Assembly (NCBI RefSeq): GCF_039545095.1 | Contig: NZ_BAABRS010000002.1 | Coordinates: forward strand, 496,001 to 560,000 | Direction: 5' to 3' | Origin: Fodinibius salicampi | GTDB lineage: Bacteria > Bacteroidota > Rhodothermia > Balneolales > Balneolaceae | Length of the DNA: 64,000 bases | In this document: one piece after another, positions 1 to 64,000 of the stretch | Layout of the letters: every line of letters starts with the position of its first letter | Position numbering within the stretch: the stretch's first letter is position 1 | The notes under the pieces: generated by a model | Told to the model about the DNA's origin: nothing | The model's input: only the letters and a program-made list of their open reading frames with translations | Databases searched by the model: none | Program-made: the position numbers and the translations under genes

Positions 1-1
1 T

Positions 2-355
2 GATCGCTATAAATTGCATGATTTCTGGACCCTTCATTCTTTAAACAATGCTGAAATATCCGAAGAGGCCTTTTTAAGGCAGTTACCGGCATTACAGATT
101 AACCTTAATAAACAACAGGTTCATGGGCATACAGGCTGTAACCAGTTAAATGGCAAGTTGACAATTGGCCAGGATAGCTTGTCTTTTGGGGAACTCATTA
201 CTACCAAAGTGGCATGTCAGGATCAGGATGCAAGGGAACTCGAATCACAGTTCAAGGAAGCCTTAAGCGAAACTAATAAATATGATATAAGCAACGAGCG
301 GCTGCTTTTACTGCATGATGAGGATACAGTGATGACATTTCACCGATCGGAGTAG
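2..355 (+). CDS. META-domain protein (HslJ-like), 5' end outside window
   Basis: The frame is open from the first bases of the window, so the true start lies upstream. A TTG at 14 is the first possible internal start, but the residues before it (DRYKL) read on naturally into the domain. The visible part matches the META/HslJ fold: an early W-x-L segment, the HTGCNQLNG turn, a later TTKVACQ segment and a final L-x-L...MTFHR strand. HslJ-type proteins are envelope proteins of poorly defined function linked to novobiocin resistance and heat shock. The gene converges on the aminotransferase that follows, with only about 20 bp between the stops. Family assignment is good; role unknown. Confidence 0.7.
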   Translation, partial: DRYKLHDFWTLHSLNNAEISEEAFLRQLPALQINLNKQQVHGHTGCNQLNGKLTIGQDSLSFGELITTKVACQDQDARELESQFKEALSETNKYDISNERLLLLHDEDTVMTFHRSE

Positions 356-374
356 AGCGGTATTTAGATTATTT

Positions 375-1529
375 TTATATGTCAATATCGGTTAATACAT
401 CCAGCAGGGCATCGATATCTTTTTTCTCATTATATACATTGGGGGAAATACGAAGGGAACTGCCCCGCAGAGAAAGATGAATGTTCCGGTTGATTAAGCG
501 ATTATTTAAATTATCCATATCTATCTTCTTCGGCAGCCGTATTCCAAACATATGATGTCCACGCCAGGCAGGGTCCTCGACCTGGTACCCGAACGTTTTT
601 AGTTCTTGAATAAAATTTGTCGTTAATTTTTTGCAATATTGCTGGATGTTCTTAGGATTCCACTCCAGAATTAGTTTTAATGCCTCAATCATCATGGGAA
701 CGAGAATAAAATTACTGCGTTCTCCCACATCAAATCGTTTGGCACCAGGTTGATATGCTTCCTTATAATCAATGAGTCCGCTGAAGTCTTCGCTGTTTTT
801 ACGTACAATCCACCCCTCCTCGAGCGGTTGTCCCTCTTGTAAACGGGAACTAAAATAACCCAGTGCCATAGAGTAGGGGCCCATCAACCATTTGTAACCG
901 GCGCAAATCAAAGCATCGGGCCGGACATTTTGCACGTCAATGGGAAGGGCGCCTACCGATTGCGTCCCATCAATCACAAAATATCCATCGTTTTTCCGGA
1001 TACGTTTTCCTATTTCTTCTACATCGAAAAGGGTACCATCCGTCCAGTGTACGTTTCCAAGTGCAACCAATAACGTGTTTGAATTTATAGCTTTCAGTAT
1101 GTGCTTGTTCCATTGTCGGCCCCGTCCTTCGGAAAGGGGAGGAGCTTCGATAATCTGTAGCTTGCAATCATGCTCATTACAAAACCGTTTCCATGCATAA
1201 ACGTTGCTGGGGAATTGTTCTCCGGCAATGATGACGGTATTTCCCTTTGAAGAATCGATATTCTGTGCTGCTGTTGCCAGTCCATAGGATACAGAAGGCA
1301 TAATGGCAATATCGGCAGACCGTTTGGCATTTATGAGTTGAGCAAATAATACACGCAGTCGGTTACTATCTGTAAAAAAATCTTCGGGAGCGGTTTCCCA
1401 GGGACGATTTTTTTGTCTGATTCCCCTTATACCTGCTTCTTCAACGGTCTTGGGGAGTGGTGCCAGGTAAGAACAGTTGATATAATGATGATTATCGGGA
1501 AGGGAAAACAGGTGCTTTTGACAATCCAT
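375..1529 (-). CDS. Class V PLP-dependent aminotransferase
   Basis: A 384-residue fold-type I PLP enzyme of the class V aminotransferase / cysteine desulfurase superfamily. The PLP-binding Asp is in VIDGTQSVG (D187) and the Schiff-base lysine is K213 in CAGYKWLMGPY. The C-terminal part ends in the usual small domain (RISPNVYN). The LRGSSLRISPN segment resembles the kynureninase/isopenicillin-epimerase-like branch rather than IscS, because the IscS active-site Cys loop is absent. The protein is probably cytosolic. The substrate cannot be told from sequence, and there is no neighbouring pathway gene. The ATG start is followed at once by a typical N-terminus (DCQKHLFSL). Confidence 0.85.
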   Translation of the reverse strand: MDCQKHLFSLPDNHHYINCSYLAPLPKTVEEAGIRGIRQKNRPWETAPEDFFTDSNRLRVLFAQLINAKRSADIAIMPSVSYGLATAAQNIDSSKGNTVIIAGEQFPSNVYAWKRFCNEHDCKLQIIEAPPLSEGRGRQWNKHILKAINSNTLLVALGNVHWTDGTLFDVEEIGKRIRKNDGYFVIDGTQSVGALPIDVQNVRPDALICAGYKWLMGPYSMALGYFSSRLQEGQPLEEGWIVRKNSEDFSGLIDYKEAYQPGAKRFDVGERSNFILVPMMIEALKLILEWNPKNIQQYCKKLTTNFIQELKTFGYQVEDPAWRGHHMFGIRLPKKIDMDNLNNRLINRNIHLSLRGSSLRISPNVYNEKKDIDALLDVLTDIDI

Positions 1530-1599
1530 TTTATTGCTGATGGTTAATGAGTGTAATTAAGTAATAAATTGAAATAAGAGTAACCGTTAAATTTTGCTT

Positions 1600-2265
1600 T
1601 TAACCTTTGAGTGTATCAGTTATCCGAAAGCTTTCTGGTCCAAATTGGAAAAGCACATCCAGAATACTACACCAAGGTTCAAATCCGTCAAAGTGTTGAT
1701 GATATTGAGGATGGCTGAAATCAAGAACCGATTTCAGCTCCGCTTGCCGCTGGTAATGGCGACTGTCATATTCTTGAAAGAGAGTCTCCGCTCCCAGCCG
1801 TTCGGCCAAGAGATTCGGATCAGAAGTATAATCAGCCAGGTTGCTTGCCAATTCATATTCCATGCTAATATCCATAAAACGAAACAGGCGTTTTTGCAGA
1901 TAGAGAATAAAGTCCATCAAATAGGTGTAATCCTTCGCCGATTTGAAATCGGCTTTTATTTCCGGTTCATAAAAATCATAATAGATGCTATTCCGGTAAT
2001 TATATTCGATACTGCGTAATAAGGGAAGAATCCAATCCTCGGAATGATCTATTCGTACTTCTCGAATCGCTTTTTTTCGGTCTTCGGTTCGAATGGGGAT
2101 GTTAATCCACTGCGTCCCATTTGGGACGCGAATTTTGGCGCGGTGAACCCGGCTTTTGCGCGACCATCGTTCCACATCCTGCAGAATAATTCGATCGGCC
2201 TGTAACATTACAGACAAGTCGTATAAATTCGGAGCAAATTGGGGAAGGAGCAGGGCTAACTTCAA
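1600..2265 (-). CDS. WbqC-like family protein
   Basis: A 221-residue protein with the WbqC-family layout: an N-terminal LLLPQFAPN strand, then DLSVMLQADRIILQDVERW, followed by R-x-KI..NGTQWINIPI. In WbqC-like proteins this is the P-x-x-x-P...D..F.r.s..nR.rI..g..wL.vPv pattern. WbqC is found in O-antigen and other sugar-modification clusters and its biochemistry is unresolved. Here it stands alone on the minus strand, between the M23 peptidase and the aminotransferase, so context gives no further clue. It is probably cytosolic because no signal peptide is seen. Confidence 0.75.
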   Translation of the reverse strand: MKLALLLPQFAPNLYDLSVMLQADRIILQDVERWSRKSRVHRAKIRVPNGTQWINIPIRTEDRKKAIREVRIDHSEDWILPLLRSIEYNYRNSIYYDFYEPEIKADFKSAKDYTYLMDFILYLQKRLFRFMDISMEYELASNLADYTSDPNLLAERLGAETLFQEYDSRHYQRQAELKSVLDFSHPQYHQHFDGFEPWCSILDVLFQFGPESFRITDTLKG

Positions 2266-2400
2266 TTCAAAGAGATTTTTCGGGATTAGTAAACATTAAC
2301 GATAACTATTACAGCAGTTATCCAGCCGTCGGATTTACGTATTAGAAAAAGACAAATCCATTTTACACAAAGCTACTTAAAAGCTTCCAACTTCTCTACA

Positions 2401-3708
2401 TTAGCTGCCTGATTTTATCCACATCAGACGTTTTTTATATCGTACTAACTGCTTATTTCCATAGTGGGCAAAGGCTGGTATTTCCTGTTCGGATGCCGTT
2501 ACAAGTAGAGGATTTCGGGCGGAAAAATGCTCAAAAAGGGAGTCTCCAGTTACAGTTGATATCATTTCGAGAGGTTCCTCAGTGGCTTCCAGCAAGGAAC
2601 CGTAAATAAATCCTTTTCTGTCATCCGGCAGTTCAATTTGATACCACGAATTGGTAGCTCCGAGAATTCGTACAGCTTCATTTTGATTCAGGCTTGCAAT
2701 AGGAGGCCTTTGGGTGGAAGGCAGGGGACGAACATTTGCTTTTGCATTTTGAACTCGACTCCATTTTCCAATTAACGAGGTATCTACATCCGGATCAGAT
2801 GCTGTTGGACTAGGATCATCAATAAAGGGAAGAGGATTCACGGCGCCGTTGTCATAAATACCAAAATGGAGATGAGGAGGAGTTGTTCGGGCGTTGCCGG
2901 TATTGCCTACTAAGCCCAGTGTATCCCCAACTTCAACCTGCTGCCTGCTCTGGACCGTGATGGAATCCAGATGGGCATAGTATAATCCACGTCCATCTGA
3001 ACGCAGCCAAACGATATTTCCGCCGAGATTGCTGGTGCCGGTACGTGATACCTGTCCTTTTGCCGCTGCAATAGCAGGGGTGCCACGGCCTGTAAAGATA
3101 TCGACTCCTTCATGCCGGCGTGCGCCCCCATCGCGGGGAGCGCCCCAAAAGCTTTTGATATTGGCCGGGCTTGCTTCGGCAACCGGAAAGCTCATGGATG
3201 GATCATCTGTTATAGAGAGAGTTATGGATCCACTAACCAAAAGTTCTGGCTGTAATCTCAGTATTACAGTTTGATTTTGGTTACTCTCATAATGCAGCAG
3301 GGAATCTTCCGCAGATATTATTCTGGATGGTTCTTCGTTCCCATCCTCAAAAGCAAACAGATCCATGAATAGCTGGTGAGTCGTATCTGTTGGAGATATT
3401 CTGGCATTGAGAACTCTTCCCCGCTCTATATCTAATTGCCAGGAATACGCAACCGGTTCGTCTTTGAAATACGATACCGTAACTTTATGTGGAATGGTAG
3501 TTTCGACCGCCTGTGAAAGGGCCGAGTCTCCAGCCTGTCTCCACTCCCGGACCATCGGCTTATCGCCTATGGGACTATCCAACAGGGACTTTTCATAACT
3601 TTCATAGGGACTCATTGGTTGGAAGGTTCGCTTGACAGTCTTACAGCTTTCCATCACAAGTATGATAGCGAGGACCACTATAAAGATTAAAATAGACGTC
3701 TGTTTCAT
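2401..3708 (-). CDS. M23-family metallopeptidase with C-terminal SH3 domain
   Basis: A 435-residue envelope peptidase. The N-terminus is a signal anchor or lipoprotein signal (ILIFIVVLAIILVMESC, with Cys near residue 22). A LytM/M23 domain follows at about residues 170-300, with zinc ligands H199 and D203 in RHEGVDIF and the HLHF motif (H279, H281). A bacterial SH3-like domain lies at about 320-395 (KANVRPLPS...GFIYGSLLE). M23 enzymes cut peptidoglycan cross-bridges, and the SH3 domain usually binds wall. The catalytic motifs are intact, so it should be active rather than a degenerate NlpD/EnvC-type activator. The last 40 residues are unassigned. Confidence 0.88.
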   Translation of the reverse strand: MKQTSILIFIVVLAIILVMESCKTVKRTFQPMSPYESYEKSLLDSPIGDKPMVREWRQAGDSALSQAVETTIPHKVTVSYFKDEPVAYSWQLDIERGRVLNARISPTDTTHQLFMDLFAFEDGNEEPSRIISAEDSLLHYESNQNQTVILRLQPELLVSGSITLSITDDPSMSFPVAEASPANIKSFWGAPRDGGARRHEGVDIFTGRGTPAIAAAKGQVSRTGTSNLGGNIVWLRSDGRGLYYAHLDSITVQSRQQVEVGDTLGLVGNTGNARTTPPHLHFGIYDNGAVNPLPFIDDPSPTASDPDVDTSLIGKWSRVQNAKANVRPLPSTQRPPIASLNQNEAVRILGATNSWYQIELPDDRKGFIYGSLLEATEEPLEMISTVTGDSLFEHFSARNPLLVTASEQEIPAFAHYGNKQLVRYKKRLMWIKSGS

Positions 3709-3935
3709 AATAGCATAGCAGCACTTCAGGTTATAAGAATTAATTCATGATCTACACCTAAAAAACGACGTTCTCCAAGTGGATAATTAATAACGTAATT
3801 TCGGAACTATTGTTTCTGTAACCGTATCTCCTAATGAAGATAGAAAAGATATATTAATTGTTCTGTAATTAATGCTTTATAAGCTTTATTTTTAGCGTTT
3901 ACAGATCAAGATTAAACAAATTAAAGAAAATATTT

Positions 3936-5420
3936 ATGGAAGGTTCTGTACGTGTACGATTTGCACCGTCTCCCACCGGATTATTACATATTGGTGGCCT
4001 GCGGACGGCCCTGTATAATTATCTTTTTGCCAAAAATAATGACGGCGATTTTATTCTTCGAATTGAAGATACCGATCAGGAAAGATATGTGGAAGAAGCA
4101 GAAGAGGATATTGTAAAATCGTTGCTGTGGAGCGGTATAGAATTCGATGAAGCACCCGGCAAACCCGGAAAAGTAGGTCCCTATCGTCAGAGTGAGCGCA
4201 AGGAGATGTACGAAGAATATGCCGAGCAGCTCATAGAACAGGGTAATGCCTATTATGCATTCGATACGCCGGAGGAACTGGATCAAATGCGCGAACGCTT
4301 GAAGAAATCGGGCAATCCCGCACCTAAATATGATGCCATTACGCGTATGTCCATGAAGAATAGCCTGACTCTTCCCCAGGAAGAAGTTGAGCGTAAGCTG
4401 GAAGAAGGAGATGAGTATGTGATCCGGTTGAAAGTACCCCGGCGCGAAACCATCCGATTTGAGGATGAGATACGTGGGTTTGTTTCATTTGAAAGTAAAG
4501 GACTGGATGATCAGGTATTGCTGAAATCAGATGGCATGCCTACGTATCATCTGGCTAATGTGGTAGATGATCACTTAATGAAAATTTCGCATGTTATTCG
4601 CGGAGAGGAATGGCTTAGCAGTACTCCCAAACATATCCTGATGTATGAGTATTTTGGATGGGAGCCCCCGAAAATGGCGCACCTGCCACTTATTATGTCT
4701 CCCAGCGGAGGAAAACTTTCCAAGCGTAAAGCGGAAAGTGAAGGTATTCCCATTAATACACGGGATTATATTGAGCAAAAATTCGAGCCGGAAGCCCTCA
4801 TTAACTTCCTGGCTTATCTGGGCTGGAGTCCCGGTGACGATTCTGAACTCCATACCATGGACGAGCTTATTGAACTCTTTTCGCTGGATCGGGTAAGTAA
4901 AGGCGGGGCCGTATTTGACTATCAAAAGCTGATTTGGTACAACGAGCATTATCTCCGTGAAAAATCGGCTAATGAGCTATTTCCCCGTGTACGTTCTATC
5001 GCTGAAGAGCATGGTATTCAGCCAGATGAGGCATATATGAAAGAGATCATACCACTGATGAAGGAACGGGTAAGTAAGATAGAGGATTTTGTTACGATGG
5101 GACGGTTCTTCTTTGAAGATCCCAAGGAGTACGAAGACCAGGCCATGAAAAAATGGAAAGATAATAGCGTTGATCTTTTACAGGCCTATGTGGATGAGAT
5201 TGAAAAGCTGAATGTGAAAGAGTTTAAAGCCAAAAAACTCAAGGATAAAATTAAAGAGGTAATCAATGAACATGACGTGGGCTTTGGTCCGCTGATGATG
5301 CCTCTTCGTGTAGCAGTTACCGGCATGGGATACGGCCCTGATTTAACGCCTACGCTTGAGCTTTTAGGTAAAGAAACTACGATCCGGCGGATTAAAACCG
5401 CTATAAAACGACTGGGTTAA
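3936..5420 (+). CDS. gltX: Glutamate--tRNA ligase
   Basis: A 494-residue class I aminoacyl-tRNA synthetase that charges tRNA-Glu in the cytosol. The class I signatures are HIGG (residues 18-21, after RFAPSPTGLL) and KLSKR (260-264). The GoHERWLSS-type glutamyl segment is present as HVIRGEEWLSSTPKH. The length fits bacterial GluRS. A C-terminal anticodon-binding helical domain with lysine-rich stretches (FKAKKLKDKIKE) ends in GKETTIRRIKTAI. The ATG at 3936 places the conserved VRVRFAPSPTG at the extreme N-terminus, as expected. The gene is monocistronic, closed by a strong hairpin terminator just downstream. Confidence 0.97.
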   Translation: MEGSVRVRFAPSPTGLLHIGGLRTALYNYLFAKNNDGDFILRIEDTDQERYVEEAEEDIVKSLLWSGIEFDEAPGKPGKVGPYRQSERKEMYEEYAEQLIEQGNAYYAFDTPEELDQMRERLKKSGNPAPKYDAITRMSMKNSLTLPQEEVERKLEEGDEYVIRLKVPRRETIRFEDEIRGFVSFESKGLDDQVLLKSDGMPTYHLANVVDDHLMKISHVIRGEEWLSSTPKHILMYEYFGWEPPKMAHLPLIMSPSGGKLSKRKAESEGIPINTRDYIEQKFEPEALINFLAYLGWSPGDDSELHTMDELIELFSLDRVSKGGAVFDYQKLIWYNEHYLREKSANELFPRVRSIAEEHGIQPDEAYMKEIIPLMKERVSKIEDFVTMGRFFFEDPKEYEDQAMKKWKDNSVDLLQAYVDEIEKLNVKEFKAKKLKDKIKEVINEHDVGFGPLMMPLRVAVTGMGYGPDLTPTLELLGKETTIRRIKTAIKRLG

Positions 5421-5442
5421 TTTACTCGGAGTTAAAAAATTT

Positions 5443-5480
5443 AAACCTGGCAGAATATAAAATTCCTGCCAGGTTTTTTA
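5443..5480 (+). terminator. Rho-independent terminator after gltX
   Basis: Perfect inverted repeat AAACCTGGCAG / CTGCCAGGTTT around a short AT-rich loop, running straight into a T tract. It sits about 25 bp after the gltX stop and ends that transcript before the antiporter gene. Confidence 0.9.
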
Positions 5481-5592
5481 GTTGAGACGGTAAGAAGGAT
5501 AAAAAAATCTGGCAAATTAATTCAGAGATTGTATTTTCACTGATCAATAATATATGCGAAGATCAGCCTAACAGATAAGTGAGGTATCATTG

Positions 5593-7317
5593 ATGAAGTG
5601 GAAGGTTCTGTATTGGATAGCCGGACTGAGTGCTCTGTTTTTGTTCCTTAATATGATAGGAGTTCCTGAAGCCATTGCGGCTCAGGGAGGTAAGTCCTCT
5701 CCGGATATTGTTGGCTCATGGCTCAGTATATTGCCTCCGCTGGTAGCTATTGGAATTGCCCTTATTTTTCGGCAGGTATTGTTTGCGCTTTTTCTAGGAA
5801 TATGGTGCGGGGCTTTTTTAGTCGGAGATATCTCGTTCGGTGGTGTATTCACCAGTTTTTTTACGACGCTTAGTGGCTATATTGTTCCAGCTACAGCCGA
5901 TGAAAGTCATATGAGTATTGTGATTTTTACGCTTTTAATTGGCGGCATGGTGGGAATTATTACGGATAATGGAGGCACCCGGGGAGTCATACAGCGTATT
6001 AGCGGACTGGTGCGAACCAAAGTGCACGGACAGCTCATGACGGCACTAATGGGCTTTATCGTCTTTTTTGATGATTATGCCAATACAATGGTGGTGGGCA
6101 ATACAATGCGTCCCCTTACCGATAAGTTGCGCATTTCACGGGCGAAGCTTGCTTACTTGGTGGACGCTACTGCCGCTCCCATTGCAACTATTGCGCTGGT
6201 AAGTACCTGGATAGGAGCCATGGTTGGATTCATTGCGGATGCTCAGGAAAAAATGCCTGAATTTAATGAAGCGGCATACGGAGTATTTCTCAGTTCCCTG
6301 CCCTATAACTTTTATGCTTTCTTTACCATCTTTTTTGTACTGATGATTGCGTGGTCGGGACGCGATTTTTCTACTATGTTAAAAGCACGTATCAATCTTT
6401 ATAAGGCTAAACATAATCCCCAGCTGGACACCTATAACCTTTGGAAGGATAAAATTAAGGATGACGAGGAGAAGCAGGCAGTTTCTCATTGGTCGAACGC
6501 TGCTATTCCTATTTTTACCCTCGTTTTCGGTACCATCGGGGGACTTTTTATAACAGGAGAGGGGAGTACAGTTCAGGAAATAATTGAGACCGCCGATTCT
6601 TACAAGGGCTTGCTCTGGGGGTCGCTACTTTCAATTGCTGTGGCCGTAGTCATGACCCTGGGCAAAAAACTATTAAATGTTGAAGAAATGCTTGAAGGCA
6701 TGATGGAGGGAATGCATACGATGTTCGATGGATTGCTTATTCTTGTTATGGCCTGGGCATTGAGTGCGATTACAGTAGAATTGGGTACAGCGGATTATTT
6801 GATGTCTGTCTTTGGCGAGACACTGAATCCTTATTGGCTGCCTGCCTTGGTATTAATCCTGTCGGCCCTGACGGCTTTTGCTACGGGATCGAGTTGGGGA
6901 ACCATGGGCATTTTGATGCCGTTAGTGGTCCCTTTGGCCTGGGAAATTGGCAGTAATAACGGCCTTCCAGTCGAAATGACCTACCAAATCATCTATGCTA
7001 GTGTAAGCGCTGTATTAGGAGGATCTGTTTGGGGGGATCATTGTTCGCCTATTTCAGATACAACGATTCTTAGCTCTATTGCTACGCAATGCGACCATGT
7101 GGAACACGTAAACACCCAGCTGCCTTATGCCATGATTGTTGGAGGTATAAGTATTGTTGGGATGATCTGTGTCCTGGTAGCGGGAATCTCTTTCTGGATT
7201 ATATATCCAGTAGGAATCGCATTAATTGTTGGTATTATCTACAAGTTTGGAAAAGTACCAGATCCGGAAGAATATGCCCCCGAAGGCAAAGAGGCGGCTT
7301 CTACCCGGTTAGACTAA
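5593..7317 (+). CDS. NhaC-family Na+/H+ antiporter
   Basis: A polytopic inner-membrane protein of 574 residues with about 11-13 hydrophobic segments. It matches the Na_H_antiporter (NhaC) family, with FFDDYANTMVVGNTMRPL and the downstream LVDATAAPIATIALVSTWIG block, plus VWGDHCSPISDTTILSS near the end. Such proteins exchange Na+ for H+, or in some members amino-acid metabolites, which suits a halotolerant organism. The ATG at 5593 is chosen over the TTG directly before it (5590) because GAGG at 5581-5584 sits 8 bp upstream. The N-terminus has an extra hydrophobic segment ending in AIAAQGG that could be a signal peptide. The stop lies only 17 bp from the convergent NRDE gene. Confidence 0.88.
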   Translation: MKWKVLYWIAGLSALFLFLNMIGVPEAIAAQGGKSSPDIVGSWLSILPPLVAIGIALIFRQVLFALFLGIWCGAFLVGDISFGGVFTSFFTTLSGYIVPATADESHMSIVIFTLLIGGMVGIITDNGGTRGVIQRISGLVRTKVHGQLMTALMGFIVFFDDYANTMVVGNTMRPLTDKLRISRAKLAYLVDATAAPIATIALVSTWIGAMVGFIADAQEKMPEFNEAAYGVFLSSLPYNFYAFFTIFFVLMIAWSGRDFSTMLKARINLYKAKHNPQLDTYNLWKDKIKDDEEKQAVSHWSNAAIPIFTLVFGTIGGLFITGEGSTVQEIIETADSYKGLLWGSLLSIAVAVVMTLGKKLLNVEEMLEGMMEGMHTMFDGLLILVMAWALSAITVELGTADYLMSVFGETLNPYWLPALVLILSALTAFATGSSWGTMGILMPLVVPLAWEIGSNNGLPVEMTYQIIYASVSAVLGGSVWGDHCSPISDTTILSSIATQCDHVEHVNTQLPYAMIVGGISIVGMICVLVAGISFWIIYPVGIALIVGIIYKFGKVPDPEEYAPEGKEAASTRLD

Positions 7318-7334
7318 TTTGTAAAGATTCTTTA

Positions 7335-8117
7335 TCAGTTAATCTGTGGGATTTTGATCTCAAACTCAAAGCTGTTCTCTTCTTTTATTTCCTGTGTGGC
7401 GGGCTTGTAACGCCGTTCGATAAATGTGACGGTATTATGTTTATTAATCAGTAATACTGTAGAGCATCGGGTGCCATACTCTTCTCCTTTGATAAAAATA
7501 GGGGAAATTTCTTTTTCTACCTCTCTGGGGATACCGGTGTCGGGTAATTGGTCTTCGGGTGCTTTTACATCATCGCCTAAAAGATCAAAAAGGGCTTCTG
7601 TTGAAACTTTTTGCTTGTTGAGAACATGGCTTAACTTATTTTTTGAACGTTGTACTTTTGGCCATGGAGTATTCAACAAGTGATTACTCAGTCCGTAAAT
7701 ACCGGGAGATAATGACCGCACAATTCCTTCCTGGTTTGAATAATAGCCCAGTGTATTGATATTTCCAGTCAGAAGATTAAATCCCTGATAGTTGTCAGCT
7801 TCCTGATGAAGCTCCTGCAGGTAGGAAAGAGGATCGGTTTTATTAATTAAAAAGTTCAGCGTTAATTTTCCGCGGCTCGGAGGATCTTCTTTGGTTATGT
7901 TGGGATCCCTGTAATTGGTGACTGCCGAAAATTCCCCTGCGCGACTAATGCCCATCCAGGTTCCTCCTGCCTCCAAGTCCTTGCCAGCAAGTATATCCGG
8001 ATGCGAATTCCAGAACTGGGCACCCCGGGTAGGGCGTGCGTACTGTTCATCTCTGTTGGCAGCAAAGATCAACCTGTAGTTTGGGTGCGCGTTATAACCA
8101 AAAACAATAAGACACAT
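7335..8117 (-). CDS. NRDE family protein (TANGO2-like)
   Basis: A 260-residue cytosolic protein with the family hallmark at the N-terminus: MCLIVFGYN followed by FAANRDEQYARPT. The later GGTWMGISRAGEFSAVTNYRD segment is also typical, as are GIYGLSNHLLNTPWPKV and GTRCSTVLLI. The MC start places a potential N-terminal nucleophile Cys2, as in Ntn-type hydrolase folds. The eukaryotic homologue TANGO2 is linked to lipid/heme handling and Golgi organisation, but the bacterial role is not established. No functional partner is adjacent. Confidence 0.88.
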   Translation of the reverse strand: MCLIVFGYNAHPNYRLIFAANRDEQYARPTRGAQFWNSHPDILAGKDLEAGGTWMGISRAGEFSAVTNYRDPNITKEDPPSRGKLTLNFLINKTDPLSYLQELHQEADNYQGFNLLTGNINTLGYYSNQEGIVRSLSPGIYGLSNHLLNTPWPKVQRSKNKLSHVLNKQKVSTEALFDLLGDDVKAPEDQLPDTGIPREVEKEISPIFIKGEEYGTRCSTVLLINKHNTVTFIERRYKPATQEIKEENSFEFEIKIPQIN

Positions 8118-8256
8118 ATTCCGTGTATATAAATAGATTTTGGGCTTTTAACTTAAAGAACAAGGATTATAGAATATTAATTCTCAAAACATTTTTACAT
8201 ATTCTACGTGAAAGAATACAACTAGAGACCAGAACTACTTTTATTTTTTGAGATAA

Positions 8257-10929
8257 GTGAGTCTTACCATTCGTGAATATAGCTTTTTTGTACTTTCCCT
8301 GCTTGCAGCGGTGTGGTTTTTTGTGGGCTATCCTACACAGGACCCACGCAGCAGTATAAATCTTTCGTTAGAAAAAACGGAAGTAGAACAGAAGGCAAAG
8401 GAAGCGTTCGGTGGCTTTGGATTCGCTACCCAGCATTATAGTTCTGAGGTTAATTTCGACGCTCACCGTAGTCTTTTGGATTCTCTTCAAAAAGAACTTG
8501 GTCGATCGGAGTTGATTGAAAAAATAAAGTCTGGTGAGATTCAAAATCTCAAACCGTTTTATTGGCAGGTTAGATTCACCCCTACCACTGAAGGCCGTTC
8601 GTCTATTATAGGATTAGCAGGTACAGAGGATTCTAATGATGGACCACCCGGAGAAAACGATGAATATATCGAATTGCGTTTTGATATGCAGGGCGAACTC
8701 ATAGAGGTACGCAATCCTAATGCGATAATACCAAATAAGGCGGTAAATCGCCCGGCTTTAGGAGCAGCTTTTGGACCTGGAAAAGATGGAATTGGTGAAC
8801 TGCTATCATCATTGTCGGACTCTTCACTTAGCCGGCAATTCGGTATTGATGTACAGCGAAGCGATATAGATACAGAATCAGTGGCTCAATGGTCTTTGGA
8901 ACGCTTAGAAACGTTATTAGACGAAGGAGGCCGGGTTGGATTGACAGAGCCAGGTATCTTCAATATAACTTCTTATTATTTGGGACAGACCGGATGGGAT
9001 GTAACCGCTTTTGTAAAAGATACGGTTCGTCTTGGTCGGACGAATGGGACAAATACTGCTAACGCTCGATTCCAGGGAGCTCAGGAAGAACAGGGGCAAA
9101 AAGTTCGTATTGATGTGAGTGTTACGGCTACAGGTGGACTTTTATCAATAGAATCGACGTATAATCCGGATGGTAATGGAAATACGACCTTTCATGAGTT
9201 ATGGCCTGTATTACGTACTATGCTTATTTTCCTATTTTGCCTGGCGGGAGTCATTATTTTCTTTTTTAGGATAAGGGCGCGGGCTATTGATACGAAACCG
9301 GCTTTGGTGATAGCCATCCTGGCGGGAGTCATGGTTTCTGTGCAGATGCTGCTTTCAACCATTGTCCAAACCGATATTTTTACCGAATCTACAGATTTAA
9401 CCACAAGTATTTTAATTCTGGTCGTTACGGGAGTATCCGGTGCCGCCGCCGCATTAGCCTTTTTTGTTTTTTCTGCCATAGGTGATTCCATAACCCGTCA
9501 ACATTGGTCTGAGAAGCTAAGCCTGTACAATTATATACGTCAAGGTATGCTTTTTAATAAGCCGGTGGGCTATATGTTGATACGATCGGTTCTATGTGCG
9601 TTTCTTTTGGCAGGTCTGTGGACGCTAGTACTCTGGTTATTTCCTAAAATGTACCTGGATATCCAGCAGGTATTTCTCCATGAACAGGCTATGTGGCCAC
9701 CTATATATATTATGTTTAAAAATGGTGCTATTGCCTTAAGCGTAACGCTGGGAGTATTTTTAGTACTGGGGGGACAAGCATATGCACAGACAAAAAACAG
9801 TATTATTTCATCGCTGTTTATGGTATTAGCTTGCACTATAGTGGTCCCTATAGCAGGAGATTATGGTCCTGCTATAAAGGAGATTGGAAGTGCATCAATT
9901 GTGGGAATAGCATTGGTGCTTATCTATTTGAAATGGGAAGTCGTGACACTATTATTAAGTCACTTTTTATTTCTGGGACTGTTGACATCCGCTGGTGGAT
10001 GGGTCGTCGAAAATTCAATAGATGCCTATATTTTTATCTTCCAGATGGGACTAATGGCATCCATATTTGTAGCAGGAGTCTGGACAATTTTAAAAGGAAA
10101 GGATGAAAAAGTATTAACAAGATTTGTTCCCGAATATGTAGAAGAGTTGGCCCAGGAACAGCGCATTAAACAGGAACTCCAAATTGCCCGGGAGGTGCAA
10201 CAGTCATTTTTACCTATTCGAACACCAGAGTTTGAGCATCTCGAGTTGGCAGCTATTTGTAAACCTGCTTATGAAACCGGTGGAGATTATTATGATTTTA
10301 TTCCACTTGATGATAACCGAGTTGCCGTAACCATTGGAGATGTGAGCGGAAAAGGGATTGAAGCCGCTTTTTATATGACTTTTATAAAGGGCATTTTACA
10401 CAGCTTATGCAGGGAGATTGATTCCCCGGCAGAATTATTGAAAAAAACTAATCGATTATTTTATGACAATGCTTCCCGGGGTATTTTTATTTCTCTGGTG
10501 TATGGCATTGTTGATCTGAATAAACAGGAATTCCACTTTGCCAGGGCAGGTCATAATCCTATTTTACGTATGAATACTAAGGAGTCTGTGATAGAAGAGT
10601 TACAACCCAGGGGAATTGGTCTCGGGCTATCATTAGGCTCTCCTTTTGACAATCAGATTGAAGAAGTACGCCTGAAGCTTTATGATAATGATGCCTTAGT
10701 ACTTTATACTGATGGTATTACAGAAGCATTAAATGAAAAAGGAACTTTTTATGGAAGCCATCGATTGCATAATTTGTTGAAAAAGCAATCAGATAAATCT
10801 GCCTCAACAATTTTAGATACCGTATCGAACGATATAAAATCTTATATTGGAGAAGCTAAGCAGCATGATGATATGACAATGATTGTTATGAAGCTTAAGA
10901 ATAAGGAAAGTGGCCTATTGAAGGAATGA
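8257..10929 (+). CDS. Membrane-bound SpoIIE-type PP2C phosphatase
   Basis: An 890-residue inner-membrane protein. One TM helix (about 8-24) is followed by a large soluble, probably periplasmic domain (30-310), then about eight further TM helices (315-625), then a cytosolic SpoIIE-type PP2C domain (about 640-885). Metal-binding residues are visible: D677 in GGDYYDF, D695 in GDVSGKG, D819 in YTDGITEA and D871/D872 in HDDMTM. Such phosphatases usually reset anti-sigma/anti-anti-sigma partners, but no STAS or HPK-like kinase gene is nearby, so the target is unknown. GTG start (VSLTIREY); no good ribosome-binding site is seen. The stop overlaps the start of the broken thioredoxin-like gene (ATGA). 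Confidence 0.88.
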   Translation: MSLTIREYSFFVLSLLAAVWFFVGYPTQDPRSSINLSLEKTEVEQKAKEAFGGFGFATQHYSSEVNFDAHRSLLDSLQKELGRSELIEKIKSGEIQNLKPFYWQVRFTPTTEGRSSIIGLAGTEDSNDGPPGENDEYIELRFDMQGELIEVRNPNAIIPNKAVNRPALGAAFGPGKDGIGELLSSLSDSSLSRQFGIDVQRSDIDTESVAQWSLERLETLLDEGGRVGLTEPGIFNITSYYLGQTGWDVTAFVKDTVRLGRTNGTNTANARFQGAQEEQGQKVRIDVSVTATGGLLSIESTYNPDGNGNTTFHELWPVLRTMLIFLFCLAGVIIFFFRIRARAIDTKPALVIAILAGVMVSVQMLLSTIVQTDIFTESTDLTTSILILVVTGVSGAAAALAFFVFSAIGDSITRQHWSEKLSLYNYIRQGMLFNKPVGYMLIRSVLCAFLLAGLWTLVLWLFPKMYLDIQQVFLHEQAMWPPIYIMFKNGAIALSVTLGVFLVLGGQAYAQTKNSIISSLFMVLACTIVVPIAGDYGPAIKEIGSASIVGIALVLIYLKWEVVTLLLSHFLFLGLLTSAGGWVVENSIDAYIFIFQMGLMASIFVAGVWTILKGKDEKVLTRFVPEYVEELAQEQRIKQELQIAREVQQSFLPIRTPEFEHLELAAICKPAYETGGDYYDFIPLDDNRVAVTIGDVSGKGIEAAFYMTFIKGILHSLCREIDSPAELLKKTNRLFYDNASRGIFISLVYGIVDLNKQEFHFARAGHNPILRMNTKESVIEELQPRGIGLGLSLGSPFDNQIEEVRLKLYDNDALVLYTDGITEALNEKGTFYGSHRLHNLLKKQSDKSASTILDTVSNDIKSYIGEAKQHDDMTMIVMKLKNKESGLLKE

Positions 10930-11279
10930 TACTTGTATGGAGACGATTTGTGATTTTTCTCTTTCTCTGTTTTAGGAGCTTAAGTGTTTTGGGCCAGGAT
11001 ATTGATTGGGTATCACTGCAGGAGGCACAGACTAAAGCTTCTGAAGAAGACAAAAAAGTGCTCATCTTTGCGGAAGCTGAATGATGTGGGTACTGCCAAA
11101 AAATGGATGATGAAGTCTTCTCAACACAGGCTGTAACTGTCAGCCTTGGGAAATACTTTAATGGTGTACTTCTCGATATTGAGTCAGTTGCAATCGTTAA
11201 GTTTAATGGCGAACGACTTTCCGAAGAATCATTAGCTAAAAAATTTAGAGCATTTCAAACACCTTTGAGGAATATCTAA
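10926..11279 (+). pseudogene. Thioredoxin-like exported protein, broken by in-frame TGA and 3' loss
   Basis: The frame starts with an ATG overlapping the phosphatase stop and encodes a hydrophobic signal sequence (FVIFLFLCF...SVLGQD), then a thioredoxin-fold N-terminus (KKVLIFAEAE). A TGA stop follows at 11082-11084, directly before CGYCQKMDDEVF. Reading through, the frame continues to RLSEESLAKKFRAFQTP and stops at TAA 11277-11279, where intact relatives continue with the cis-Pro strand and C-terminal helix. The residue before CxxC is normally Trp, so TGG to TGA is the simplest history. It belongs to the same family as the intact gene at 12132-12647 (WCGWCQKM...LAQKL). Most likely a decayed paralogue once co-expressed with the phosphatase. 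Confidence 0.8.
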
Positions 11280-11381
11280 TGGATCACAGTATTGAAATAA
11301 AATAGTTATATTTTATAAATACGATACTCCGCTGTTAGTAAGGTTAAACAAAGATATTCGATTTCTGAACGATTAAGAATT

Positions 11382-12038
11382 ATGGTTTTAAGTCAAGCTG
11401 TTGAAGATTATTTAAAAGTTATTTACAGAATCGAACTGGAGGGAAATAAGGCAACAACTACCAAAGTTGCCGATGCACTTGAGGTGTCTTCAGCTTCCGC
11501 TACCAATATGGTAAAACGTCTATCAAAAATGGGATTGGTGGATTATGAGTCCTATAAAGGGGCATCACTTACCAAGTCTGGTAAGAAAATTGCTCTTGAA
11601 ATTATACGTCATCACCGATTACTGGAGCTTTATTTGTTGGAAGTAATGGGCTATTCCTGGGATGAGGTGCACGAGGAAGCGGAAAAACTTGAGCATCATA
11701 TTTCCGAGCAATTTGAAGAAAAGATTGCCCAGTTACTTGATGATCCCACTCACGATCCCCATGGGGATCCCATTCCTACTAAAGACGGTTTAATGCCTGA
11801 AATGAAGGCAGATCCCTTGGTAAATGCAGAGACAGATCAGGAGTACATTGTAAATCGTGTGAAGGATCAGAATCCGGATCTGCTCAGATATCTCGAAAAA
11901 ATAGGATTATTGCCGGGAATTAAGATTAAAATTAAAGAAAAAGGTCCCTTTAAAGGGCCGATTACCATCCTTATTGAAGGGAATGAGAAGGTAATTGGAA
12001 ACGATGTGGCTCAAAATATTTTAGTTGCGGAGCTTTAA
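11382..12038 (+). CDS. DtxR/MntR-family metal-dependent repressor
   Basis: A 218-residue transcriptional regulator. The N-terminal winged helix (about 1-65) contains SQAVEDYLKVIY and TTTKVADALEVSSASATNMVKRL. The dimerisation and metal-binding helices (65-145) include RHHRLLELYLLEVMGYSWDEVHEEAEKLEH and end in the family mark DPHGDPIP. The C-terminal FeoA/SH3-like domain covers about 150-218. Such proteins repress iron or manganese uptake genes when loaded with Fe2+ or Mn2+. It lies convergent to the thioredoxin-receptor operon, whose promoter carries a DtxR-type palindrome at 14986-15003, making that operon a likely target. Whether it senses iron or manganese cannot be decided here. Confidence 0.93.
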   Translation: MVLSQAVEDYLKVIYRIELEGNKATTTKVADALEVSSASATNMVKRLSKMGLVDYESYKGASLTKSGKKIALEIIRHHRLLELYLLEVMGYSWDEVHEEAEKLEHHISEQFEEKIAQLLDDPTHDPHGDPIPTKDGLMPEMKADPLVNAETDQEYIVNRVKDQNPDLLRYLEKIGLLPGIKIKIKEKGPFKGPITILIEGNEKVIGNDVAQNILVAEL

Positions 12039-12131
12039 TAATATTGAGGGTAATTTGTTTACTTACCTTAGGTGAGTGAGCTGAGGCATAGCATTTAATT
12101 TAATAGTAAAAGTACAATCGAATTAATCGGG

Positions 12132-12647
12132 TTAGAACTCTTTTCTCCGTTTGTTGAAGGCCTCAAAAGAATGCTGCACATACGCATTGGAAGATATATA
12201 CTTTAATACCGGATGAAGATTGTCAGCTTCAATAAAACCCGGTAACCGGAGAAGATAATCTCCATTTGATGAAAGAAATATAATAGTAGGAACACTTTCA
12301 GCTGTTAGTTTTTGGGCTAATCGGAAGGAGGTAAGTTTTTGTCCTTTATATTGGTGCGTGGTTTCATGGTCACCCCGGTTGAGACGGGTTATGATAAAGT
12401 GGTCAGATAATTCAGGCGTCAGCCTGGGGTACACTTCCCTCTCCATTTTTTGACACCAACCACACCAGGGTGCCCATACATGGATCAAAATAGGACGGTT
12501 GCTTGAATCGGCTATCTCAATCGCTGTCTCAAAAGGCTGCCACTCCACCTCTGCATTACTTTGAGCAGTGGCTGGAAGGTGCCATCCCGCAAGCAGGAGG
12601 GCTGCCAGTAAGCATTTGAACCAAAGGTGGGTTTTAGTTGATATCAT
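12132..12647 (-). CDS. Exported thioredoxin-family protein
   Basis: A 171-residue protein with a signal peptide (CLLAALLLAGWHLPATAQS) and a thioredoxin fold. The redox pair is C62/C65 in WAPWCGWCQKM, and the cis-Pro is in SVPTIIFL. The LTSFRLAQKL insert, typical of the DUF255/SoxW-like thioredoxins, precedes the cis-Pro. It should act in the periplasm as a disulfide reductant or isomerase. The gene starts 39 bp after the stop of the CGVC-type TonB receptor and shares its direction, so they are probably one operon. The receptor's conserved CGVC motif is a possible substrate (inference). The fragment at 10926-11279 is a dead relative. Confidence 0.85.
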   Translation of the reverse strand: MISTKTHLWFKCLLAALLLAGWHLPATAQSNAEVEWQPFETAIEIADSSNRPILIHVWAPWCGWCQKMEREVYPRLTPELSDHFIITRLNRGDHETTHQYKGQKLTSFRLAQKLTAESVPTIIFLSSNGDYLLRLPGFIEADNLHPVLKYISSNAYVQHSFEAFNKRRKEF

Positions 12648-12686
12648 GACTCTGGTTTATCTCCAAATTGACTATTATTTTTTATT

Positions 12687-14933
12687 TTATCTGAGATTGA
12701 GCCGAGCCCCAAGTGAAAAGGTGCGGCCAACAATGGGACCCCAGGTATAAATGGTATCAAATTCGGAACTAAATGGGGTTGCTGCATCGACCAATGGACT
12801 TCCCTGCGTGTAGTTAAATATATTTTCGACTGAGAAATAGGCTTCGATGCCAACTCCGTGCGATCGGTTTACGTTGCTGAATTCTTTTGTCAGTTTAAGA
12901 TCATGGGTAGAAAAAGTAGGAGACCATCGGTTGCGCCCAAAATTCTCTACATAATTGTCTGGCATTCGCTTGGGACCTACGAGATTGCCAGAGTAGCCGA
13001 GAGTCATGTCCCATTTATTCAGCTGGTAAGTCGCCCCAAATGATCCGGTAAAATCCGGGGCATAGGTCAGGGCTTTGCGGATATCACTTTCTTTGGTAAA
13101 CACGTCCATCAATGTTAGACTTATATCGTAACTGATGGGTAGGTAAGTAAAGTTTTGGTCCAGATTAATAGCAACCCCTTGAGTAACGGAATAGCCGTCC
13201 AGGTTTTCATAGACAATTAGGTTAGGGTCCTGATCGTAGTCGGGGATGATTTTGTTGGAAAATCGAGTATAGAATCCGTCTAATCCTATTGTCAATGGAT
13301 TTGCCCCGAAAGGAATAATATGTTCAATACTAGCAGTAATGCTTTTAGATTTTTCCGGATGTAAATCTTCCCTAAAAACAACTTCTCGCGATCCCGTAAG
13401 GGCGGCATGGTCTTCGGTGAATACATTAACAACCCGAAAGCCCGTACCTCCGCTTATTCGTGCGGTTGTATAATTGGTTGGACTGTACTTGACGGAGAGA
13501 CGAGGAGCTGTTATAAAGCCGTGCTCCGTATGGTGGTCAACACGGAAGCCGCCCAAAAATGTTGCTGCACCGACCGAGAGCTCACCTTGGGCAAAAAGGC
13601 CCGGGATAAAGCGACTATTCGTTCCTTCGGAGGTAGCTGGCGTATTATCATTGTAGGTTTGATAACGAAGAGTAGCGCCCGTCAGCAATTGGATTGATTC
13701 CGTAATTTTTTGATTCCAGGTAGCCTGCCCATAGAGAATATTTTGCCGGGCTTTATAATGTTCGGTGCCGTAGTAGCTGTCTTGGTCGTGATAGGTAAGC
13801 GCTCCGCTAATGCGCAGCTGCTGATCCAATCCCGCAGGATGATAGTCAGTCATTAATTCCGCTCGACGGGTATAGATTGATTCTCCGTAAATCTGATTGG
13901 AGCCACGTACTGCATCCGAATAATCTTGCGTGCCGCCTGTACGATTTTCATCATATAATTTGGCAGCAATATTTATTCGTTGTTCCCCATTTTTTCCTTC
14001 CAGGGTGCCCTTGCCAAAAATGCCCACCTGGGATCGTTTAGGCATATCATTAAAGCCATCGTCATTGTTATCAAAATAGTGCGCCATGCGGCCAAGATTT
14101 CCACTGATAAAACTTTTGAAACGACCAACTTTTGGGGAAGCAGCCAGGTTAATATTTCCCTCCCGTGTGCTTTTTGTATAAATATCAGATGAAAAGGAGG
14201 GAGTATTGGCTGGATTTTTGGTAATTATATTAACGACTCCTCCTAAAGCTTGCGTACCGTACAGGGTCGATTGTGGACCTTTAATAACTTCAACCTGGTC
14301 AATGATGGATGGACTTATGCCATTTAACCCGTAGACCGAAGCTAAAGCTCCCATAATGGGCATGCCATCGATTAATACCGCTGTATTGGGTCCTTCAACA
14401 CCGTTGATACGGATGGCATTTGTACCACAAACCCCACAGTTTAGCTGGGTGGAAAGACCGTTAACACTATCGATTAAATCCATAATGTTAGCGCTTGTTT
14501 TACCCTGTTCAAGACGTTTGGGAGTGACGACCGCAACTTTTACCGGGGATTCTCTGGTAAAAGTTTTTCGCATAGTCCCGGTGACCACCACTTCACCGAG
14601 CTCTTCGGTTGTCGTTTCTAGCGTTATTTCTAACTTTGCTGTTTGGCCGGATTGGATGGATATTTGTTTTTCATATTCAGCATAGCCCACTGCTGAAACA
14701 ATGAGAGTATATTTTCCGGAAGGAATGTTTTTAATAATGAATTTGCCTTTGTTATCGCTCGAAGTACCTTTTTGGTTTTCCTGGATGGCAATGTTGGCCC
14801 CTGCTACAGCTTCTCCTTCACTACTCGTTATTTTTCCTTCGATGATACCTGTATTGGATTGACCCAATGCGGAGCTCAATGAGAAAAGAGTGATAATAAA
14901 ACATATTATGGCGACACGACTGGGAAAAAACAT
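12687..14933 (-). CDS. TonB-dependent outer-membrane receptor with CGVC plug motif
   Basis: A 748-residue receptor: signal peptide (ending SSALGQS), a CarboxypepD-regulatory-like domain (about 27-108), a TonB plug (about 115-240; VVVTGTMRKTF, VLIDGMPIMG, VEVIKGPQSTLYG), then a beta-barrel ending in ARLNLR. The plug carries NCGVCGTNAIRINGVEGP at about residue 156, an unusual Cys pair found in a subgroup of Bacteroidota receptors whose ligand I cannot name. Expression is probably metal-controlled, because a DtxR-like palindrome lies about 55 bp upstream of the start and a DtxR regulator lies just beyond the operon. The downstream partner is the exported thioredoxin at 12132-12647. Confidence 0.9.
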   Translation of the reverse strand: MFFPSRVAIICFIITLFSLSSALGQSNTGIIEGKITSSEGEAVAGANIAIQENQKGTSSDNKGKFIIKNIPSGKYTLIVSAVGYAEYEKQISIQSGQTAKLEITLETTTEELGEVVVTGTMRKTFTRESPVKVAVVTPKRLEQGKTSANIMDLIDSVNGLSTQLNCGVCGTNAIRINGVEGPNTAVLIDGMPIMGALASVYGLNGISPSIIDQVEVIKGPQSTLYGTQALGGVVNIITKNPANTPSFSSDIYTKSTREGNINLAASPKVGRFKSFISGNLGRMAHYFDNNDDGFNDMPKRSQVGIFGKGTLEGKNGEQRINIAAKLYDENRTGGTQDYSDAVRGSNQIYGESIYTRRAELMTDYHPAGLDQQLRISGALTYHDQDSYYGTEHYKARQNILYGQATWNQKITESIQLLTGATLRYQTYNDNTPATSEGTNSRFIPGLFAQGELSVGAATFLGGFRVDHHTEHGFITAPRLSVKYSPTNYTTARISGGTGFRVVNVFTEDHAALTGSREVVFREDLHPEKSKSITASIEHIIPFGANPLTIGLDGFYTRFSNKIIPDYDQDPNLIVYENLDGYSVTQGVAINLDQNFTYLPISYDISLTLMDVFTKESDIRKALTYAPDFTGSFGATYQLNKWDMTLGYSGNLVGPKRMPDNYVENFGRNRWSPTFSTHDLKLTKEFSNVNRSHGVGIEAYFSVENIFNYTQGSPLVDAATPFSSEFDTIYTWGPIVGRTFSLGARLNLR

Positions 14934-14985
14934 TTGACCGTTATTTATTTATCCTTAACTAAATTTAATATAAGACTTATATAAT

Positions 14986-15003
14986 ATTTAGCCAAGGCTA
15001 AAT
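14986..15003. promoter_or_regulatory. DtxR-type operator palindrome
   Basis: ATTTAGCC-AA-GGCTAAAT, a perfect 8-2-8 dyad in the promoter region of the receptor at 12687-14933. Its TTAG-N6-CTAA core has the spacing of the classical DtxR/IdeR box. A DtxR-family gene is in the same neighbourhood (11382-12038). Binding itself is inferred. Confidence 0.6.
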
Positions 15004-15090
15004 TTAGGGAGTTGCGGGCATATCCTTTAACAGGAAACACTAGAGATTAAATGAAGATAGAGTTGAAGGTTTTATATAATTGGGAAGTCA

Positions 15091-15130
15091 AATAAAAAAG
15101 CCAGGCCCAAGAATACTCAGGCCTGGCTTA
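15091..15130 (-). terminator. Rho-independent terminator after the PepSY gene
   Basis: Perfect stem GCCAGGCC / GGCCTGGC with a 12-nt loop. Read on the minus strand it is followed by TTTTTTATT. It lies about 20 bp beyond the stop of the PepSY gene and ends the siderophore-receptor/PepSY transcript. Confidence 0.88.
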
Positions 15131-15151
15131 TTAAGTGCTTGACATAAATAG

Positions 15152-16294
15152 TCAGGGCAATGTTGTTTCTTTTTCTTTTTTGTTCCTATTAGTACCTGGA
15201 AGGGAAGGCTTATAATGCTTTCTATTTTTTAATTCCCGCTTTTTCTGTTCTCGTTTTCGCCAGATGATAAAGCCAGTGATAGATAGGAGCGCCGGGGCTA
15301 ATCCGAACAGACAGTATAATATTTTGATGATAATGCCTCCCCAGTCTCCAAAATGAAGCGGGTAGGTAAAACTCAGAAGATGTGTAGTAACCGGCTGATT
15401 TTGGATAAAGAAAGCATTGCTTTCTGTTCCAGTTTTGGGATCAAATTGTACATAGTTTGAAAATTCATAATGGATGGGTAAGTCTGATTCCATATGTCCA
15501 TATAGCGTAATCTGGCGATCTGGTTGTGCAGGCATTCGTACGTAAGAAGGATCAAAGCTCGGATAAGATTCTTGGACAGTTTCTATCACTTTGTCCAGAG
15601 ATGCTTCAATGGCAGGAGGATCAGGAAGGGGAGCGGACCCGTCATCGGATTTGATATGCGTCTGAACAATAATCAACATAATAACTACGCCTGTTATGGC
15701 GGTTATCAAGTTGAAGATGAGGGCCCAAACACCGACGGTACGATGCAGCTCTGAGGAGGTAGACTGTAAGTTTCGGAAACGGGGACGTATTTTAAACGTA
15801 AGTACTTTTTTTATGGCCTTGCGATAAAACCAAAAACCGGTGATGAGGGAGCATATAAACATCAATCCCGAGATGAGCAGAATAACCTCGCCGATAAAGC
15901 CGGAGTGCAGCTGATAGTGGAGCTTAAGCATCCAGTAAGAGAAAGTACTTTCTCTATTAAGATCCCGCAGGATTTCACCCGTCACCGGATGCAGGTACAA
16001 ATATCGACGGGTATCGGGCCGACGTATCTCGGCTTCAATTGCCCGGTCAGCTTTTTCGGGAATAACGGTCAATCGTACATCCCAGTTGGGATGTTTTTGA
16101 ATGATCGAAGAGTAGGCGTTGTCGAGAGAAACGGGTAGATCAGAATCCGGCTCGTAGATAACATCGCGCTGGATGAAGTGTTCGATTTCATCGTCAAAAA
16201 CCAGTATAGAACCGGTTAAGCCCATGATAAGAATGAAGATGCCAGCTATTAGGCCGAGCCACTTATGGATAGAAAGAAGAAATCGTTTGTCCAT
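15152..16294 (-). CDS. PepSY-associated TM helix protein (PiuB-like)
   Basis: A 380-residue inner-membrane protein with the N-terminal family hallmark LSIHKWLGLIAGIFILIMGLTGSIL. There are two further central TM helices (about 135-155 and 190-210) and a C-terminal TM pair region (LFGLAPALLSITGFIIW). Periplasmic PepSY-type loops lie between (VTGEILRDLNRES; YVQFDPKTGTESN). This family is commonly paired with siderophore receptors and is proposed to reduce or handle the imported iron complex. Here it starts about 50 bp after the receptor stop (16347) in the same direction, so it is almost certainly co-transcribed. The C-terminal tail is lysine/arginine-rich and probably cytosolic. Confidence 0.9.
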   Translation of the reverse strand: MDKRFLLSIHKWLGLIAGIFILIMGLTGSILVFDDEIEHFIQRDVIYEPDSDLPVSLDNAYSSIIQKHPNWDVRLTVIPEKADRAIEAEIRRPDTRRYLYLHPVTGEILRDLNRESTFSYWMLKLHYQLHSGFIGEVILLISGLMFICSLITGFWFYRKAIKKVLTFKIRPRFRNLQSTSSELHRTVGVWALIFNLITAITGVVIMLIIVQTHIKSDDGSAPLPDPPAIEASLDKVIETVQESYPSFDPSYVRMPAQPDRQITLYGHMESDLPIHYEFSNYVQFDPKTGTESNAFFIQNQPVTTHLLSFTYPLHFGDWGGIIIKILYCLFGLAPALLSITGFIIWRKREQKKRELKNRKHYKPSLPGTNRNKKEKETTLP

Positions 16295-16346
16295 AGAATA
16301 AAACTGTCGAACTTAAAAAAGGTTCGGCAGCTTACCGCAAGTATCT

Positions 16347-18737
16347 TTAAAGATTTACCGTCAGTGTTGCATTCAGCCTGGCACCCGGACCTTTTGCATA
16401 GCCTGTACTAAAGGCAGCACCGGCCCACTGAGAAATAGCGGGATAATAGTCTGTATTCAGCAAATTGTCAACGGCAAGGCTGAAGGATCCGAATGGGAGT
16501 TCATAGCTTGAGATCAGATCAAATACCGTATAAGAATTTACTTTATTCTTGTAGGCGGGGAAACTCCCGTTTTCAAGTCGTTCAAATCGATTGCGTTCCG
16601 CGGAATGAATCATGCTGATTCGGGTGCTTAGTTTCGAAGTGAATTGATATTCAGTATAAGCAGTAAATTTGGGAGGCGAAATACGACTGTTGACAAGGAA
16701 CTCATCAACCGGATCGGTGTAACTACCATTATCATTGTTATCGGTGCGACCCTCGGTGAAGGTATAGGAAGCTCCAATTCCCAGCTTGTTAGTGGGACGT
16801 GCATGAGCGCTCACTTCAACTCCGTATACGATTTCCGGAGATCGTACGATACCGAGGTTTCCGTTTTCATCTTCTTGATAGGAGGCACCGAGATCGGAGC
16901 TGCTCACAAAGCCGGAAATAGAGCCCCGGAAGATATCAAATGAGCTATTTACGCCAAGTTCGTAGTTCTGTATGATTACTGGTTCCGGATCAATTCTTTG
17001 AACCGTCGTTGACTCCGTCGCACTTCGCAGGGTACGCCCCAGGTCGGCCACAGAAAATCCCTGAGAAATACTCACAAACGGGTTAAATGTGCTGAATTTT
17101 TTAAAGCTGAGCCCAAGGTTATAGGTTAGTGCACTGTAGTCAAGCGAACCGCCCTCTATATCTACGCCACCGCTGTAGCTGCCATCCGGATTCACCATTT
17201 CAGCAGTCGTGTAATCCGGAACGTCTATATTTAATGCCTCGAACCGCATGCCACCCTTGAATACCCAATGGTCGTAGAAGGTTGTCTTAAGCTGTGCGTA
17301 GGGAGCATAGCTGGCCATAGTCATTTCAGGGGTCACCGTTCGGCCGTCGAGCAGGGCTTGCTGGGTCTTATCACTGAGCAGATCAACACCATAGACAACA
17401 GAACCCTGAACTTGATCGGAAAGAGTGAAAGGGGATTTGAAGTTAAAGCGAATCCCATATTTTTCCGACTGTAGATAGCTTTGCCCACCATCCCGGTATC
17501 CATCATAATAACCGAACAGGGTTTCATAGTCCTGCAGGTAAGCGGTGGCATCCAGCGAGGTGCTGCCCAATATATCCAGCCAGCGGTAATTCAGTCGCGC
17601 ATTATGATTCCCGCGGGTGCCCTGTGGTTCTCCACGTACTTCGCCCTTCTCTGCGGTCGCTTTCTGTTCGGGATAAGTGCCGGCAACGGTCACATAATCT
17701 GTTTCCTGATCGTTAGAATAAAAGTTATACATGGCTTCTATATGATGTTTAGGGGCAATGTCGTAACCGATCTGACCATGCAGATTATAGACCGAAGCTT
17801 CGGACAATCCCCCTTGTCCCTGTGGATTAGTGGGAATGATATCGCCCTGGGCATCTTTAAATAATCCTTTTTGTTCGAGTGAACCACTCAGGTTGTAGCT
17901 TATACCGTTACTGTATCCGCTAAAATATTGAGAGAACCGGTAGCCAAGACTGTTATCAGGAGAAGCCAATGATACATTGGAGCCGATTTTAGAGGTCGAG
18001 CTAAATCCCTCTGTCCGGGGAAGTTCGGTGATATAGTTAATTAGTCCCCCTGTAGCACCATTTCCATAAATGGCCGTCGCTCCCTTAATGATTTCAATAC
18101 GGTTAATCGCCCCGGCATCGATCGTTTGCAGGTCGCGACTCACCGCACGCAGCGGGGTGGACTGTGGGATCCCGTCAATCAGCACAAGATAATCACGGCC
18201 TCGGAGATTTTGTCCCCAGTTACTGGACGATTCTGTACTTTGTGAGAAGCCTGGAACCTCCCTGGCTAACATGTCATTGAGATCAGAATTGATCGTCATT
18301 CCTTTATCGATTTGCCGAGAGTTGATTATACTTATAGAAGCCGGAACTTCATCAATCGTTTCAGCACTACGGATTGCAGAAACGATAACCTCATTCATAC
18401 CAAGGATATCCTTTTCGAGCTTAATAGCAATATTTCTGGTGACACCTTCCTGAATGGTTATCTTGCGCTCTACTTTTTGATAACCGATTCCCGATACCTG
18501 GATGGTATGCGTTCCAGCGGGGATGCGCTCAATCGTAAAAAATCCGTCAGCATTGGTTGCCCCGCCAAGGGTAGTGCCTTCAATACCGATATTAATACCA
18601 GGCAGTGTTGCCCCGCTTTCGGATTCCGTAACGGTACCCTCAAGTTGGCCGTGCTGGGCAAGGACAACCGTTGACAGACTCAAAAAGATTCCGGCTGCAA
18701 AAAGTAACTTATGGGTAATACTTGTGATGATGTTCAT
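16347..18737 (-). CDS. TonB-dependent siderophore-type receptor
   Basis: A 796-residue outer-membrane receptor with a signal peptide (ending STVVLAQHG), a CarboxypepD-regulatory-like domain (about 30-110), a plug (about 120-230) with SAIRSAETIDEVPASISIIN and IEIIKGATAIYGNGATGGLINYIT, then a barrel ending in LNATLTVNL. The plug sequence and the following PepSY gene point to the ferric-siderophore group (FhuE/FecA-like). The ligand cannot be deduced. An operator-like 19-mer is found about 107 bp upstream (18844-18862), resembling the one before the heme receptor, so both may answer to the same iron signal. Confidence 0.9.
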   Translation of the reverse strand: MNIITSITHKLLFAAGIFLSLSTVVLAQHGQLEGTVTESESGATLPGINIGIEGTTLGGATNADGFFTIERIPAGTHTIQVSGIGYQKVERKITIQEGVTRNIAIKLEKDILGMNEVIVSAIRSAETIDEVPASISIINSRQIDKGMTINSDLNDMLAREVPGFSQSTESSSNWGQNLRGRDYLVLIDGIPQSTPLRAVSRDLQTIDAGAINRIEIIKGATAIYGNGATGGLINYITELPRTEGFSSTSKIGSNVSLASPDNSLGYRFSQYFSGYSNGISYNLSGSLEQKGLFKDAQGDIIPTNPQGQGGLSEASVYNLHGQIGYDIAPKHHIEAMYNFYSNDQETDYVTVAGTYPEQKATAEKGEVRGEPQGTRGNHNARLNYRWLDILGSTSLDATAYLQDYETLFGYYDGYRDGGQSYLQSEKYGIRFNFKSPFTLSDQVQGSVVYGVDLLSDKTQQALLDGRTVTPEMTMASYAPYAQLKTTFYDHWVFKGGMRFEALNIDVPDYTTAEMVNPDGSYSGGVDIEGGSLDYSALTYNLGLSFKKFSTFNPFVSISQGFSVADLGRTLRSATESTTVQRIDPEPVIIQNYELGVNSSFDIFRGSISGFVSSSDLGASYQEDENGNLGIVRSPEIVYGVEVSAHARPTNKLGIGASYTFTEGRTDNNDNGSYTDPVDEFLVNSRISPPKFTAYTEYQFTSKLSTRISMIHSAERNRFERLENGSFPAYKNKVNSYTVFDLISSYELPFGSFSLAVDNLLNTDYYPAISQWAGAAFSTGYAKGPGARLNATLTVNL

Positions 18738-18843
18738 AATCTGATAGATATTTAAGAGTCTAAGTTTATTAGATCTTTTAATTCAGTATAAATGCCAGAT
18801 TTCCCATCTATTTAAATCAATTATAAATAGGGGGGGCAATATT

Positions 18844-18862
18844 ATGTAGATTTGATCTAAAT
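18844..18862. promoter_or_regulatory. Operator-like 19-mer upstream of siderophore receptor
   Basis: ATGTAGATTTGATCTAAAT. It matches the reverse complement of the 19-mer before the heme receptor (22994-23012) at 16 of 19 positions and is itself an imperfect dyad. It lies between the CbiX-like gene and the siderophore receptor. A shared metal repressor site is inferred. Confidence 0.4.
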
Positions 18863-18875
18863 AACAATCCTGAAT

Positions 18876-19859
18876 CTAAAGTTTCTCTTTGTTTTGAGAT
18901 TGCTGAGCAAAGGTTTTTTCTACCGACTGCCGGAGGAAATCAGTAATTAGTGAATCGGGCAGCAGGGTTTTGCCGCTCCATTTGAAATCGAGGTCCTCAA
19001 GCCGATCGGCTACCGCCTGTTCACGTCCCCCGGAAGAGAGAAATAGCGGTACGACAATGACATCGCCAAACTGACCGGCCTGTCGAACGAGGGCCCGCAG
19101 GTTTGCTTTGGCTTGGTTGAAAATTTCATCAGAAGCATCATCACGTACCGTAGTAGCAAAAATCTGTTTGTAAGGGGACCCTTGCTCTTTTTGGAGGGAT
19201 TGAATTTTGTGAGACAGGCTCTCCATTGTTTCTATCCATTTTTTGTTGTCGCCCTCGGCATTAGGTCCGTGAGCGACCAGCAGCACTGTTTCATTGGCGG
19301 GATTGGAGCTGAGTTCTTGAATTCGCTTATTAAGTATTTCGGCTACTACAGGATGATCATCCAACGGCGGAGCTAGCGTAATTTCTGTTCCAATGGGAAT
19401 TGGCTGCAGGTTTTCCGGCATATAGAATCCATGGTCGCCGGAGGAATGCTCAGCTGAATCCTGTTTGATGCCATGCATCTCTTTATATTCATCGATGTGA
19501 TGCATCAGCGGCATCGGTCGTTCGGGCAGGGAGTCGTGCTTGCCCAGCAGATACCGGTTCTGGCGGATAATCGGGCTGTAGCTGGAGATAAAGAGCTGCA
19601 CTACAGCAATTCTGGAAACATTCTGTTCCTCCAGCTTTTTGATGCCGTTATGCATCGTCACGTAGTTGGCCATCCCGAAGGCCACTTCTACTTTGTGTTC
19701 TTTTTTAAGCGGTTCTGTGGCTTCTATAACGGTTTTATTCCATTCTTCGCTGCCTCCGTGGGCCAGGACAAGAACGCCCGTATCCTGGGAAGACACGGCA
19801 GAAACATGGAAAAAGAGTAACAGTGCAAGGAAGAAGAAATATCGGTTGTAGTTAGTCAT
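18876..19859 (-). CDS. Exported CbiX/SirB-like chelatase-fold protein
   Basis: A 327-residue protein with a signal peptide (FFFLALLLFFHVSAVSSQD) and two class II chelatase halves. The first starts with GVLVLAHGGSEEW (H34), the second with VLLVAHGPNAEGDNKKW (H197). Each half also keeps the VQLFISSYS / VVPLFLSSGG strand typical of CbiX. CbiX and SirB insert Co2+ or Fe2+ into sirohydrochlorin in the cytosol, so the export signal is striking. The gene is third in a heme-uptake operon (HmuR-like receptor, HmuY, then this), about 120 bp after hmuY. A periplasmic role in handling heme or its iron is plausible but unproven. Confidence 0.85.
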   Translation of the reverse strand: MTNYNRYFFFLALLLFFHVSAVSSQDTGVLVLAHGGSEEWNKTVIEATEPLKKEHKVEVAFGMANYVTMHNGIKKLEEQNVSRIAVVQLFISSYSPIIRQNRYLLGKHDSLPERPMPLMHHIDEYKEMHGIKQDSAEHSSGDHGFYMPENLQPIPIGTEITLAPPLDDHPVVAEILNKRIQELSSNPANETVLLVAHGPNAEGDNKKWIETMESLSHKIQSLQKEQGSPYKQIFATTVRDDASDEIFNQAKANLRALVRQAGQFGDVIVVPLFLSSGGREQAVADRLEDLDFKWSGKTLLPDSLITDFLRQSVEKTFAQQSQNKEKL

Positions 19860-19899
19860 GGTTATACGTTTTAAGGATTGTACTTAGTTTTTTATTAGG

Positions 19900-19959
19900 C
19901 CGTCCCTTTGCCGGCAGGGAGAGCAAGGGTAGAAACCCTCCCTGCGGCAAAAAAGACGG
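19900..19959. other. Intercistronic hairpin between hmuY and the CbiX-like gene
   Basis: Inner arms TTGCCGGCAGGGAG / CTCCCTGCGGCAA (one bulge) at 19908-19950, with short outer arms CCGTC / GACGG. No T tract follows in the direction of transcription (minus), so it is not a standard terminator. It may be an mRNA stability or attenuation element that lowers expression of the third gene relative to hmuY. Confidence 0.5.
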
Positions 19960-19978
19960 ACAATAGGACAGGAAGGCC

Positions 19979-20614
19979 CTATTGCAGCTCTCTTGATCCA
20001 TGTAACTGGATAGCGTATTCGAAGGTGTAATGTCCGGATGGATAATTATCGGGATTGTTGTTGAATTCATCGCCTGAGAGATCGGGATTGCCTTTGTAAT
20101 AACTCAGGATGTTTATTTTGGCATACTGTGTGCCGCCAGCTGTTCGAATCACGATAGTTTTTCCTTCAATGGGGGTAACGATATGCGTGGAAGGATTGTA
20201 ATGATACCATCCGTTGTCAGAGCCTGTAGGAATAGCAAGGTTTGTGGAAGAAGTATCAATCACATATCCTTCGGATGGCGCCATAGCTGTAGCCTCAAAT
20301 GATTGATCTAAAACAATGGCCCCTCCGTCACCGGGCCCGCTACTTCCGCTATTCGTATAAATGGTTGTTCTGGAAAAAGCGATATCCCACTCCGTGGAAG
20401 CAGAATCCTGGACTAAGGTGTTCTCACGAAGGCTGTAGTAGGCAATTTGAGGATTGCCGCGTTCACCTGTTGAGATATCGGTTACAGTATGCGTTTCAAG
20501 CTGAGATTCTTCGCCGTTGGATCCGGTGGTATCGTTGCTGCAGGCGGTGAATACAAAAGCAAGAGTCGCAGCTATGAGCGTAAGTGAGTATAGTTTTTTT
20601 GTCGTTGGTAGCAT
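19979..20614 (-). CDS. hmuY: HmuY-family heme-binding lipoprotein
   Basis: A 211-residue outer-membrane lipoprotein: signal ending VFTAC with Cys25 as the likely acylation site. The HmuY domain covers about 60-200, with the family strings YYSLRENTLV, STEWDIAFSRTTIYTNSG, SGPGDGG, IPTGSDNGWYHYN and TIVIRTAGGTQYAKINILSYYKGNPD. HmuY proteins capture heme at the cell surface and hand it to a TonB-dependent HmuR receptor, which is exactly the gene upstream here (28 bp gap). Histidine ligands are not clearly conserved, so Met or His pairs of the kind seen in other HmuY homologues would need modelling. Confidence 0.93.
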   Translation of the reverse strand: MLPTTKKLYSLTLIAATLAFVFTACSNDTTGSNGEESQLETHTVTDISTGERGNPQIAYYSLRENTLVQDSASTEWDIAFSRTTIYTNSGSSGPGDGGAIVLDQSFEATAMAPSEGYVIDTSSTNLAIPTGSDNGWYHYNPSTHIVTPIEGKTIVIRTAGGTQYAKINILSYYKGNPDLSGDEFNNNPDNYPSGHYTFEYAIQLHGSRELQ

Positions 20615-20641
20615 GATGTTTTTGATCTGATTGATTTTAGG

Positions 20642-22936
20642 TTAATAGAGTTGTAGTGAAAGTTGGCCATAGAAAAGTCTTCCGGGTAAATGGGAGAGAT
20701 CAGCGGGACGCATAAAATCAAAAATATTGTCAATGCCGAGACGTAGCGTGTACCGATCGTTTACGGTTTTGGCAATTGATGCATCCCATACCATATATCC
20801 ATCTTCATATTCGTCGGGATCTACATAACTATTTCCGTTTGCATCGATGCGACCGTATTTCCCGTGCCAGTTGCCCCGGATGTTGGCATCGATATTCAAG
20901 GCCTCCCAGAAATAATACATTTTGATATTTGCGGAATGTTTTGATCGGTTAAACATCGGCTCGTAGGAGCTGAATTCTTTTTCAATGACTTCTCCATCCT
21001 CATCCTGTACGGTTTGGGTCTCTTCAACTTTGCGGCGCGCATCCAGCAGCTGGTAGCTTGCAGATATCTCAAACTGGTCAGACAGCTCCCAGCGGAGCTG
21101 CGTTTCTACACCCTGGGTATATATTTCTTCGAGGTTGAAATAGGTGTATACTGACTGTCCATTATTTTTGGTGGCCACCGGAGCTGATTCGATAAGGTTA
21201 CTGACATCGTTATAAAAAAGATTGACCCGCAGTTCCATATTGTTTGTGGAGAAGAGATCAAAACCGGTATTGTAAGCCCACGACTGCTCGGCCTGGATTT
21301 TGCTAAGCTGGTCGAGTGGAATTAAAATTTGTTCAATTTGTCCCTGATTCTGCAGTTCTTCAATTCGCCCTTTTGCATTACTGGATCCGACCACGGTATA
21401 TCCGACAGTGGGATTGGTAAAGTTCAGAAACAGTTGCCGAAAATCGGGTGCTTTAAAGCCACTGCCCAACGATGCACGAAGGTGTATCCAACTGAACAGT
21501 TTGTGGCGAGCCGAAAGCTTGGGACTCAGCTGCGAGGCATATTCACTGTGACTGTCATAACGGAGTCCGCCAATAAAATCCAATTTTCCTGAGGGTGTCC
21601 ACTCGTGCTGAGCAAATAGAAAATAGCTGTCGAAAGTCGGATCATCGGAATAACGTTGGGCTTTCAGTTGCTCATGCTTAAATCCACTGCCTATGGTAGA
21701 AATATGCTCGGTATTCCATCGCTTGGTAAGCTGGAGTTCCGATTTGTTGTAGCTCTGATCGAATGTGGAATGCTCATAAAGACTGTCTCCCTGCTGGTAG
21801 TGATAGCGCTTGTTGGTGCGGTAGCGTGTGTAGTAGTGGGATAGTTCCGCACTGAGTCCGGCTCCCAATTCGACATGTAGCGATGGCGCCAAGCTATAAT
21901 CTTCCTGGAGGGCCTCGCCGTTGAGAAGTGTAGGGTTTTCAGAGGATCCCAGGTAATCGGTACTGGACTGATTTTCACGATAATACCTTCCCCTGTACTC
22001 AACTTTTATTGCGTCCGAAAGAGGAACAGTCGTTTGATAGGAAGCCGTGTAGTTATAGTACTCCGGGACGGTCTGGGAAATGGCATCCGGACGGAGGCGG
22101 TATCCTTTCGAGCTGTTACGATTCAGGAACAGATTATTTTTCCAGCCGTTTTTTTTAGCGGAAAGGTCAATACCAATATCTCCGGTCTGATTACTGCCGT
22201 ACCGCGAATTGACGTCCAGTTCGAAGGGGCGACTTCCTTTTTCGGTTATGACATTTATGACCCCGGCCAGAGCATCGCTCCCCCACAGGGCCGAAGAGGG
22301 ACCCTTGATCATCTCTACCTGCTGTACATTACCTACCGAGATCCGATCCAGGTTGAGCGTGCCAGCCGTTCGGCCGATGAGCGGCTGACCATCAATCATT
22401 ATTTTGGTGTAATCGGAGGCAAATCCCTGCACTTGGATGCCGGTTCCGTGGTCGGAGGTAAGCGTTAGCCCCGTCTGTTCGGCCAGGATTTCGCTGAGCC
22501 GGGTGCTTCCGGACGTTTGAATCTCTTGGTCGGAAATGACGGTTACCGGCTCTGGGACATCCTCGATATCCCGGCGGCTTCGGGTGGCTGTCACTACAAC
22601 GGAGGGCGATCTATACCGCTTTTGCCTGAGTTTAAAAGTGAGCGTATCTCTTGATGAATGGTCAATTTCAATAGTTTGGTGTAGGGTCCGGTAGCCGATA
22701 TGGCTGATTTCCAAGTTGTATGTCCCAGCCGGAAGTTGCTGAGTAAAAGCAAACTCACCATTGCTATTTGTAACCGTATGCACTGAGTGATCCTGAATGG
22801 TCAGGTGAGCCTGTGCCAGCGGTTCTCCTTGTTGAGTGAGTACTTTGCCCCGTACGGTAGTACTGTTTTGAGCTTTGGCTGGAGTTACTATGATTAGTCC
22901 CAAGTATAAGAGACAAAGGGATTGGACAATTTTCAT
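20642..22936 (-). CDS. hmuR: TonB-dependent heme receptor (HmuR-like)
   Basis: A 764-residue outer-membrane receptor, first gene of the hmuR-hmuY-cbiX-like operon. It has a signal peptide (ending TPAKAQN), a CarboxypepD-regulatory-like domain (about 25-105), a plug (about 110-225) with VVVTATRSRRDIEDVPEPV and VEMIKGPSSALWGSDALAGVINV, and a barrel ending in QLSLQLY. A GFKAPDFRQLFLNF segment corresponds to the FRAP region of heme receptors. The heme assignment rests mainly on the directly following HmuY gene. A dyad 19-mer at 22994-23012 sits in the promoter. The symbol hmuR is given by context. Confidence 0.87.
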   Translation of the reverse strand: MKIVQSLCLLYLGLIIVTPAKAQNSTTVRGKVLTQQGEPLAQAHLTIQDHSVHTVTNSNGEFAFTQQLPAGTYNLEISHIGYRTLHQTIEIDHSSRDTLTFKLRQKRYRSPSVVVTATRSRRDIEDVPEPVTVISDQEIQTSGSTRLSEILAEQTGLTLTSDHGTGIQVQGFASDYTKIMIDGQPLIGRTAGTLNLDRISVGNVQQVEMIKGPSSALWGSDALAGVINVITEKGSRPFELDVNSRYGSNQTGDIGIDLSAKKNGWKNNLFLNRNSSKGYRLRPDAISQTVPEYYNYTASYQTTVPLSDAIKVEYRGRYYRENQSSTDYLGSSENPTLLNGEALQEDYSLAPSLHVELGAGLSAELSHYYTRYRTNKRYHYQQGDSLYEHSTFDQSYNKSELQLTKRWNTEHISTIGSGFKHEQLKAQRYSDDPTFDSYFLFAQHEWTPSGKLDFIGGLRYDSHSEYASQLSPKLSARHKLFSWIHLRASLGSGFKAPDFRQLFLNFTNPTVGYTVVGSSNAKGRIEELQNQGQIEQILIPLDQLSKIQAEQSWAYNTGFDLFSTNNMELRVNLFYNDVSNLIESAPVATKNNGQSVYTYFNLEEIYTQGVETQLRWELSDQFEISASYQLLDARRKVEETQTVQDEDGEVIEKEFSSYEPMFNRSKHSANIKMYYFWEALNIDANIRGNWHGKYGRIDANGNSYVDPDEYEDGYMVWDASIAKTVNDRYTLRLGIDNIFDFMRPADLSHLPGRLFYGQLSLQLY

Positions 22937-22993
22937 TCTTGTTTTAAAACTTGACTTTTATTTAAACCATCTTTAAATAAGCATCAGAATATA

Positions 22994-23012
22994 ATTTAGA
23001 TTAATTCTAAAT
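22994..23012. promoter_or_regulatory. Operator-like dyad upstream of hmuR
   Basis: ATTTAGATTAATTCTAAAT, a 19-mer dyad with one mismatched pair, 58 bp upstream of the hmuR start. It shares the ATTTAG...CTAAAT half-sites with the palindrome at 14986 but with a 7-bp centre, and matches the site at 18844-18862 at 16 of 19 positions. Probable iron or heme repressor site (inference). Confidence 0.5.
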
Positions 23013-23072
23013 AAAAAGAATGTGATCAATCAAATATCAGATTCTGATTTCAATCAAATAGATAAAAGGATT

Positions 23073-23737
23073 GGTCTTGACTAGAACGAGAATTCTAAAA
23101 GTTATATAACTCCTTGATGCGCAATGGATAACAAATATGTTAATCGTTCAAAAATATCAGAGGCTAAATTTCGGGAGCTAGTTAAGCTATTTTCCTTGGA
23201 TTTAACAGCTACTCAGATAGCTAAGTTATCGGGACTTAATCGAAATACGGTCAATCGGTATATCAAGGGGATAAGGAAACGTCTGGCTGAATACTGTGAA
23301 ATAACTGGACCGATTTCAGATCGTGTGAAGTCTCTGAGGCAATGGCCAGATGGAGAGTTAAGATATCTTGGAATTATTGAGAAAGAGGGGATAGTTTGTG
23401 TCCGGCTTATGGATGCAAATACCAAAATTGGGGATAAAAATGATGTTAGAGATCTCAAATCAAAAGAAATGGATGTGATCATCGATCTAAAAAAAGATCA
23501 GAAAATATGGATCGAAGACCGGACCCGGTTACAGAAAAATAATCGTTCTAAAATAAATCGTATCGATGGTTTTTGGGGATATGCAAAATCCCGATTGGAA
23601 AAATTTAAGGGCATCCATTCTCATACTTACTTTTTACATCTTAAGGAATCAGAATTTCGATACAATAATAATCAGGACGAGCTGTATCATCTGATCCTGA
23701 AGATTATTCGGAAACATCCGCTATTTTAGTCAAGGCC
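23073..23737 (+). mobile_element. IS1595-type element, degenerate core
   Basis: About 665 bp bounded by inverted ends GGTCTTGACTA (23073-23083) and TAGTCAAGGCC (23727-23737), which match at 10 of 11 positions. The transposase-derived frame fills the element, and its stop codon lies inside the right end. Flanking 8-mers (AAAGGATT and CAAGTCTA) do not match, so no target duplication is visible and the insertion is probably old. The left end abuts the hmuR promoter region. Confidence 0.7.
23124..23729 (+). CDS. IS1595-type transposase-derived protein lacking catalytic motifs
   Basis: A 201-residue protein. The N-terminus (about 1-58) is a clear IS1595/ISXO2 helix-turn-helix: NRSKISEAKFRELVKLF, TATQIAKLSGLNRNTVNRY, RKRLAEYC. 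The C-terminus (about 148-201) is the family tail: GFWGYAKSRLEKFKGI, YFLHLKESEFRYN, LYHLILKIIRKHP. The middle is shorter than in active members, and the V-D-E-S-Y-F-G motif with the first catalytic Asp is absent, replaced by SDRVKSLRQWPDG. The reading frame is nevertheless intact over the whole element. Either a decaying transposase or a domesticated DNA-binding protein. It is divergent from the heme operon with about 190 bp between the starts. Confidence 0.75.
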   Translation: MDNKYVNRSKISEAKFRELVKLFSLDLTATQIAKLSGLNRNTVNRYIKGIRKRLAEYCEITGPISDRVKSLRQWPDGELRYLGIIEKEGIVCVRLMDANTKIGDKNDVRDLKSKEMDVIIDLKKDQKIWIEDRTRLQKNNRSKINRIDGFWGYAKSRLEKFKGIHSHTYFLHLKESEFRYNNNQDELYHLILKIIRKHPLF

Positions 23738-24067
23738 CAAGTCTAATAACAAGGGCAAAAAAATGATTTTCATGACTATCAGAGTCACATATTCGCGAAA
23801 AATAAATTGAATTATTGTTTTTTAGATCTATCGTTGAGCTTTCAACTGTGCACATAGGAATCCAGCCCCAAGTTATCTGAAGTAAAAAAACAATTTATTG
23901 CCCTTTTGGGCTCCCCTATGATAATGGGTCCAGAGTAGGAACTAATCTTTATTACTATTCCCGACCTTTTAACTCAGAATTAGTTCATTCAGGAGTTATT
24001 TTACTAAGTCCATATTAGTGCTATTTTAAGTGACCATTAACCAATTGATTATCTAAGATCTATTGCA
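23738..24067. other. Intergenic region, no gene seen
   Basis: About 330 AT-rich bases between the IS-derived gene and the HMA-AraC regulator. It contains a short GCCC-TTTT-GGGC hairpin near 23900, without a proper T tract, and presumably the promoter of the regulator. I see no convincing gene or RNA. Confidence 0.5.
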
Positions 24068-24661
24068 ATGGATATTTCTGATTCTAAAATGATGACTTTA
24101 CATATAAAGAATATGGTGTGTCCCCGTTGTTTGATGGTGGTACGCCAGACGCTTGAGGAGCTTGGATTTGAGGTGTTGGAGGTAGAACTGGGACAAGCCC
24201 TTGTTCAGATTGATGAATCAATTTCAATGGATCGTGTTGAAGAAGAACTTAAAAAATATGGCTTTGAGCTCATCCGGGACAGAAACCAGCAGCTTATAGA
24301 GCAGATTAAAACACTTCTGATACGTTATATACAAGAATCCGAACAGTCGGAAGAAAGCCCGAAACTTTCGGATTATCTAGCAAAGGAGTTGCATCAAAAT
24401 TACTCTTCGTTGAGTTCCGCTTTTTCCGAAAGCCAGGATACGACGATCGAAAAATACTTGATCCACCTCAAAATAGAGCGGGTCAAGGAACTGCTATCAT
24501 ATGGAGAGATGACGCTGAGTGAGATTGCCTATCGGCTCAACTACAGTAGCGTAGCCTATCTTTCGAATCAGTTCAAAAAAATCACGGGGATGTCAGTTAC
24601 CGACTATAAGAAAGCCCGGGATTCCTTTCGAAAACCATTAGATGGGATCGAAGGTCAATAA
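24068..24661 (+). CDS. AraC-family regulator fused to an HMA-like metal domain
   Basis: A 197-residue protein. Residues 9-75 form a heavy-metal-associated (HMA) type ferredoxin-like domain with NMVCPRC (C18, C21) in place of GMTCxxC. Residues about 105-190 form an AraC-type double helix-turn-helix (IEKYLIHLKIERVKELL, TLSEIAYRLNYSSVAYLSNQFKKITGMSVTDYKK). The arrangement suggests that copper or a similar soft metal bound by the HMA domain controls DNA binding. It is the first gene before copZ, cusA, tolC, cusB and copB on the same strand, so it is the natural regulator of that set. The domain assignment is firm; the metal is inferred. Confidence 0.88.
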   Translation: MDISDSKMMTLHIKNMVCPRCLMVVRQTLEELGFEVLEVELGQALVQIDESISMDRVEEELKKYGFELIRDRNQQLIEQIKTLLIRYIQESEQSEESPKLSDYLAKELHQNYSSLSSAFSESQDTTIEKYLIHLKIERVKELLSYGEMTLSEIAYRLNYSSVAYLSNQFKKITGMSVTDYKKARDSFRKPLDGIEGQ

Positions 24662-24768
24662 GCCCTGAAAATTCTACAATAAGTACCAACAATTTTGTAA
24701 GAGATCCGGCGTTCCTGTTCAATACCTTTTGGGGTGGAATGTAAGTAATTTACCAAACCAACATTAGG

Positions 24769-25002
24769 ATGAACACACAAACAACAACGTTAAATATTGG
24801 CGGAATGTCCTGTAGCGGCTGCGCCGCTTCTGTTCAGCAAGCCCTTGATAATATTGAAGGTGTAAAAGAGGTAGCCGTAGATCTTAAAAATAACTCTGCT
24901 GCCGTAACCTATAATCAGGATACGGTTTCAGAGAATGACTTTGACCAGGCTATCCAGGGAGCGGGGTATGAATTTCAAGGGATGGACTCCGAATTGAATT
25001 GA
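24769..25002 (+). CDS. copZ: Copper chaperone (HMA domain protein)
   Basis: A 77-residue cytosolic protein consisting of a single HMA domain with GGMSCSGCAASVQQAL (C15, C18) and the expected GVKEVAVDLKNNSAAVTY and AIQGAGYEF segments. Such chaperones bind Cu(I) and deliver it to P-type ATPases or regulators. It is flanked by the HMA-AraC regulator upstream and the efflux genes downstream, and a CopB ATPase is encoded in the same cluster. The ATG start gives the expected short N-terminus. Confidence 0.92.
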   Translation: MNTQTTTLNIGGMSCSGCAASVQQALDNIEGVKEVAVDLKNNSAAVTYNQDTVSENDFDQAIQGAGYEFQGMDSELN

Positions 25003-25284
25003 GGAGAATCCAATGATAATAGCTCCTGAATTTGAGCTTCGTGCTGAAGGTTGAATGTTTTGTTATTTAACCAAGAACTATTATTACTACTCTATTCCCT
25101 TTATTATTTAGGAAATGATCTTACATCTAAAGCATATATTTCAGGGAGCAGTAAACAATTAATTTAGAAAGAATCCCTATTTTTGTATCTGAATACTTAC
25201 TCTCGCCTGCTGGGCGAAAAAAATTACTTCCCCGTGAATAACCTTTCAGAAAACCATTTATTTCGATATTATCTAGCTGATTAG

Positions 25285-25710
25285 ATGAAAGTTATTAACA
25301 AGACATATCGTTACCTCTCAGCCCTTACGCTGATTCTGTTTCTCAACAGTATAGTACTGCCTGTTGGCCTTACTGCGAGCAGTCTGTTTTGTGATATGGA
25401 AATGGAAGCCAATCATGGCGGTGCCCATACTTGTTTAGGTATGCATTCCTCTGCTCAGTCTGACAATACCTTGTTTTCAGATAACGAGCTATGCAACTAT
25501 CAACAAATATGCAAAGAAGTCTTATCCCTTAAGGAGAATGAGATAAAGGCCATTCCCCAGGTTGCCAAAGCGTTTACGGCTGTGCTTGGATATACGGATC
25601 CCTTTGCTCAGATTTCCGTTTACTCCGAGATTAATCCTTCCCTGTCTGAATTAAATACAGCGAGTACTACTCCGCCTATCTTTTTGCTAAACAGCGCTTT
25701 TCTGAATTAG
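25285..25710 (+). CDS. Small exported protein of the copper cluster, unknown function
   Basis: A 141-residue protein with a signal peptide (LSALTLILFLNSIVLPVGLTA). The mature N-terminus is rich in Met, His and Cys: CDMEMEANHGGAHTCLGMH, with two later Cys in ELCNYQQIC. That pattern could bind Cu(I). The C-terminus PPIFLLNSAFLN is hydrophobic and resembles the ends of small proteins that precede RND metal-efflux genes in Bacteroidota. No enzyme family is recognised. The gene lies about 130 bp before cusA and on the same strand, so a periplasmic metal-binding accessory is likely but inferred. Confidence 0.6.
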   Translation: MKVINKTYRYLSALTLILFLNSIVLPVGLTASSLFCDMEMEANHGGAHTCLGMHSSAQSDNTLFSDNELCNYQQICKEVLSLKENEIKAIPQVAKAFTAVLGYTDPFAQISVYSEINPSLSELNTASTTPPIFLLNSAFLN

Positions 25711-25843
25711 TGATTGACCTCTCTTTCTTAGCCTGAATTCTTTTTTGGGCATACCTGCGTACTACGATTTTATTTGTAGTGAACCGTATTACGTATTGGT
25801 ATTCATTTTTAATTTCATTGGTCAATAACTCTCCGCTAATTCG

Positions 25844-28800
25844 ATGCTTGACAAAATTATACGTTTCTTTCTTGAAAACAAGCTCATATCAGTGCTCCTG
25901 CTGCTTCTTTTTGTGGGATGGGGCATGTCCGTGGCTCCCTTTAACTGGCAGCTGGATGATATCTTCCCCCGCGATCCGGTTCCGGTAGATGCTATCCCGG
26001 ATCTTGGTGAAAATCAGCAGATCATTCATACAGAATGGCCGGGACGTTCCCCACAGGATATTGAAGATCAGATAACTTATCCGTTGACGACAGAGTTGTT
26101 GGGGCTTCCCGGAGTTAAAAGTGTACGAAGCAGCTCTATGATCGGACTTTCCACGATCTATGTAATTTTCGAAGAGGATATCGAATTTTACTGGAGCCGA
26201 TCACGTATCCTGGAAAAGCTTAATGCGCTTCCCTCAGGTACTTTGCCTGGGGACGTACAACCATCGCTTGGACCTGATGCCACCGGGCTCGGACAAATAT
26301 TCTGGTATACCCTGGAGGGACGGGATAGCAATGGAAATCCGGCTGGAGGTTGGGATCCCCAGGAACTGCGCACAATTCAGGATTATACGGTGGATTTTGC
26401 TCTGACTTCAGCTCAGGGTGTAGCCGAGGTAGCTCCCGTAGGTGGATATGTCAAGGAATACCAGGTGGACGTGGATCCGGAGGCGATGCAGGTATACAAT
26501 ATCACCATGCAGCAGATTTTTGAGGCGGTTCGCGGCAGCAATGTTGATGTTGGTGCACGGACTGTGGAAATGAATAATGTGGAGTATCTGGTCCGTGGAC
26601 TGGGCTACATCAAAAGTCTCGAAGACCTGGAAAAAGCGGTGGTGGTAAGTAGAAATAATACGCCTATCCGTATTCAGGATATTGCACATGTTACATACGG
26701 TCCGGCCATGCAAAGGGGCGCTCTCGATAAGTCCGGTGCCGAAGCGGTGGGTGGTGTGGTTATAGCACGCCAGGGAGAGAACCCGCTTCAGGTAATTCAG
26801 AATGTGAAAGAGCAGATCAGTGAAATTTCTGCGGGCTTGCCCTCAAAAACATTGGATGACGGTACCGAATCGAAAGTTACTATAGTGCCATTTTATGACC
26901 GTACGGAACTTATCATGGAGACGCTGGGCACGCTGGAAGAGGCCCTATTCTTGCAGATTCTGGTGACCATCATTGTGGTTATTGTCATGGTGATGAACCT
27001 GCGATCATCGGTATTGATTTCTGGCTTGCTGCCCATAGCCGTGTTAATGACCTTCATCTCCATGAAGTACGGCGGCGTGGATGCCAATATTGTAGCACTT
27101 ACCGGTATTGCCATAGCCATAGGTACCATGGTGGATATGGCGGTGATCCTCACCGAAAATATGATCCGGCATGTTGACGAAGCCGGCGATGAGGAGCCAT
27201 TGCTGGAGGTGATTTTCAGAGCAACGAGTGAGGTCGCTTCGGCGGTGGTTACCGCTGTTTCAACGACGGTTATTAGTTTCTTGCCCGTCTTCACGATGGT
27301 GGCCGCCGAAGGAAAGCTGTTTATTCCGCTGGCCTATACCAAGACATTTGCACTGATTGCATCTATTATTATCTCACTGATTATTATACCGCCCTTTGCC
27401 CACTGGTTCTTTTCGGTGCGCATCAAAAAGCGTCCGCTGAAAATCGCCTGGAATGGATTCATCGTTGTGTTGGGATTAATAAGTATAATTTTTTCTGTAC
27501 TTCCCTGGGCCGGATGGCTGTTACTGTTATTTGGAGTCAACACACTTGCTTCGTTTTATGTAGAAGCATACGATGAACCGCAGGCTGTTCGGATTAATAA
27601 TTTTGTTGCCGCCATCGTCGTCACATGGCTATTGTCAAAAGCCTGGCTGCCATTGGGGCCGGAAGTATCCCTGTTTGTAAATTTCATTTTTGTAGGCGGT
27701 ATTGCTGCGGTTTTGATAGGGATCTTCTTCCTCTTTATTCGTTATTTCCGTCCCATTCTACGATGGGCGCTCTATTATCGGAAAACCTTTCTTTCCATTC
27801 CATTGGTACTGGTGATCTTGGGAGTGACCATCTGGCTGGGATATGGTACCATGTTCGGATGGGTCGAAAAAGGATTTGACTCGGTAGGCGTTCCGGTGCA
27901 GGAGACAGCGGTCTGGACTTCCATGGAAGAAACTTTTCCCGGACTCGGAGAAGAATTTATGCCGCCGCTGGATGAAGGTGCTTTCCTGTTGATGCCCACT
28001 ACCATGCCCCATGTCGGTGTAGAGGAGGCAAAAGATTATATGCAAAAAGTTGATATGGCGGTCACGTCTATTCCTGAAGTGGATATGGTCGTAGGAAAAC
28101 TTGGAAGAGCGGAGACCGCACTGGATCCTGCACCGGTTTCGATGTATGAAAATATTATTCAGTATAAAAGTGAGTATAAGAGAGATGAAGATGGACGACG
28201 AATTCGCTTTGCGGTCAATGAGGATGGAGAATATGTGCGCGATGAATCCGGAGAGTTAATCCCTGACTCAGACGGGAAGTATTACCGGCAGTGGCGTGAT
28301 CATATCCAAAGCCCGGATGATATCTGGAATGAAATAATTGATGCCAGTCGTGTGCCGGGTCTGACTTCAGCCCCCAAATTGCAGCCGATTGAAACCAGGC
28401 AGATTATGCTGCAGTCGGGGATGCGGGCCCCCATGGGGATTAAGGTGAAAGGTCCCGATCTTGAAACAATTGAAGCATTTGGGCTTGAGCTGGAGGAAGT
28501 GCTTCGGGAAGTATCTGGAGTGCAAAGCCAGACTGTTTTTGCAGATCGCATTGTCGGGAAACCCTATCTGGAAATTGAATGGGATCGGGAAGCTCTGGCT
28601 CGTTATGGGTTAAAAATTGCGGACGTACAGCAGTACCTGGAAGTTGCTATGGGCGGGATGGCGTTGACCCAAACGGTAGAGGGGCGCGAGCGGTACCCGG
28701 TACGGGTCAGATATGCCAGGGAGTACCGCGATAGTCCGGAAGATATCGAGCGGATGTTCATATCAACGGCGTCGGGCACGAACATTCCGTTGGGGATGCT

Positions 28801-29653
28801 CGGCGAAGTCAAGTACCGGCAGGGTCCGCAGGTCGTTAAAAGTGAAGATACATTTCTGACGGGCTATGTGACTTTTGATAAGCGGGATGGTTTTTCTGAG
28901 GTAGAGGTTGTGGAAGCAGCTCGACAGGTTATCGATGAAAAGATTGATAATGGAGAGCTTTCCGTACCTTCGGGACTCAGCTTCGAATTTGCCGGGAATT
29001 ATGAAAATCAGGTACGGGCCGAGAAACGTCTCGCGGTCGTAATGCCTGTTACCCTGCTCATCATCTTCCTTATTCTCTATTTCCAGTTCCGATCTATCTC
29101 GACGACGGCCATGATCTTCAGCAGCATATTTGTGGCTTGGGCGGGGGGATTTATTATGCTTTGGCTGTATGGACAGCCATGGTTTATGAATTTCGAACTA
29201 TTCGGTACTAATATGCGCGATCTGTTCCAGATGGGGGTCGTAAACCTCAGTGTTGCCGTATGGGTTGGGTTTATTGCTCTATTCGGCATTGCAGCTGATG
29301 GTGCTGTTGTTATTGCCACTTATATCCACCAGCTGATGGACCGGCATAAACCTGAAAGTATCGAGGAACTACATGAAACCATCATAAAAGCCGGAAGCTT
29401 ACGTATTCGCCCGACCCTGATGACTACCGCTACTACTACACTGGCACTGTTGCCAATTCTTACTTCAAGCGGACGGGGATCCGATATTATGATCCCCATG
29501 GCCATACCAACTTTCGGCGGCATGATGGTTGCTATTGTCACACTTTTCGTGGTGCCCGTGCTCTATGCCGTCTGGCAGGAATCTAAGTGGAAGATGGAAG
29601 AGAAAATGGAGCAATTGCCGCTGATAGAAAATACTAATAACGAAATGAGCTAA
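25844..29653 (+). CDS. cusA: CusA/CzcA-type heavy-metal RND efflux permease
   Basis: A 1269-residue inner-membrane RND pump. The N-terminus has FLENKLISVLLLLLF, then the pore domain with DIEDQITYPL. The proton relay helix has GIAIAIGTMVDMAVILTEN. The second half has GRAETALDPAPVSMYE, APKLQPIETRQIMLQSG and the final GIAADGAVVIATYIHQLM. These are typical of the Cu(I)/Ag(I) HME family. It is about 200 residues longer than usual. Extra hydrophobic segments lie at about 530-660 (WNGFIVVLGLISIIF, WAGWLLLLFGV, LFVNFIFVGGIAAVLIGIFF) between the N- and C-terminal halves, and there is an acidic/charged loop at about 765-815. It works with the TolC and CusB proteins encoded next. Confidence 0.93.
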   Translation: MLDKIIRFFLENKLISVLLLLLFVGWGMSVAPFNWQLDDIFPRDPVPVDAIPDLGENQQIIHTEWPGRSPQDIEDQITYPLTTELLGLPGVKSVRSSSMIGLSTIYVIFEEDIEFYWSRSRILEKLNALPSGTLPGDVQPSLGPDATGLGQIFWYTLEGRDSNGNPAGGWDPQELRTIQDYTVDFALTSAQGVAEVAPVGGYVKEYQVDVDPEAMQVYNITMQQIFEAVRGSNVDVGARTVEMNNVEYLVRGLGYIKSLEDLEKAVVVSRNNTPIRIQDIAHVTYGPAMQRGALDKSGAEAVGGVVIARQGENPLQVIQNVKEQISEISAGLPSKTLDDGTESKVTIVPFYDRTELIMETLGTLEEALFLQILVTIIVVIVMVMNLRSSVLISGLLPIAVLMTFISMKYGGVDANIVALTGIAIAIGTMVDMAVILTENMIRHVDEAGDEEPLLEVIFRATSEVASAVVTAVSTTVISFLPVFTMVAAEGKLFIPLAYTKTFALIASIIISLIIIPPFAHWFFSVRIKKRPLKIAWNGFIVVLGLISIIFSVLPWAGWLLLLFGVNTLASFYVEAYDEPQAVRINNFVAAIVVTWLLSKAWLPLGPEVSLFVNFIFVGGIAAVLIGIFFLFIRYFRPILRWALYYRKTFLSIPLVLVILGVTIWLGYGTMFGWVEKGFDSVGVPVQETAVWTSMEETFPGLGEEFMPPLDEGAFLLMPTTMPHVGVEEAKDYMQKVDMAVTSIPEVDMVVGKLGRAETALDPAPVSMYENIIQYKSEYKRDEDGRRIRFAVNEDGEYVRDESGELIPDSDGKYYRQWRDHIQSPDDIWNEIIDASRVPGLTSAPKLQPIETRQIMLQSGMRAPMGIKVKGPDLETIEAFGLELEEVLREVSGVQSQTVFADRIVGKPYLEIEWDREALARYGLKIADVQQYLEVAMGGMALTQTVEGRERYPVRVRYAREYRDSPEDIERMFISTASGTNIPLGMLGEVKYRQGPQVVKSEDTFLTGYVTFDKRDGFSEVEVVEAARQVIDEKIDNGELSVPSGLSFEFAGNYENQVRAEKRLAVVMPVTLLIIFLILYFQFRSISTTAMIFSSIFVAWAGGFIMLWLYGQPWFMNFELFGTNMRDLFQMGVVNLSVAVWVGFIALFGIAADGAVVIATYIHQLMDRHKPESIEELHETIIKAGSLRIRPTLMTTATTTLALLPILTSSGRGSDIMIPMAIPTFGGMMVAIVTLFVVPVLYAVWQESKWKMEEKMEQLPLIENTNNEMS

Positions 29654-29797
29654 ACGAAGTACCATGAAAAATCCAATAATAACCGGCGATCAATCCTCCT
29701 GGCCTCCTAGAAAAAAATCGGGACAGGCAAGTAGTAATTTATTTAATAGTTTGATTATGGCTCAAAAATACACCTTAGCCTGTAGGTATAATATATC

Positions 29798-29930
29798 TTC
29801 CCTTGAGGGGAGTGTCTGTTCCGAAAATAGTCGGAACAGACGAGGGGTGTTTTACTCGATTGATTGTGGAGATAACACCTCCCGACACAATTCGAAAACC
29901 CGCGAATTGGCCACCCTCCTCAAGGAGGGA
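29798..29930. repeat. Palindromic mobile-type repeat in the 5' region of the tolC-like gene
   Basis: About 130 bp with inverted ends: left CCCTTGAGGGGAGTG, right CACCCTCCTCAAGGAGGG. Inside are a perfect 11-bp hairpin (GTCTGTTCCGA / TCGGAACAGAC, 29814-29841), GGTGTT / AACACC, and AATTCG / CGAATT (29891-29906 region). The right end is itself a hairpin, CCCTCC-TCAA-GGAGGG. The overall look is that of a MITE-like interspersed repeat. Its translation forms an odd low-complexity stretch in the longest frame, which speaks against it being protein-coding. Confidence 0.65.
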
Positions 29931-29939
29931 CTTTCTTGC

Positions 29940-31241
29940 TTGAAAATCCTGCTTGTACTGATTTTCTTTTTATTGATCAGTGTGAACCTCCAGGCACAGG
30001 ATCATCCTTCACCGGGATCCGAGGAAGCAGTCGAAGACAGCCTGGCCTTAAACCAGTATATACAAGAGGCTTTGGCCAATAATCCGCGCGTCGAAGGGTT
30101 GTTTCAGCAGTTTTATGCCCGGATGGAACAGGTTCCGCAGGTTGGCGCTCTGCCGGATCCGGAAATAATGTTTCAATACCATATTAATCCAATGGAGCAG
30201 AGTAATCCTCTGACCCGAACTACTGTGAGTGCCACACAGCGGTTCCCATGGTTTGGAACGCTCAATAAGCGAGAGGAACGGGTGGAAAAGGTGGCAGAAG
30301 TGGAGTGGACCGCCTTTGAAGAGGCACGCAACAAAGTTGTACAAAATGTCAAAGAGCGCTGGTACCGAATGCATGAACTCCACCACCATTTGATGATCTT
30401 TGATCAAAATATGGATTTGCTGGGGCAGTTGGAACGGCAAGTACAAAGGAGATACGAAAGCGGGGATGTCAGCCAGGTGGACCTGCTTCGCATCCAGATT
30501 GAACAGGACAACCTGGAAACGCGGATTGTAAATACCGAAGAGGAGCTAGAGGCGATGAAAGTTCGATTTAATTCATTGCTGAATCGACCAGCAGAGACAA
30601 AGATTCAAATACCGGATGTAATGTATAGTTCGCAACTGACAAAGAGTGAGGGACTTCTGCGGCAGAGTATCTACAATCGCAATCCGGAGCTTCGCGGAAG
30701 AGAGCTTCAAGAAGAAGCGGCTCTTGTTGCTGAAGAGCAGGCACGCTTGCAGGGGCTCCCGTCATTTGGTCTGGGACTGATGGTCATGAATAAGAATTAC
30801 ATGTATATGCCCTTGATGTCTGGCGAACGAGCGGGATTAACCGGATCCTTGACCATACGTGTTCCACTTTCGCGCTCCAAATATCGTGCTCAACGGCAAG
30901 AAGCTCGTATTGAAGCTCGGATTGCACGCGAAGAGCAGCAGGAGGTTACAAACCGCCTGACCGCCGAGGTAGAATCCCTGCTACAGCAGTATCGTGATGC
31001 GGAACGAAGAATTGCTCTGCACGAGGAACGCTTGATACCGAAGACGCGTCAGGCACTCAGAATAGCATTGTCTGAATATGCCGGGGGACGCGGTGACTTT
31101 GAACAGATCATTCAGTTACACCAACAGCTGCTGGAATATGAAATGATGCTTAACACAGCTTACGTGGAGCAAAATATTGCTACAGCTGAGTTAGAAGCAC
31201 TTGCTGGCGAGTATAATACTAATCCTGAAGAAATAGAATAA
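29940..31241 (+). CDS. TolC-family outer-membrane efflux protein (CusC-type partner)
   Basis: An outer-membrane channel protein with a signal peptide (LKILLVLIFFLLISVNLQAQ) and the coiled-coil TolC repeats (NPRVEGLFQQFYARMEQVPQVGALPDPEI; later QARLQGLPSFGLGLMV and EYAGGRGDFEQIIQLHQQLLEYE). From the TTG at 29940 it is 433 residues, normal for the family, with AAGGAGG 11 bp upstream. A longer frame begins at ATG 29664, 10 bp after cusA, but would put 92 unrelated residues, partly encoded by a palindromic repeat, before the signal peptide. The strong ribosome site lies inside a 6-7 bp hairpin of that repeat, so translation may depend on ribosomes arriving from cusA. Confidence 0.85.
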   Translation: MKILLVLIFFLLISVNLQAQDHPSPGSEEAVEDSLALNQYIQEALANNPRVEGLFQQFYARMEQVPQVGALPDPEIMFQYHINPMEQSNPLTRTTVSATQRFPWFGTLNKREERVEKVAEVEWTAFEEARNKVVQNVKERWYRMHELHHHLMIFDQNMDLLGQLERQVQRRYESGDVSQVDLLRIQIEQDNLETRIVNTEEELEAMKVRFNSLLNRPAETKIQIPDVMYSSQLTKSEGLLRQSIYNRNPELRGRELQEEAALVAEEQARLQGLPSFGLGLMVMNKNYMYMPLMSGERAGLTGSLTIRVPLSRSKYRAQRQEARIEARIAREEQQEVTNRLTAEVESLLQQYRDAERRIALHEERLIPKTRQALRIALSEYAGGRGDFEQIIQLHQQLLEYEMMLNTAYVEQNIATAELEALAGEYNTNPEEIE

Positions 31242-31247
31242 TATATA

Positions 31248-31283
31248 AGCAGTAGTGGCGTAACGCATTACGCCACTACTGCT
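31248..31283. repeat. Perfect 16-bp-arm hairpin between tolC-like gene and cusB
   Basis: Arms AGCAGTAGTGGCGTAA and TTACGCCACTACTGCT around a CGCA loop. It lies in the short gap between the two genes and is not followed by a T tract. It could protect or process the mRNA, or be a single REP-like unit. Confidence 0.75.
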
Positions 31284-31300
31284 GCAAAAATACCACAACT

Positions 31301-33130
31301 ATGAAAACACCTGATATACAACAAATAAGCAAAATACTCGGTCTATTACTGGTTGGACTTTTCTTAGGTTGGCTGTTCTTTGGCGGCTCTGCCAGGGAAG
31401 ATGCAACAGATATAGACCAGCATGTGGAAGAAACGCATACCGACGAGGAGGGGAATATCGTCTACACCTGCAGCATGCATCCACAGATCCGACAAAATGA
31501 GCCCGGGAATTGTCCCATCTGCGGCATGGAGCTCATCCCAGTCGACCAGGCAGAAGAGCAGGGTGAAACCGTCTTTACCATGACTGAAGCCGCCGTTAAG
31601 CTGGCAGATATTCAAACGTCGACCGTTGAACGACGCATTCCTGAGCTTGAAGTTCGCCTGCCGGGACGTGTGGCTGCCGATGAACGAAGAATATCCTCCA
31701 TTACTGCGCAATTTTCGGGGCGCATTGAAGAGCTCTTTGTCGATTTCAGAGGAACGTATGTTGAAGAAGGTGAAAAACTGGCTTCAATTTACTCTCCGGA
31801 ACTGATTTCTGCACAGCAGGAACTACTTGAAGCGGCCCGAAACAAGCAAACTAATCCTGGATTGTATGAATCAACACTCAGGAAATTACGTTTGTGGGGG
31901 CTTCCCGAAAGTGAAATTCAGCGCATTGAATCATCCGGAAAAGTATCCGATACGCTTCCCATTGTAGCGACACGCAGTGGTTATGTTACCCAGAAAAATG
32001 TTGATACAAGGGATTATGTGGATGAAGGAACTGTTATGTATAAAGTAGCTGATTTTTCAACGCTTTGGGTACTGTTCGATGCCTATGAAACTGATATCGG
32101 AGCCATAGACCAAGGAGATTCAGTCAACTTTACGGTCCGCAGTTATCCCGGCAAAACCTTTGAAGCAAAAATTACCTATGTCGATCCATTTATCGATCCG
32201 CAAACGCGGACGGCCCGTGTACGGGCAGAAGTAGATAATACGGAGAACATGTTAAAACCAGACATGCTTGCCCGGGGCGTAGTAAGCGGAACAGCTGATA
32301 ATGGAGAAAAAATCATGATCCCTAGGTCAGCGGTTATGTGGACCGGCAAGCGTTCGGTTGTTTTTGTGAAACAAGAAGATAAAGATGTTCCTTCTTTTGA
32401 GCCCCGATTGGTTACGCTGGGTCAGCGTGCCGGTGATTACTACGTGATAGAGGAGGGATTGGAAGAAGGCGAAGAAGTGGTTACTCACGGCAACTTCAAG
32501 CTCGACAGCGCTGCTCAATTGGCGGATAACCTCAGTATGATGAATCGGGAACCAGGGAGTGGAGCAAATCAGGCAGGACATGATCACGGCGGAATAGAAG
32601 AGCAGCAGATACAACAGGAAGAAGACCATAGCGAGCATACCGATAGTCGGGCAGAGATAAGTGGAATCAACGCCGAAGTTCCGCAAGGATTTCGCAACCA
32701 GTTAAAACAGGTGGTTAGCGAATATCTGGATCTTAAAGATGCTTTGGTGGAGGACTCCGATCCGGAAGAAGTTTCGAACCATGCCGAACGTTTCCTTGAG
32801 CAACTGAGAAATATTGATATGTCGCTGTTGAAAGAGAAGCCACACGATCGCTGGATGGAACTGCACGAGAAGTTAAGTCAGGAGGCCGAACAAATTGCCG
32901 GATATAATGAACTCAACACCCAACGAAGAGCTTTTTTTCTGTTGTCAGAAGCGCTGGTGGAAAGTGTCCGCGAATTCAGTATTGATGGGATTTTATACTA
33001 TCAGTTCTGTCCCATGGCTTTTAATGGAGAGGGCGCTTATTGGCTCAGTGAAGAGAAGGAAATTAATAATCCCTATTTAGGGAAAAAAATGCCAGCGTGT
33101 GGTGAAATTATCGAAGAAATAAAGGTTTAG
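31301..33130 (+). CDS. cusB: RND efflux periplasmic adaptor (CusB-type)
   Basis: A 609-residue membrane-fusion protein. The N-terminal TM/signal anchor (ILGLLLVGLFLGWLFFGG) is followed by a heavy-metal-binding domain with YTCSMHP and CPICGM (about 50-80). The adaptor core follows (ELEVRLPGRVAADE, GRIEELFVDFRGTYVEEGEKL, barrel and hairpin) up to about 420. A His-rich linker (GHDHGG, EEDHSEH) leads to a C-terminal DUF3347-like domain with FCPMAFNGEGAYWL and MPACGE. It bridges CusA and the TolC-like protein and probably delivers periplasmic Cu(I)/Ag(I). The two additional metal domains make it longer than E. coli CusB. Confidence 0.92.
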   Translation: MKTPDIQQISKILGLLLVGLFLGWLFFGGSAREDATDIDQHVEETHTDEEGNIVYTCSMHPQIRQNEPGNCPICGMELIPVDQAEEQGETVFTMTEAAVKLADIQTSTVERRIPELEVRLPGRVAADERRISSITAQFSGRIEELFVDFRGTYVEEGEKLASIYSPELISAQQELLEAARNKQTNPGLYESTLRKLRLWGLPESEIQRIESSGKVSDTLPIVATRSGYVTQKNVDTRDYVDEGTVMYKVADFSTLWVLFDAYETDIGAIDQGDSVNFTVRSYPGKTFEAKITYVDPFIDPQTRTARVRAEVDNTENMLKPDMLARGVVSGTADNGEKIMIPRSAVMWTGKRSVVFVKQEDKDVPSFEPRLVTLGQRAGDYYVIEEGLEEGEEVVTHGNFKLDSAAQLADNLSMMNREPGSGANQAGHDHGGIEEQQIQQEEDHSEHTDSRAEISGINAEVPQGFRNQLKQVVSEYLDLKDALVEDSDPEEVSNHAERFLEQLRNIDMSLLKEKPHDRWMELHEKLSQEAEQIAGYNELNTQRRAFFLLSEALVESVREFSIDGILYYQFCPMAFNGEGAYWLSEEKEINNPYLGKKMPACGEIIEEIKV

Positions 33131-33158
33131 CATTTGTAATCAAATATACTCTATTATT

Positions 33159-33497
33159 ATGAAATTAATTAAAGCCTATATACGTACCGATATGTTTGAA
33201 ACAGTCCATAGGGCTCTAAACAAAGAAGGCTATACAAGTATGACTGTAATGGAGGCCGAGGGTATGGGCAGCTACAGTGATCCTAAAGACCGGCATAGCT
33301 CTCTAAAATTTCCGGCGCTACATTCCAAAGTGGTTAAGCTGGAAATGATCTCGAAAGCAGAACATGTTGATCATATCGTTCAGATTATACATAAAAATGC
33401 CAGTACAGGACATCCGGGAGACGGCCTCATGGTGGTACTGCCGGTTGAACGGAGTATTCGTGTCCGGGATGGGGAAGAGCGGAGGTATACAGTTTAA
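33159..33497 (+). CDS. PII-superfamily protein of the metal-efflux-linked group (PII-NG-like)
   Basis: A 112-residue protein with a PII fold: MKLIKAYIRTDMFETVHRALNKEGYTSMTVMEAEGMG at the start, a T-loop region with DPKDRHSSLKFPALHSKVVKLEMIS, and the GHPGDGLMVVLPVERSIRVRDGEE tail equivalent to the nucleotide-binding C-strand. A PII subgroup (called PII-NG in the literature, from memory) is genetically linked to CusABC-type efflux, which fits its place 28 bp after cusB. The GlnB tyrosine-uridylylation site is not seen. The ligand is unknown; a link between energy status and the pump is a plausible inference. Confidence 0.82.
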   Translation: MKLIKAYIRTDMFETVHRALNKEGYTSMTVMEAEGMGSYSDPKDRHSSLKFPALHSKVVKLEMISKAEHVDHIVQIIHKNASTGHPGDGLMVVLPVERSIRVRDGEERRYTV

Positions 33498-33786
33498 TTT
33501 ATTTCTTAAATGATTAACTATTTGTCCAGGTATTAGAAGTATTAAGCTTGTAGTCTTATCCATTTCAGGTTTTTTTATGATGTCTAGATTTTATCATTAC
33601 TGAATAGGTGGCGGAATTTATAAAATCAAAAGCAACATAAATGGGAATGATTAAGAAAACTATTTGGGAGTGACGGTTGACTACTGCAGCCTAAAAGTTT
33701 TACACAAAATTCTTATTTAGTTGTAACGCCTCATCACTCAATTTTACAGACATTTAGGCAAAACACTCACGAAAACTAGACAATCC

Positions 33787-35808
33787 ATGGATCACGATCA
33801 GCATCAACACCAACACCAAGAGGGAAGCCACGGGGATGGCCACCACGATCATCATGCCCATATGCTGGAGGATTTTAAAAAGCGATTCTTCATTTCGCTA
33901 TTACCCACCGCTCTGATTTTAATATTGTCTCCCATGATCCAGGAGTTTATGGGAATTGCCGGGCAGCTGGACTTTTCGGGGGATACGATTATTCTTTTTC
34001 TTCTTTCTACTTTCGTATTCTTTTACGGCGGATGGCCGTTTCTCAAAGGGGCATATGATGAGATAAGTGATAAACAGCCCGGTATGATGACCCTGATCGG
34101 GCTGGCCATTACTGTGGCCTATGGTTACAGTTCGACCGTGGTATTCGGATTGGAGGGCAAACTCTTTTTCTGGGAGCTGGCCACGCTTGTACTTATTATG
34201 CTGGTGGGACACTGGATTGAGATGCGATCGGTGATGAGCGCTTCGCGCGCCCTCGAAGAGCTGGCCAAGCTGATGCCGGATACGGCCCATCGTCTCAAAC
34301 AAGATGGCAGTACCGAAGAGGTGCCGCTCAGGGAACTACAAAATGGTGACCGACTGGTGATAAAACCCGGTGAAAAAATTCCGGCAGATGGGGAGGTCAT
34401 CGAAGGAGCGACCCAGGTTAATGAATCGCTGTTAACTGGAGAATCCAAGCCGGTTTCCAAAGAGGAAGGCGATGAGGTAATTGGTGGGGCTATTAATAAA
34501 GAAGGATCCATCACCATTAAGGTTACTAAAACCGGGGATGAATCTTTTTTGTCCCAGGTTATTTCCCTGGTCGAAGATGCCCAGCAAAGTAAATCTAAAA
34601 CGCAAAATCTGGCCAATCGCGCGGCGGCATGGTTGACGTTTGCCGCACTTGGTGCAGGAGCGTTGACTCTATTCGGATGGTCCTTCTGGTCGTCGCAGGA
34701 TTTCGTGTTTGCCATTGAGCGTACGGTCACGGTGATGGTTATTACTTGTCCCCATGCCTTGGGTTTGGCCATTCCGCTGGTGGTTTCGGTATCTACTTCA
34801 AAAGCGGCTAATGAGGGATTTCTGATTAGAAATAGGACGGCTTTTGAGCAGGCTCGGAATGTCAATGCTATCATTTTTGATAAAACCGGTACCTTAACGC
34901 AGGGAGAGTTCGGCGTTACGGATGTCAAATTGTTTAAAGAGAATTATTCCAGAGAGGAATTGCTTAAGCTTGCAGCTTCACTTGAAACACGATCCGAACA
35001 TTCTATTGCACAGGGTATCGTTGAAGCTGTAGACGAGACGTATGAGGTTTCTGATTTTAATTCAATTACCGGAAAAGGAGTAACCGGCAAGGTTGAGGGC
35101 AAACAGCTCGCGGTGGTAAGCCCCGGATATCTGGAAGAGCAGGATATTGAAATTCCTGATCGTGAACAGGTGGATAAGCTGGCATCGGAAGGCAAAACCA
35201 TTGTTTATGTTTTGATTGATGATTCACTGGAAGGAGCTATTGCGCTTGGCGACCAGATACGTAAAGAATCCTACGAAGCTGTGAAAAAGTTGAAAGAGGC
35301 TGGAATTCAATGCATGATGCTGACTGGGGATAATAAGCAGGTAGCTAAATATGTGGCTGATGAACTGGGACTGGAGGACTACTTTGCAGAGGTACTGCCC
35401 GATGAGAAATCCGAAAAAGTAAAAGAGGTGCAGAGCCGTGGGCTTGTTGTGGCAATGGTTGGCGACGGGGTAAATGACGCTCCGGCATTGGCGCAGGCCG
35501 ATGTGGGCATTGCTATTGGTGCGGGATCGGACGTAGCCGTTGAAACGGCAGATTTAATTCTGGTTAAGAATAACCCTAATGATGTGGTAGCGGCTATACT
35601 TTTGGCCAAGGCGACGTACCGTAAAATGATCCAAAACCTATGGTGGGCCAGTGGTTATAATATCATAGCTATTCCGTTAGCCGCAGGAGTTTTTGCATGG
35701 GCGGGTGTTATTTTAAGCCCCGCCGTTGGAGCAGTTCTGATGTCGATGAGTACTGTTGTGGTGGCTATTAACGCGCGCTTCTTAAAGATAGAAAGATCCG
35801 ATAAATAG
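33787..35808 (+). CDS. copB: Copper-exporting P-type ATPase, CopB group
   Basis: A 673-residue P1B-type ATPase. The cytosolic N-terminus is a His-rich tail (MDHDQHQHQHQ...HHDHHAH, residues 1-26) instead of an HMA domain. The membrane metal-binding motif is CPH (C321-H323 in VITCPHALGLAIPL), which marks the P1B-3/CopB group rather than CPC pumps. The actuator TGES is present as LLTGESKPV, the phosphorylation site is D365 in DKTGTL, and MVGDGVNDAPAL is the hinge. The last TM pair has YNIIAIPLAAGVFAWAG and MSMSTVVVAINA. It exports Cu ions across the inner membrane, complementing the CusABC-type pump. About 290 bp separate it from the PII gene, so it may have its own promoter. Confidence 0.94.
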   Translation: MDHDQHQHQHQEGSHGDGHHDHHAHMLEDFKKRFFISLLPTALILILSPMIQEFMGIAGQLDFSGDTIILFLLSTFVFFYGGWPFLKGAYDEISDKQPGMMTLIGLAITVAYGYSSTVVFGLEGKLFFWELATLVLIMLVGHWIEMRSVMSASRALEELAKLMPDTAHRLKQDGSTEEVPLRELQNGDRLVIKPGEKIPADGEVIEGATQVNESLLTGESKPVSKEEGDEVIGGAINKEGSITIKVTKTGDESFLSQVISLVEDAQQSKSKTQNLANRAAAWLTFAALGAGALTLFGWSFWSSQDFVFAIERTVTVMVITCPHALGLAIPLVVSVSTSKAANEGFLIRNRTAFEQARNVNAIIFDKTGTLTQGEFGVTDVKLFKENYSREELLKLAASLETRSEHSIAQGIVEAVDETYEVSDFNSITGKGVTGKVEGKQLAVVSPGYLEEQDIEIPDREQVDKLASEGKTIVYVLIDDSLEGAIALGDQIRKESYEAVKKLKEAGIQCMMLTGDNKQVAKYVADELGLEDYFAEVLPDEKSEKVKEVQSRGLVVAMVGDGVNDAPALAQADVGIAIGAGSDVAVETADLILVKNNPNDVVAAILLAKATYRKMIQNLWWASGYNIIAIPLAAGVFAWAGVILSPAVGAVLMSMSTVVVAINARFLKIERSDK

Positions 35809-35816
35809 CCCCACTA

Positions 35817-35937
35817 AAATAATTGGGTAGCTCAATTATTTAGCTGTATTGCGGATTATCGTGATAAAGCGGCCGCTTTATCAGTAGTTCATAAGTACAG
35901 CCAGCACTCTGTATCACTACATTGTAGTGTGTGCTGG
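35817..35937. repeat. Three consecutive palindromes downstream of copB
   Basis: First, AAATAATTG / CAATTATTT with a 7-nt loop (35817-35841). Second, a perfect 20-bp palindrome GATAAAGCGGCCGCTTTATC (35863-35882). Third, a nested hairpin with outer arms CCAGCAC / GTGCTGG and inner arms CACTACA / TGTAGTG (35901-35937). None has a clear T tract. They may end or protect the copper-cluster mRNA. Confidence 0.65.
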
Positions 35938-35975
35938 TCTCTCATGCAGCCCGTCCTTGTAAGTTCAGGGTATCC

Positions 35976-36081
35976 GACATGAGTATGTCAGGAAATACGA
36001 CATTAAAGTGTCGTATAATATGACATCCTAATGTCGTATAGTATGACATTTAGATGTCTGATAGCAAGACATTATGATGTC
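35976..36081. repeat. Array of five 14-bp palindromes with exact 23-bp period
   Basis: Units at 35976, 35999, 36022, 36045 and 36068, each GACAT-N4-ATGTC (the second has GTGTC). The four loop bases differ in every unit, and the 9-bp spacers are only loosely similar (two contain GTATA-TAT-like sequence). Centres are exactly 23 bp apart. The 8-mer GTAAGTTC flanks the array at 35959-35966 and 36097-36104, 138 bp (six periods) apart. Another dyad, ATTCAC-GTT-GTGAAT, follows at 36115-36129. No gene is seen in 35809-36409. Function unknown. Confidence 0.8.
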
Positions 36082-36254
36082 AGAAAGGATGTAGTAGTAA
36101 GTTCCCTTGATATGATTCACGTTGTGAATTACTCTTGTCAGCCTAACAGCAAGCCAAAGGAGGAAAAGGACAGGGGAATCAGCTTTTGCTCAACTTGATA
36201 GTCCCTATCTGTCTGATTATCAATCAATTGGCAGAGAGCTCAGTATTCAGTATT

Positions 36255-36290
36255 AATAAAGCCTGCCGGAATATTTCGGCAGGCTTTATT
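36255..36290. terminator. Bidirectional terminator between copper cluster and alcohol dehydrogenase
   Basis: Perfect 14-bp arms AATAAAGCCTGCCG / CGGCAGGCTTTATT with an 8-nt loop and U-rich ends on either strand. It can end the plus-strand transcript coming from copB and the minus-strand dehydrogenase transcript. Confidence 0.85.
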
Positions 36291-36409
36291 ATTGATGTCG
36301 GTTGCTGATTAAATAGATAAACAAACCTGAACAGGGAACTGTCAAGTTTCAATTCGGGCTTATCTATATTTTGTATTTAGGATTAATTTCCGCACTACGA
36401 ATTTGGCTT

Positions 36410-37450
36410 TCATTCATTCTCCAGGATTACTTTAAGCGCTTTTTCCTTGGACGCATTTCCGAATGTGTCGTAGGCTTCCATGATCTCACTTAATTTAAAG
36501 TGGTGCGTAATGAGCTGTTCGGGTTCCAGTTTGCCTGAACCTACGGTTTTCATCAGCATCGGTATGGTATAAGTATCAACCAGGCCGGTCGTCATGGTGA
36601 TGTTTTGAACCCAGAGCTTTTCGAGCTTAAGTTCAACACTTTTTCCATGTACACCTACATTAGCAATATGTCCACCGGCTTTGACGATCTCCTGGCAGAT
36701 ATCAAAAGTAGCAGGAACTCCTACCGCTTCGATGGAAACGTCTACTCCTTTTTTTTCGGTGAGCTTCATGATTTTCTCAATCGCTTTGCCATGACTGCTA
36801 TTTACCGTCTTAGTGGCCCCAAACTCTTTCGATACTTCCAGTCGGTTATCATCCAAGTCGACCATGATGATTTCGGCCGGGGAGTAGAACTGGGCAGTTA
36901 ACAGTGCGGCCAGACCGATGGGACCAGCACCCACGATAGCAACCACATCACCGGGTTTCACCTTTCCGTTAAGCACTCCAACTTCAAATCCCGTTGGCAG
37001 AATATCACTGAGCATTACCAATGCTTCTTCATCGGCTCCCTCGGGGATGTGATAGAGACTCGTATCGGCATGGGGAATGCGAACATACTCGGCTTGAGTA
37101 CCGTCGATAGTATTTCCTAGAATCCATCCACCGTTTTCGCAGTGTGAATACATTTGTTTCTTACAATTATCACATTTGCCACATGCAGTAATGCAACTGA
37201 TGAGAACCGGATCTCCTTTTTTAAAATTGGAAACGCCTTCACCTACTTCATCAATGATTCCGACCCCTTCATGGCCAAGGGTACGTCCGTCCGTAACAGT
37301 GGGCACATCCCCTTTCATGATATGTAGATCTGTTCCACAGATTGTGGTTTTGGTTATCTTGACGATGGCATCGGTTGATTCCTGAATTTTGGGTTTATGC
37401 TTTTCTTCATATGCGCGATTGTTGGGACCGTGATAAACAAGGGCTTTCAT
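36410..37450 (-). CDS. Zinc-dependent alcohol dehydrogenase family protein
   Basis: A 346-residue MDR-family oxidoreductase. Catalytic zinc ligands are C38 (TICGTDLH), H60 and E61 (GHEGVG). Structural zinc cysteines are C90, C93, C96 and C104 (CGKCDNCKKQMYSHC). The NAD(P)-binding Rossmann segment is GAGPIGLAALL, followed by MVDLDDNRL whose acidic end favours NAD. The sequence is close to the group annotated as isopropanol/2,3-butanediol or general alcohol dehydrogenases, but the substrate cannot be fixed. It is probably cytosolic and monocistronic, with AGGAGG-type Shine-Dalgarno sequence just upstream of the ATG (minus strand) and the terminator at 36255-36290 downstream. Confidence 0.9.
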   Translation of the reverse strand: MKALVYHGPNNRAYEEKHKPKIQESTDAIVKITKTTICGTDLHIMKGDVPTVTDGRTLGHEGVGIIDEVGEGVSNFKKGDPVLISCITACGKCDNCKKQMYSHCENGGWILGNTIDGTQAEYVRIPHADTSLYHIPEGADEEALVMLSDILPTGFEVGVLNGKVKPGDVVAIVGAGPIGLAALLTAQFYSPAEIIMVDLDDNRLEVSKEFGATKTVNSSHGKAIEKIMKLTEKKGVDVSIEAVGVPATFDICQEIVKAGGHIANVGVHGKSVELKLEKLWVQNITMTTGLVDTYTIPMLMKTVGSGKLEPEQLITHHFKLSEIMEAYDTFGNASKEKALKVILENE

Positions 37451-38205
37451 AATGGCACCTCCTATTGTAATTGTAGAGCATCAAAAATTAGTCTATTGAC
37501 TTTTTAAGATGCTTTTAACATTTCTTGTTTATTTAATAGTGCAATAGTTGTACCAGAAATGTGAGAATTACGATCTATCTCTAAACCTCTTTAAAATGTT
37601 GGTAGAGGTGCCTTTTAATAGGGACATTATTATTGGTAGGACTTCGTTCATTGCAAGTCTGCAATAGGACATAAGATAATTTTTTTGCATAGATGCATAA
37701 AAAATATTTAAAAATGTTTATGAACAGACAGAAAGAGATATTTGAAAGATTCAGTGAAAGGAGATAACCAATTCAATTGTAAATTCTTTACTATCAGAGG
37801 ATGTGAAATAATTAAAACAAATATAAATTGGTCCATAATATCGAGGTCTATTCGAACTAGAATTTAATTTTAATTGTGAATTAAAGTGTAAATGGAAGTA
37901 AAAAGGACTATTTATCTCTAGATGAAAGAATGAAAAAGAGAAGGCCTATCTACTATATATAGAGAATATGGCTATATATATTGGTGATAGTTGGTCAGTA
38001 AAGACTTGGTTTCGAAAATAATTTGCCTATTATCAGAAAAATATTTTAGTTAATAAGCAAATGATTTGCATTGCCAATTCGCTTTGGTGGGAAAACTTGT
38101 AGGGTTACTTATTGATGTAGGGATACTTTTCTAGGTGCTTTCCAAGTTCAATGTTGGTCATAATTTAAAATGGGATATATAACTATAACCTCGAAGGGGA
38201 TATAT
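37451..38205. other. Long AT-rich intergenic region upstream of susC
   Basis: About 750 bp between divergent genes. It contains small dyads (ACCTCT...AGAGGT near 37583-37607; ATTGCA-AGTC-TGCAAT at 37650-37665; TTTTTTGCAT-AG-ATGCATAAAAAA at 37681) and runs of TATATA near 37955-37985. It probably holds the promoters of the dehydrogenase and of the susC cluster. No gene or known RNA motif was recognised. Confidence 0.5.
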
Positions 38206-41200
38206 ATGAAGACACATATACCAAGAAACGTTAATTTTAAAGCATTGATATCATTGGGGGTTTTTGTGCTAGCGCTCATGTTTTCTGGCGTGACAATGGC
38301 ACAGGATACTTCAACGATATCGGGAACAGTTACCGACCAGGCAACAGGTGAAACACTGCCTGGAGTGAATATTTTAGTTAAAGGAACAGCAATAGGAGCC
38401 TCAACGAACCTAAATGGGGAGTACGAACTAGATGTTCCCTCATTAAATGATACGCTCGTTGTATCTTATGTTGGATACACTCGTTCAGAAATACCCATTA
38501 ACGGCCGGACATCATTGGATATTGAGTTGCAGCCGCAGGCTATTGAAGGTGATGAGGTTTTTGTTACTGGATATACTTCTCAGCGACAAGCCGATATTAC
38601 TGGGGCCGTATCCGAAGTTAGTGTTGAGGATATGAATAGAACCACTTCCGCCAGCTTTTTGGACAAAATGAAGGGCCGCATTGCCGGAGTTAACGTAGAG
38701 TCCAGCGGTTCACCAGGTTCTGCTAATACAGTAAGGATTCGCGGAGTTAGCTCTTTCCAAAACAATGATCCGCTTTATATTATTGATGGAACACCGATTC
38801 AAGGTGATTATAATAATTTCTTGAATCCAAATGACATAGAGTCCATGCAGGTATTAAAAGATGCTTCTGCAGCTTCTATTTACGGATCGCGTGCTAACAA
38901 TGGGGTTGTAATTATTACAACAAAAAAAGGATCTGCCGGGGCTCCCGAGGTCTCATTTGATGCTAACTGGGGAGTTGCTACTCCGGTAAGTGGATATAGT
39001 GATATTCTGATGCAGGATCCATTTAATTATCATGAAATTATTAAACGGAGTCATGATAATGCGGGTTTATCTACTCCTACTAATATTTATGGAGATCCTG
39101 AAAATCCTTCCATTCCAAATTATATTTGGCCGAATGACGGGACCAATCAGACAATGGATCTGCAGGCCCAGTTTGGAATTACTGAGGAAGATTATGAAAT
39201 ATGTAATTGTGATCGGTTGATTATGCCGGCTAGCCAGGGAACGGACTGGTGGGATGAGCTTTTTGATCCAGCCTTGACACAAAGCTATAACCTGAATATT
39301 TCCGGTGGTAATGAAGGAGCCGTTTACAATCTTTCGTTTAACTATTACGACCAGGAAGGTACTATGAGATATAACTTTTATAAAAAGGGTACCATCCGTG
39401 TGAATACGGAATTTGAGGCGGGTATTTTTACCTTTGGAGAAAATGCCAGCTTTACGGTTGACCAGCAGTCAGGAGGTATGCAGTCCGGGGCTATGGGCGA
39501 GGATACACCAATTGGTCAGCTGATAAAAATGCAGCCGATTATACCCGTACATGATATAGGAGGCTATTATGCTGGCGCCAAAGCAAATACATTGGGGAAC
39601 GGTAGTAATCCTGTAGCACAGGTCTGGAAAAACCGCCATGATGTAACAGAGACTAATGCGTTTGTAGGTAATGCATTTGCAACGGCCTCTATTATGGAGA
39701 ATCTCGAGTTTAAGAGTAATTTTGGATTTAATATCGGTCGTAATAGGTTTGAAGGGATGGCTCTGCCCACCCCCGAGAACTCGGAGCCTAATTCAGTTAC
39801 CTCACTAAACGAAAACTTTGGTGTTTATACCAACTGGAATTGGAGTAATACGCTTAATTATGCCAAGACCTTTAATCAAAATCACAACCTGGATGTACTG
39901 GCTGGTACGGAGGCCAATCGTGAAAATAATCGCTCTATTGGCGCTTCCATGGCTGGATATTCGAGCACTTCGCTCAATACCCGCTACATCAGGGATGCAT
40001 TGGGAGATCCCGGAACGAAGGCCGTAAACTCATTCGGCGGTTATAGTACATTGCTTTCATTCTTTGGTAAAGCAGACTATAACTACGCTGAGAAATATTA
40101 TTTGAGTGCTACACTACGGCACGACGGATCCTCGAGACTTGGAGCGAATAACCGATGGGGTACCTTCCCGGCCTTTAGTGTAGGTTGGAGAGTATCGGAA
40201 GAATCCTTCATGGATGGATTATCCGGGCTGAGTGACCTGAAGATTCGCTTCGGATATGGAGTGACCGGAAATCAGCAAATACCGACCGGTCGTACAGTTG
40301 ACGAATTCGGTGGTGCAGTTGGTGAAACCTTTTACGACATTACGGGGTCCAACACCGGTGTTGAGCAGGGGTTTCGTAAAACAGCCATCGGTAATGATGA
40401 CCTGAAATGGGAAGAAAATGTCTCCTACAATCTTGGTATAGATTCGGAATTTCTCGATGGTCGAATGAGCTTAGTGGTTGATCTCTATCATCGTGAAGTC
40501 GATGACCTTCTGTTTAATCCTTCCATACCTGCAACACAAGGTAATGCGGCACCTCCTTTTGTGAACGTTGGAAAAATGCAGAATGAAGGTATTGACGTTT
40601 CGCTTGGGTATCGAGGAACTATTGGTAGTGAACTCAGCTGGAATGTGGATATAAACGGTAGCCATTACAAAAACGAGATCATACGCATAGACGGGCAGCA
40701 GGACTTTTTCTATGGCCCCGCACAAGGTCGTGGCAGCCAGATGGTGATTAACCAGTTGGGTAGCCCAATTGGAGCCTTCTATGGTTATAAAGCTGACGGC
40801 TTATTTATGAATCAAGATGAAGTAGATGCTCATGCTGATCAGGATGGAGCTGCACCCGGTCGCCTTCGGTTTGCAGATGTCAATGGAGACGGTCAAATCA
40901 CGCCAGAAGATAAAAAGGTAATCGGATCCTATCATCCGGACTTTACCGGTGGGTTAAATCTCGGAATGCAATGGAAGAACTTTGATTTTAATACCTTCCT
41001 GTTTGCATCTATCGGTAATGACATATTTGATATAACCGATGAATTTACCGTTTTCCGTCTTTTCAATACGAATGTAAGGCAGGATCGCCTGACCAAGTCA
41101 GCAATAGTCGAGAATGGCGAGGTTATAAACCCGGATGCTAAATATCCCAGGTTAGATCAAAATGACCAGTTCAGTAGTGAATACAGCAGCTTTTATGTCA

Positions 41201-41463
41201 AGGATGGATCATATCTGCGGATGCAGAATCTGGAGATAGGCTATAATGCTCCAGCAGGGATGATCCCGGGATTATCGCGGGTTCGGTTTTATGTGCAGGC
41301 ACAGAACCTGTTTACCATAACGGGCTATGATAACCTTGATCCGGCTATGCCAGCTCAACCTGTTGGAGATGGAGTAGATGCCAGTGACCAGGCTAGAGGT
41401 ATCAATCAGGGTACTTATCCGAATAACCGCATCTTTGGGTTTGGAATCAATGCCAGTTTTTAA
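38206..41463 (+). CDS. SusC/RagA-family TonB-linked outer-membrane protein
   Basis: An outer-membrane transporter of 1085 residues from the ATG at 38206. That start is chosen because GAAGGGG lies just upstream and a signal peptide follows (FKALISLGVFVLALMFSGVTMAQ); a longer frame from 38170 adds 12 non-conserved residues. Domains: CarboxypepD-reg-like (about 30-110), TonB plug (115-240) with the SusC signature GSRANNGVVIITTKKG, and a large barrel ending in FGFGINASF. Together with the SusD protein 45 bp downstream it forms a lidded importer for oligomeric nutrients. The C-terminal region includes DVNGDGQITPEDK, a calcium-binding dockerin-like turn common in SusC proteins. Confidence 0.94.
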   Translation: MKTHIPRNVNFKALISLGVFVLALMFSGVTMAQDTSTISGTVTDQATGETLPGVNILVKGTAIGASTNLNGEYELDVPSLNDTLVVSYVGYTRSEIPINGRTSLDIELQPQAIEGDEVFVTGYTSQRQADITGAVSEVSVEDMNRTTSASFLDKMKGRIAGVNVESSGSPGSANTVRIRGVSSFQNNDPLYIIDGTPIQGDYNNFLNPNDIESMQVLKDASAASIYGSRANNGVVIITTKKGSAGAPEVSFDANWGVATPVSGYSDILMQDPFNYHEIIKRSHDNAGLSTPTNIYGDPENPSIPNYIWPNDGTNQTMDLQAQFGITEEDYEICNCDRLIMPASQGTDWWDELFDPALTQSYNLNISGGNEGAVYNLSFNYYDQEGTMRYNFYKKGTIRVNTEFEAGIFTFGENASFTVDQQSGGMQSGAMGEDTPIGQLIKMQPIIPVHDIGGYYAGAKANTLGNGSNPVAQVWKNRHDVTETNAFVGNAFATASIMENLEFKSNFGFNIGRNRFEGMALPTPENSEPNSVTSLNENFGVYTNWNWSNTLNYAKTFNQNHNLDVLAGTEANRENNRSIGASMAGYSSTSLNTRYIRDALGDPGTKAVNSFGGYSTLLSFFGKADYNYAEKYYLSATLRHDGSSRLGANNRWGTFPAFSVGWRVSEESFMDGLSGLSDLKIRFGYGVTGNQQIPTGRTVDEFGGAVGETFYDITGSNTGVEQGFRKTAIGNDDLKWEENVSYNLGIDSEFLDGRMSLVVDLYHREVDDLLFNPSIPATQGNAAPPFVNVGKMQNEGIDVSLGYRGTIGSELSWNVDINGSHYKNEIIRIDGQQDFFYGPAQGRGSQMVINQLGSPIGAFYGYKADGLFMNQDEVDAHADQDGAAPGRLRFADVNGDGQITPEDKKVIGSYHPDFTGGLNLGMQWKNFDFNTFLFASIGNDIFDITDEFTVFRLFNTNVRQDRLTKSAIVENGEVINPDAKYPRLDQNDQFSSEYSSFYVKDGSYLRMQNLEIGYNAPAGMIPGLSRVRFYVQAQNLFTITGYDNLDPAMPAQPVGDGVDASDQARGINQGTYPNNRIFGFGINASF

Positions 41464-41508
41464 CAAAGAATTCACAAATTAATTGAAGAGACTATAAGCA
41501 TAAATATT

Positions 41509-43248
41509 ATGGAAAAAATAAAAAGATTATTTGGAATAGTTGGAGCAGCGCTTGTGGTGGCTATGACCATCTATGCCTGCGATACAGATTCCTTCTTATC
41601 CAGTCCGGCGCAAGGGACATTAAGTTCCGACGTACTGGCCAATGAAGATGGAGTTGACGGGAATCTTATTGCCGCATATTCAATGCTTGATGGGTATGGC
41701 AACTATGGTGGCTGGGGAACAGCTGCCAGTAACTGGACTTTTGGAAGTGTTTCGAGTGATAATGCTTACAAGGGTTCGGAGCCAGGTGACCAGCAACCCA
41801 TTGCTGATGTAGAATTTTACAATTGGGGTACCAGTGGGGTAGACACTTACGTGAATGATAAATGGAGTTCTACCTATGATGGTATTAACCGGGCTAATGC
41901 AACTTTAGAGCTTTTGGCATCGGTTGATGAAGTCACAGGTGAGGATCGAGCGAGTATTGAGGGAGAGGCCAAGTTCTTGCGCGCCCATTACCATTTTGAG
42001 GCGTGGAAAATGTGGAAGAATATCCCTTACTACACCGAAGAAGCTGAAGATTTCCGTAAGCCTAACACCGGAAATAATCCCATTCAGAGTATTCTGGCGG
42101 ACTTGAATGACGCAATTGAATTGCTTCCTACTTCGCAAAGTGAGGCTGGACGTGTAACACAATGGACCGCCAAGGCCTATAAAGGTCGGGTGGAAGCCTA
42201 CACCGGAGATTGGGAGAGTGCTCTTTCTACCTTGCGTGAGGTGGAACAAAGCGGGCCATATGCGCTGAGAGATAACTTCCACCAGGTGTTTTCTGCCAGT
42301 GGAGGTAATGGGTCAGAAACTATCCTTGCTTATCAGGCTTCTGTTAATGATGGAGAGCCTGGTGGTGCTAATGGGAACTATCCTGATCGCTTGAACTTTC
42401 CACATAGTGGTAGTCCATTTGGATGCTGCGGATTTCATCAGCCTTCACAGAACTTAGTCAATGCCTTTAAGGTAGACGGTGGTACTGGACTTCCATTGCC
42501 GATTACAGATCCGAATAACTGGAACAGCGATGACGACAACTTTGCAGCAGGAGATATGACACCGGTAGATCCCCGTCTCGACTGGACAGTAGGCCGGGAT
42601 GGAGTACCATTCCTTGATTGGGGAGAGCATGCGCCAGGTTGGATACGTGACCGTGGTTATTCTGGCCCGTATAGTGCGAAAAAAACAGTATGGGAACAGG
42701 GTACCGACGCAGGTAGCTCAGTTGGATGGTCCAGTTTCCAGCTGCATTTTCAAAATCTGCATCTGTATCGTTATGCTGATGCACTATTATTATTGGCCGA
42801 AGCAGAGGTGGAAGTGGGATCTCTTGAGAACGCCCGGACTATTGTAAACCGTATTCGTGAGCGTGCTGGACAGGCCGCACAAGGTCCTGGTACTTCCTTG
42901 GATAATATCGAAGTGCCAATTGATGATCCCGCAATTACATGGGCCAATTATCAAGTTGGTACCTACGATACTCCTTGGACAAGTGCTTCTGAAGCCAGAG
43001 AGGCCGTACGTGTTGAGCGTCGCCTTGAGTTGGCAATGGAAGGTCATCGTTATTTCGACCTCCGTCGTTGGGGCATTGCTCAAGAAACATTGAATAACTA
43101 TCTGGATGTTGAAGAAACCCGCCGTGAATATTTGACGGGTTCTGATGGTTATCAGGAGCGCAATAACCTATATCCGATACCTTCTGTTCAGCGAGAACTT
43201 AGTGAGGTGGATGGAGAATCAACACTGGAGCAAAATCCAGGCTGGTAA
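41509..43248 (+). CDS. SusD/RagB-family nutrient-binding lipoprotein
   Basis: A 579-residue surface lipoprotein: signal ending VVAMTIYAC with the lipobox Cys near 24. The family layout is clear: early RANATLELLASVDE, the EAKFLRAHYHFEAWKMWKNIPYY helices, repeated TPR-like pairs (AKAYKGRVEAYTGDWESALS), and the C-terminal RLELAMEGHRYFDLRRWG with YPIPSVQRELS. It binds the substrate and closes over the SusC barrel. The ligand is not predictable. A strong hairpin terminator follows, so susC-susD form a transcription unit separate from the CRTAC1-like genes. Confidence 0.94.
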   Translation: MEKIKRLFGIVGAALVVAMTIYACDTDSFLSSPAQGTLSSDVLANEDGVDGNLIAAYSMLDGYGNYGGWGTAASNWTFGSVSSDNAYKGSEPGDQQPIADVEFYNWGTSGVDTYVNDKWSSTYDGINRANATLELLASVDEVTGEDRASIEGEAKFLRAHYHFEAWKMWKNIPYYTEEAEDFRKPNTGNNPIQSILADLNDAIELLPTSQSEAGRVTQWTAKAYKGRVEAYTGDWESALSTLREVEQSGPYALRDNFHQVFSASGGNGSETILAYQASVNDGEPGGANGNYPDRLNFPHSGSPFGCCGFHQPSQNLVNAFKVDGGTGLPLPITDPNNWNSDDDNFAAGDMTPVDPRLDWTVGRDGVPFLDWGEHAPGWIRDRGYSGPYSAKKTVWEQGTDAGSSVGWSSFQLHFQNLHLYRYADALLLLAEAEVEVGSLENARTIVNRIRERAGQAAQGPGTSLDNIEVPIDDPAITWANYQVGTYDTPWTSASEAREAVRVERRLELAMEGHRYFDLRRWGIAQETLNNYLDVEETRREYLTGSDGYQERNNLYPIPSVQRELSEVDGESTLEQNPGW

Positions 43249-43271
43249 CCTTTACAGCTAATTAAAAATTT

Positions 43272-43313
43272 ATCCCGGGAGGTGAGAACAATTCACTTTC
43301 CGGGATTTTTTTT
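43272..43313 (+). terminator. Rho-independent terminator after susD
   Basis: Stem ATCCCGG / CCGGGAT, with an inner GTGA / TCAC extension, followed by eight T. It starts about 25 bp after the susD stop. The rest of the 318-bp gap (to 43566) is AT-rich and holds no gene I can support, presumably the promoter of the CRTAC1-like pair. Confidence 0.85.
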
Positions 43314-43566
43314 AACTAATTTCTAATTAGTAAGATTGCATGTTTATCTTCCAGTTTTATTTTGTAATAGTTTATTTTTTAAAGGTACTTGGATAACAAT
43401 ATTATATACTTTGCCTTTTCTATAAGTCATTAATACGCTGGAAAGTCTAGTTTTTATTAGATCTGCGTTGATTAACATGTAATTCATAATTTCTGGTATG
43501 ACTTTCTTAATTTGAAACTCAGCATCGTTCATAATTTTTATAATCAAATAATAGTATATAAGCCGG

Positions 43567-46500
43567 ATGTATAAGACAATATATTTGTTGGTGGGCTTAA
43601 TCGTGTTGTTAGTTTCCTGTGTAAATGATGACGGAGTGCCTGAAAATCCTTTATTCGTCGATTTACCGAGTGATAGTACGGGGGTTTCCTTTTCGAATAG
43701 TATTTCAGCTGAACAGGAGTTTAATATTTTCAACTACAGAAATTTTTATAACGGGGGCGGTGTAGCCATTGGAGATATCAATAACGACGGTCTTGATGAT
43801 ATTTATTTGACTTCCAATCAGGGCCAAAATGTCCTGTACATCAATGAAGGGGATTTTAAATTTAAAGATATTACAGAATCAGCGGGTGTTGCTGGTAGTC
43901 GACCGTGGAGTACGGGAGTTACCATGGCTGATGTCAACGGTGATGGGCTGTTGGATATATATGTCTTAAATTCTGCAGATATTAAAGGTAATAACCGTAA
44001 AAATGAACTATTTATAAATCAAGGAGATCTTACCTTTGAAGAGGAGGCTGGGGAGTATAACCTCGATGACAACGGCTACTCTGTCCATGCAACTTTTTTT
44101 GACTATGACCAGGATGGAGATTTGGACTGTTACTTGGTGAACAATAGCTTTAAGGGCGCCGATGAAAATATGAAACGGCTGCTTAGGCTCGATCGGAATG
44201 GCATAAGCGAGAGTGGAGGAGATAAATTATTGCGAAATGATGATGGAGTATTTACCGATGTAAGCCAGCAGGCAGGTATTTACCAGGGAGAAATTGGTTT
44301 CGGATTGGGGGCTATTGTGGGCGATATCAACGGTGATCACCTCCCCGATATTTATGTCAGTAATGATTTTTGGGAACGAGACTATCTCTATATAAATCAG
44401 GGAAATGGAAAATTTTCAGAGGAGCTTGTTGACCGGACAAGCCATATATCTCAGTCAAGCATGGGAAGTGATATGGCTGATATCAATAATGATGGAAGCA
44501 TGGATATCTTTACAACAGATATGCTGCCTACAGATCATTCGAGAATAAAAACGATGACCGTTTTTGATGACTATCATTTTGAAGACATGAATTATCATGG
44601 TAGTTATCACTACCAATATGTGCAGAATACCATGCAGCTTAATAATCGGAACGGGACATTCAGTGAAATCGGATTTTTGTCTGGAGTTGCGGCCACTGAC
44701 TGGAGCTGGGGTGCCCTTATATTTGATTTTACCAACAATGGGTGGAACGATATTTTTGTAAGTAATGGGATCTACCGGGATGTAACTGATAAAGATTTCC
44801 GTAATTTTATTAGTGACAGGAGTAATATTGCGAGAATAGTGAAGGAAAAAGGAGAGTTTAATATTTTGGATTTTCTGAAGCGGATGCCTTCACAAAAAAT
44901 TAAAAATGCAGCCTTCACTAATAACAAGAATAAAACTTTCACGAATAGGTCAGACTCTCTGGGTTTTTATGAACCTACATTTAGCAATGGGGCTGCCTAT
45001 GGAGATTTGGATAATGACGGAGACTTGGATCTTGTAGTCAATAATATTGATGATGAAACATCAATATTTCGAAATAATACCGATAGATATCAAAATAATC
45101 ACTTTTTGAAAGTAAAATTTGAAGGTGAAGGGCAAAATTCTTTTGGCATTGGGGCACATGTTAAACTCTATGCTGATGGCAATGAGCAAATTGCTGAAAA
45201 TATGACTTCACGTAGTTTCCAGAGTTCGGTGCCTCCTGAGGTTTATTTCGGCCTGGGAGAAGCCAACCGAATAGATTCATTAAAAGTGATATGGCCCGAT
45301 CATCAGATGCAAGTATTGAAAGATGTTAAGGTAAATCAGGAAATAACATTAAAACACTCATCATCAACCAAGGAATTTGTACCCGTAAACACAGAAGATA
45401 GCTCGCCATTAATTGAGGATATAACTGGAGAAATGATCTCTGGTAATATCACACATAAAGAAAATGATTATATCGACTTTAATCGCACTCCATTGCTCCC
45501 TCATATGCTTTCTACCCGGGCCCCTAAAATGGCTAGCGGAGATGTTAATGGGGATGGTCGGGAAGATCTATTTGTAACCGGGGGACTGAATGATCCGGGA
45601 AAGCTCTTTATTCAACAGAATAACGGTAGCTTTGAACCTCGGATTACTCCCGATCTGATTCAGGACAATATCTTTGAAGGTACCGCAGCCGATTTTTTTG
45701 ATATAGATGGGGATGGAGATTTGGATTTGATGGTTGGCAATGGAGGAAATCAATACGAACAGGATTCAGCCCACAATGAGCTAAAGGTTTATGAAAATCA
45801 GGGCAAGGGCAATTTTATTAGGGCTTCCCACATGTTACCTGAAATACTTATTGATGCTTGCTGTGTCAAAGCCCATGATTTTGATGACAATGGAACCAAG
45901 GATGTTTTTATAGGGGGAAGGATCAACTCCCAAAGATATGGCGAAGATCCCCGGAGTTATTTGTTGGAAAATGATGGAAATGGGAATTGGACCGATATAA
46001 CGCCGCCTGAATTAAAAAATCCGGGAATGGTGACCGATGCAATTTGGACCGACTATGACAGCGATGGAGATAAGGATCTGATCGTGGTTGGAGAATGGAT
46101 GCCGGTTACTTTTTATAAGAATAACAATGGAACAGTTGAGTTTGATTATGCGCTTGATCAGAGCTCTGGTTGGTGGTCTGCTATAAAAGAAGTGGATTTA
46201 GGCAGAGATGGCCAGGTGGATTATGTATTAGGTAACTGGGGATTAAATTCAAAATTTAAAGCTTCCCCAAAACGCCCTCTCACCATGTTTGTTAATGACT
46301 TCAATGATGACGAGGAAACGGAGTTTCTAATTAATACCTATCAACCCGGTGATGATACTTCTTATCCTTTCCCAACTTATAATGATTTAATGAGTGAAAT
46401 GCCGTTTTTACAAGAAAGAATTACCAGTCATCGACAGTATGCGGAGATGACCTATGAAGATATATTTACTAATGAAGAGCGTGAAGGCGCTTTGAAAAAA

Positions 46501-46869
46501 GAAGTTCAAACACTGGAGTCCGCAATATTGACCAAGCATGATGGAAAATATGAATTGCAAAGTTTGCCAATAGAGGCCCAGGTTTCACCAGTGTATGCAA
46601 TAGTTGCTGAGGATTTTAATGACGACGGTTTGATTGATATCCTGCTTCTTGGAAACATGCATGGACTTAAACCGGAGGTTGGCCGATTGGCCGATAACTA
46701 CGGGGTATTTTTAATGAATCAGGGAGACATGAACTTCAAATTTATTCCTTATGATCAGACGGATGTTTTTATAAAGGGTGAAGTCAGAGATGCTATTCGC
46801 GTAAATGTTGAGGGAGAAAACCATATTATCATTTCTAAGAATGATGATGACCTTATGATATTCAGGTAA
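43567..46869 (+). CDS. CRTAC1-like FG-GAP/VCBS repeat lipoprotein with ASPIC/UnbV domain (first copy)
   Basis: An 1100-residue secreted lipoprotein (signal ending LIVLLVSC). It is built from many FG-GAP/VCBS beta-propeller repeats, each with a calcium-loop such as GDINNDGLDDIYLT, DVNGDGLLDIYVL and DLDNDGDLDLVVNN. An ASPIC/UnbV domain lies at about 515-600 (FLKVKFEGEG, SFGIGAHVKLY, FGLGEANRIDSLKVIWPD). A second propeller set fills the C-terminal half. The family is called CRTAC1-like after the vertebrate cartilage acidic protein; the bacterial role is unknown, probably adhesion or binding of extracellular material. The stop TAA overlaps the start of the next, paralogous gene (TAATG). Confidence 0.88.
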   Translation: MYKTIYLLVGLIVLLVSCVNDDGVPENPLFVDLPSDSTGVSFSNSISAEQEFNIFNYRNFYNGGGVAIGDINNDGLDDIYLTSNQGQNVLYINEGDFKFKDITESAGVAGSRPWSTGVTMADVNGDGLLDIYVLNSADIKGNNRKNELFINQGDLTFEEEAGEYNLDDNGYSVHATFFDYDQDGDLDCYLVNNSFKGADENMKRLLRLDRNGISESGGDKLLRNDDGVFTDVSQQAGIYQGEIGFGLGAIVGDINGDHLPDIYVSNDFWERDYLYINQGNGKFSEELVDRTSHISQSSMGSDMADINNDGSMDIFTTDMLPTDHSRIKTMTVFDDYHFEDMNYHGSYHYQYVQNTMQLNNRNGTFSEIGFLSGVAATDWSWGALIFDFTNNGWNDIFVSNGIYRDVTDKDFRNFISDRSNIARIVKEKGEFNILDFLKRMPSQKIKNAAFTNNKNKTFTNRSDSLGFYEPTFSNGAAYGDLDNDGDLDLVVNNIDDETSIFRNNTDRYQNNHFLKVKFEGEGQNSFGIGAHVKLYADGNEQIAENMTSRSFQSSVPPEVYFGLGEANRIDSLKVIWPDHQMQVLKDVKVNQEITLKHSSSTKEFVPVNTEDSSPLIEDITGEMISGNITHKENDYIDFNRTPLLPHMLSTRAPKMASGDVNGDGREDLFVTGGLNDPGKLFIQQNNGSFEPRITPDLIQDNIFEGTAADFFDIDGDGDLDLMVGNGGNQYEQDSAHNELKVYENQGKGNFIRASHMLPEILIDACCVKAHDFDDNGTKDVFIGGRINSQRYGEDPRSYLLENDGNGNWTDITPPELKNPGMVTDAIWTDYDSDGDKDLIVVGEWMPVTFYKNNNGTVEFDYALDQSSGWWSAIKEVDLGRDGQVDYVLGNWGLNSKFKASPKRPLTMFVNDFNDDEETEFLINTYQPGDDTSYPFPTYNDLMSEMPFLQERITSHRQYAEMTYEDIFTNEEREGALKKEVQTLESAILTKHDGKYELQSLPIEAQVSPVYAIVAEDFNDDGLIDILLLGNMHGLKPEVGRLADNYGVFLMNQGDMNFKFIPYDQTDVFIKGEVRDAIRVNVEGENHIIISKNDDDLMIFR

Positions 46870-49800
46870 TGCTAATTGTGATGTATCGTTCTATGAAGAT
46901 GGGTTCCTTTAATAAATTACTGTTTTGTTTTTGCTGGTTTCTGATATCAATGCTTATGATCTCCTGCTCTGGTGAAGAAACTTTGTTTCAACAGCTGGAT
47001 CCAAGTGAGACAGGCATTACTTTTAGCAATCAGGTTACCGGAGACAAGGAGAGGAATATTATCAGTCACACGAATATTTATAATGGAGGTGGCGTAGCGA
47101 TAGCAGATTTTAATAATAATGGGAAACTGGATATTTATTTTACTGGCAATGTCGTTGATAATGAGCTTTATCTGAACCAGGGAGATTTTAAGTTCAAAAA
47201 TGTTACAGACCAAGCGGGAGTGGCCGGAAGTGAGCGATGGAGTTCAGGAGTTGCCGCCGTGGACATAAATAGTGATGGTCTTATGGATTTATATATGGGG
47301 GCTACTTCTTTTGAAGAACCTGAGCAGAGGTCCAACTTATTGTATGTTAATCAGGGAGTTAATAATGAGGATATTCCCATCTTTAAAGAGATGTCGAAGG
47401 AATATAATCTGGCAGATACTACACACACTACCATGCCTGCCTTTTTTGATTATGATAATGACGGTGACCTGGATCTGTTTTTGCTGGTTAATAAGTTTAC
47501 CAGGCATAGTTCAATGGACCGCTACCATGAAAAAATGATTAAGGGAGAATCAATTACTACCGATCGACTATACCGTAACGAAGGATCGGACTCTCTCGGA
47601 CATCCGTATTTTACGGATGTAAGTGATGAAGCGGGTATTTTAATTGAAGGATTTGGGTTAGGTGTAAACATAGCCGATTTAAATAAGGACGGCTGGAAAG
47701 ATATCTACGTAGCAAATGACTTTATCGCTAACGAAGTGGTTTATATGAATAATGGGGATGGTACATTTACGGACAAAGCCGGAGAGCTTTTCAAACATAC
47801 GGCATATGCCTCAATGGGAGTAGATATAGCTGATATTAACAATGATACCCATCCGGATGTACTGATGGTAGATATGCGTCCGGAAGATAATCTCCGGCAA
47901 AAGACTATGCTCCAGCCGAATAGTTATTCTGCTTATAGAAATAACGAGAAGTACAATTATGATTACCAATACGTGAGAAATCAGCTGCAATTGTATCGAG
48001 GTGATCATCCTGAGACGGATATACCCACATACAGTGATATAGGAATATTTGCTGGTATCTCGGAAACTGACTGGAGCTGGACTCCCTCGGTTACTGATTT
48101 TAACAACGATGGACTGCGCGATATCATTATCACGAACGGCTTTCCAAAGGATATCACTAATCACGACTTTGCAACATTTATAGAAAAAAATTATAACTAT
48201 CTATCGATGGAAAAAATTCTGGAAAAAATCCCATCGGTAAAGCTAAGTAATTATGTATTTAAAAATAATGGAGATCTAACGTTCCAAAATGTAACTGAAG
48301 AGTGGGGAATGGATATTCCTTCCTTTTCTAATGGAGCAGCTTTTGCAGACTTGAATAATGACGGAGATCTGGACTATGTCGTTAATAATATCAATGATTC
48401 GGCTTTTGTCTTTCGTAATAGGCAAGCGGAGTTAAATCCTGATAGTAACAATTATTTGAGAGTCCGCTTTAATGGAGCGAATGAAAACAGGATGGGGTTA
48501 GGGGCCATACTTGAAATAAAGTATGGAGATGGAAAGAAACAATACCATGAGCATACTCCCTACCGCGGTTATTTGTCCAGTGTTGAGCCGATTGCACATT
48601 TTGGCCTGGGGAATGCTAATAGTGTTGGTGAGCTAATTATAACCTGGCCGAATGGATCGAAAGAAGTGATCCGAGATATTAAAGCCAACCAGGTGCTAAC
48701 AGTGAATGCTGTAAATGCAGCAGAACAAGATACACTGATAGATGATCAACAAGAACAACAGAAGTCAGAACATTTAGTACAGGAGGTCACTGAAAAACTT
48801 GGAATCGATTACGTTCATCAGGAACACGATTTTAACGACTATGAGATACAGCCACTGCTGCCTCATAAATTGTCGCAGTACGGCCCAGGATTGGCCGTAG
48901 GCGATGTCAACGGAAATGGGCTGGATGACATATACATATCAGGAGCCAATGGTTATGAAGGAAGATTTTTGATTCAGCAAGAGGACGGGACCTTTAGTGA
49001 GGAAAATTTATTGGAAGGAGTCGATTCCGAAAACAGAGAAGAAGAACTGGGAGTACTGTTTTTTGATGCTGACAGGGATGGCGATGATGATCTGTATATA
49101 GCGAGCGGTGGGTACGAGTATGAATTCGCTGATGAAGCCTACCAGGACCGTCTATTTATCAACAAGGGCGGCAAATTTGAACTAGCTGAAGATGCCTTGC
49201 CAAACTATTTTCTGGCCAGCAGTTCAACAGTAAGGGCAGCTGATTTTGATAAAGATGGCGATCTGGATCTATTTGTGGGAGGACGGGTTCATCCACATGA
49301 ATATCCCAAACCGGTGGACAGTTATTTGTTGGAAAATAGGACTGAAGAGGGAGAAGTACGATTTGAGATCGTCAATGATTCCAGGGCGCCCTCACTAACT
49401 GATTTAGGTATGATCTCAGATGCTCTTTGGACAGACTTTAACAACGACGGATGGCCTGATTTAATTTTAGCCGGGGAGTGGATGTCTCTTCGGTTTTTAG
49501 AAAATGATGAGGGTACTTTAGTCGATGTAACTCAGGAATCTGGCCTAGCTGAGTACAAGGGATGGTGGAATAGCCTGTGTGGCGGTGACTTTGATAACGA
49601 TGGAGATACAGATTATGTGGCGGGGAACCTTGGGACAAATTCGTACTTCAGAGCTAGCGATGAATATCCGCTGCGTGTTTATGCAAATGATTTTGACAAT
49701 AATGGCAAATACGACGCTATCCCTGCATTTTACGTCAAAAATAAGGAAGGCAAAAGAGTAGAAGCTCCATTCCATATCAAACAGGATGTGCGAAAACAGG

Positions 49801-50483
49801 TACCGCCGTTGAACGGAATGTTTAAATCATATAAAGAATTTGCATTGGCCAACATGGATGATATTCTCTCAAGATTTAATGCTACAGAAACATTGGTGAA
49901 AGAAGCGAACTATATGAAATCATCGTATATTGAAAATAAGGGCAGCGGTGAATTTGCTATTACCCCATTGCCTGATAAAGCACAATGGGCTCCAATATAC
50001 GGATGTATGGCCGAAGACCTTGATAGTGATGGAAATACTGATTTAATGCTTGTCGGAAATGATTACGGTATGGAGGTCTCTTCCGGCCGGCATGATGCAT
50101 TAAACGGATTGGTTTTAATGGGAAAAGGAAGCGGCAGCTTCATGGTTACTGAATTTGAAGAGAGCGGCTTCTTTGTGCCGGGGGATGCAAAAGCCTTGGT
50201 AAAATTGCGAAGTGCAAATAATTCATATTATATAGCGGCCAGCCAAAACAGAGGTCCCTTAAAGGTTTTCAACAATAAGCGAGCAAAAGAATATATACAG
50301 GCAAAGCCGCTGGATGCATCCGCAGTTATGAATTACCGGGATGGGAGTAGTAAAAAAGTAGAATTCTATTATGGCTCCTCCTTCCTTTCTTCCTCCGGAC
50401 GTTTTATTCCGAAAAGTAAAGAAATACAATCCATAGAAATTACTGACTATGAGGGAGAATCGAGATCAGTCTCATTTGAATAA
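46869..50483 (+). CDS. CRTAC1-like FG-GAP/VCBS repeat lipoprotein with ASPIC/UnbV domain (second copy)
   Basis: A 1204-residue paralogue of the preceding protein with the same order: lipoprotein signal (LISMLMISC), propeller repeats (DFNNNGKLDIYFT, DINSDGLMDLYM, DLNKDGWKDIYVAND), ASPIC/UnbV domain at about 535-615 (YLRVRFNGANENRMGLGAILEI, FGLGNANSVGELIITWPNG), second propeller (DFDKDGDLDLFVGGR). Several in-frame ATGs (46869, 46881, 46893, 46899) can serve as start. The overlap with the upstream stop indicates translational coupling. The shared DITNHDF / DVTDKDF and DWSWG/DWSWT motifs show the two arose by duplication. Confidence 0.88.
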   Translation: MLIVMYRSMKMGSFNKLLFCFCWFLISMLMISCSGEETLFQQLDPSETGITFSNQVTGDKERNIISHTNIYNGGGVAIADFNNNGKLDIYFTGNVVDNELYLNQGDFKFKNVTDQAGVAGSERWSSGVAAVDINSDGLMDLYMGATSFEEPEQRSNLLYVNQGVNNEDIPIFKEMSKEYNLADTTHTTMPAFFDYDNDGDLDLFLLVNKFTRHSSMDRYHEKMIKGESITTDRLYRNEGSDSLGHPYFTDVSDEAGILIEGFGLGVNIADLNKDGWKDIYVANDFIANEVVYMNNGDGTFTDKAGELFKHTAYASMGVDIADINNDTHPDVLMVDMRPEDNLRQKTMLQPNSYSAYRNNEKYNYDYQYVRNQLQLYRGDHPETDIPTYSDIGIFAGISETDWSWTPSVTDFNNDGLRDIIITNGFPKDITNHDFATFIEKNYNYLSMEKILEKIPSVKLSNYVFKNNGDLTFQNVTEEWGMDIPSFSNGAAFADLNNDGDLDYVVNNINDSAFVFRNRQAELNPDSNNYLRVRFNGANENRMGLGAILEIKYGDGKKQYHEHTPYRGYLSSVEPIAHFGLGNANSVGELIITWPNGSKEVIRDIKANQVLTVNAVNAAEQDTLIDDQQEQQKSEHLVQEVTEKLGIDYVHQEHDFNDYEIQPLLPHKLSQYGPGLAVGDVNGNGLDDIYISGANGYEGRFLIQQEDGTFSEENLLEGVDSENREEELGVLFFDADRDGDDDLYIASGGYEYEFADEAYQDRLFINKGGKFELAEDALPNYFLASSSTVRAADFDKDGDLDLFVGGRVHPHEYPKPVDSYLLENRTEEGEVRFEIVNDSRAPSLTDLGMISDALWTDFNNDGWPDLILAGEWMSLRFLENDEGTLVDVTQESGLAEYKGWWNSLCGGDFDNDGDTDYVAGNLGTNSYFRASDEYPLRVYANDFDNNGKYDAIPAFYVKNKEGKRVEAPFHIKQDVRKQVPPLNGMFKSYKEFALANMDDILSRFNATETLVKEANYMKSSYIENKGSGEFAITPLPDKAQWAPIYGCMAEDLDSDGNTDLMLVGNDYGMEVSSGRHDALNGLVLMGKGSGSFMVTEFEESGFFVPGDAKALVKLRSANNSYYIAASQNRGPLKVFNNKRAKEYIQAKPLDASAVMNYRDGSSKKVEFYYGSSFLSSSGRFIPKSKEIQSIEITDYEGESRSVSFE

Positions 50484-50630
50484 ACAGATTACATCAAATT
50501 CAGATTCAGGACCATTAATCGTTGGTTAGAGTTGCAAAGTTTTCAAACCAATAACTTTTTATATTAAAAAAGCCAAGCCAGATTCCTTGATTCCTTTTGT
50601 TTATGATAGATCCCAGTAAAAGATATAGAA

Positions 50631-52151
50631 ATGAATAAAACATATATCAGAGTACTGTTTACATTATTTATTTGTTTCATGTTGGGGTGTCAGAGTGATA
50701 ATTCTTCCCCCGGGGCTACGGATATTAATATGCGGGAAGGAGAAAGACTGGCAAATCAATATTGTGGTAGTTGCCATGCGCCTGTAGCTCCCAGATATTT
50801 GGATAAAGAGACTTGGCAGGATAATATATTACCTGTAATGGCACCTAAATTAGGTATCAGGGTATATAGAAAAAAGCAATACTACCCGGATCCCAAAGGT
50901 TCGCAAGTTTCCATTGAAGAGTGGCAGAAAATTGTTAGATTCTTTGCACAAAATGCTCCCGATTCTCTTGAAATTCCTTCTAGCAATCACCAGGTAAAGA
51001 AGGATTCTTCTCTGTTTTCAATCCGTAAGCCTCACCAAGCCGATACCTCGAAAAATGTTGCTGCTAACACCTTGGTCGCTTTTCATCCTTCCAACCATAC
51101 CATCTATACCAGTGATGGCACGCAGAAAAGGCTATTCCGGTGGAACCGTGATTTAGAGCCTTCTCCCATTGAAGAGTTAAAAATAGCAGGAGTCCACAGT
51201 TCATTTTTGAAAGACTCAACGGGACAGCAATACGGAATATTTACATCAATTGGGACATTGCCTCCTGTAGATATTGCAAACGGGAAGGTGTGGGAATTAA
51301 ATATGGAAAATGATTCTATTAGAACTATTGCCGAAGGGCTTCCACGACCTGTACATTCTGTTAGTGGCGACTTTAATAATAATGGGCTCCAAGACTGGGT
51401 CGTCTGTGGTTTTGGTCATCAAAAAGGAGGACTATATCTGCTTGAACAGCAGGGTAATCGCCAATTTAAGAAAAAAATTATTCGTCCGGTCCCGGGAGCA
51501 GTTGATGCCGAAACCGGCGATTTTAACAGTGATGGTTGGCTCGATATTATGGTATTGTTCGCGCATGGAGATGAAGGTATCTGGTTGATGCTAAATGATA
51601 AAAAAGGCGGATTTAATCAAGATAATATTATTCGTTTACCGCCTGTTTACGGTTCAACCAGTTTCCAGCTGGAAGATTTTAATAGGGATGGGAATATTGA
51701 TATCCTCTATACCTCAGGTGATAATGCAGATTATTCACAGATTTTAAAACCCTATCATGGCATCTATATTTTCATCAATCAGGGAGATTTTACCTTTGAG
51801 CAGGAATACTTTTATCAACTGAATGGTGCAACAGAGGCGGTTGCTAAAGATTTTGATGGCGATGGCGATTTAGATATTGTAGCCCATGCATTCTTCGCTG
51901 ATCTTAAAAATGATCCCTCGGAATCTTTTGTCTATCTGGAACAAGATCAGCCCTTATCATTTACCCCTAAGACGCTTGATATTCACCATTTGGGTCGTTG
52001 GTTAACCATGGATGTAGGTGATTTTGAAGGAGATGGCGATTTGGATATCATATTGGGTAATCATTCCCGGCAGTTTATTGGTGAGGGGAATTTAAACCAA
52101 AACTGGAATACAAGCTTACCTTTTATACTGTTATTGAATAATACGCAATAA
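50631..52151 (+). CDS. Lipoprotein with cytochrome c domain and FG-GAP/VCBS repeats
   Basis: A 506-residue lipoprotein (signal ending CFMLGC, Cys20). Residues 34-115 form a small class I cytochrome c-like domain with CGSCH (C45, C48, H49) and a candidate Met ligand in VMAPKLG. The rest is a beta-propeller of VCBS/FG-GAP repeats (DFNNNGLQDWVVCG, DFNSDGWLDIMVL, DFNRDGNIDILYT, DFDGDGDLDIVAH, DFEGDGDLDIILGN). It lies 147 bp after the second CRTAC1-like gene on the same strand, so it is probably part of the same cluster. Electron transfer at the cell surface is possible; the partner is unknown. Confidence 0.85.
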   Translation: MNKTYIRVLFTLFICFMLGCQSDNSSPGATDINMREGERLANQYCGSCHAPVAPRYLDKETWQDNILPVMAPKLGIRVYRKKQYYPDPKGSQVSIEEWQKIVRFFAQNAPDSLEIPSSNHQVKKDSSLFSIRKPHQADTSKNVAANTLVAFHPSNHTIYTSDGTQKRLFRWNRDLEPSPIEELKIAGVHSSFLKDSTGQQYGIFTSIGTLPPVDIANGKVWELNMENDSIRTIAEGLPRPVHSVSGDFNNNGLQDWVVCGFGHQKGGLYLLEQQGNRQFKKKIIRPVPGAVDAETGDFNSDGWLDIMVLFAHGDEGIWLMLNDKKGGFNQDNIIRLPPVYGSTSFQLEDFNRDGNIDILYTSGDNADYSQILKPYHGIYIFINQGDFTFEQEYFYQLNGATEAVAKDFDGDGDLDIVAHAFFADLKNDPSESFVYLEQDQPLSFTPKTLDIHHLGRWLTMDVGDFEGDGDLDIILGNHSRQFIGEGNLNQNWNTSLPFILLLNNTQ

Positions 52152-52211
52152 AGACCTCAACTGAGAGTAACTAGGTTTTAGATCGTTCTTACTATTTACT
52201 CTATTACTTAC

Positions 52212-52778
52212 TTAGCTATTTTTTAAGGTATCCAATATCTGCTCAGCCTGCCACTGGTGGCGCCGCTGATGGGCGGCCGCTAACAGGTAATATTCTGAGG
52301 CACTTAGTTTTAAAAAGGACATGATAGGATGAGGGATCCACATTTCATTTAAATGAATGGCCTTATCTTTGGAATGTTTCAATTGATTGATGTATCGGTC
52401 CTGTAGTTCGATATATTTATTTAATAAATCCGCTTTAGTATACTCGGCCTGTATTATATCAGGCTGCATCGAGGAAATGGTACTAAGCTTGAGGGTATAG
52501 GGAGGCTCAAAGAAATCCGCCACTTTTTTCCATAGCCAACGTGGTGGGAAGGTTGGTGGAAGCTCACCAGCTTGTTGAGCTGTGGAAAGCTGCTCCGACA
52601 AATTATCCAGGTAAATATTTCCAAATTTAATGAGATGGTCGTAGCATTCGGCAACACACCATTGGTCTTGGTTGGGACGTCGTAAGAAGTATGTATTATC
52701 AATGGAATGAAGGAATTGATTCGCCTGTTCTTTAGATTCCTCAAACTGATGGATATACCAACTATAGCTATATTGCAT
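52212..52778 (-). CDS. DinB-superfamily protein
   Basis: A 188-residue four-helix-bundle protein of the DinB/YfiT type. The expected metal-site histidines are visible as CYDHLIKFG (first helix pair) and HQRRHQWQAEQIL near the C-terminus (the H-x-x-x-H motif). DinB-like proteins are thought to be metal-dependent transferases or hydrolases acting on small thiols such as bacillithiol; the substrate is unknown here. No signal peptide is seen. It converges with the cytochrome/VCBS gene. Confidence 0.75.
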   Translation of the reverse strand: MQYSYSWYIHQFEESKEQANQFLHSIDNTYFLRRPNQDQWCVAECYDHLIKFGNIYLDNLSEQLSTAQQAGELPPTFPPRWLWKKVADFFEPPYTLKLSTISSMQPDIIQAEYTKADLLNKYIELQDRYINQLKHSKDKAIHLNEMWIPHPIMSFLKLSASEYYLLAAAHQRRHQWQAEQILDTLKNS

Positions 52779-52839
52779 GGTAAATTAAAAAAAGAGGGTT
52801 TGAGCTAATTTAGTAGCAAGTATCTTTTAATAAAATGTT

Positions 52840-53748
52840 GTGAAACTATTAAAGAATATACAAGAGCTTCTTCAAGTAACCTATAAGCGAGTATCAGAAA
52901 TTAATATCGGCCTGTATGGCGCTGCTATTGCTTTTTACGCTATATTTTCTACGGTTCCGTTACTGATAATTATTATTTGGCTGGTCAGTATTTTTCTGGG
53001 CAGTGAACTGGGACAAGCGGAACTCATAAAATGGTTGAGTTCAATAGCAGGTCCTAATCTTACTGAACCCATACAGGGGATGATCCGGTCTTCAACAGAA
53101 AATATGACTGGATTCTGGTCTTCCGTGATTGCCAGTGTTGTACTTATATTTGGTGCCACAAAGCTGCTTTCACAGGTAAAGTATACGCTGAATAGAATAT
53201 GGGGGATTGAAAATCCGAAAATTGGGGTAGTTAGATATTTTTTATGGGACCGTTTTAAAGGGTTGCTGTTTGTGGGCTCCCTCAGTTTATTATTTATCCT
53301 GGGATTAGCTTCTGAAAGCGTGCTGCATGTGATGGATCAAGTGTTGATGCCGCTCTTTGGTAGGGATGACTTGTTTTTAATCCAGCTGGGCAGCAGATTG
53401 ACCAATATTGTGTTGGCTTTTACCTTTTTTACCGCGTTATTTAAATTTTTACCCGATATCGAAGCCCGCTTCAGGGATATTGCAGTGGGGGCGCTGGTGA
53501 CTACAATTCTTGTTTTGGTCGGAAAGGCATTGGTTGATTGGTATCTGAGCGCTTCTGCTCTTCAGCCGGTATACAAAGCGGCCGGATCATTTGTGATTTA
53601 TCTTATTTGGATATACTACAATGTTCAGGTCATGCTAATTGGTGCTATTTTTACACAAGTATTTACACAGCGTTTTGGGCGAAGGATCCGTCCGTATTGG
53701 AATGCATCCCTCAGAAGCGATTGGTATTCCGGAGATAAATACCATTAG
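52840..53748 (+). CDS. YihY/BrkB-family inner-membrane protein
   Basis: A 302-residue protein with about six TM helices, matching YihY/virulence-factor BrkB: GLYGAAIAFYAIFSTVPLLIIIIWL at the start, the FGATKLLSQVKYTLNRIWGI segment, and FLPDIEARFRDIAVGALVTTI and GSFVIYLIWIYYNVQVMLIGAIFTQVF at the end. The family was once annotated as ribonuclease BN, which is incorrect; the true function is unsettled. GTG start (VKLLKN); the nearest ATG (52835) is out of frame. It stands alone, convergent to the GH3 gene. Confidence 0.88.
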   Translation: MKLLKNIQELLQVTYKRVSEINIGLYGAAIAFYAIFSTVPLLIIIIWLVSIFLGSELGQAELIKWLSSIAGPNLTEPIQGMIRSSTENMTGFWSSVIASVVLIFGATKLLSQVKYTLNRIWGIENPKIGVVRYFLWDRFKGLLFVGSLSLLFILGLASESVLHVMDQVLMPLFGRDDLFLIQLGSRLTNIVLAFTFFTALFKFLPDIEARFRDIAVGALVTTILVLVGKALVDWYLSASALQPVYKAAGSFVIYLIWIYYNVQVMLIGAIFTQVFTQRFGRRIRPYWNASLRSDWYSGDKYH

Positions 53749-53769
53749 CTTCAATTATTTTGTTGCATA

Positions 53770-54891
53770 TTACAACTCCTCCTTCACCGTTATTATACGG
53801 TTATAAGACTGGTCAATTTGATCTTCGGATATTTCTCCCTCCTTTAGTAGTTCTTTAATAAGGCGGTTTGCTTTGGGAACGATCTCTGGGTCATATACGG
53901 AGTTATTAGCAAAAGAAAGAATATCGACCCCGGCATTGATTGCCTGCCGGATAGCCGTTTTAAGTCCGTATTCTTTGCGAATAGCTCCCATCATCAGATC
54001 ATCAGAGATTACGACTCCGTCATAGCTAAGGCTGTCCCGAAGCATCCCGGTAATGACCGGTTTGGATAAAGTTGCCGGATAGGAGGAATCCCATCGGGCG
54101 TTGTAAATATGAGCAGTCATAATTAAATCGACCAAGCCTGAGTCAATGAGCTCCCGGTAAGGAATGAGTTCATTAGCTGACCAGGTATCCGTCACATCTA
54201 CAACCCCAAGATGTGAGTCTTTTTCTGAGCTCCCGTGCCCGGGGAAGTGTTTTAAGGTAGTTAAGATATCATGTTCATGAAGGACCTTTATATAGGTTTT
54301 GGCATGATTTGTAACTTCCTGTGGATCTGAGGAAAAACTACGTTCAAGTCCACCAATAACCGGGTTATCCGGATTGGTATTGACGTCCACTACCGGTGCA
54401 AGATTGGTATTTATACCGAGGTCAGAAAGCATTTCCGCTGTTTGTCGGGCATAATAACGGGTACTGTCCAAATTATTTAGTTGACCCAGATACTGTGCGG
54501 ATACAGAGGCCGGGAAACCGCGATTAGGTTTAAGTCTCGCTACTTTTCCTCCTTCCTGATCAATGGCTACGATCAAAGGAGTTTCGGAGAGCGATTGCAA
54601 GTCATTTATCAGGGTTTTTAACTGCTCTGGTGACTTGATATTTCTTTCCGCCTTGCCGAGGGGTACATCATAATCAAATAAAGTGACACCGCCCAGATGG
54701 TATTTGGTGATATCTCGTACGATATGATTGGTATCTGCAATAGTCATCCCCCGGAAACCAATGTTCAGCATTTCTCCAATTTTTTTATTGAGAGAGACAT
54801 CTTCAGTATGTGATTCGTTGGTATCCTGCTGGCTGCACGCACTGCCAGCAAAGGTAAAAAGTAAGGCAAGTGAGAGTATTAGTGGTTTCAT
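53770..54891 (-). CDS. Glycoside hydrolase family 3 lipoprotein (NagZ-like)
   Basis: A 373-residue exported lipoprotein (signal ending TFAGSAC). The single GH3 (alpha/beta)8 domain has the characteristic KHFPGHGSSEKDSHLG loop, with the His/Asp pair used as acid/base in NagZ-like enzymes, and the nucleophile region VVISDDLMMGAI. VAIDQEGGKVARL is also typical. NagZ-like enzymes remove beta-N-acetylglucosamine from muropeptides or chitin fragments; being exported, this one should act on the periplasmic or extracellular side. It starts 13 bp after the stop of the TlpA-type gene and so is probably co-transcribed with it. Confidence 0.88.
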   Translation of the reverse strand: MKPLILSLALLFTFAGSACSQQDTNESHTEDVSLNKKIGEMLNIGFRGMTIADTNHIVRDITKYHLGGVTLFDYDVPLGKAERNIKSPEQLKTLINDLQSLSETPLIVAIDQEGGKVARLKPNRGFPASVSAQYLGQLNNLDSTRYYARQTAEMLSDLGINTNLAPVVDVNTNPDNPVIGGLERSFSSDPQEVTNHAKTYIKVLHEHDILTTLKHFPGHGSSEKDSHLGVVDVTDTWSANELIPYRELIDSGLVDLIMTAHIYNARWDSSYPATLSKPVITGMLRDSLSYDGVVISDDLMMGAIRKEYGLKTAIRQAINAGVDILSFANNSVYDPEIVPKANRLIKELLKEGEISEDQIDQSYNRIITVKEEL

Positions 54892-54904
54892 AAGTCTGCG
54901 ATTC

Positions 54905-56395
54905 CTATTCGTTAGGCTTGGTAATGAGGCTGTCTAACACTTCTGGTAAATTAAAAGAGGGACGAATATCGTTATATCGTATAATAGTCCCTTCGGGATC
55001 AACCAAGATATAGAAGGGAATGCCTCCACCCCGGTACGATTTAAAAGTAGATTGCTGGAATCCATTTCCGCCGTAAAGTTGAGGCCAGGGATTGTCGAAC
55101 TGCTGTATGGCCTGCCTCCAGCGCAGACTATCCTCTTCAATGGATATTGCTACAATCTCAAACTCATCGCGTGAATAGGTATTATATAGTTTTTTCATCG
55201 ATGCAAATTCATCCAGGCATGGAATACACCAGCTAGCCCAAAAGTCCAGGAGTACATACTTCCCTCTGAAATCTTTCATTTCAACTATTTCTTCTTCACT
55301 ATTTGGTAGAGTGAAGGGGATGGCTGGTTGTCCCGGGGAGACACGTTTTAGCTCCTCATAAAAGTTTTTAAGAAAGTCTGTGTATCTCGGATAGTCGGAT
55401 GAATAATCCTCAATAAACCGTTCATAACTGGGAGTGGCGATCTCCAGGGGCATTTCACCTAATCTTTCTGCGACGAGGTGCATTCTGGCGTATGCTTTGG
55501 CCCGTCGATCTTCGACATGCTGTAAAACCGCAGTACGGGCGGAATCAAGAGTTTCATAACCCAGACGTTTGATATCATATTCCATAAGTGACTGCCCGTA
55601 TTCTTCTTCGATGCTATCCGCTACGCCAAAGGTGTTTGCATAGGCATTGGTAAAGTCCCGGATGCCGGCCCGTTGGGCATGGAGAGTATTAAATTCAAAA
55701 AAATGAAGCTCTTTGGCTTCTTTTATTACAGCCTGACGTTCTTTGTCGGGTGCAAATTCGGGCTGTTCTCTTCGGTAACGAATATCTTCCAGCCGTTTTA
55801 CAAGGTATTCGCCTACCGTGCGATAATACAGGGGGCGCAAGGGAGTATCCTTAAAGTAATTCTCTGCAAGTTTATAACGTTTTTGATATAGATTGGTGAC
55901 TTGTGTTGATTCACCTTCTCGGAAGGCCGGGAGTTGTTTCTCTATTTGAGAGAGTATCTGCTGCTCTTCATTCCAATAGTCCGCATAAAGACTGTCCCAG
56001 GGTTCAGAATAGCCCTTCACTTCTACCGATTTAGGGAATTGATTGCGTTGGATTGTTAGATTAAGCGAATTACCAGGATCTACGAGTAGCGGGTAATGCT
56101 GATCGTCAATGAAAAGTCGCACGAGCTGGGTTGAATCCACGGGGAGATCAACCTGAAAATTTCCGTTATTATCAGGCTCAAAGGGATAAGTTATTTTATC
56201 TGCATATTTATAGTGTATAGGCTGCTTGCTGATATATATTTCTGCAGAGCCTACATAATCAATAACTCCTTCAATCGAAGTGATATTATTAGATTGCTTG
56301 CCGTTGCCGTTTTCAAAGTTGTTCTCACAACCGATGAGCAGTAACGTGCAAAGTCCAAGGAGTATTGTTATATGAACGTGAGCGTATATATACAT
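54905..56395 (-). CDS. TlpA-family thioredoxin-like lipoprotein
   Basis: A 496-residue lipoprotein (signal ending TLLLIGC). The N-terminal part (about 35-130) resembles the DUF4369-like beta domain frequent in Bacteroidota redox proteins. A helical middle region (about 140-330) is rich in acidic residues. The C-terminal TlpA/ResA domain (about 345-496) carries KYVLLDFWASWCIPC with C390 and C393 and the cis-Pro in RGGGIPFYILVD. It should act as an outer- or inner-membrane-anchored periplasmic thiol reductase. The GH3 gene follows at once in the same direction; no functional link between them is evident. Confidence 0.88.
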   Translation of the reverse strand: MYIYAHVHITILLGLCTLLLIGCENNFENGNGKQSNNITSIEGVIDYVGSAEIYISKQPIHYKYADKITYPFEPDNNGNFQVDLPVDSTQLVRLFIDDQHYPLLVDPGNSLNLTIQRNQFPKSVEVKGYSEPWDSLYADYWNEEQQILSQIEKQLPAFREGESTQVTNLYQKRYKLAENYFKDTPLRPLYYRTVGEYLVKRLEDIRYRREQPEFAPDKERQAVIKEAKELHFFEFNTLHAQRAGIRDFTNAYANTFGVADSIEEEYGQSLMEYDIKRLGYETLDSARTAVLQHVEDRRAKAYARMHLVAERLGEMPLEIATPSYERFIEDYSSDYPRYTDFLKNFYEELKRVSPGQPAIPFTLPNSEEEIVEMKDFRGKYVLLDFWASWCIPCLDEFASMKKLYNTYSRDEFEIVAISIEEDSLRWRQAIQQFDNPWPQLYGGNGFQQSTFKSYRGGGIPFYILVDPEGTIIRYNDIRPSFNLPEVLDSLITKPNE

Positions 56396-56590
56396 TTTGG
56401 GGATAACCGTTTGTCAGAAAGTTTTAACTAGAGACAATAAGTCCTATAAGGAAGCAATAATCTATCATTAAAAAATGAGTAGAAAAAATTTGTAAGACAG
56501 ATTGATTTGATTAATCTTATAACAAGAAAAGAGCATTATTCATTGAGATAGTTCTTGAGTGATCCTGTAGAGCATCAATAAAAGTTTTTC

Positions 56591-56629
56591 AAACTTTTTT
56601 GTAACAAATTGCTTGTTAAACACTCTTGT
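56591..56629 (+). promoter_or_regulatory. Putative ECF-type promoter upstream of the anti-sigma-like TPR gene
   Basis: AAACTTTTTTGTAACAAATTGCTTG (25 bp, containing TGTAAC at 56600-56605) is followed after 16 bp by ACTCTTGT (56622-56629). The identical block with the same 16-bp spacing occurs on the other strand upstream of the lipoprotein pair (61726-61764). The TGTAAC core has the AAC of ECF -35 elements. A 165-nt leader would precede the ATG at 56794. The remainder of 56396-56793 is AT-rich with no gene. Confidence 0.65.
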
Positions 56630-56793
56630 TAATTGAGGGGATGATCTAAATGTCTGATTAGGGGAAGTCCTCAAGGCAACAACTGGAATAAATAGCAATA
56701 ATTGTTGTGAGTAAAGAGTGATGAAGACTCATATATATAATACCTTTTGATCTCACAATGTATTTTTCTGCATAAATTTTAAAAAGTGGAATT

Positions 56794-57564
56794 ATGAATG
56801 AGCGTCTAAATAACGAAGAGCTAAAAGGAAAAATTGAACAATATCTGGATGGCCAACTTTCGCCTGGGGAAGTAGATGAACTTTGGGCAGAGCTTGTAGA
56901 GAAGGGGGAGTATCTGGATTATATGAAGAGTGTAGCTAATTTGAAGTCTGTAGTAGAAGACAAAAAAGAAGAGGAAGAGCAGGTACAGGAGACGAAGAAA
57001 AGCTATATTTACTATGCGGCGGCTGCAGTGATAGCATTGTTAATTGCCGTATTGGGCGTAATGAACTTATCTAATCAAGAATCTGTCGGATTGGTTAGCC
57101 CGATTCCGGATGTTGAACTTGAATATTATCGTTCTGCAGATGGCACTGTTACCGATCGCGATAGTGATAAGTTGATACGTGATGCCGTAGCTCTTGCAAA
57201 TAGTGGTGAAATAGATAAAGCTATTTCTCTCTTAGAAGAAGAGATAGATAAGGTTGAAGAAACAGAACAGATAGCCCGCTTGAATATGACATTGGGATCT
57301 TTGTTCTATAACCAAGAGCAGTACGATAAGGCAATTGAACAGTACAGCTGGATTATAGAAAGGGCAGATAAAGAAAAATTGGGACTCTTACTGCTGGAAA
57401 AAGCACTGTGGTATCGAGGAAACGCTTATTTGCAGAAGGATCAAATTGCAGAAGCTAAAACTGATATTAGAAAAGCCTATGACTTGAACGGAGCGTATCG
57501 CCGCGTAACAGAACGCTATCTTAAAAGTTTGAATAACAACAATAATAATACTACTACTAGATAA
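56794..57564 (+). CDS. Membrane anti-sigma-like protein with periplasmic TPR repeats
   Basis: A 256-residue protein. Residues 1-65 are acidic and helical, starting MNERLNNEELKGKIEQYLDGQLSPGEVDELWAEL, similar to the N-terminal sigma-binding part of ECF anti-sigma factors, but without the zinc H-x3-C-x2-C motif. One TM helix (71-91, YIYYAAAAVIALLIAVLGVM) places the rest outside. TPR-like repeats cover about 125-240 (AISLLEEEIDKVEETEQIARLNMTLGSLFYNQEQYDKAIEQYS). The tail is NNNNNTTTR. It is convergent to the CHAT gene and shares a promoter motif with the small lipoproteins. Anti-sigma action on the sigma factor at 61971-62558 is inferred from context. Confidence 0.65.
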   Translation: MNERLNNEELKGKIEQYLDGQLSPGEVDELWAELVEKGEYLDYMKSVANLKSVVEDKKEEEEQVQETKKSYIYYAAAAVIALLIAVLGVMNLSNQESVGLVSPIPDVELEYYRSADGTVTDRDSDKLIRDAVALANSGEIDKAISLLEEEIDKVEETEQIARLNMTLGSLFYNQEQYDKAIEQYSWIIERADKEKLGLLLLEKALWYRGNAYLQKDQIAEAKTDIRKAYDLNGAYRRVTERYLKSLNNNNNNTTTR

Positions 57565-57684
57565 GGATAGTGTATGTAGGATATATATAGTTAGTTACTA
57601 CTATATAATAGAGTCTGGTACTACATCTACATTATATCAACTCAGTTAGTTAAATTTCTAATATTCCTATTTCATCTTATACAA

Positions 57685-60600
57685 CTATACGGATACTGAG
57701 CCGTTAGAAGATTGAAATAGGACTCCCTTCTCTTTGAACAAAGTCAATATTATAATAATCAAAAAGTAGAGTAAGAAGATCCCAGCTATAGCCAGATTTG
57801 TTCTTCGGTTGGGATGTACAATAGGCTCGGTATCACCAATCAGCATATAAGGACCCCAGAGATGCGGACTTGCATTCTTTGTCTCCAGGAAGTATCGTTT
57901 GGTAGCTTGAAGGGCTTCAGATTTGGATTTCCCCTCATTAAGCTGATCATAGAAATGGATTGCAAAGTCTGAGGCGAGCATATCATTGACCGACCATATA
58001 TTCAGTACGAGCGATTGTGCTCCGGCATATTGTAAGGCCCGGCTGAATCCCATGATTCCGGATCCCCGGATATAGGGTCCCGACCCCGACTTGCAGGAAT
58101 TAAGCATGATCATTTCATTATTGAGATTTAACTCAAAGAGCTCATATGCAAATAGTTGATTACTAAATGCACTGTCTTTTTCTGTTGAGTTATTAGCCAT
58201 GTAGATCGTTGAAAAAAGCGGATCTCTCTCAGAAACTTCACTGTGTGTGGCCAAGTGCAGAATTCGTCCATTTTGAGCAGATTGGGTAAAAGTTTCTTTT
58301 TGTGACGCATTATTGGTATAAGTTTTGAGATTGTTAAGGCGCGTCAACCGGTCCTTAATGGTATTCACTTCTGCTTCTGCAAAGGGAAGGGGAACCAGGT
58401 TTTTGCTTGGGAAGCCGTCAAAGTTTGATACCCCATAACCTATGTAATTCCACTCATTCGTTGAATCGGTATTATTGGTCTGTGCCTCCGTTTTAAAGTC
58501 GTTCAGAGAAGTCAGGTAGTGGATGTCAAAACGTTCTATAGCATACCGGCTTTCCCCGTAACTGAATTTATGAGCCGGCTTTTCTATAGGTAAGACATCT
58601 ACCGGAAGCTGATAGAGGTAACTGTCCGGGATAATGGTAATTTCTTCAATGCGGCTGGGCAGCTCATCAATATTCAGCAGTTGAGAGACGGCGTACAGTG
58701 AGTCGAGATTCGTTGAGTTATTGGCCAGTTGCTCGACAGAACCCTCAAAGAGCTTACGTCTTTTTTCATCGAGCAGAATGACATCAACATTTACATCAGA
58801 ACGGGTAATTTTGGCTATATAGTATTGGTCCTTCAGTTCGGTGATGTGTAGTACCAATTGATGAGCAGAAAGCTTACGCTGGACTTCAGGTATGGGTATC
58901 GGCTGTACATCAGATTGTGAAGAGATTTTCCGGTCAAACTTTCTTTTCTGGAGATTAAGCTCATTGATTTCCTGCTGAACCTGAAATTGCTCATCCTGGG
59001 GAAGGGTAAGTAATCTCTTGCGTTTGGCGTCCAGCTGGTTCGTAATATTTTTGTACTGAGTGAGTTCCGACTCACTCAGCAGGCTGGCCCGGATCAGTGG
59101 ATTTTGATAAATGGACGCATCATTAATGGTTTTTAATCGGTCTAAAAGGTTGACGGCCTGGGCAGGCTGATCACTATCCCTATAAATAGACGCCGTTAGC
59201 TCAAAAGCATCAATATATTCATCGGCGACATGCCAAAACCCGGACTGAAGGTCCGTGCTGCTTTGAGCCCGTTCCACGACCTGCTCAATGGTAGGAGTTA
59301 AAATCGCCAGTGCTTCTTCAGGCTGACCTTTTTCGTGGAGCAGCTGCGCCCTGACGGTATTGGCTTTCACAAGCTGTTCAAAGTTAAGTTTGCTTAGGTC
59401 AAGCTGACTAAATTCTTTAACAAGAGTCTCTGCTTTTGATATTTGATGCTGTTTCAGATGAATCCTAGCTTTATTCACTATCGCATCGATATAGTTGGGG
59501 TTGTCTTCTTGTGGAGTTAGTTCGATAATCCGATCATATCTTATTAAGGCTTTTTCAAATTTTTGCTGTTTCTCAAATGTCTGCGATTCTTCATTGAGAA
59601 GGTAGATATAGTATCTGGAGTCATTTTGTGGATCTAAGGCTTGTTCAGCATTTAAAAAATATTCATGTGCTTTTTCAAAATTATTTTGGAATTCCCGGTA
59701 GAATGAACCTAAAAAGGTATAAATTTTCCCCAAGTCAGTAGGATTCCCCAGTTCTTTAGCTAGTTTTTCAGCCTGTTCAATGTAATTTAGAGCATTGGAT
59801 AAATCATTAGTCTGTTTATAGTAAACAAAAAGATTGTTATAGATTTCCAGCTGGTGCGAATAGTTCCCTTGTTGTTGGGCTGTTTCCAGGGCTTGGAATT
59901 GAAGGTCTAGGTACCGATCATATTCTCCCAATTTATGATAGGTGATTCCCAGGTTGTTATAGAGCGAAGAGCGATTAATGGGAATATTATTGCTATTTGC
60001 CTCTTCCAATACCTGGGTATACACTTCTTTGGCTCGCTGTATTTTTCCAATACTATATAAATAGACCCCTTGCAAGGTTCTGACACTGAGTTCCGCCTTT
60101 TTGTCATTTGTATATTTGGTGAGGGGCAGGAGATAATTTCTTGTAATGGTTAAGTTGCGGTCAAAATATCCGGTCCTATACATGGCATAATCAAGGTACC
60201 GGTAAATTCTTAACTTAAGCGAAGAAGCGGGAAACCAATGATCATTTATTAACGTATTATAGAGTGGGGTAATTTGTGAATAGCGGTCCAACAGGTAGAG
60301 CGCCTGCATCAAAGTAAAGGCGGGTAGGTGAGGTCCTCTATGGTTGATTACAGATCGGTTATTCTGCCATTGGTAAGCTAGCTGTGTAATATAGCTCTCG
60401 GATAAATATTGGCGTCGATCTGGGTGGGTGAGCAGGAAAAAATGAGGCAGCCGAAAGGATTTTGTGGGGAGCATTTCATCTGTAATACGGTCATTGGCAA
60501 TGATCGCATTACTCATATCCTGGTAATTGATATTGCTAAAACCTCCTGGAAAAGTATGGTTAGAAGTAAAATCCTCGTACAGCTGCCGCTTATTGGGGAG

Positions 60601-60936
60601 ATCTTGAAGCAGGAGGGCGATCAGGAGATCGGCCGAACCCGTTTCAAACACCACTTTTTTCAGCTGCTTAGCAGTTGAATTCTCAATACTCTTAAAAAGA
60701 GACAGAGGGCCCTCGTTAAGTCCTTGTTCACGGACTTTCTGTTCGACAAAAGTTTTTACGTTTTTGTTATCGGAGGTTATGAGAGTAAGCGCCCACAGGT
60801 TTTCATCCGTATTTCGTCCTTCCTCAATTTCCTGTATATAATGCTCCGCCTGGGTAAAGGCCTGCCGTACATTTTCAGGATGATTTTCCGGGCCCTGTAC
60901 AAGCTGAAGAATGCCAAGAAGTAGAAGGAGCCGCAT
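57685..60936 (-). CDS. Exported TPR-CHAT domain protease-like protein
   Basis: A 1083-residue protein. A short signal peptide (MRLLLLLGILQLVQG) is followed by TPR repeats (about 270-600), then a coiled-coil (about 640-690, LDAKRKRLLTLPQDEQFQVQQEINEL), then a CHAT domain (about 790-1040). The caspase-like dyad is present: H898 in LHLATHSEVS and C948 in MLNSCKSGSG. A C-terminal TM helix (about 1052-1070, IAGIFLLYFLIIIILTLF) anchors it, so the protease domain should lie in the periplasm. CHAT domains are caspase-like peptidases, and TPR-CHAT proteins can be activated by partners. No substrate is known; the neighbouring sigma/anti-sigma genes and lipoproteins are candidate partners. Confidence 0.88.
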   Translation of the reverse strand: MRLLLLLGILQLVQGPENHPENVRQAFTQAEHYIQEIEEGRNTDENLWALTLITSDNKNVKTFVEQKVREQGLNEGPLSLFKSIENSTAKQLKKVVFETGSADLLIALLLQDLPNKRQLYEDFTSNHTFPGGFSNINYQDMSNAIIANDRITDEMLPTKSFRLPHFFLLTHPDRRQYLSESYITQLAYQWQNNRSVINHRGPHLPAFTLMQALYLLDRYSQITPLYNTLINDHWFPASSLKLRIYRYLDYAMYRTGYFDRNLTITRNYLLPLTKYTNDKKAELSVRTLQGVYLYSIGKIQRAKEVYTQVLEEANSNNIPINRSSLYNNLGITYHKLGEYDRYLDLQFQALETAQQQGNYSHQLEIYNNLFVYYKQTNDLSNALNYIEQAEKLAKELGNPTDLGKIYTFLGSFYREFQNNFEKAHEYFLNAEQALDPQNDSRYYIYLLNEESQTFEKQQKFEKALIRYDRIIELTPQEDNPNYIDAIVNKARIHLKQHQISKAETLVKEFSQLDLSKLNFEQLVKANTVRAQLLHEKGQPEEALAILTPTIEQVVERAQSSTDLQSGFWHVADEYIDAFELTASIYRDSDQPAQAVNLLDRLKTINDASIYQNPLIRASLLSESELTQYKNITNQLDAKRKRLLTLPQDEQFQVQQEINELNLQKRKFDRKISSQSDVQPIPIPEVQRKLSAHQLVLHITELKDQYYIAKITRSDVNVDVILLDEKRRKLFEGSVEQLANNSTNLDSLYAVSQLLNIDELPSRIEEITIIPDSYLYQLPVDVLPIEKPAHKFSYGESRYAIERFDIHYLTSLNDFKTEAQTNNTDSTNEWNYIGYGVSNFDGFPSKNLVPLPFAEAEVNTIKDRLTRLNNLKTYTNNASQKETFTQSAQNGRILHLATHSEVSERDPLFSTIYMANNSTEKDSAFSNQLFAYELFELNLNNEMIMLNSCKSGSGPYIRGSGIMGFSRALQYAGAQSLVLNIWSVNDMLASDFAIHFYDQLNEGKSKSEALQATKRYFLETKNASPHLWGPYMLIGDTEPIVHPNRRTNLAIAGIFLLYFLIIIILTLFKEKGVLFQSSNGSVSV

Positions 60937-61162
60937 TGCGATGATAAGTATGAGTTAATGAGGGCTTGTTAACTAAAGATATAAAGAAATATCCCAAACT
61001 TATCGAAACATAAATTTATTTTAATGTGACGGCCCTTCTACCTTCCGGCATTTAGAATGATTCATAATAATGAACTGGTTTGCCCAAACACTGCATTGAG
61101 ACCTGAAAGAAAATATTTGAACTGATGATTGGTCAAGCATTACAGAAGAAATTCCAAAAATT

Positions 61163-61363
61163 TTATTCTGGCTTGTCAACAATAGGGCTCATTTCAGCAT
61201 CTGTACCAAAACCGGGGTTGTCAGGCTGGTCGGGCGTTACTTGCTCCGTTGCAGGCTGTTCGGGCTGCTGAGAAAGTCCGGGATCAGTAACAGAAGAAGC
61301 ACAACCGGCGAATAAAGCTACGATGAAAGTGAGAGCGACGAATTTTTTAATGAGAGATTTCAT
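61163..61363 (-). CDS. Small lipoprotein, tandem copy 1
   Basis: A 66-residue precursor: signal peptide with lipobox LFAGC, giving a mature 46-residue Pro/Gln/Asp-rich tail (DPGLSQQPEQPATEQ, then DQPDNPGFGTDAEMSPIVDKPE) without predicted structure. It is identical in every base to the copy 261 bp upstream, so it arose by a very recent duplication. It probably shares the transcript of copy 2, since the only promoter-like element is upstream of copy 2. Function unknown. The family was not recognised. It lies between the CHAT gene and the sigma factor. Confidence 0.75.
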   Translation of the reverse strand: MKSLIKKFVALTFIVALFAGCASSVTDPGLSQQPEQPATEQVTPDQPDNPGFGTDAEMSPIVDKPE

Positions 61364-61423
61364 AATTTATCTTTTTTTTGACTACAGCTATAATTGTAGA
61401 AGAAATATCACTGATTATATTTG

Positions 61424-61624
61424 TTATTCTGGCTTGTCAACAATAGGGCTCATTTCAGCATCTGTACCAAAACCGGGGTTGTCAGGCTGGTCGGGCGTTA
61501 CTTGCTCCGTTGCAGGCTGTTCGGGCTGCTGAGAAAGTCCGGGATCAGTAACAGAAGAAGCACAACCGGCGAATAAAGCTACGATGAAAGTGAGAGCGAC
61601 GAATTTTTTAATGAGAGATTTCAT
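61424..61624 (-). CDS. Small lipoprotein, tandem copy 2 (promoter-proximal)
   Basis: The same 66-residue lipoprotein precursor as the downstream copy, with identical coding bases. The two differ only outside the gene: this one has GAGTCCTTTTTATT-type sequence (plus strand) beyond its start and the conserved promoter block at 61726-61764, while copy 1 is preceded by a short AT-rich gap. An AAGGACTC stretch (minus strand) upstream of the ATG may serve as ribosome site. The gene is divergent from the sigma factor. A stress-response or target lipoprotein for the CHAT system is a possibility only. Confidence 0.75.
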   Translation of the reverse strand: MKSLIKKFVALTFIVALFAGCASSVTDPGLSQQPEQPATEQVTPDQPDNPGFGTDAEMSPIVDKPE

Positions 61625-61725
61625 AATGAGTCCTTTTTATTATTTGATTATGAGTAATTAATATAAAAGTGAAAATAAGCCATTGAGCCTGCTTCGAGAT
61701 AAACATACAGACCCCCTTCATTTAT

Positions 61726-61764
61726 ACAAGAGTATTTTGCAAGCAATTTGTTACAAAAAAGTTT
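61726..61764 (-). promoter_or_regulatory. Putative ECF-type promoter upstream of the lipoprotein pair
   Basis: On the minus strand: a 25-bp block identical to 56591-56615, with TGTAAC (61755-61750), then 16 bp, then ACTCTTGT (61733-61726). It would give a leader of about 100 nt before the ATG at 61624. It lies in the divergent region shared with the sigma factor. The rest of 61625-61970 is AT-rich and shows no gene. Confidence 0.65.
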
Positions 61765-61970
61765 ATTTTTGAGTTATTTTCTTGCAAAACAGCATAAATA
61801 TAGATTAACTATATAATATAACTTTATATAAAACAACTATTTAGAGAGGAATTGGTTTTTAAGGAAGCCGGATTGTAATTTGGATGGCAAGAGAATAGTT
61901 ATATATTCAAAATAGAAGATACCGTTGATTGGGGACCTATTTTTTCTGCAAATAAGATGCATATATCATT

Positions 61971-62558
61971 TTGAGTTTTTCCAAAGTCGATTATTCCGAA
62001 ATTATTGATGCTCTTCAACAGAATCGGGAGGGAGAGGTAAACGAGCTGTTGAAAGAACTTACTTACCGTTTGCGGGACTACATGCGTGTGGTTCTGGATG
62101 CCAGTCAGGATGATAGGGAAGAATGTGTCCAGCGAGCGCTTACCATTGCATATGAGCAGATTATACAGGGAAACATCAAGGATGAGAAAAGGATATTTGC
62201 TTACCTGTTAAAAATATGCCGCAACGAGTATTTCACGCTTAAAAAAGAAAACCGGCGATTGGAGTCTTTAGATAATCATGATTATGAAGAACAAGATAAT
62301 TATGAAGGACACTTTGTGGACCCCGGGGACCAGGTCCAAAACCTGATGGATGAAGACCGGCAGAAAATTTTAGAGGCCTGCCTGGATAACCTAAAAGAAG
62401 AATATAGGGAGTTTATCGAATATCTGATGGAGCGGCCAAATATTTCTACTGAAGATGCAAGCAGGCATTTTGGGATTTCACAAGCCAGTATGAGAACCCG
62501 GAAATCGCGAATTTTAGAGCGTCTTCATTACTGTTTCCAGCGGAAATGGAATAAATAG
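61971..62558 (+). CDS. ECF-like RNA polymerase sigma factor
   Basis: A 195-residue sigma-70-family protein. The region-2-like part (about 20-90) has LTYRLRDYMRVVLDASQDDREECVQRALTIAYEQI and KDEKRIFAYLLKICRNEYFTLKKENRRLESLDN. The region-4 part (about 125-190) has RQKILEACLDNLKEEYREFIEYLM and the DNA-recognition helix ASRHFGISQASMRTRKSRILERL. The linker is highly acidic (DNHDYEEQDNYEGHFVDP). TTG at 61971 is the best start: there is an in-frame TAA shortly upstream and no ATG before residue 38. It lies divergent to the lipoprotein pair and is the likely activator of the shared promoter motif. Confidence 0.85.
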   Translation: MSFSKVDYSEIIDALQQNREGEVNELLKELTYRLRDYMRVVLDASQDDREECVQRALTIAYEQIIQGNIKDEKRIFAYLLKICRNEYFTLKKENRRLESLDNHDYEEQDNYEGHFVDPGDQVQNLMDEDRQKILEACLDNLKEEYREFIEYLMERPNISTEDASRHFGISQASMRTRKSRILERLHYCFQRKWNK

Positions 62559-62930
62559 GTCATTGCTTTGATTATTTTCGATGTTCAGGAATGCCTTTCT
62601 AAGAACTATCTATTCCTATTATACTCGTCTTTGTGATTAGAAAAAATTGCTTAAAAATTTCCCCAGCCATTTTGCTTCTTGTTCCCATTTTATAGGGCTA
62701 CCAGCAGCAATCTTTGATGATCATCCCACGGGTTCGAAAAAAGTTCATAGAGGTTGAGAGAGTATTTGCATTTCACGCCTATATTTATATAGTTACGAAT
62801 TAAAATTTTTGAGAATGTTTTCGCTATAGGGATTATAACGGACCATTTATATTAATACTGTCAGATGGATAAATAGATTGTTAAGACAAGCGTATCTTAA
62901 CTTCAGTAAGGGATTAAATAATAGGTAGAT
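62559..62930. other. Intergenic region, no gene seen
   Basis: About 370 AT-rich bases between the sigma factor and the DUF4212 gene. It presumably contains the symporter promoter. No hairpin with a T tract, no RNA gene and no convincing small frame was recognised. Confidence 0.5.
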
Positions 62931-63191
62931 ATGGGAAATAAAGAACAAATGGAAGCATATTGGCGGGCCAATCTTCGCTATGTGGGAATACTTTTGGGAA
63001 TTTGGTTTCTGGTTTCTTTTGTATTTGGCATTCTATTGGCAGAACCTCTGAATACCATCCGGATAGGTGGATTTAAACTGGGGTTTTGGTTTGCTCACCA
63101 GGGATCTATCTATGTGTTTGTGATCCTGATTTTTGTGTATGTATGGCTGATGAACCGCCTTGACAGAAAATATGGCGTACGAGAAGACTGA
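62931..63191 (+). CDS. DUF4212 small subunit of a sodium:solute symporter
   Basis: An 86-residue inner-membrane protein with two TM helices and the family signature: MEAYWRANLRYVGILLGIWFLVSFVFGILLAEPLN, then GGFKLGFWFAHQGSIYVFVILIFVYVWLMNRLDRKYGV. DUF4212 proteins are nearly always encoded just before an SSS-type symporter and act as its small subunit. That gene follows after 27 bp. It is preceded by a separate intergenic region and so heads the operon. Confidence 0.92.
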   Translation: MGNKEQMEAYWRANLRYVGILLGIWFLVSFVFGILLAEPLNTIRIGGFKLGFWFAHQGSIYVFVILIFVYVWLMNRLDRKYGVRED

Positions 63192-63218
63192 CTTTTAACC
63201 CCGATTTACAGCTTGCTT

Positions 63219-64000
63219 ATGGATATTCAAACGTGGACATATTTACTGGTAGGGCTCACTTTTATCTTATATATAGGTATTGCTATATGGGCGCGGGTAG
63301 GGTCTACAAAAGATTTCTATATAGCCGGCAGTAAAGTCCACCCCCTGGCCAACGGAATGGCTACAGCTGCGGACTGGATGTCAGCAGCATCTTTTATCTC
63401 GATGGCGGGTCTTATTGCCTTTATGGGATATGATGGAGGGGTTTACCTTATGGGTTGGACCGGCGGATATGTACTTTTGGCTCTGTTGTTAGCTCCTTAC
63501 CTTAGAAAATTCGGGAAATTTACTGTTCCTGATTTTATTGGGGACCGTTATTACTCAAATGTAGCACGAACGGTAGCCGTTATTTGTGCAGTCATTGTTT
63601 CGTTTACCTACGTAGCGGGACAGATGAGAGGGGTGGGCGTTGTTTTTGCCCGTTTTCTTGAAGTATCAATCAATACTGGTGTGTATATTGGAATGATCGT
63701 GGTTTTCTTTTATGCCGTATTGGGTGGAATGAAAGGGATTACCTACACGCAGGTTGCCCAGTATTGTATCCTTATTTTTGCCTATATGGTCCCTGCCTTT
63801 TTTATTTCTTTTCAGCTAACGGGCAATGTAATACCCCAAATTGGATTTGGAGGAACTCTTGCCGACGGTTCGGGGACTTATCTGTTGGAGAAGCTGAACC
63901 AACTGCATGTGGAGCTGGGTTTCGCAGAATATACATCAGGAACAAAGTCTACTATTGATGTCTTTGCTATTACTTTGGCACTGATGGTGGGAACAGCAGG
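63219..64000 (+). CDS. Sodium:solute symporter (SSS family), 3' end outside window
   Basis: The frame starts at ATG 63219 and stays open to the end of the window (260 codons). It shows the SSS core: TM1 ([20 protein letters not shown]), the [33 protein letters not shown] motif with the sodium-site residues, then [13 protein letters not shown] and [18 protein letters not shown]. With the DUF4212 partner it belongs to the acetate/solute symporter subgroup (ActP-like). The substrate is not certain; monocarboxylates are the usual guess. Transport is driven by sodium at the inner membrane. Confidence 0.9.

Follow-up and report, generated by a model that had tools for sequence, protein, structure and literature searches.

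What is the meaning of two identical sequence blocks that lie on opposite strands of a locus in Fodinibius salicampi, one in front of a gene for an anti-sigma-like tetratricopeptide repeat (TPR) protein and the other in front of a lipoprotein-CHAT operon? The original prediction read them as two promoters of one extracytoplasmic function (ECF) sigma factor encoded nearby. Here, we address whether the blocks belong to one promoter class, which factor most plausibly reads it, and what kind of circuit its targets would form. The stretch analyzed, referred to as the window, comprises 64,000 nt (GCF_039545095.1, NZ_BAABRS010000002.1, 496,001-560,000 of the forward strand); the family comparison set consisted of 92 genomes, including that of F. 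salicampi itself.

Results

The block AAACTTTTTTGTAACAAATTGCTTG occurs exactly twice in the window versus 0.00 times in shuffled sequences (Table 1). Both copies are followed at the same distance by a second box, giving TGTAAC-N16-ACTCTTGT at 56600-56629 (+) and 61755-61726 (-), so that the predicted identity and spacing are borne out. All remaining window matches to this pattern carry three mismatches, a looseness at which the 4 matches found compare with 4.35 by chance, i.e., chance level. From the composition of the window, 0.0007 exact matches per window and 0.04 per genome would be expected. The genome search that had been proposed as a check returned nine exact matches in the own genome versus none for the control. 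These correspond to eight distinct sites, because two of them are one repeat located at two contig ends (C2 and C5); a 112-base search with this repeat in 12 genomes of the genus retrieved only itself and a 30-base partial match. Two details of the prediction held in part. The 25-bp identity is real in the window but wider than the functional consensus, and the G-rich patch is seen as a GGG soon 3' of the -10-like box in six of the eight distinct own-genome sites. In the alignment of 70 unique sites, however, the patch has low information content (positions 34 to 45). In relatives, the alignment points to constraint on TGTAACAA, on the distance between the boxes, and on the -10 box, with TGTAAC, N16, and ACTCTTGT fixed by the search. 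Neither tRNAs nor known RNA families were found near motif sites in the loci scanned. At the TPR-gene promoter, transcription would start a few bases 3' of the -10-like box.

Table 1. Features of the window discussed in the text
Feature	Position	Strand	Remarks
25-bp block AAACTTTTTTGTAACAAATTGCTTG	56591..56615	+	Exact; TGTAAC (-35-like) at 56600-56605
-10-like box ACTCTTGT of TPR-gene promoter	56622..56629	+	16 bp 3' of TGTAAC
TPR protein, 256 aa, anti-sigma-like	56794..57564	+	Helical N terminus, one hydrophobic (TM) segment at about residues 69-95, C-terminal TPR repeats
TPR-CHAT protein, 1083 aa	57685..60936	-	Hydrophobic N terminus, CHAT domain (HLATH / LNSCKSG, the latter with Cys948), C-terminal hydrophobic (TM) segment
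Small lipoprotein, second copy, 66 aa	61163..61363	-	Identical to first copy
Small lipoprotein, first copy behind promoter, 66 aa	61424..61624	-	Lipobox-like LFAGC, by eye
-10-like box ACTCTTGT of lipoprotein-CHAT promoter	61726..61733	-	
25-bp block, second copy	61740..61764	-	TGTAAC at 61755-61750
ECF-type sigma factor, 195 aa	61971..62558	+	Divergent from lipoprotein promoter; proposed motif reader

Across the family, the exact motif was found at 137 sites in 44 of the 92 genomes, whereas the reversed control gave 4. The excess is limited to a spacing of 16 bp: the other 11 spacings between 11 and 22 bp sum to 30 sites versus 28 for the control. A bipartite element of fixed spacing, as claimed for an ECF -35/-10 promoter, is thus what the genomes contain. 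A location mostly inside genes had been named as an outcome that would speak against a promoter; of 117 sites, 8 overlap an open reading frame (ORF) of at least 100 aa, and we take 5 of these ORFs to be real genes. Sites in RecD-like helicase genes (L147, L149, L156, L168, and L177; named by reading, without a domain search) are included in the 117 but were rejected as promoters because their VTRAR codons spell the pattern by chance. Outside the family, one genome (G047) has two exact motif sites without a sigma ortholog. On these comparative grounds, the two window copies are confirmed as predicted switches of one promoter class that recurs in relatives. The same comparison shows how the two boxes are arranged, which targets are conserved, and that the small-RNA element described below exists; the consensus of the putative class is TTTTGTAACAAA-N13-TACTCTTGT.

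The candidate reader matches the sigma70-ECF model TIGR02937 at residues 26-186 with 41.0 bits, just below the cutoff of 42.9, and Sigma70_r4_2 with 19.2 bits versus a cutoff of 25.7; the profile of its orthologs matches Rhodobacter RpoE weakly (E 0.005). At 30 of 38 named loci, the motif stands beside the sigma gene in divergent orientation, facing away from that gene, which is itself not preceded by it. Eight loci have no motif beside the sigma gene, namely L296, L304, and L311 as well as L308, L309, L310, L312, and L313; the latter five are distant or truncated loci. At E-value cuts chosen with the tables already in view, the exact motif is present in 40 of 54 genomes with a sigma ortholog and in 4 of 38 without, and this joint presence or absence is a tendency within genera too; Fisher values for such co-occurrence overstate independence, because the genomes are related. 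Thirteen of the 14 sigma-positive genomes lacking the exact motif carry a TGTAAC variant at the sigma gene or the small RNA, and the remaining one (G084) clusters with second copies in the tree. In G006, ATCCTGT replaces CTCTTGT in three core promoters, a concerted change of the -10 box. Conserved divergent position, ortholog co-occurrence, and this concerted change together indicate that the sigma factor encoded at 61971 most likely reads the motif, which supports the earlier proposal that the TPR gene and the lipoprotein pair answer to this one regulator. As a separate observation, G006 still has two exact ACTCTTGT sites, which would be unexpected if specificity had switched.

Conceivably, another ECF sigma factor of the same genome could read the motif, for instance the paralog at C3:501353, which with its TPR partner forms a very similar unit. 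This second sigma-TPR pair is a two-gene unit with a different upstream sequence, and an upstream element unlike the motif is, by eye, common to three paralogs. Moreover, G001 and G011, which belong to the same genus and lack the sigma ortholog, retain the paralog and yet have neither the exact motif nor the small RNA. We regard a paralogous reader as the least probable of the alternatives weighed here.

The third core target of the class is a small RNA of about 110 nt, encoded elsewhere in the genome, with a covarying terminator whose hairpin scored above 500 of 500 shuffles. With the promoter left out of its construction, a model of this RNA had matches in 57 of the 92 genomes at E 0.01, some of which enter by weak matches alone, and in 50 at 1e-5. 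Among ten weak matches (E 2.2e-4 to 6.4e-3), the promoter was seen in G061 alone, and the other nine were not counted as RNA. For the 37 better matches that were not motif-selected, TGTAAC lies upstream in 34, followed after 16 bases by NCTCTT in 30 of them and after 17 bases in one more. Sigma ortholog and small RNA co-occur in 47 genomes, with 7 having only the sigma factor, 3 only the RNA, and 35 neither; in genus g19, where 20 of 28 genomes fail the sigma cut, one of these 20 has the RNA. The longest ATG-initiated ORF spans at most 18 codons in all 16 RNAs inspected; 4 share the start MLKPKA, extending into the terminator stem, and the other 12 do not. The sequence CACTCCT occurs in some of the RNAs, though not in the own-genome copy, and may hint at ribosome-binding sites as targets. 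Rfam gave no match for the RNA in the loci scanned. With its own promoter, short element, and intrinsic terminator, it classifies as a predicted ECF-dependent small RNA.

The RNA data also bear on two other readings of the boxes. Primary promoters of Bacteroidota have a -33 element. The motif might accordingly be taken for a primary sigma factor promoter, with TACTCTTG as the -7 box and the TTTG before TAAC as the -33 element, and indeed the base 5' of ACTCTTGT is T in 70% of the 70 unique sites, while TACTCTTG is one base off the Bacteroidota -7 box TAnnTTTG (consensus from PMC9723704). However, TGTAAC precedes 34 of 37 RNA matches found without it, the site excess is confined to a single spacing, and just nine exact sites exist in a genome of 3.9 Mb. 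Nor should a primary promoter vanish together with one ECF gene, as it does in G001, G011, and the 20 g19 genomes that fail the sigma cut, and we therefore consider this reading very unlikely. Slightly less probable still is an operator of a DNA-binding transcription factor, with no promoter at all. The presence of two conserved boxes separated by roughly two helical turns would suit it, as would the HTH and response-regulator genes that are also among the motif targets, but the boxes differ from each other and show no symmetry, the motif tracks with the ECF ortholog, and, at the RNA matches that have the promoter, the -10-like box ends 0 to 33 nt 5' of the start of the RNA model, the place expected for a promoter.

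Returning to the targets of the ECF promoter class, the motif precedes 12 of the 13 TPR genes found at named loci, and the 13th (L276) has a spacing of 17. The TPR gene is part of the sigma locus at 13 of 38 named loci, with many contigs stopping before reaching it; the two genes are about 5 kb apart in the window and adjacent in the C3 paralog unit. A hydropathy script identified a single hydrophobic segment at about residues 68-96 in 13 of 13 TPR proteins. The structural model places helices at 2-18, 24-36, 40-61, and 72-93 and TPRs at 123-250, with a mean pLDDT per ten residues of just 42-72 over residues 1-120. The 50 Foldseek matches listed, aligning mostly to the TPR part, include no anti-sigma entry. 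The zinc motif of ZAS proteins is missing from the window protein, residues 1-68 of which contain no Cys or His; anti-sigma domains without zinc exist. The protein is probably a membrane anti-sigma factor of the sigma factor.

The CHAT domain of the window protein was identified as PF12770 (E 2.6e-48). His and Cys motifs in an ORF of at least 700 aa were found at 17 of 18 loci scanned, which include two pairs from the same genomes; the exception is L282. With this dyad, the protein is a predicted protease. A sequence search of the PDB gave 23 matches, all TPR-type by name and none a CHAT protease.

Discussion

Taken together, the motif is very probably the -35/-10 promoter class read by the ECF sigma factor at 61971, driving a family regulon with feedback through the TPR anti-sigma candidate. 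The regulon core would consist of the lipoprotein-CHAT operon, the TPR membrane protein, and the small RNA. In this circuit, the TPR protein would hold the sigma factor at the membrane until a signal sensed on the TPR domain releases it, and the freed sigma factor would raise both its own brake and the CHAT operon. The membrane side of the domains, the CHAT substrate, and the pairing partner of the small RNA are parts of this scheme that we infer.

Parallels exist in known systems. Craspase (Csx29-Csx30-CASP-sigma) belongs to type III-E CRISPR, where RNA activates the protease (PMC10028731). Like the window, the CASP locus as described there combines a TPR-CHAT protease, an ECF sigma inhibitor, and a sigma gene, with predicted sigma sites within the locus itself (PMC10028731). 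Unlike in CASP, the window CHAT protein has a hydrophobic N terminus as well as a TM segment at its C terminus, and a membrane TPR protein is the candidate for the inhibitor. By inspection, the CHAT gene is not exceeded in length by any ORF listed for 52000-64000, and none of these ORFs is Cas-like or a Cas7-11 effector. By description, ECF54 sigma genes also neighbor genes for CHAT-domain proteins, and proteolytic control has been proposed; that description includes no anti-sigma factor (PMC8999054), whereas the window has a linked TPR anti-sigma-like gene that shares the promoter. A noncoding arm made of short RNA is reminiscent of FoxI and FoxJ, SigmaE-dependent small RNAs of Fusobacterium (PMC11005410), a likeness by description, not sequence, to a different phylum. 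Finally, proteolysis of membrane anti-sigma factors is known from the RseA/DegS and RsiW type (PMC10028731), with which the TPR candidate would share a predicted single-TM architecture and a sigma site before the brake, suggestive of feedback; here, a TPR domain would act as the sensor, and the putative protease belongs to the CHAT family.

The best reading of this ECF regulon, with its noncoding arm, TPR anti-sigma candidate, and possibly a CHAT protease, may be as a CRISPR-free analogue of CASP. More tentatively, and less likely than not, a periplasmic caspase-like CHAT protease, perhaps gated by the small lipoproteins, might make the first cut in the TPR-sensor anti-sigma factor, after which the freed sigma factor would amplify protease and brake and induce the small RNA for silencing. 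The system would then be a CRISPR-free, envelope-based relative of CASP in logic.

We found no description of the motif or the small RNA in the open-licence literature, covered mostly at the level of titles and the beginnings of abstracts. The family gains a defined alternative-sigma promoter, and its regulons therefore become readable from sequence. It also gains a small RNA, conserved and tracking with a single ECF sigma factor. One candidate feedback circuit outside CRISPR would unite a sigma factor, an anti-sigma-like TPR protein, and a CHAT protease, so that the cleavage targets of membrane-attached bacterial CHAT proteases become directly testable. If the more tentative reading is true, an ECF response in the Balneolota lineage would be controlled by a CHAT protease and would include a noncoding arm.

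Distribution and placement of the promoter motif

The original prediction described a 25-bp block present twice in the window on opposite strands, with a common second box at a fixed distance. Both parts were borne out: the 25-mer has exactly two copies, and so has TGTAAC-N16-ACTCTTGT. In the 11 contigs (3.9 Mb) of the Fodinibius salicampi genome, the short form of the motif has nine exact matches and a tenth with a single mismatch, with 0.04 exact matches expected by chance from composition; the reversed motif yielded none, or two if one mismatch was allowed. One repeat, found at two contig ends, accounts for two of these matches, which leaves eight distinct sites.

Among 92 Balneolaceae genomes, the exact N16 motif occurs at 137 sites in 44 genomes, F. 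salicampi included, compared with 4 for the reversed control. Permitting box spacings of 11 to 22 gave 167 sites versus 32, while the 11 spacings other than 16, pooled, gave 30 versus 28. A few sites with a spacing of 15 or 17 are probably functional, because they are located at TPR, lipoprotein, or small-RNA genes.

Placement was assessed for 117 sites: all 71 from a 58-genome set and 46 others among the 137 family sites. In keeping with the predicted promoter, the motif is not mostly inside genes: eight sites fall within ORFs of 100 aa or longer. Five of these were taken as coding coincidence in a RecD-like helicase, and the other three ORFs were judged spurious, one lying at a contig edge and two preceding TPR and lipoprotein genes. 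Site families were named by domain search on representatives, with further members placed by sequence likeness; the RND-like and prophage-like labels are our own reading of the sequence. The MGQQQLLL protein had no match in Pfam and looks pilin-like. Two HU/DUF4469 genes have an alike leader between promoter and start codon, with a hairpin that is GACGTAGCTTCGGCTGCGTC in one and has one base changed in the other.

Placement of 117 motif sites
Associated gene or element	Sites	Remark
Lipoprotein-CHAT side of sigma gene	29	a few assigned from position alone, at truncated contigs
Small RNA	17
TPR gene	13
MGQQQLLL protein	9
Short AraC-type HTH	6
Helicase coding (RecD-like)	5
HU/DUF4469	4
Response regulator	3
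TspO	3
Prophage-like region	3
ParA	2
S8 peptidase	2
C10 peptidase	2
RND-like pump	2
MNDYSDII protein	2
Contig-end repeat	2
Singletons	13

Coordinates of features in the window and in other loci (L numbers)
Feature	Location	Strand
25-mer, TPR side	56591-56615	+
25-mer, lipoprotein side	61740-61764	-
Small lipoprotein genes	61163-61363, 61424-61624	-
HU/DUF4469 leaders	L008:6535-6720, L011:8749-8925
Motif-bearing repeat at contig ends	L010:10739-10850, L012:1-112
Sigma paralog upstream element	L256:5194-5365; L270; L078

A predicted small RNA

One conserved element, about 100 to 120 nt long, follows nine motif sites that have no sense ORF, as well as eight sites identified later. Its typical form is ACTCCT...GCTGAAACCTAAAGC, followed by a GC-rich terminator hairpin and then T; the copies in F. 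salicampi and genome G007 deviate, with CTGAGCCCTGAAGC and without ACTCCT. In an alignment of 16 RNAs, compensatory changes in both strands of the stem preserve 9 of the 10 hairpin pairs. The number of covarying pairs and the covariation score exceeded 500 of 500 shuffles and every slid version, and the count of further pair types exceeded 478 of 500. The predicted structure consists of the hairpin only. The element is unlikely to be coding, and Rfam gave no match within the loci scanned.

A covariance model was trained on rows beginning at least 7 nt past the -10 box, so that the promoter was left out. It found matches in 57 of the 92 family genomes at E 0.01 (50 at 1e-5). When all 128 genomes of the order were searched, three from other families also matched (E 2e-5, 4e-4, and 8e-3). 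Upstream sequence was checked for 47 of 66 matches, namely, all those found independently of the motif. TGTAAC lies upstream in 34 of the 37 better matches, followed 16 bases on by NCTCTT in 30 and by TCTCTA, AATCCT, GTTCTT, or AATCTT in four. The remaining three are a G066 copy with spacing 17, a second G006 copy without a clear promoter, and a G070 copy at a contig edge. Promoter scores were above 12 in 30 of the 37, with a maximum of 9.2 among 940 shuffled stretches; the promoter was present in 1 of 10 weak matches. One locus of G066 (L161) carries three tandem copies of the RNA, each with its own promoter, one of spacing 17. Five weak matches (L237, L238, L239, L241, and L245) combine a ACTCCGAATAACTCAAACCGA-like stretch and a terminator without the motif promoter and look like a second small-RNA family.

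Association with the sigma factor

Thirty-eight named loci were collected with the sigma alignment. Their titles name Fodinibius, Aliifodinibius, Gracilimonas, Balneola, Rhodohalobacter, Balneolaceae, or Balneolales, with three further titles (Rhodothermia, Bacteroidetes, and Chitinophagaceae) once each. The motif, with a relaxed -10 box, is divergent from the sigma gene toward the lipoprotein-CHAT side in 30 of the 38, about half of these having a tandem pair ahead of the lipoprotein. No motif lies beside sigma in L296, L304, and L308 to L313; L308, L309, L312, and L313 are distant relatives (28 to 33% identity), and L310 has 23 bases of upstream sequence. The motif is upstream of 12 of the 13 TPR genes found, the thirteenth (L276) having spacing 17. 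Tandem small lipoprotein genes encoding an identical protein occur in the window and in L112, L124, L128, L150, and L184; the protein tail is conserved (like PIVDKPE), and several contigs end at the tandem copies.

With presence cuts chosen after the result tables were seen (best E 1e-35 for the sigma ortholog, 1e-5 for the RNA), 47 of the 92 genomes have both, 7 sigma only, 3 RNA only, and 35 neither; the RNA-only genomes are drafts (G022, 94% complete; G070, 83%; G083, 57%). For sigma and the exact motif, the counts are 40, 14, 4 (motif only), and 34. The Fisher values (6e-15 and 8e-10, respectively) are inflated by kinship of the genomes. Co-occurrence changes inside genera too: in Fodinibius, G001 and G011 have only a distant sigma paralog, no exact motif, and no RNA, and among the 28 genomes of genus g19, 8 have a sigma gene within the cut and 8 carry the RNA, with an overlap of 7. 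The base of the sigma tree is open, and G012, G018, G019, and G084 fall closer to second copies, so orthology is unsure there. In G006, ATCCTGT replaces CTCTTGT at three promoters, those of the lipoprotein, the TPR gene, and the RNA. A change in a single reader would produce this pattern, but two exact motif sites remain elsewhere in that genome. By eye, a similar element, AAAAAGGAA...GCCGTTTTTACTACC, precedes three paralogous sigma genes and may be the promoter from which they are themselves transcribed.

TPR and CHAT proteins

The TPR protein has a single hydrophobic segment (69-95), as in 13 of 13 proteins scanned. Its AlphaFold model (14 sequences; mean pLDDT, 71) has three helices at the N terminus, a fourth coinciding with the TM segment, and a TPR domain, and is confident in the TPR part only; Foldseek matches were mostly TPR proteins. 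HLATH and LNSCKSG are present in the CHAT protein, and both motifs recur in 17 of 18 loci scanned; in 14 of these 17 a C-terminal hydrophobic segment is above threshold; shorter CHAT ORFs may have N termini clipped by start choice. By analogy with CASP (PMC10028731), we infer that the CHAT protein may cut the TPR protein. If both face the periplasm, protease and sensor would meet there. No CHAT gene was seen among the ORFs listed around a sigma-TPR paralog pair of F. salicampi, which suggests that CHAT is dispensable for some such pairs.

A TPR anti-sigma factor would be of interest because, according to PMC7406223, only 6% of Bacteroidetes ECFs adjoin a class I anti-sigma domain. A flavobacterial ECF-type motif in PMC9723704 has a CGT box, whereas the motif here has CTCTTG. 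The reading of the motif as an ECF-type promoter holds. Judged from sequence, the promoter class is real, conserved, and of ECF type, and its regulon includes a new predicted small RNA.
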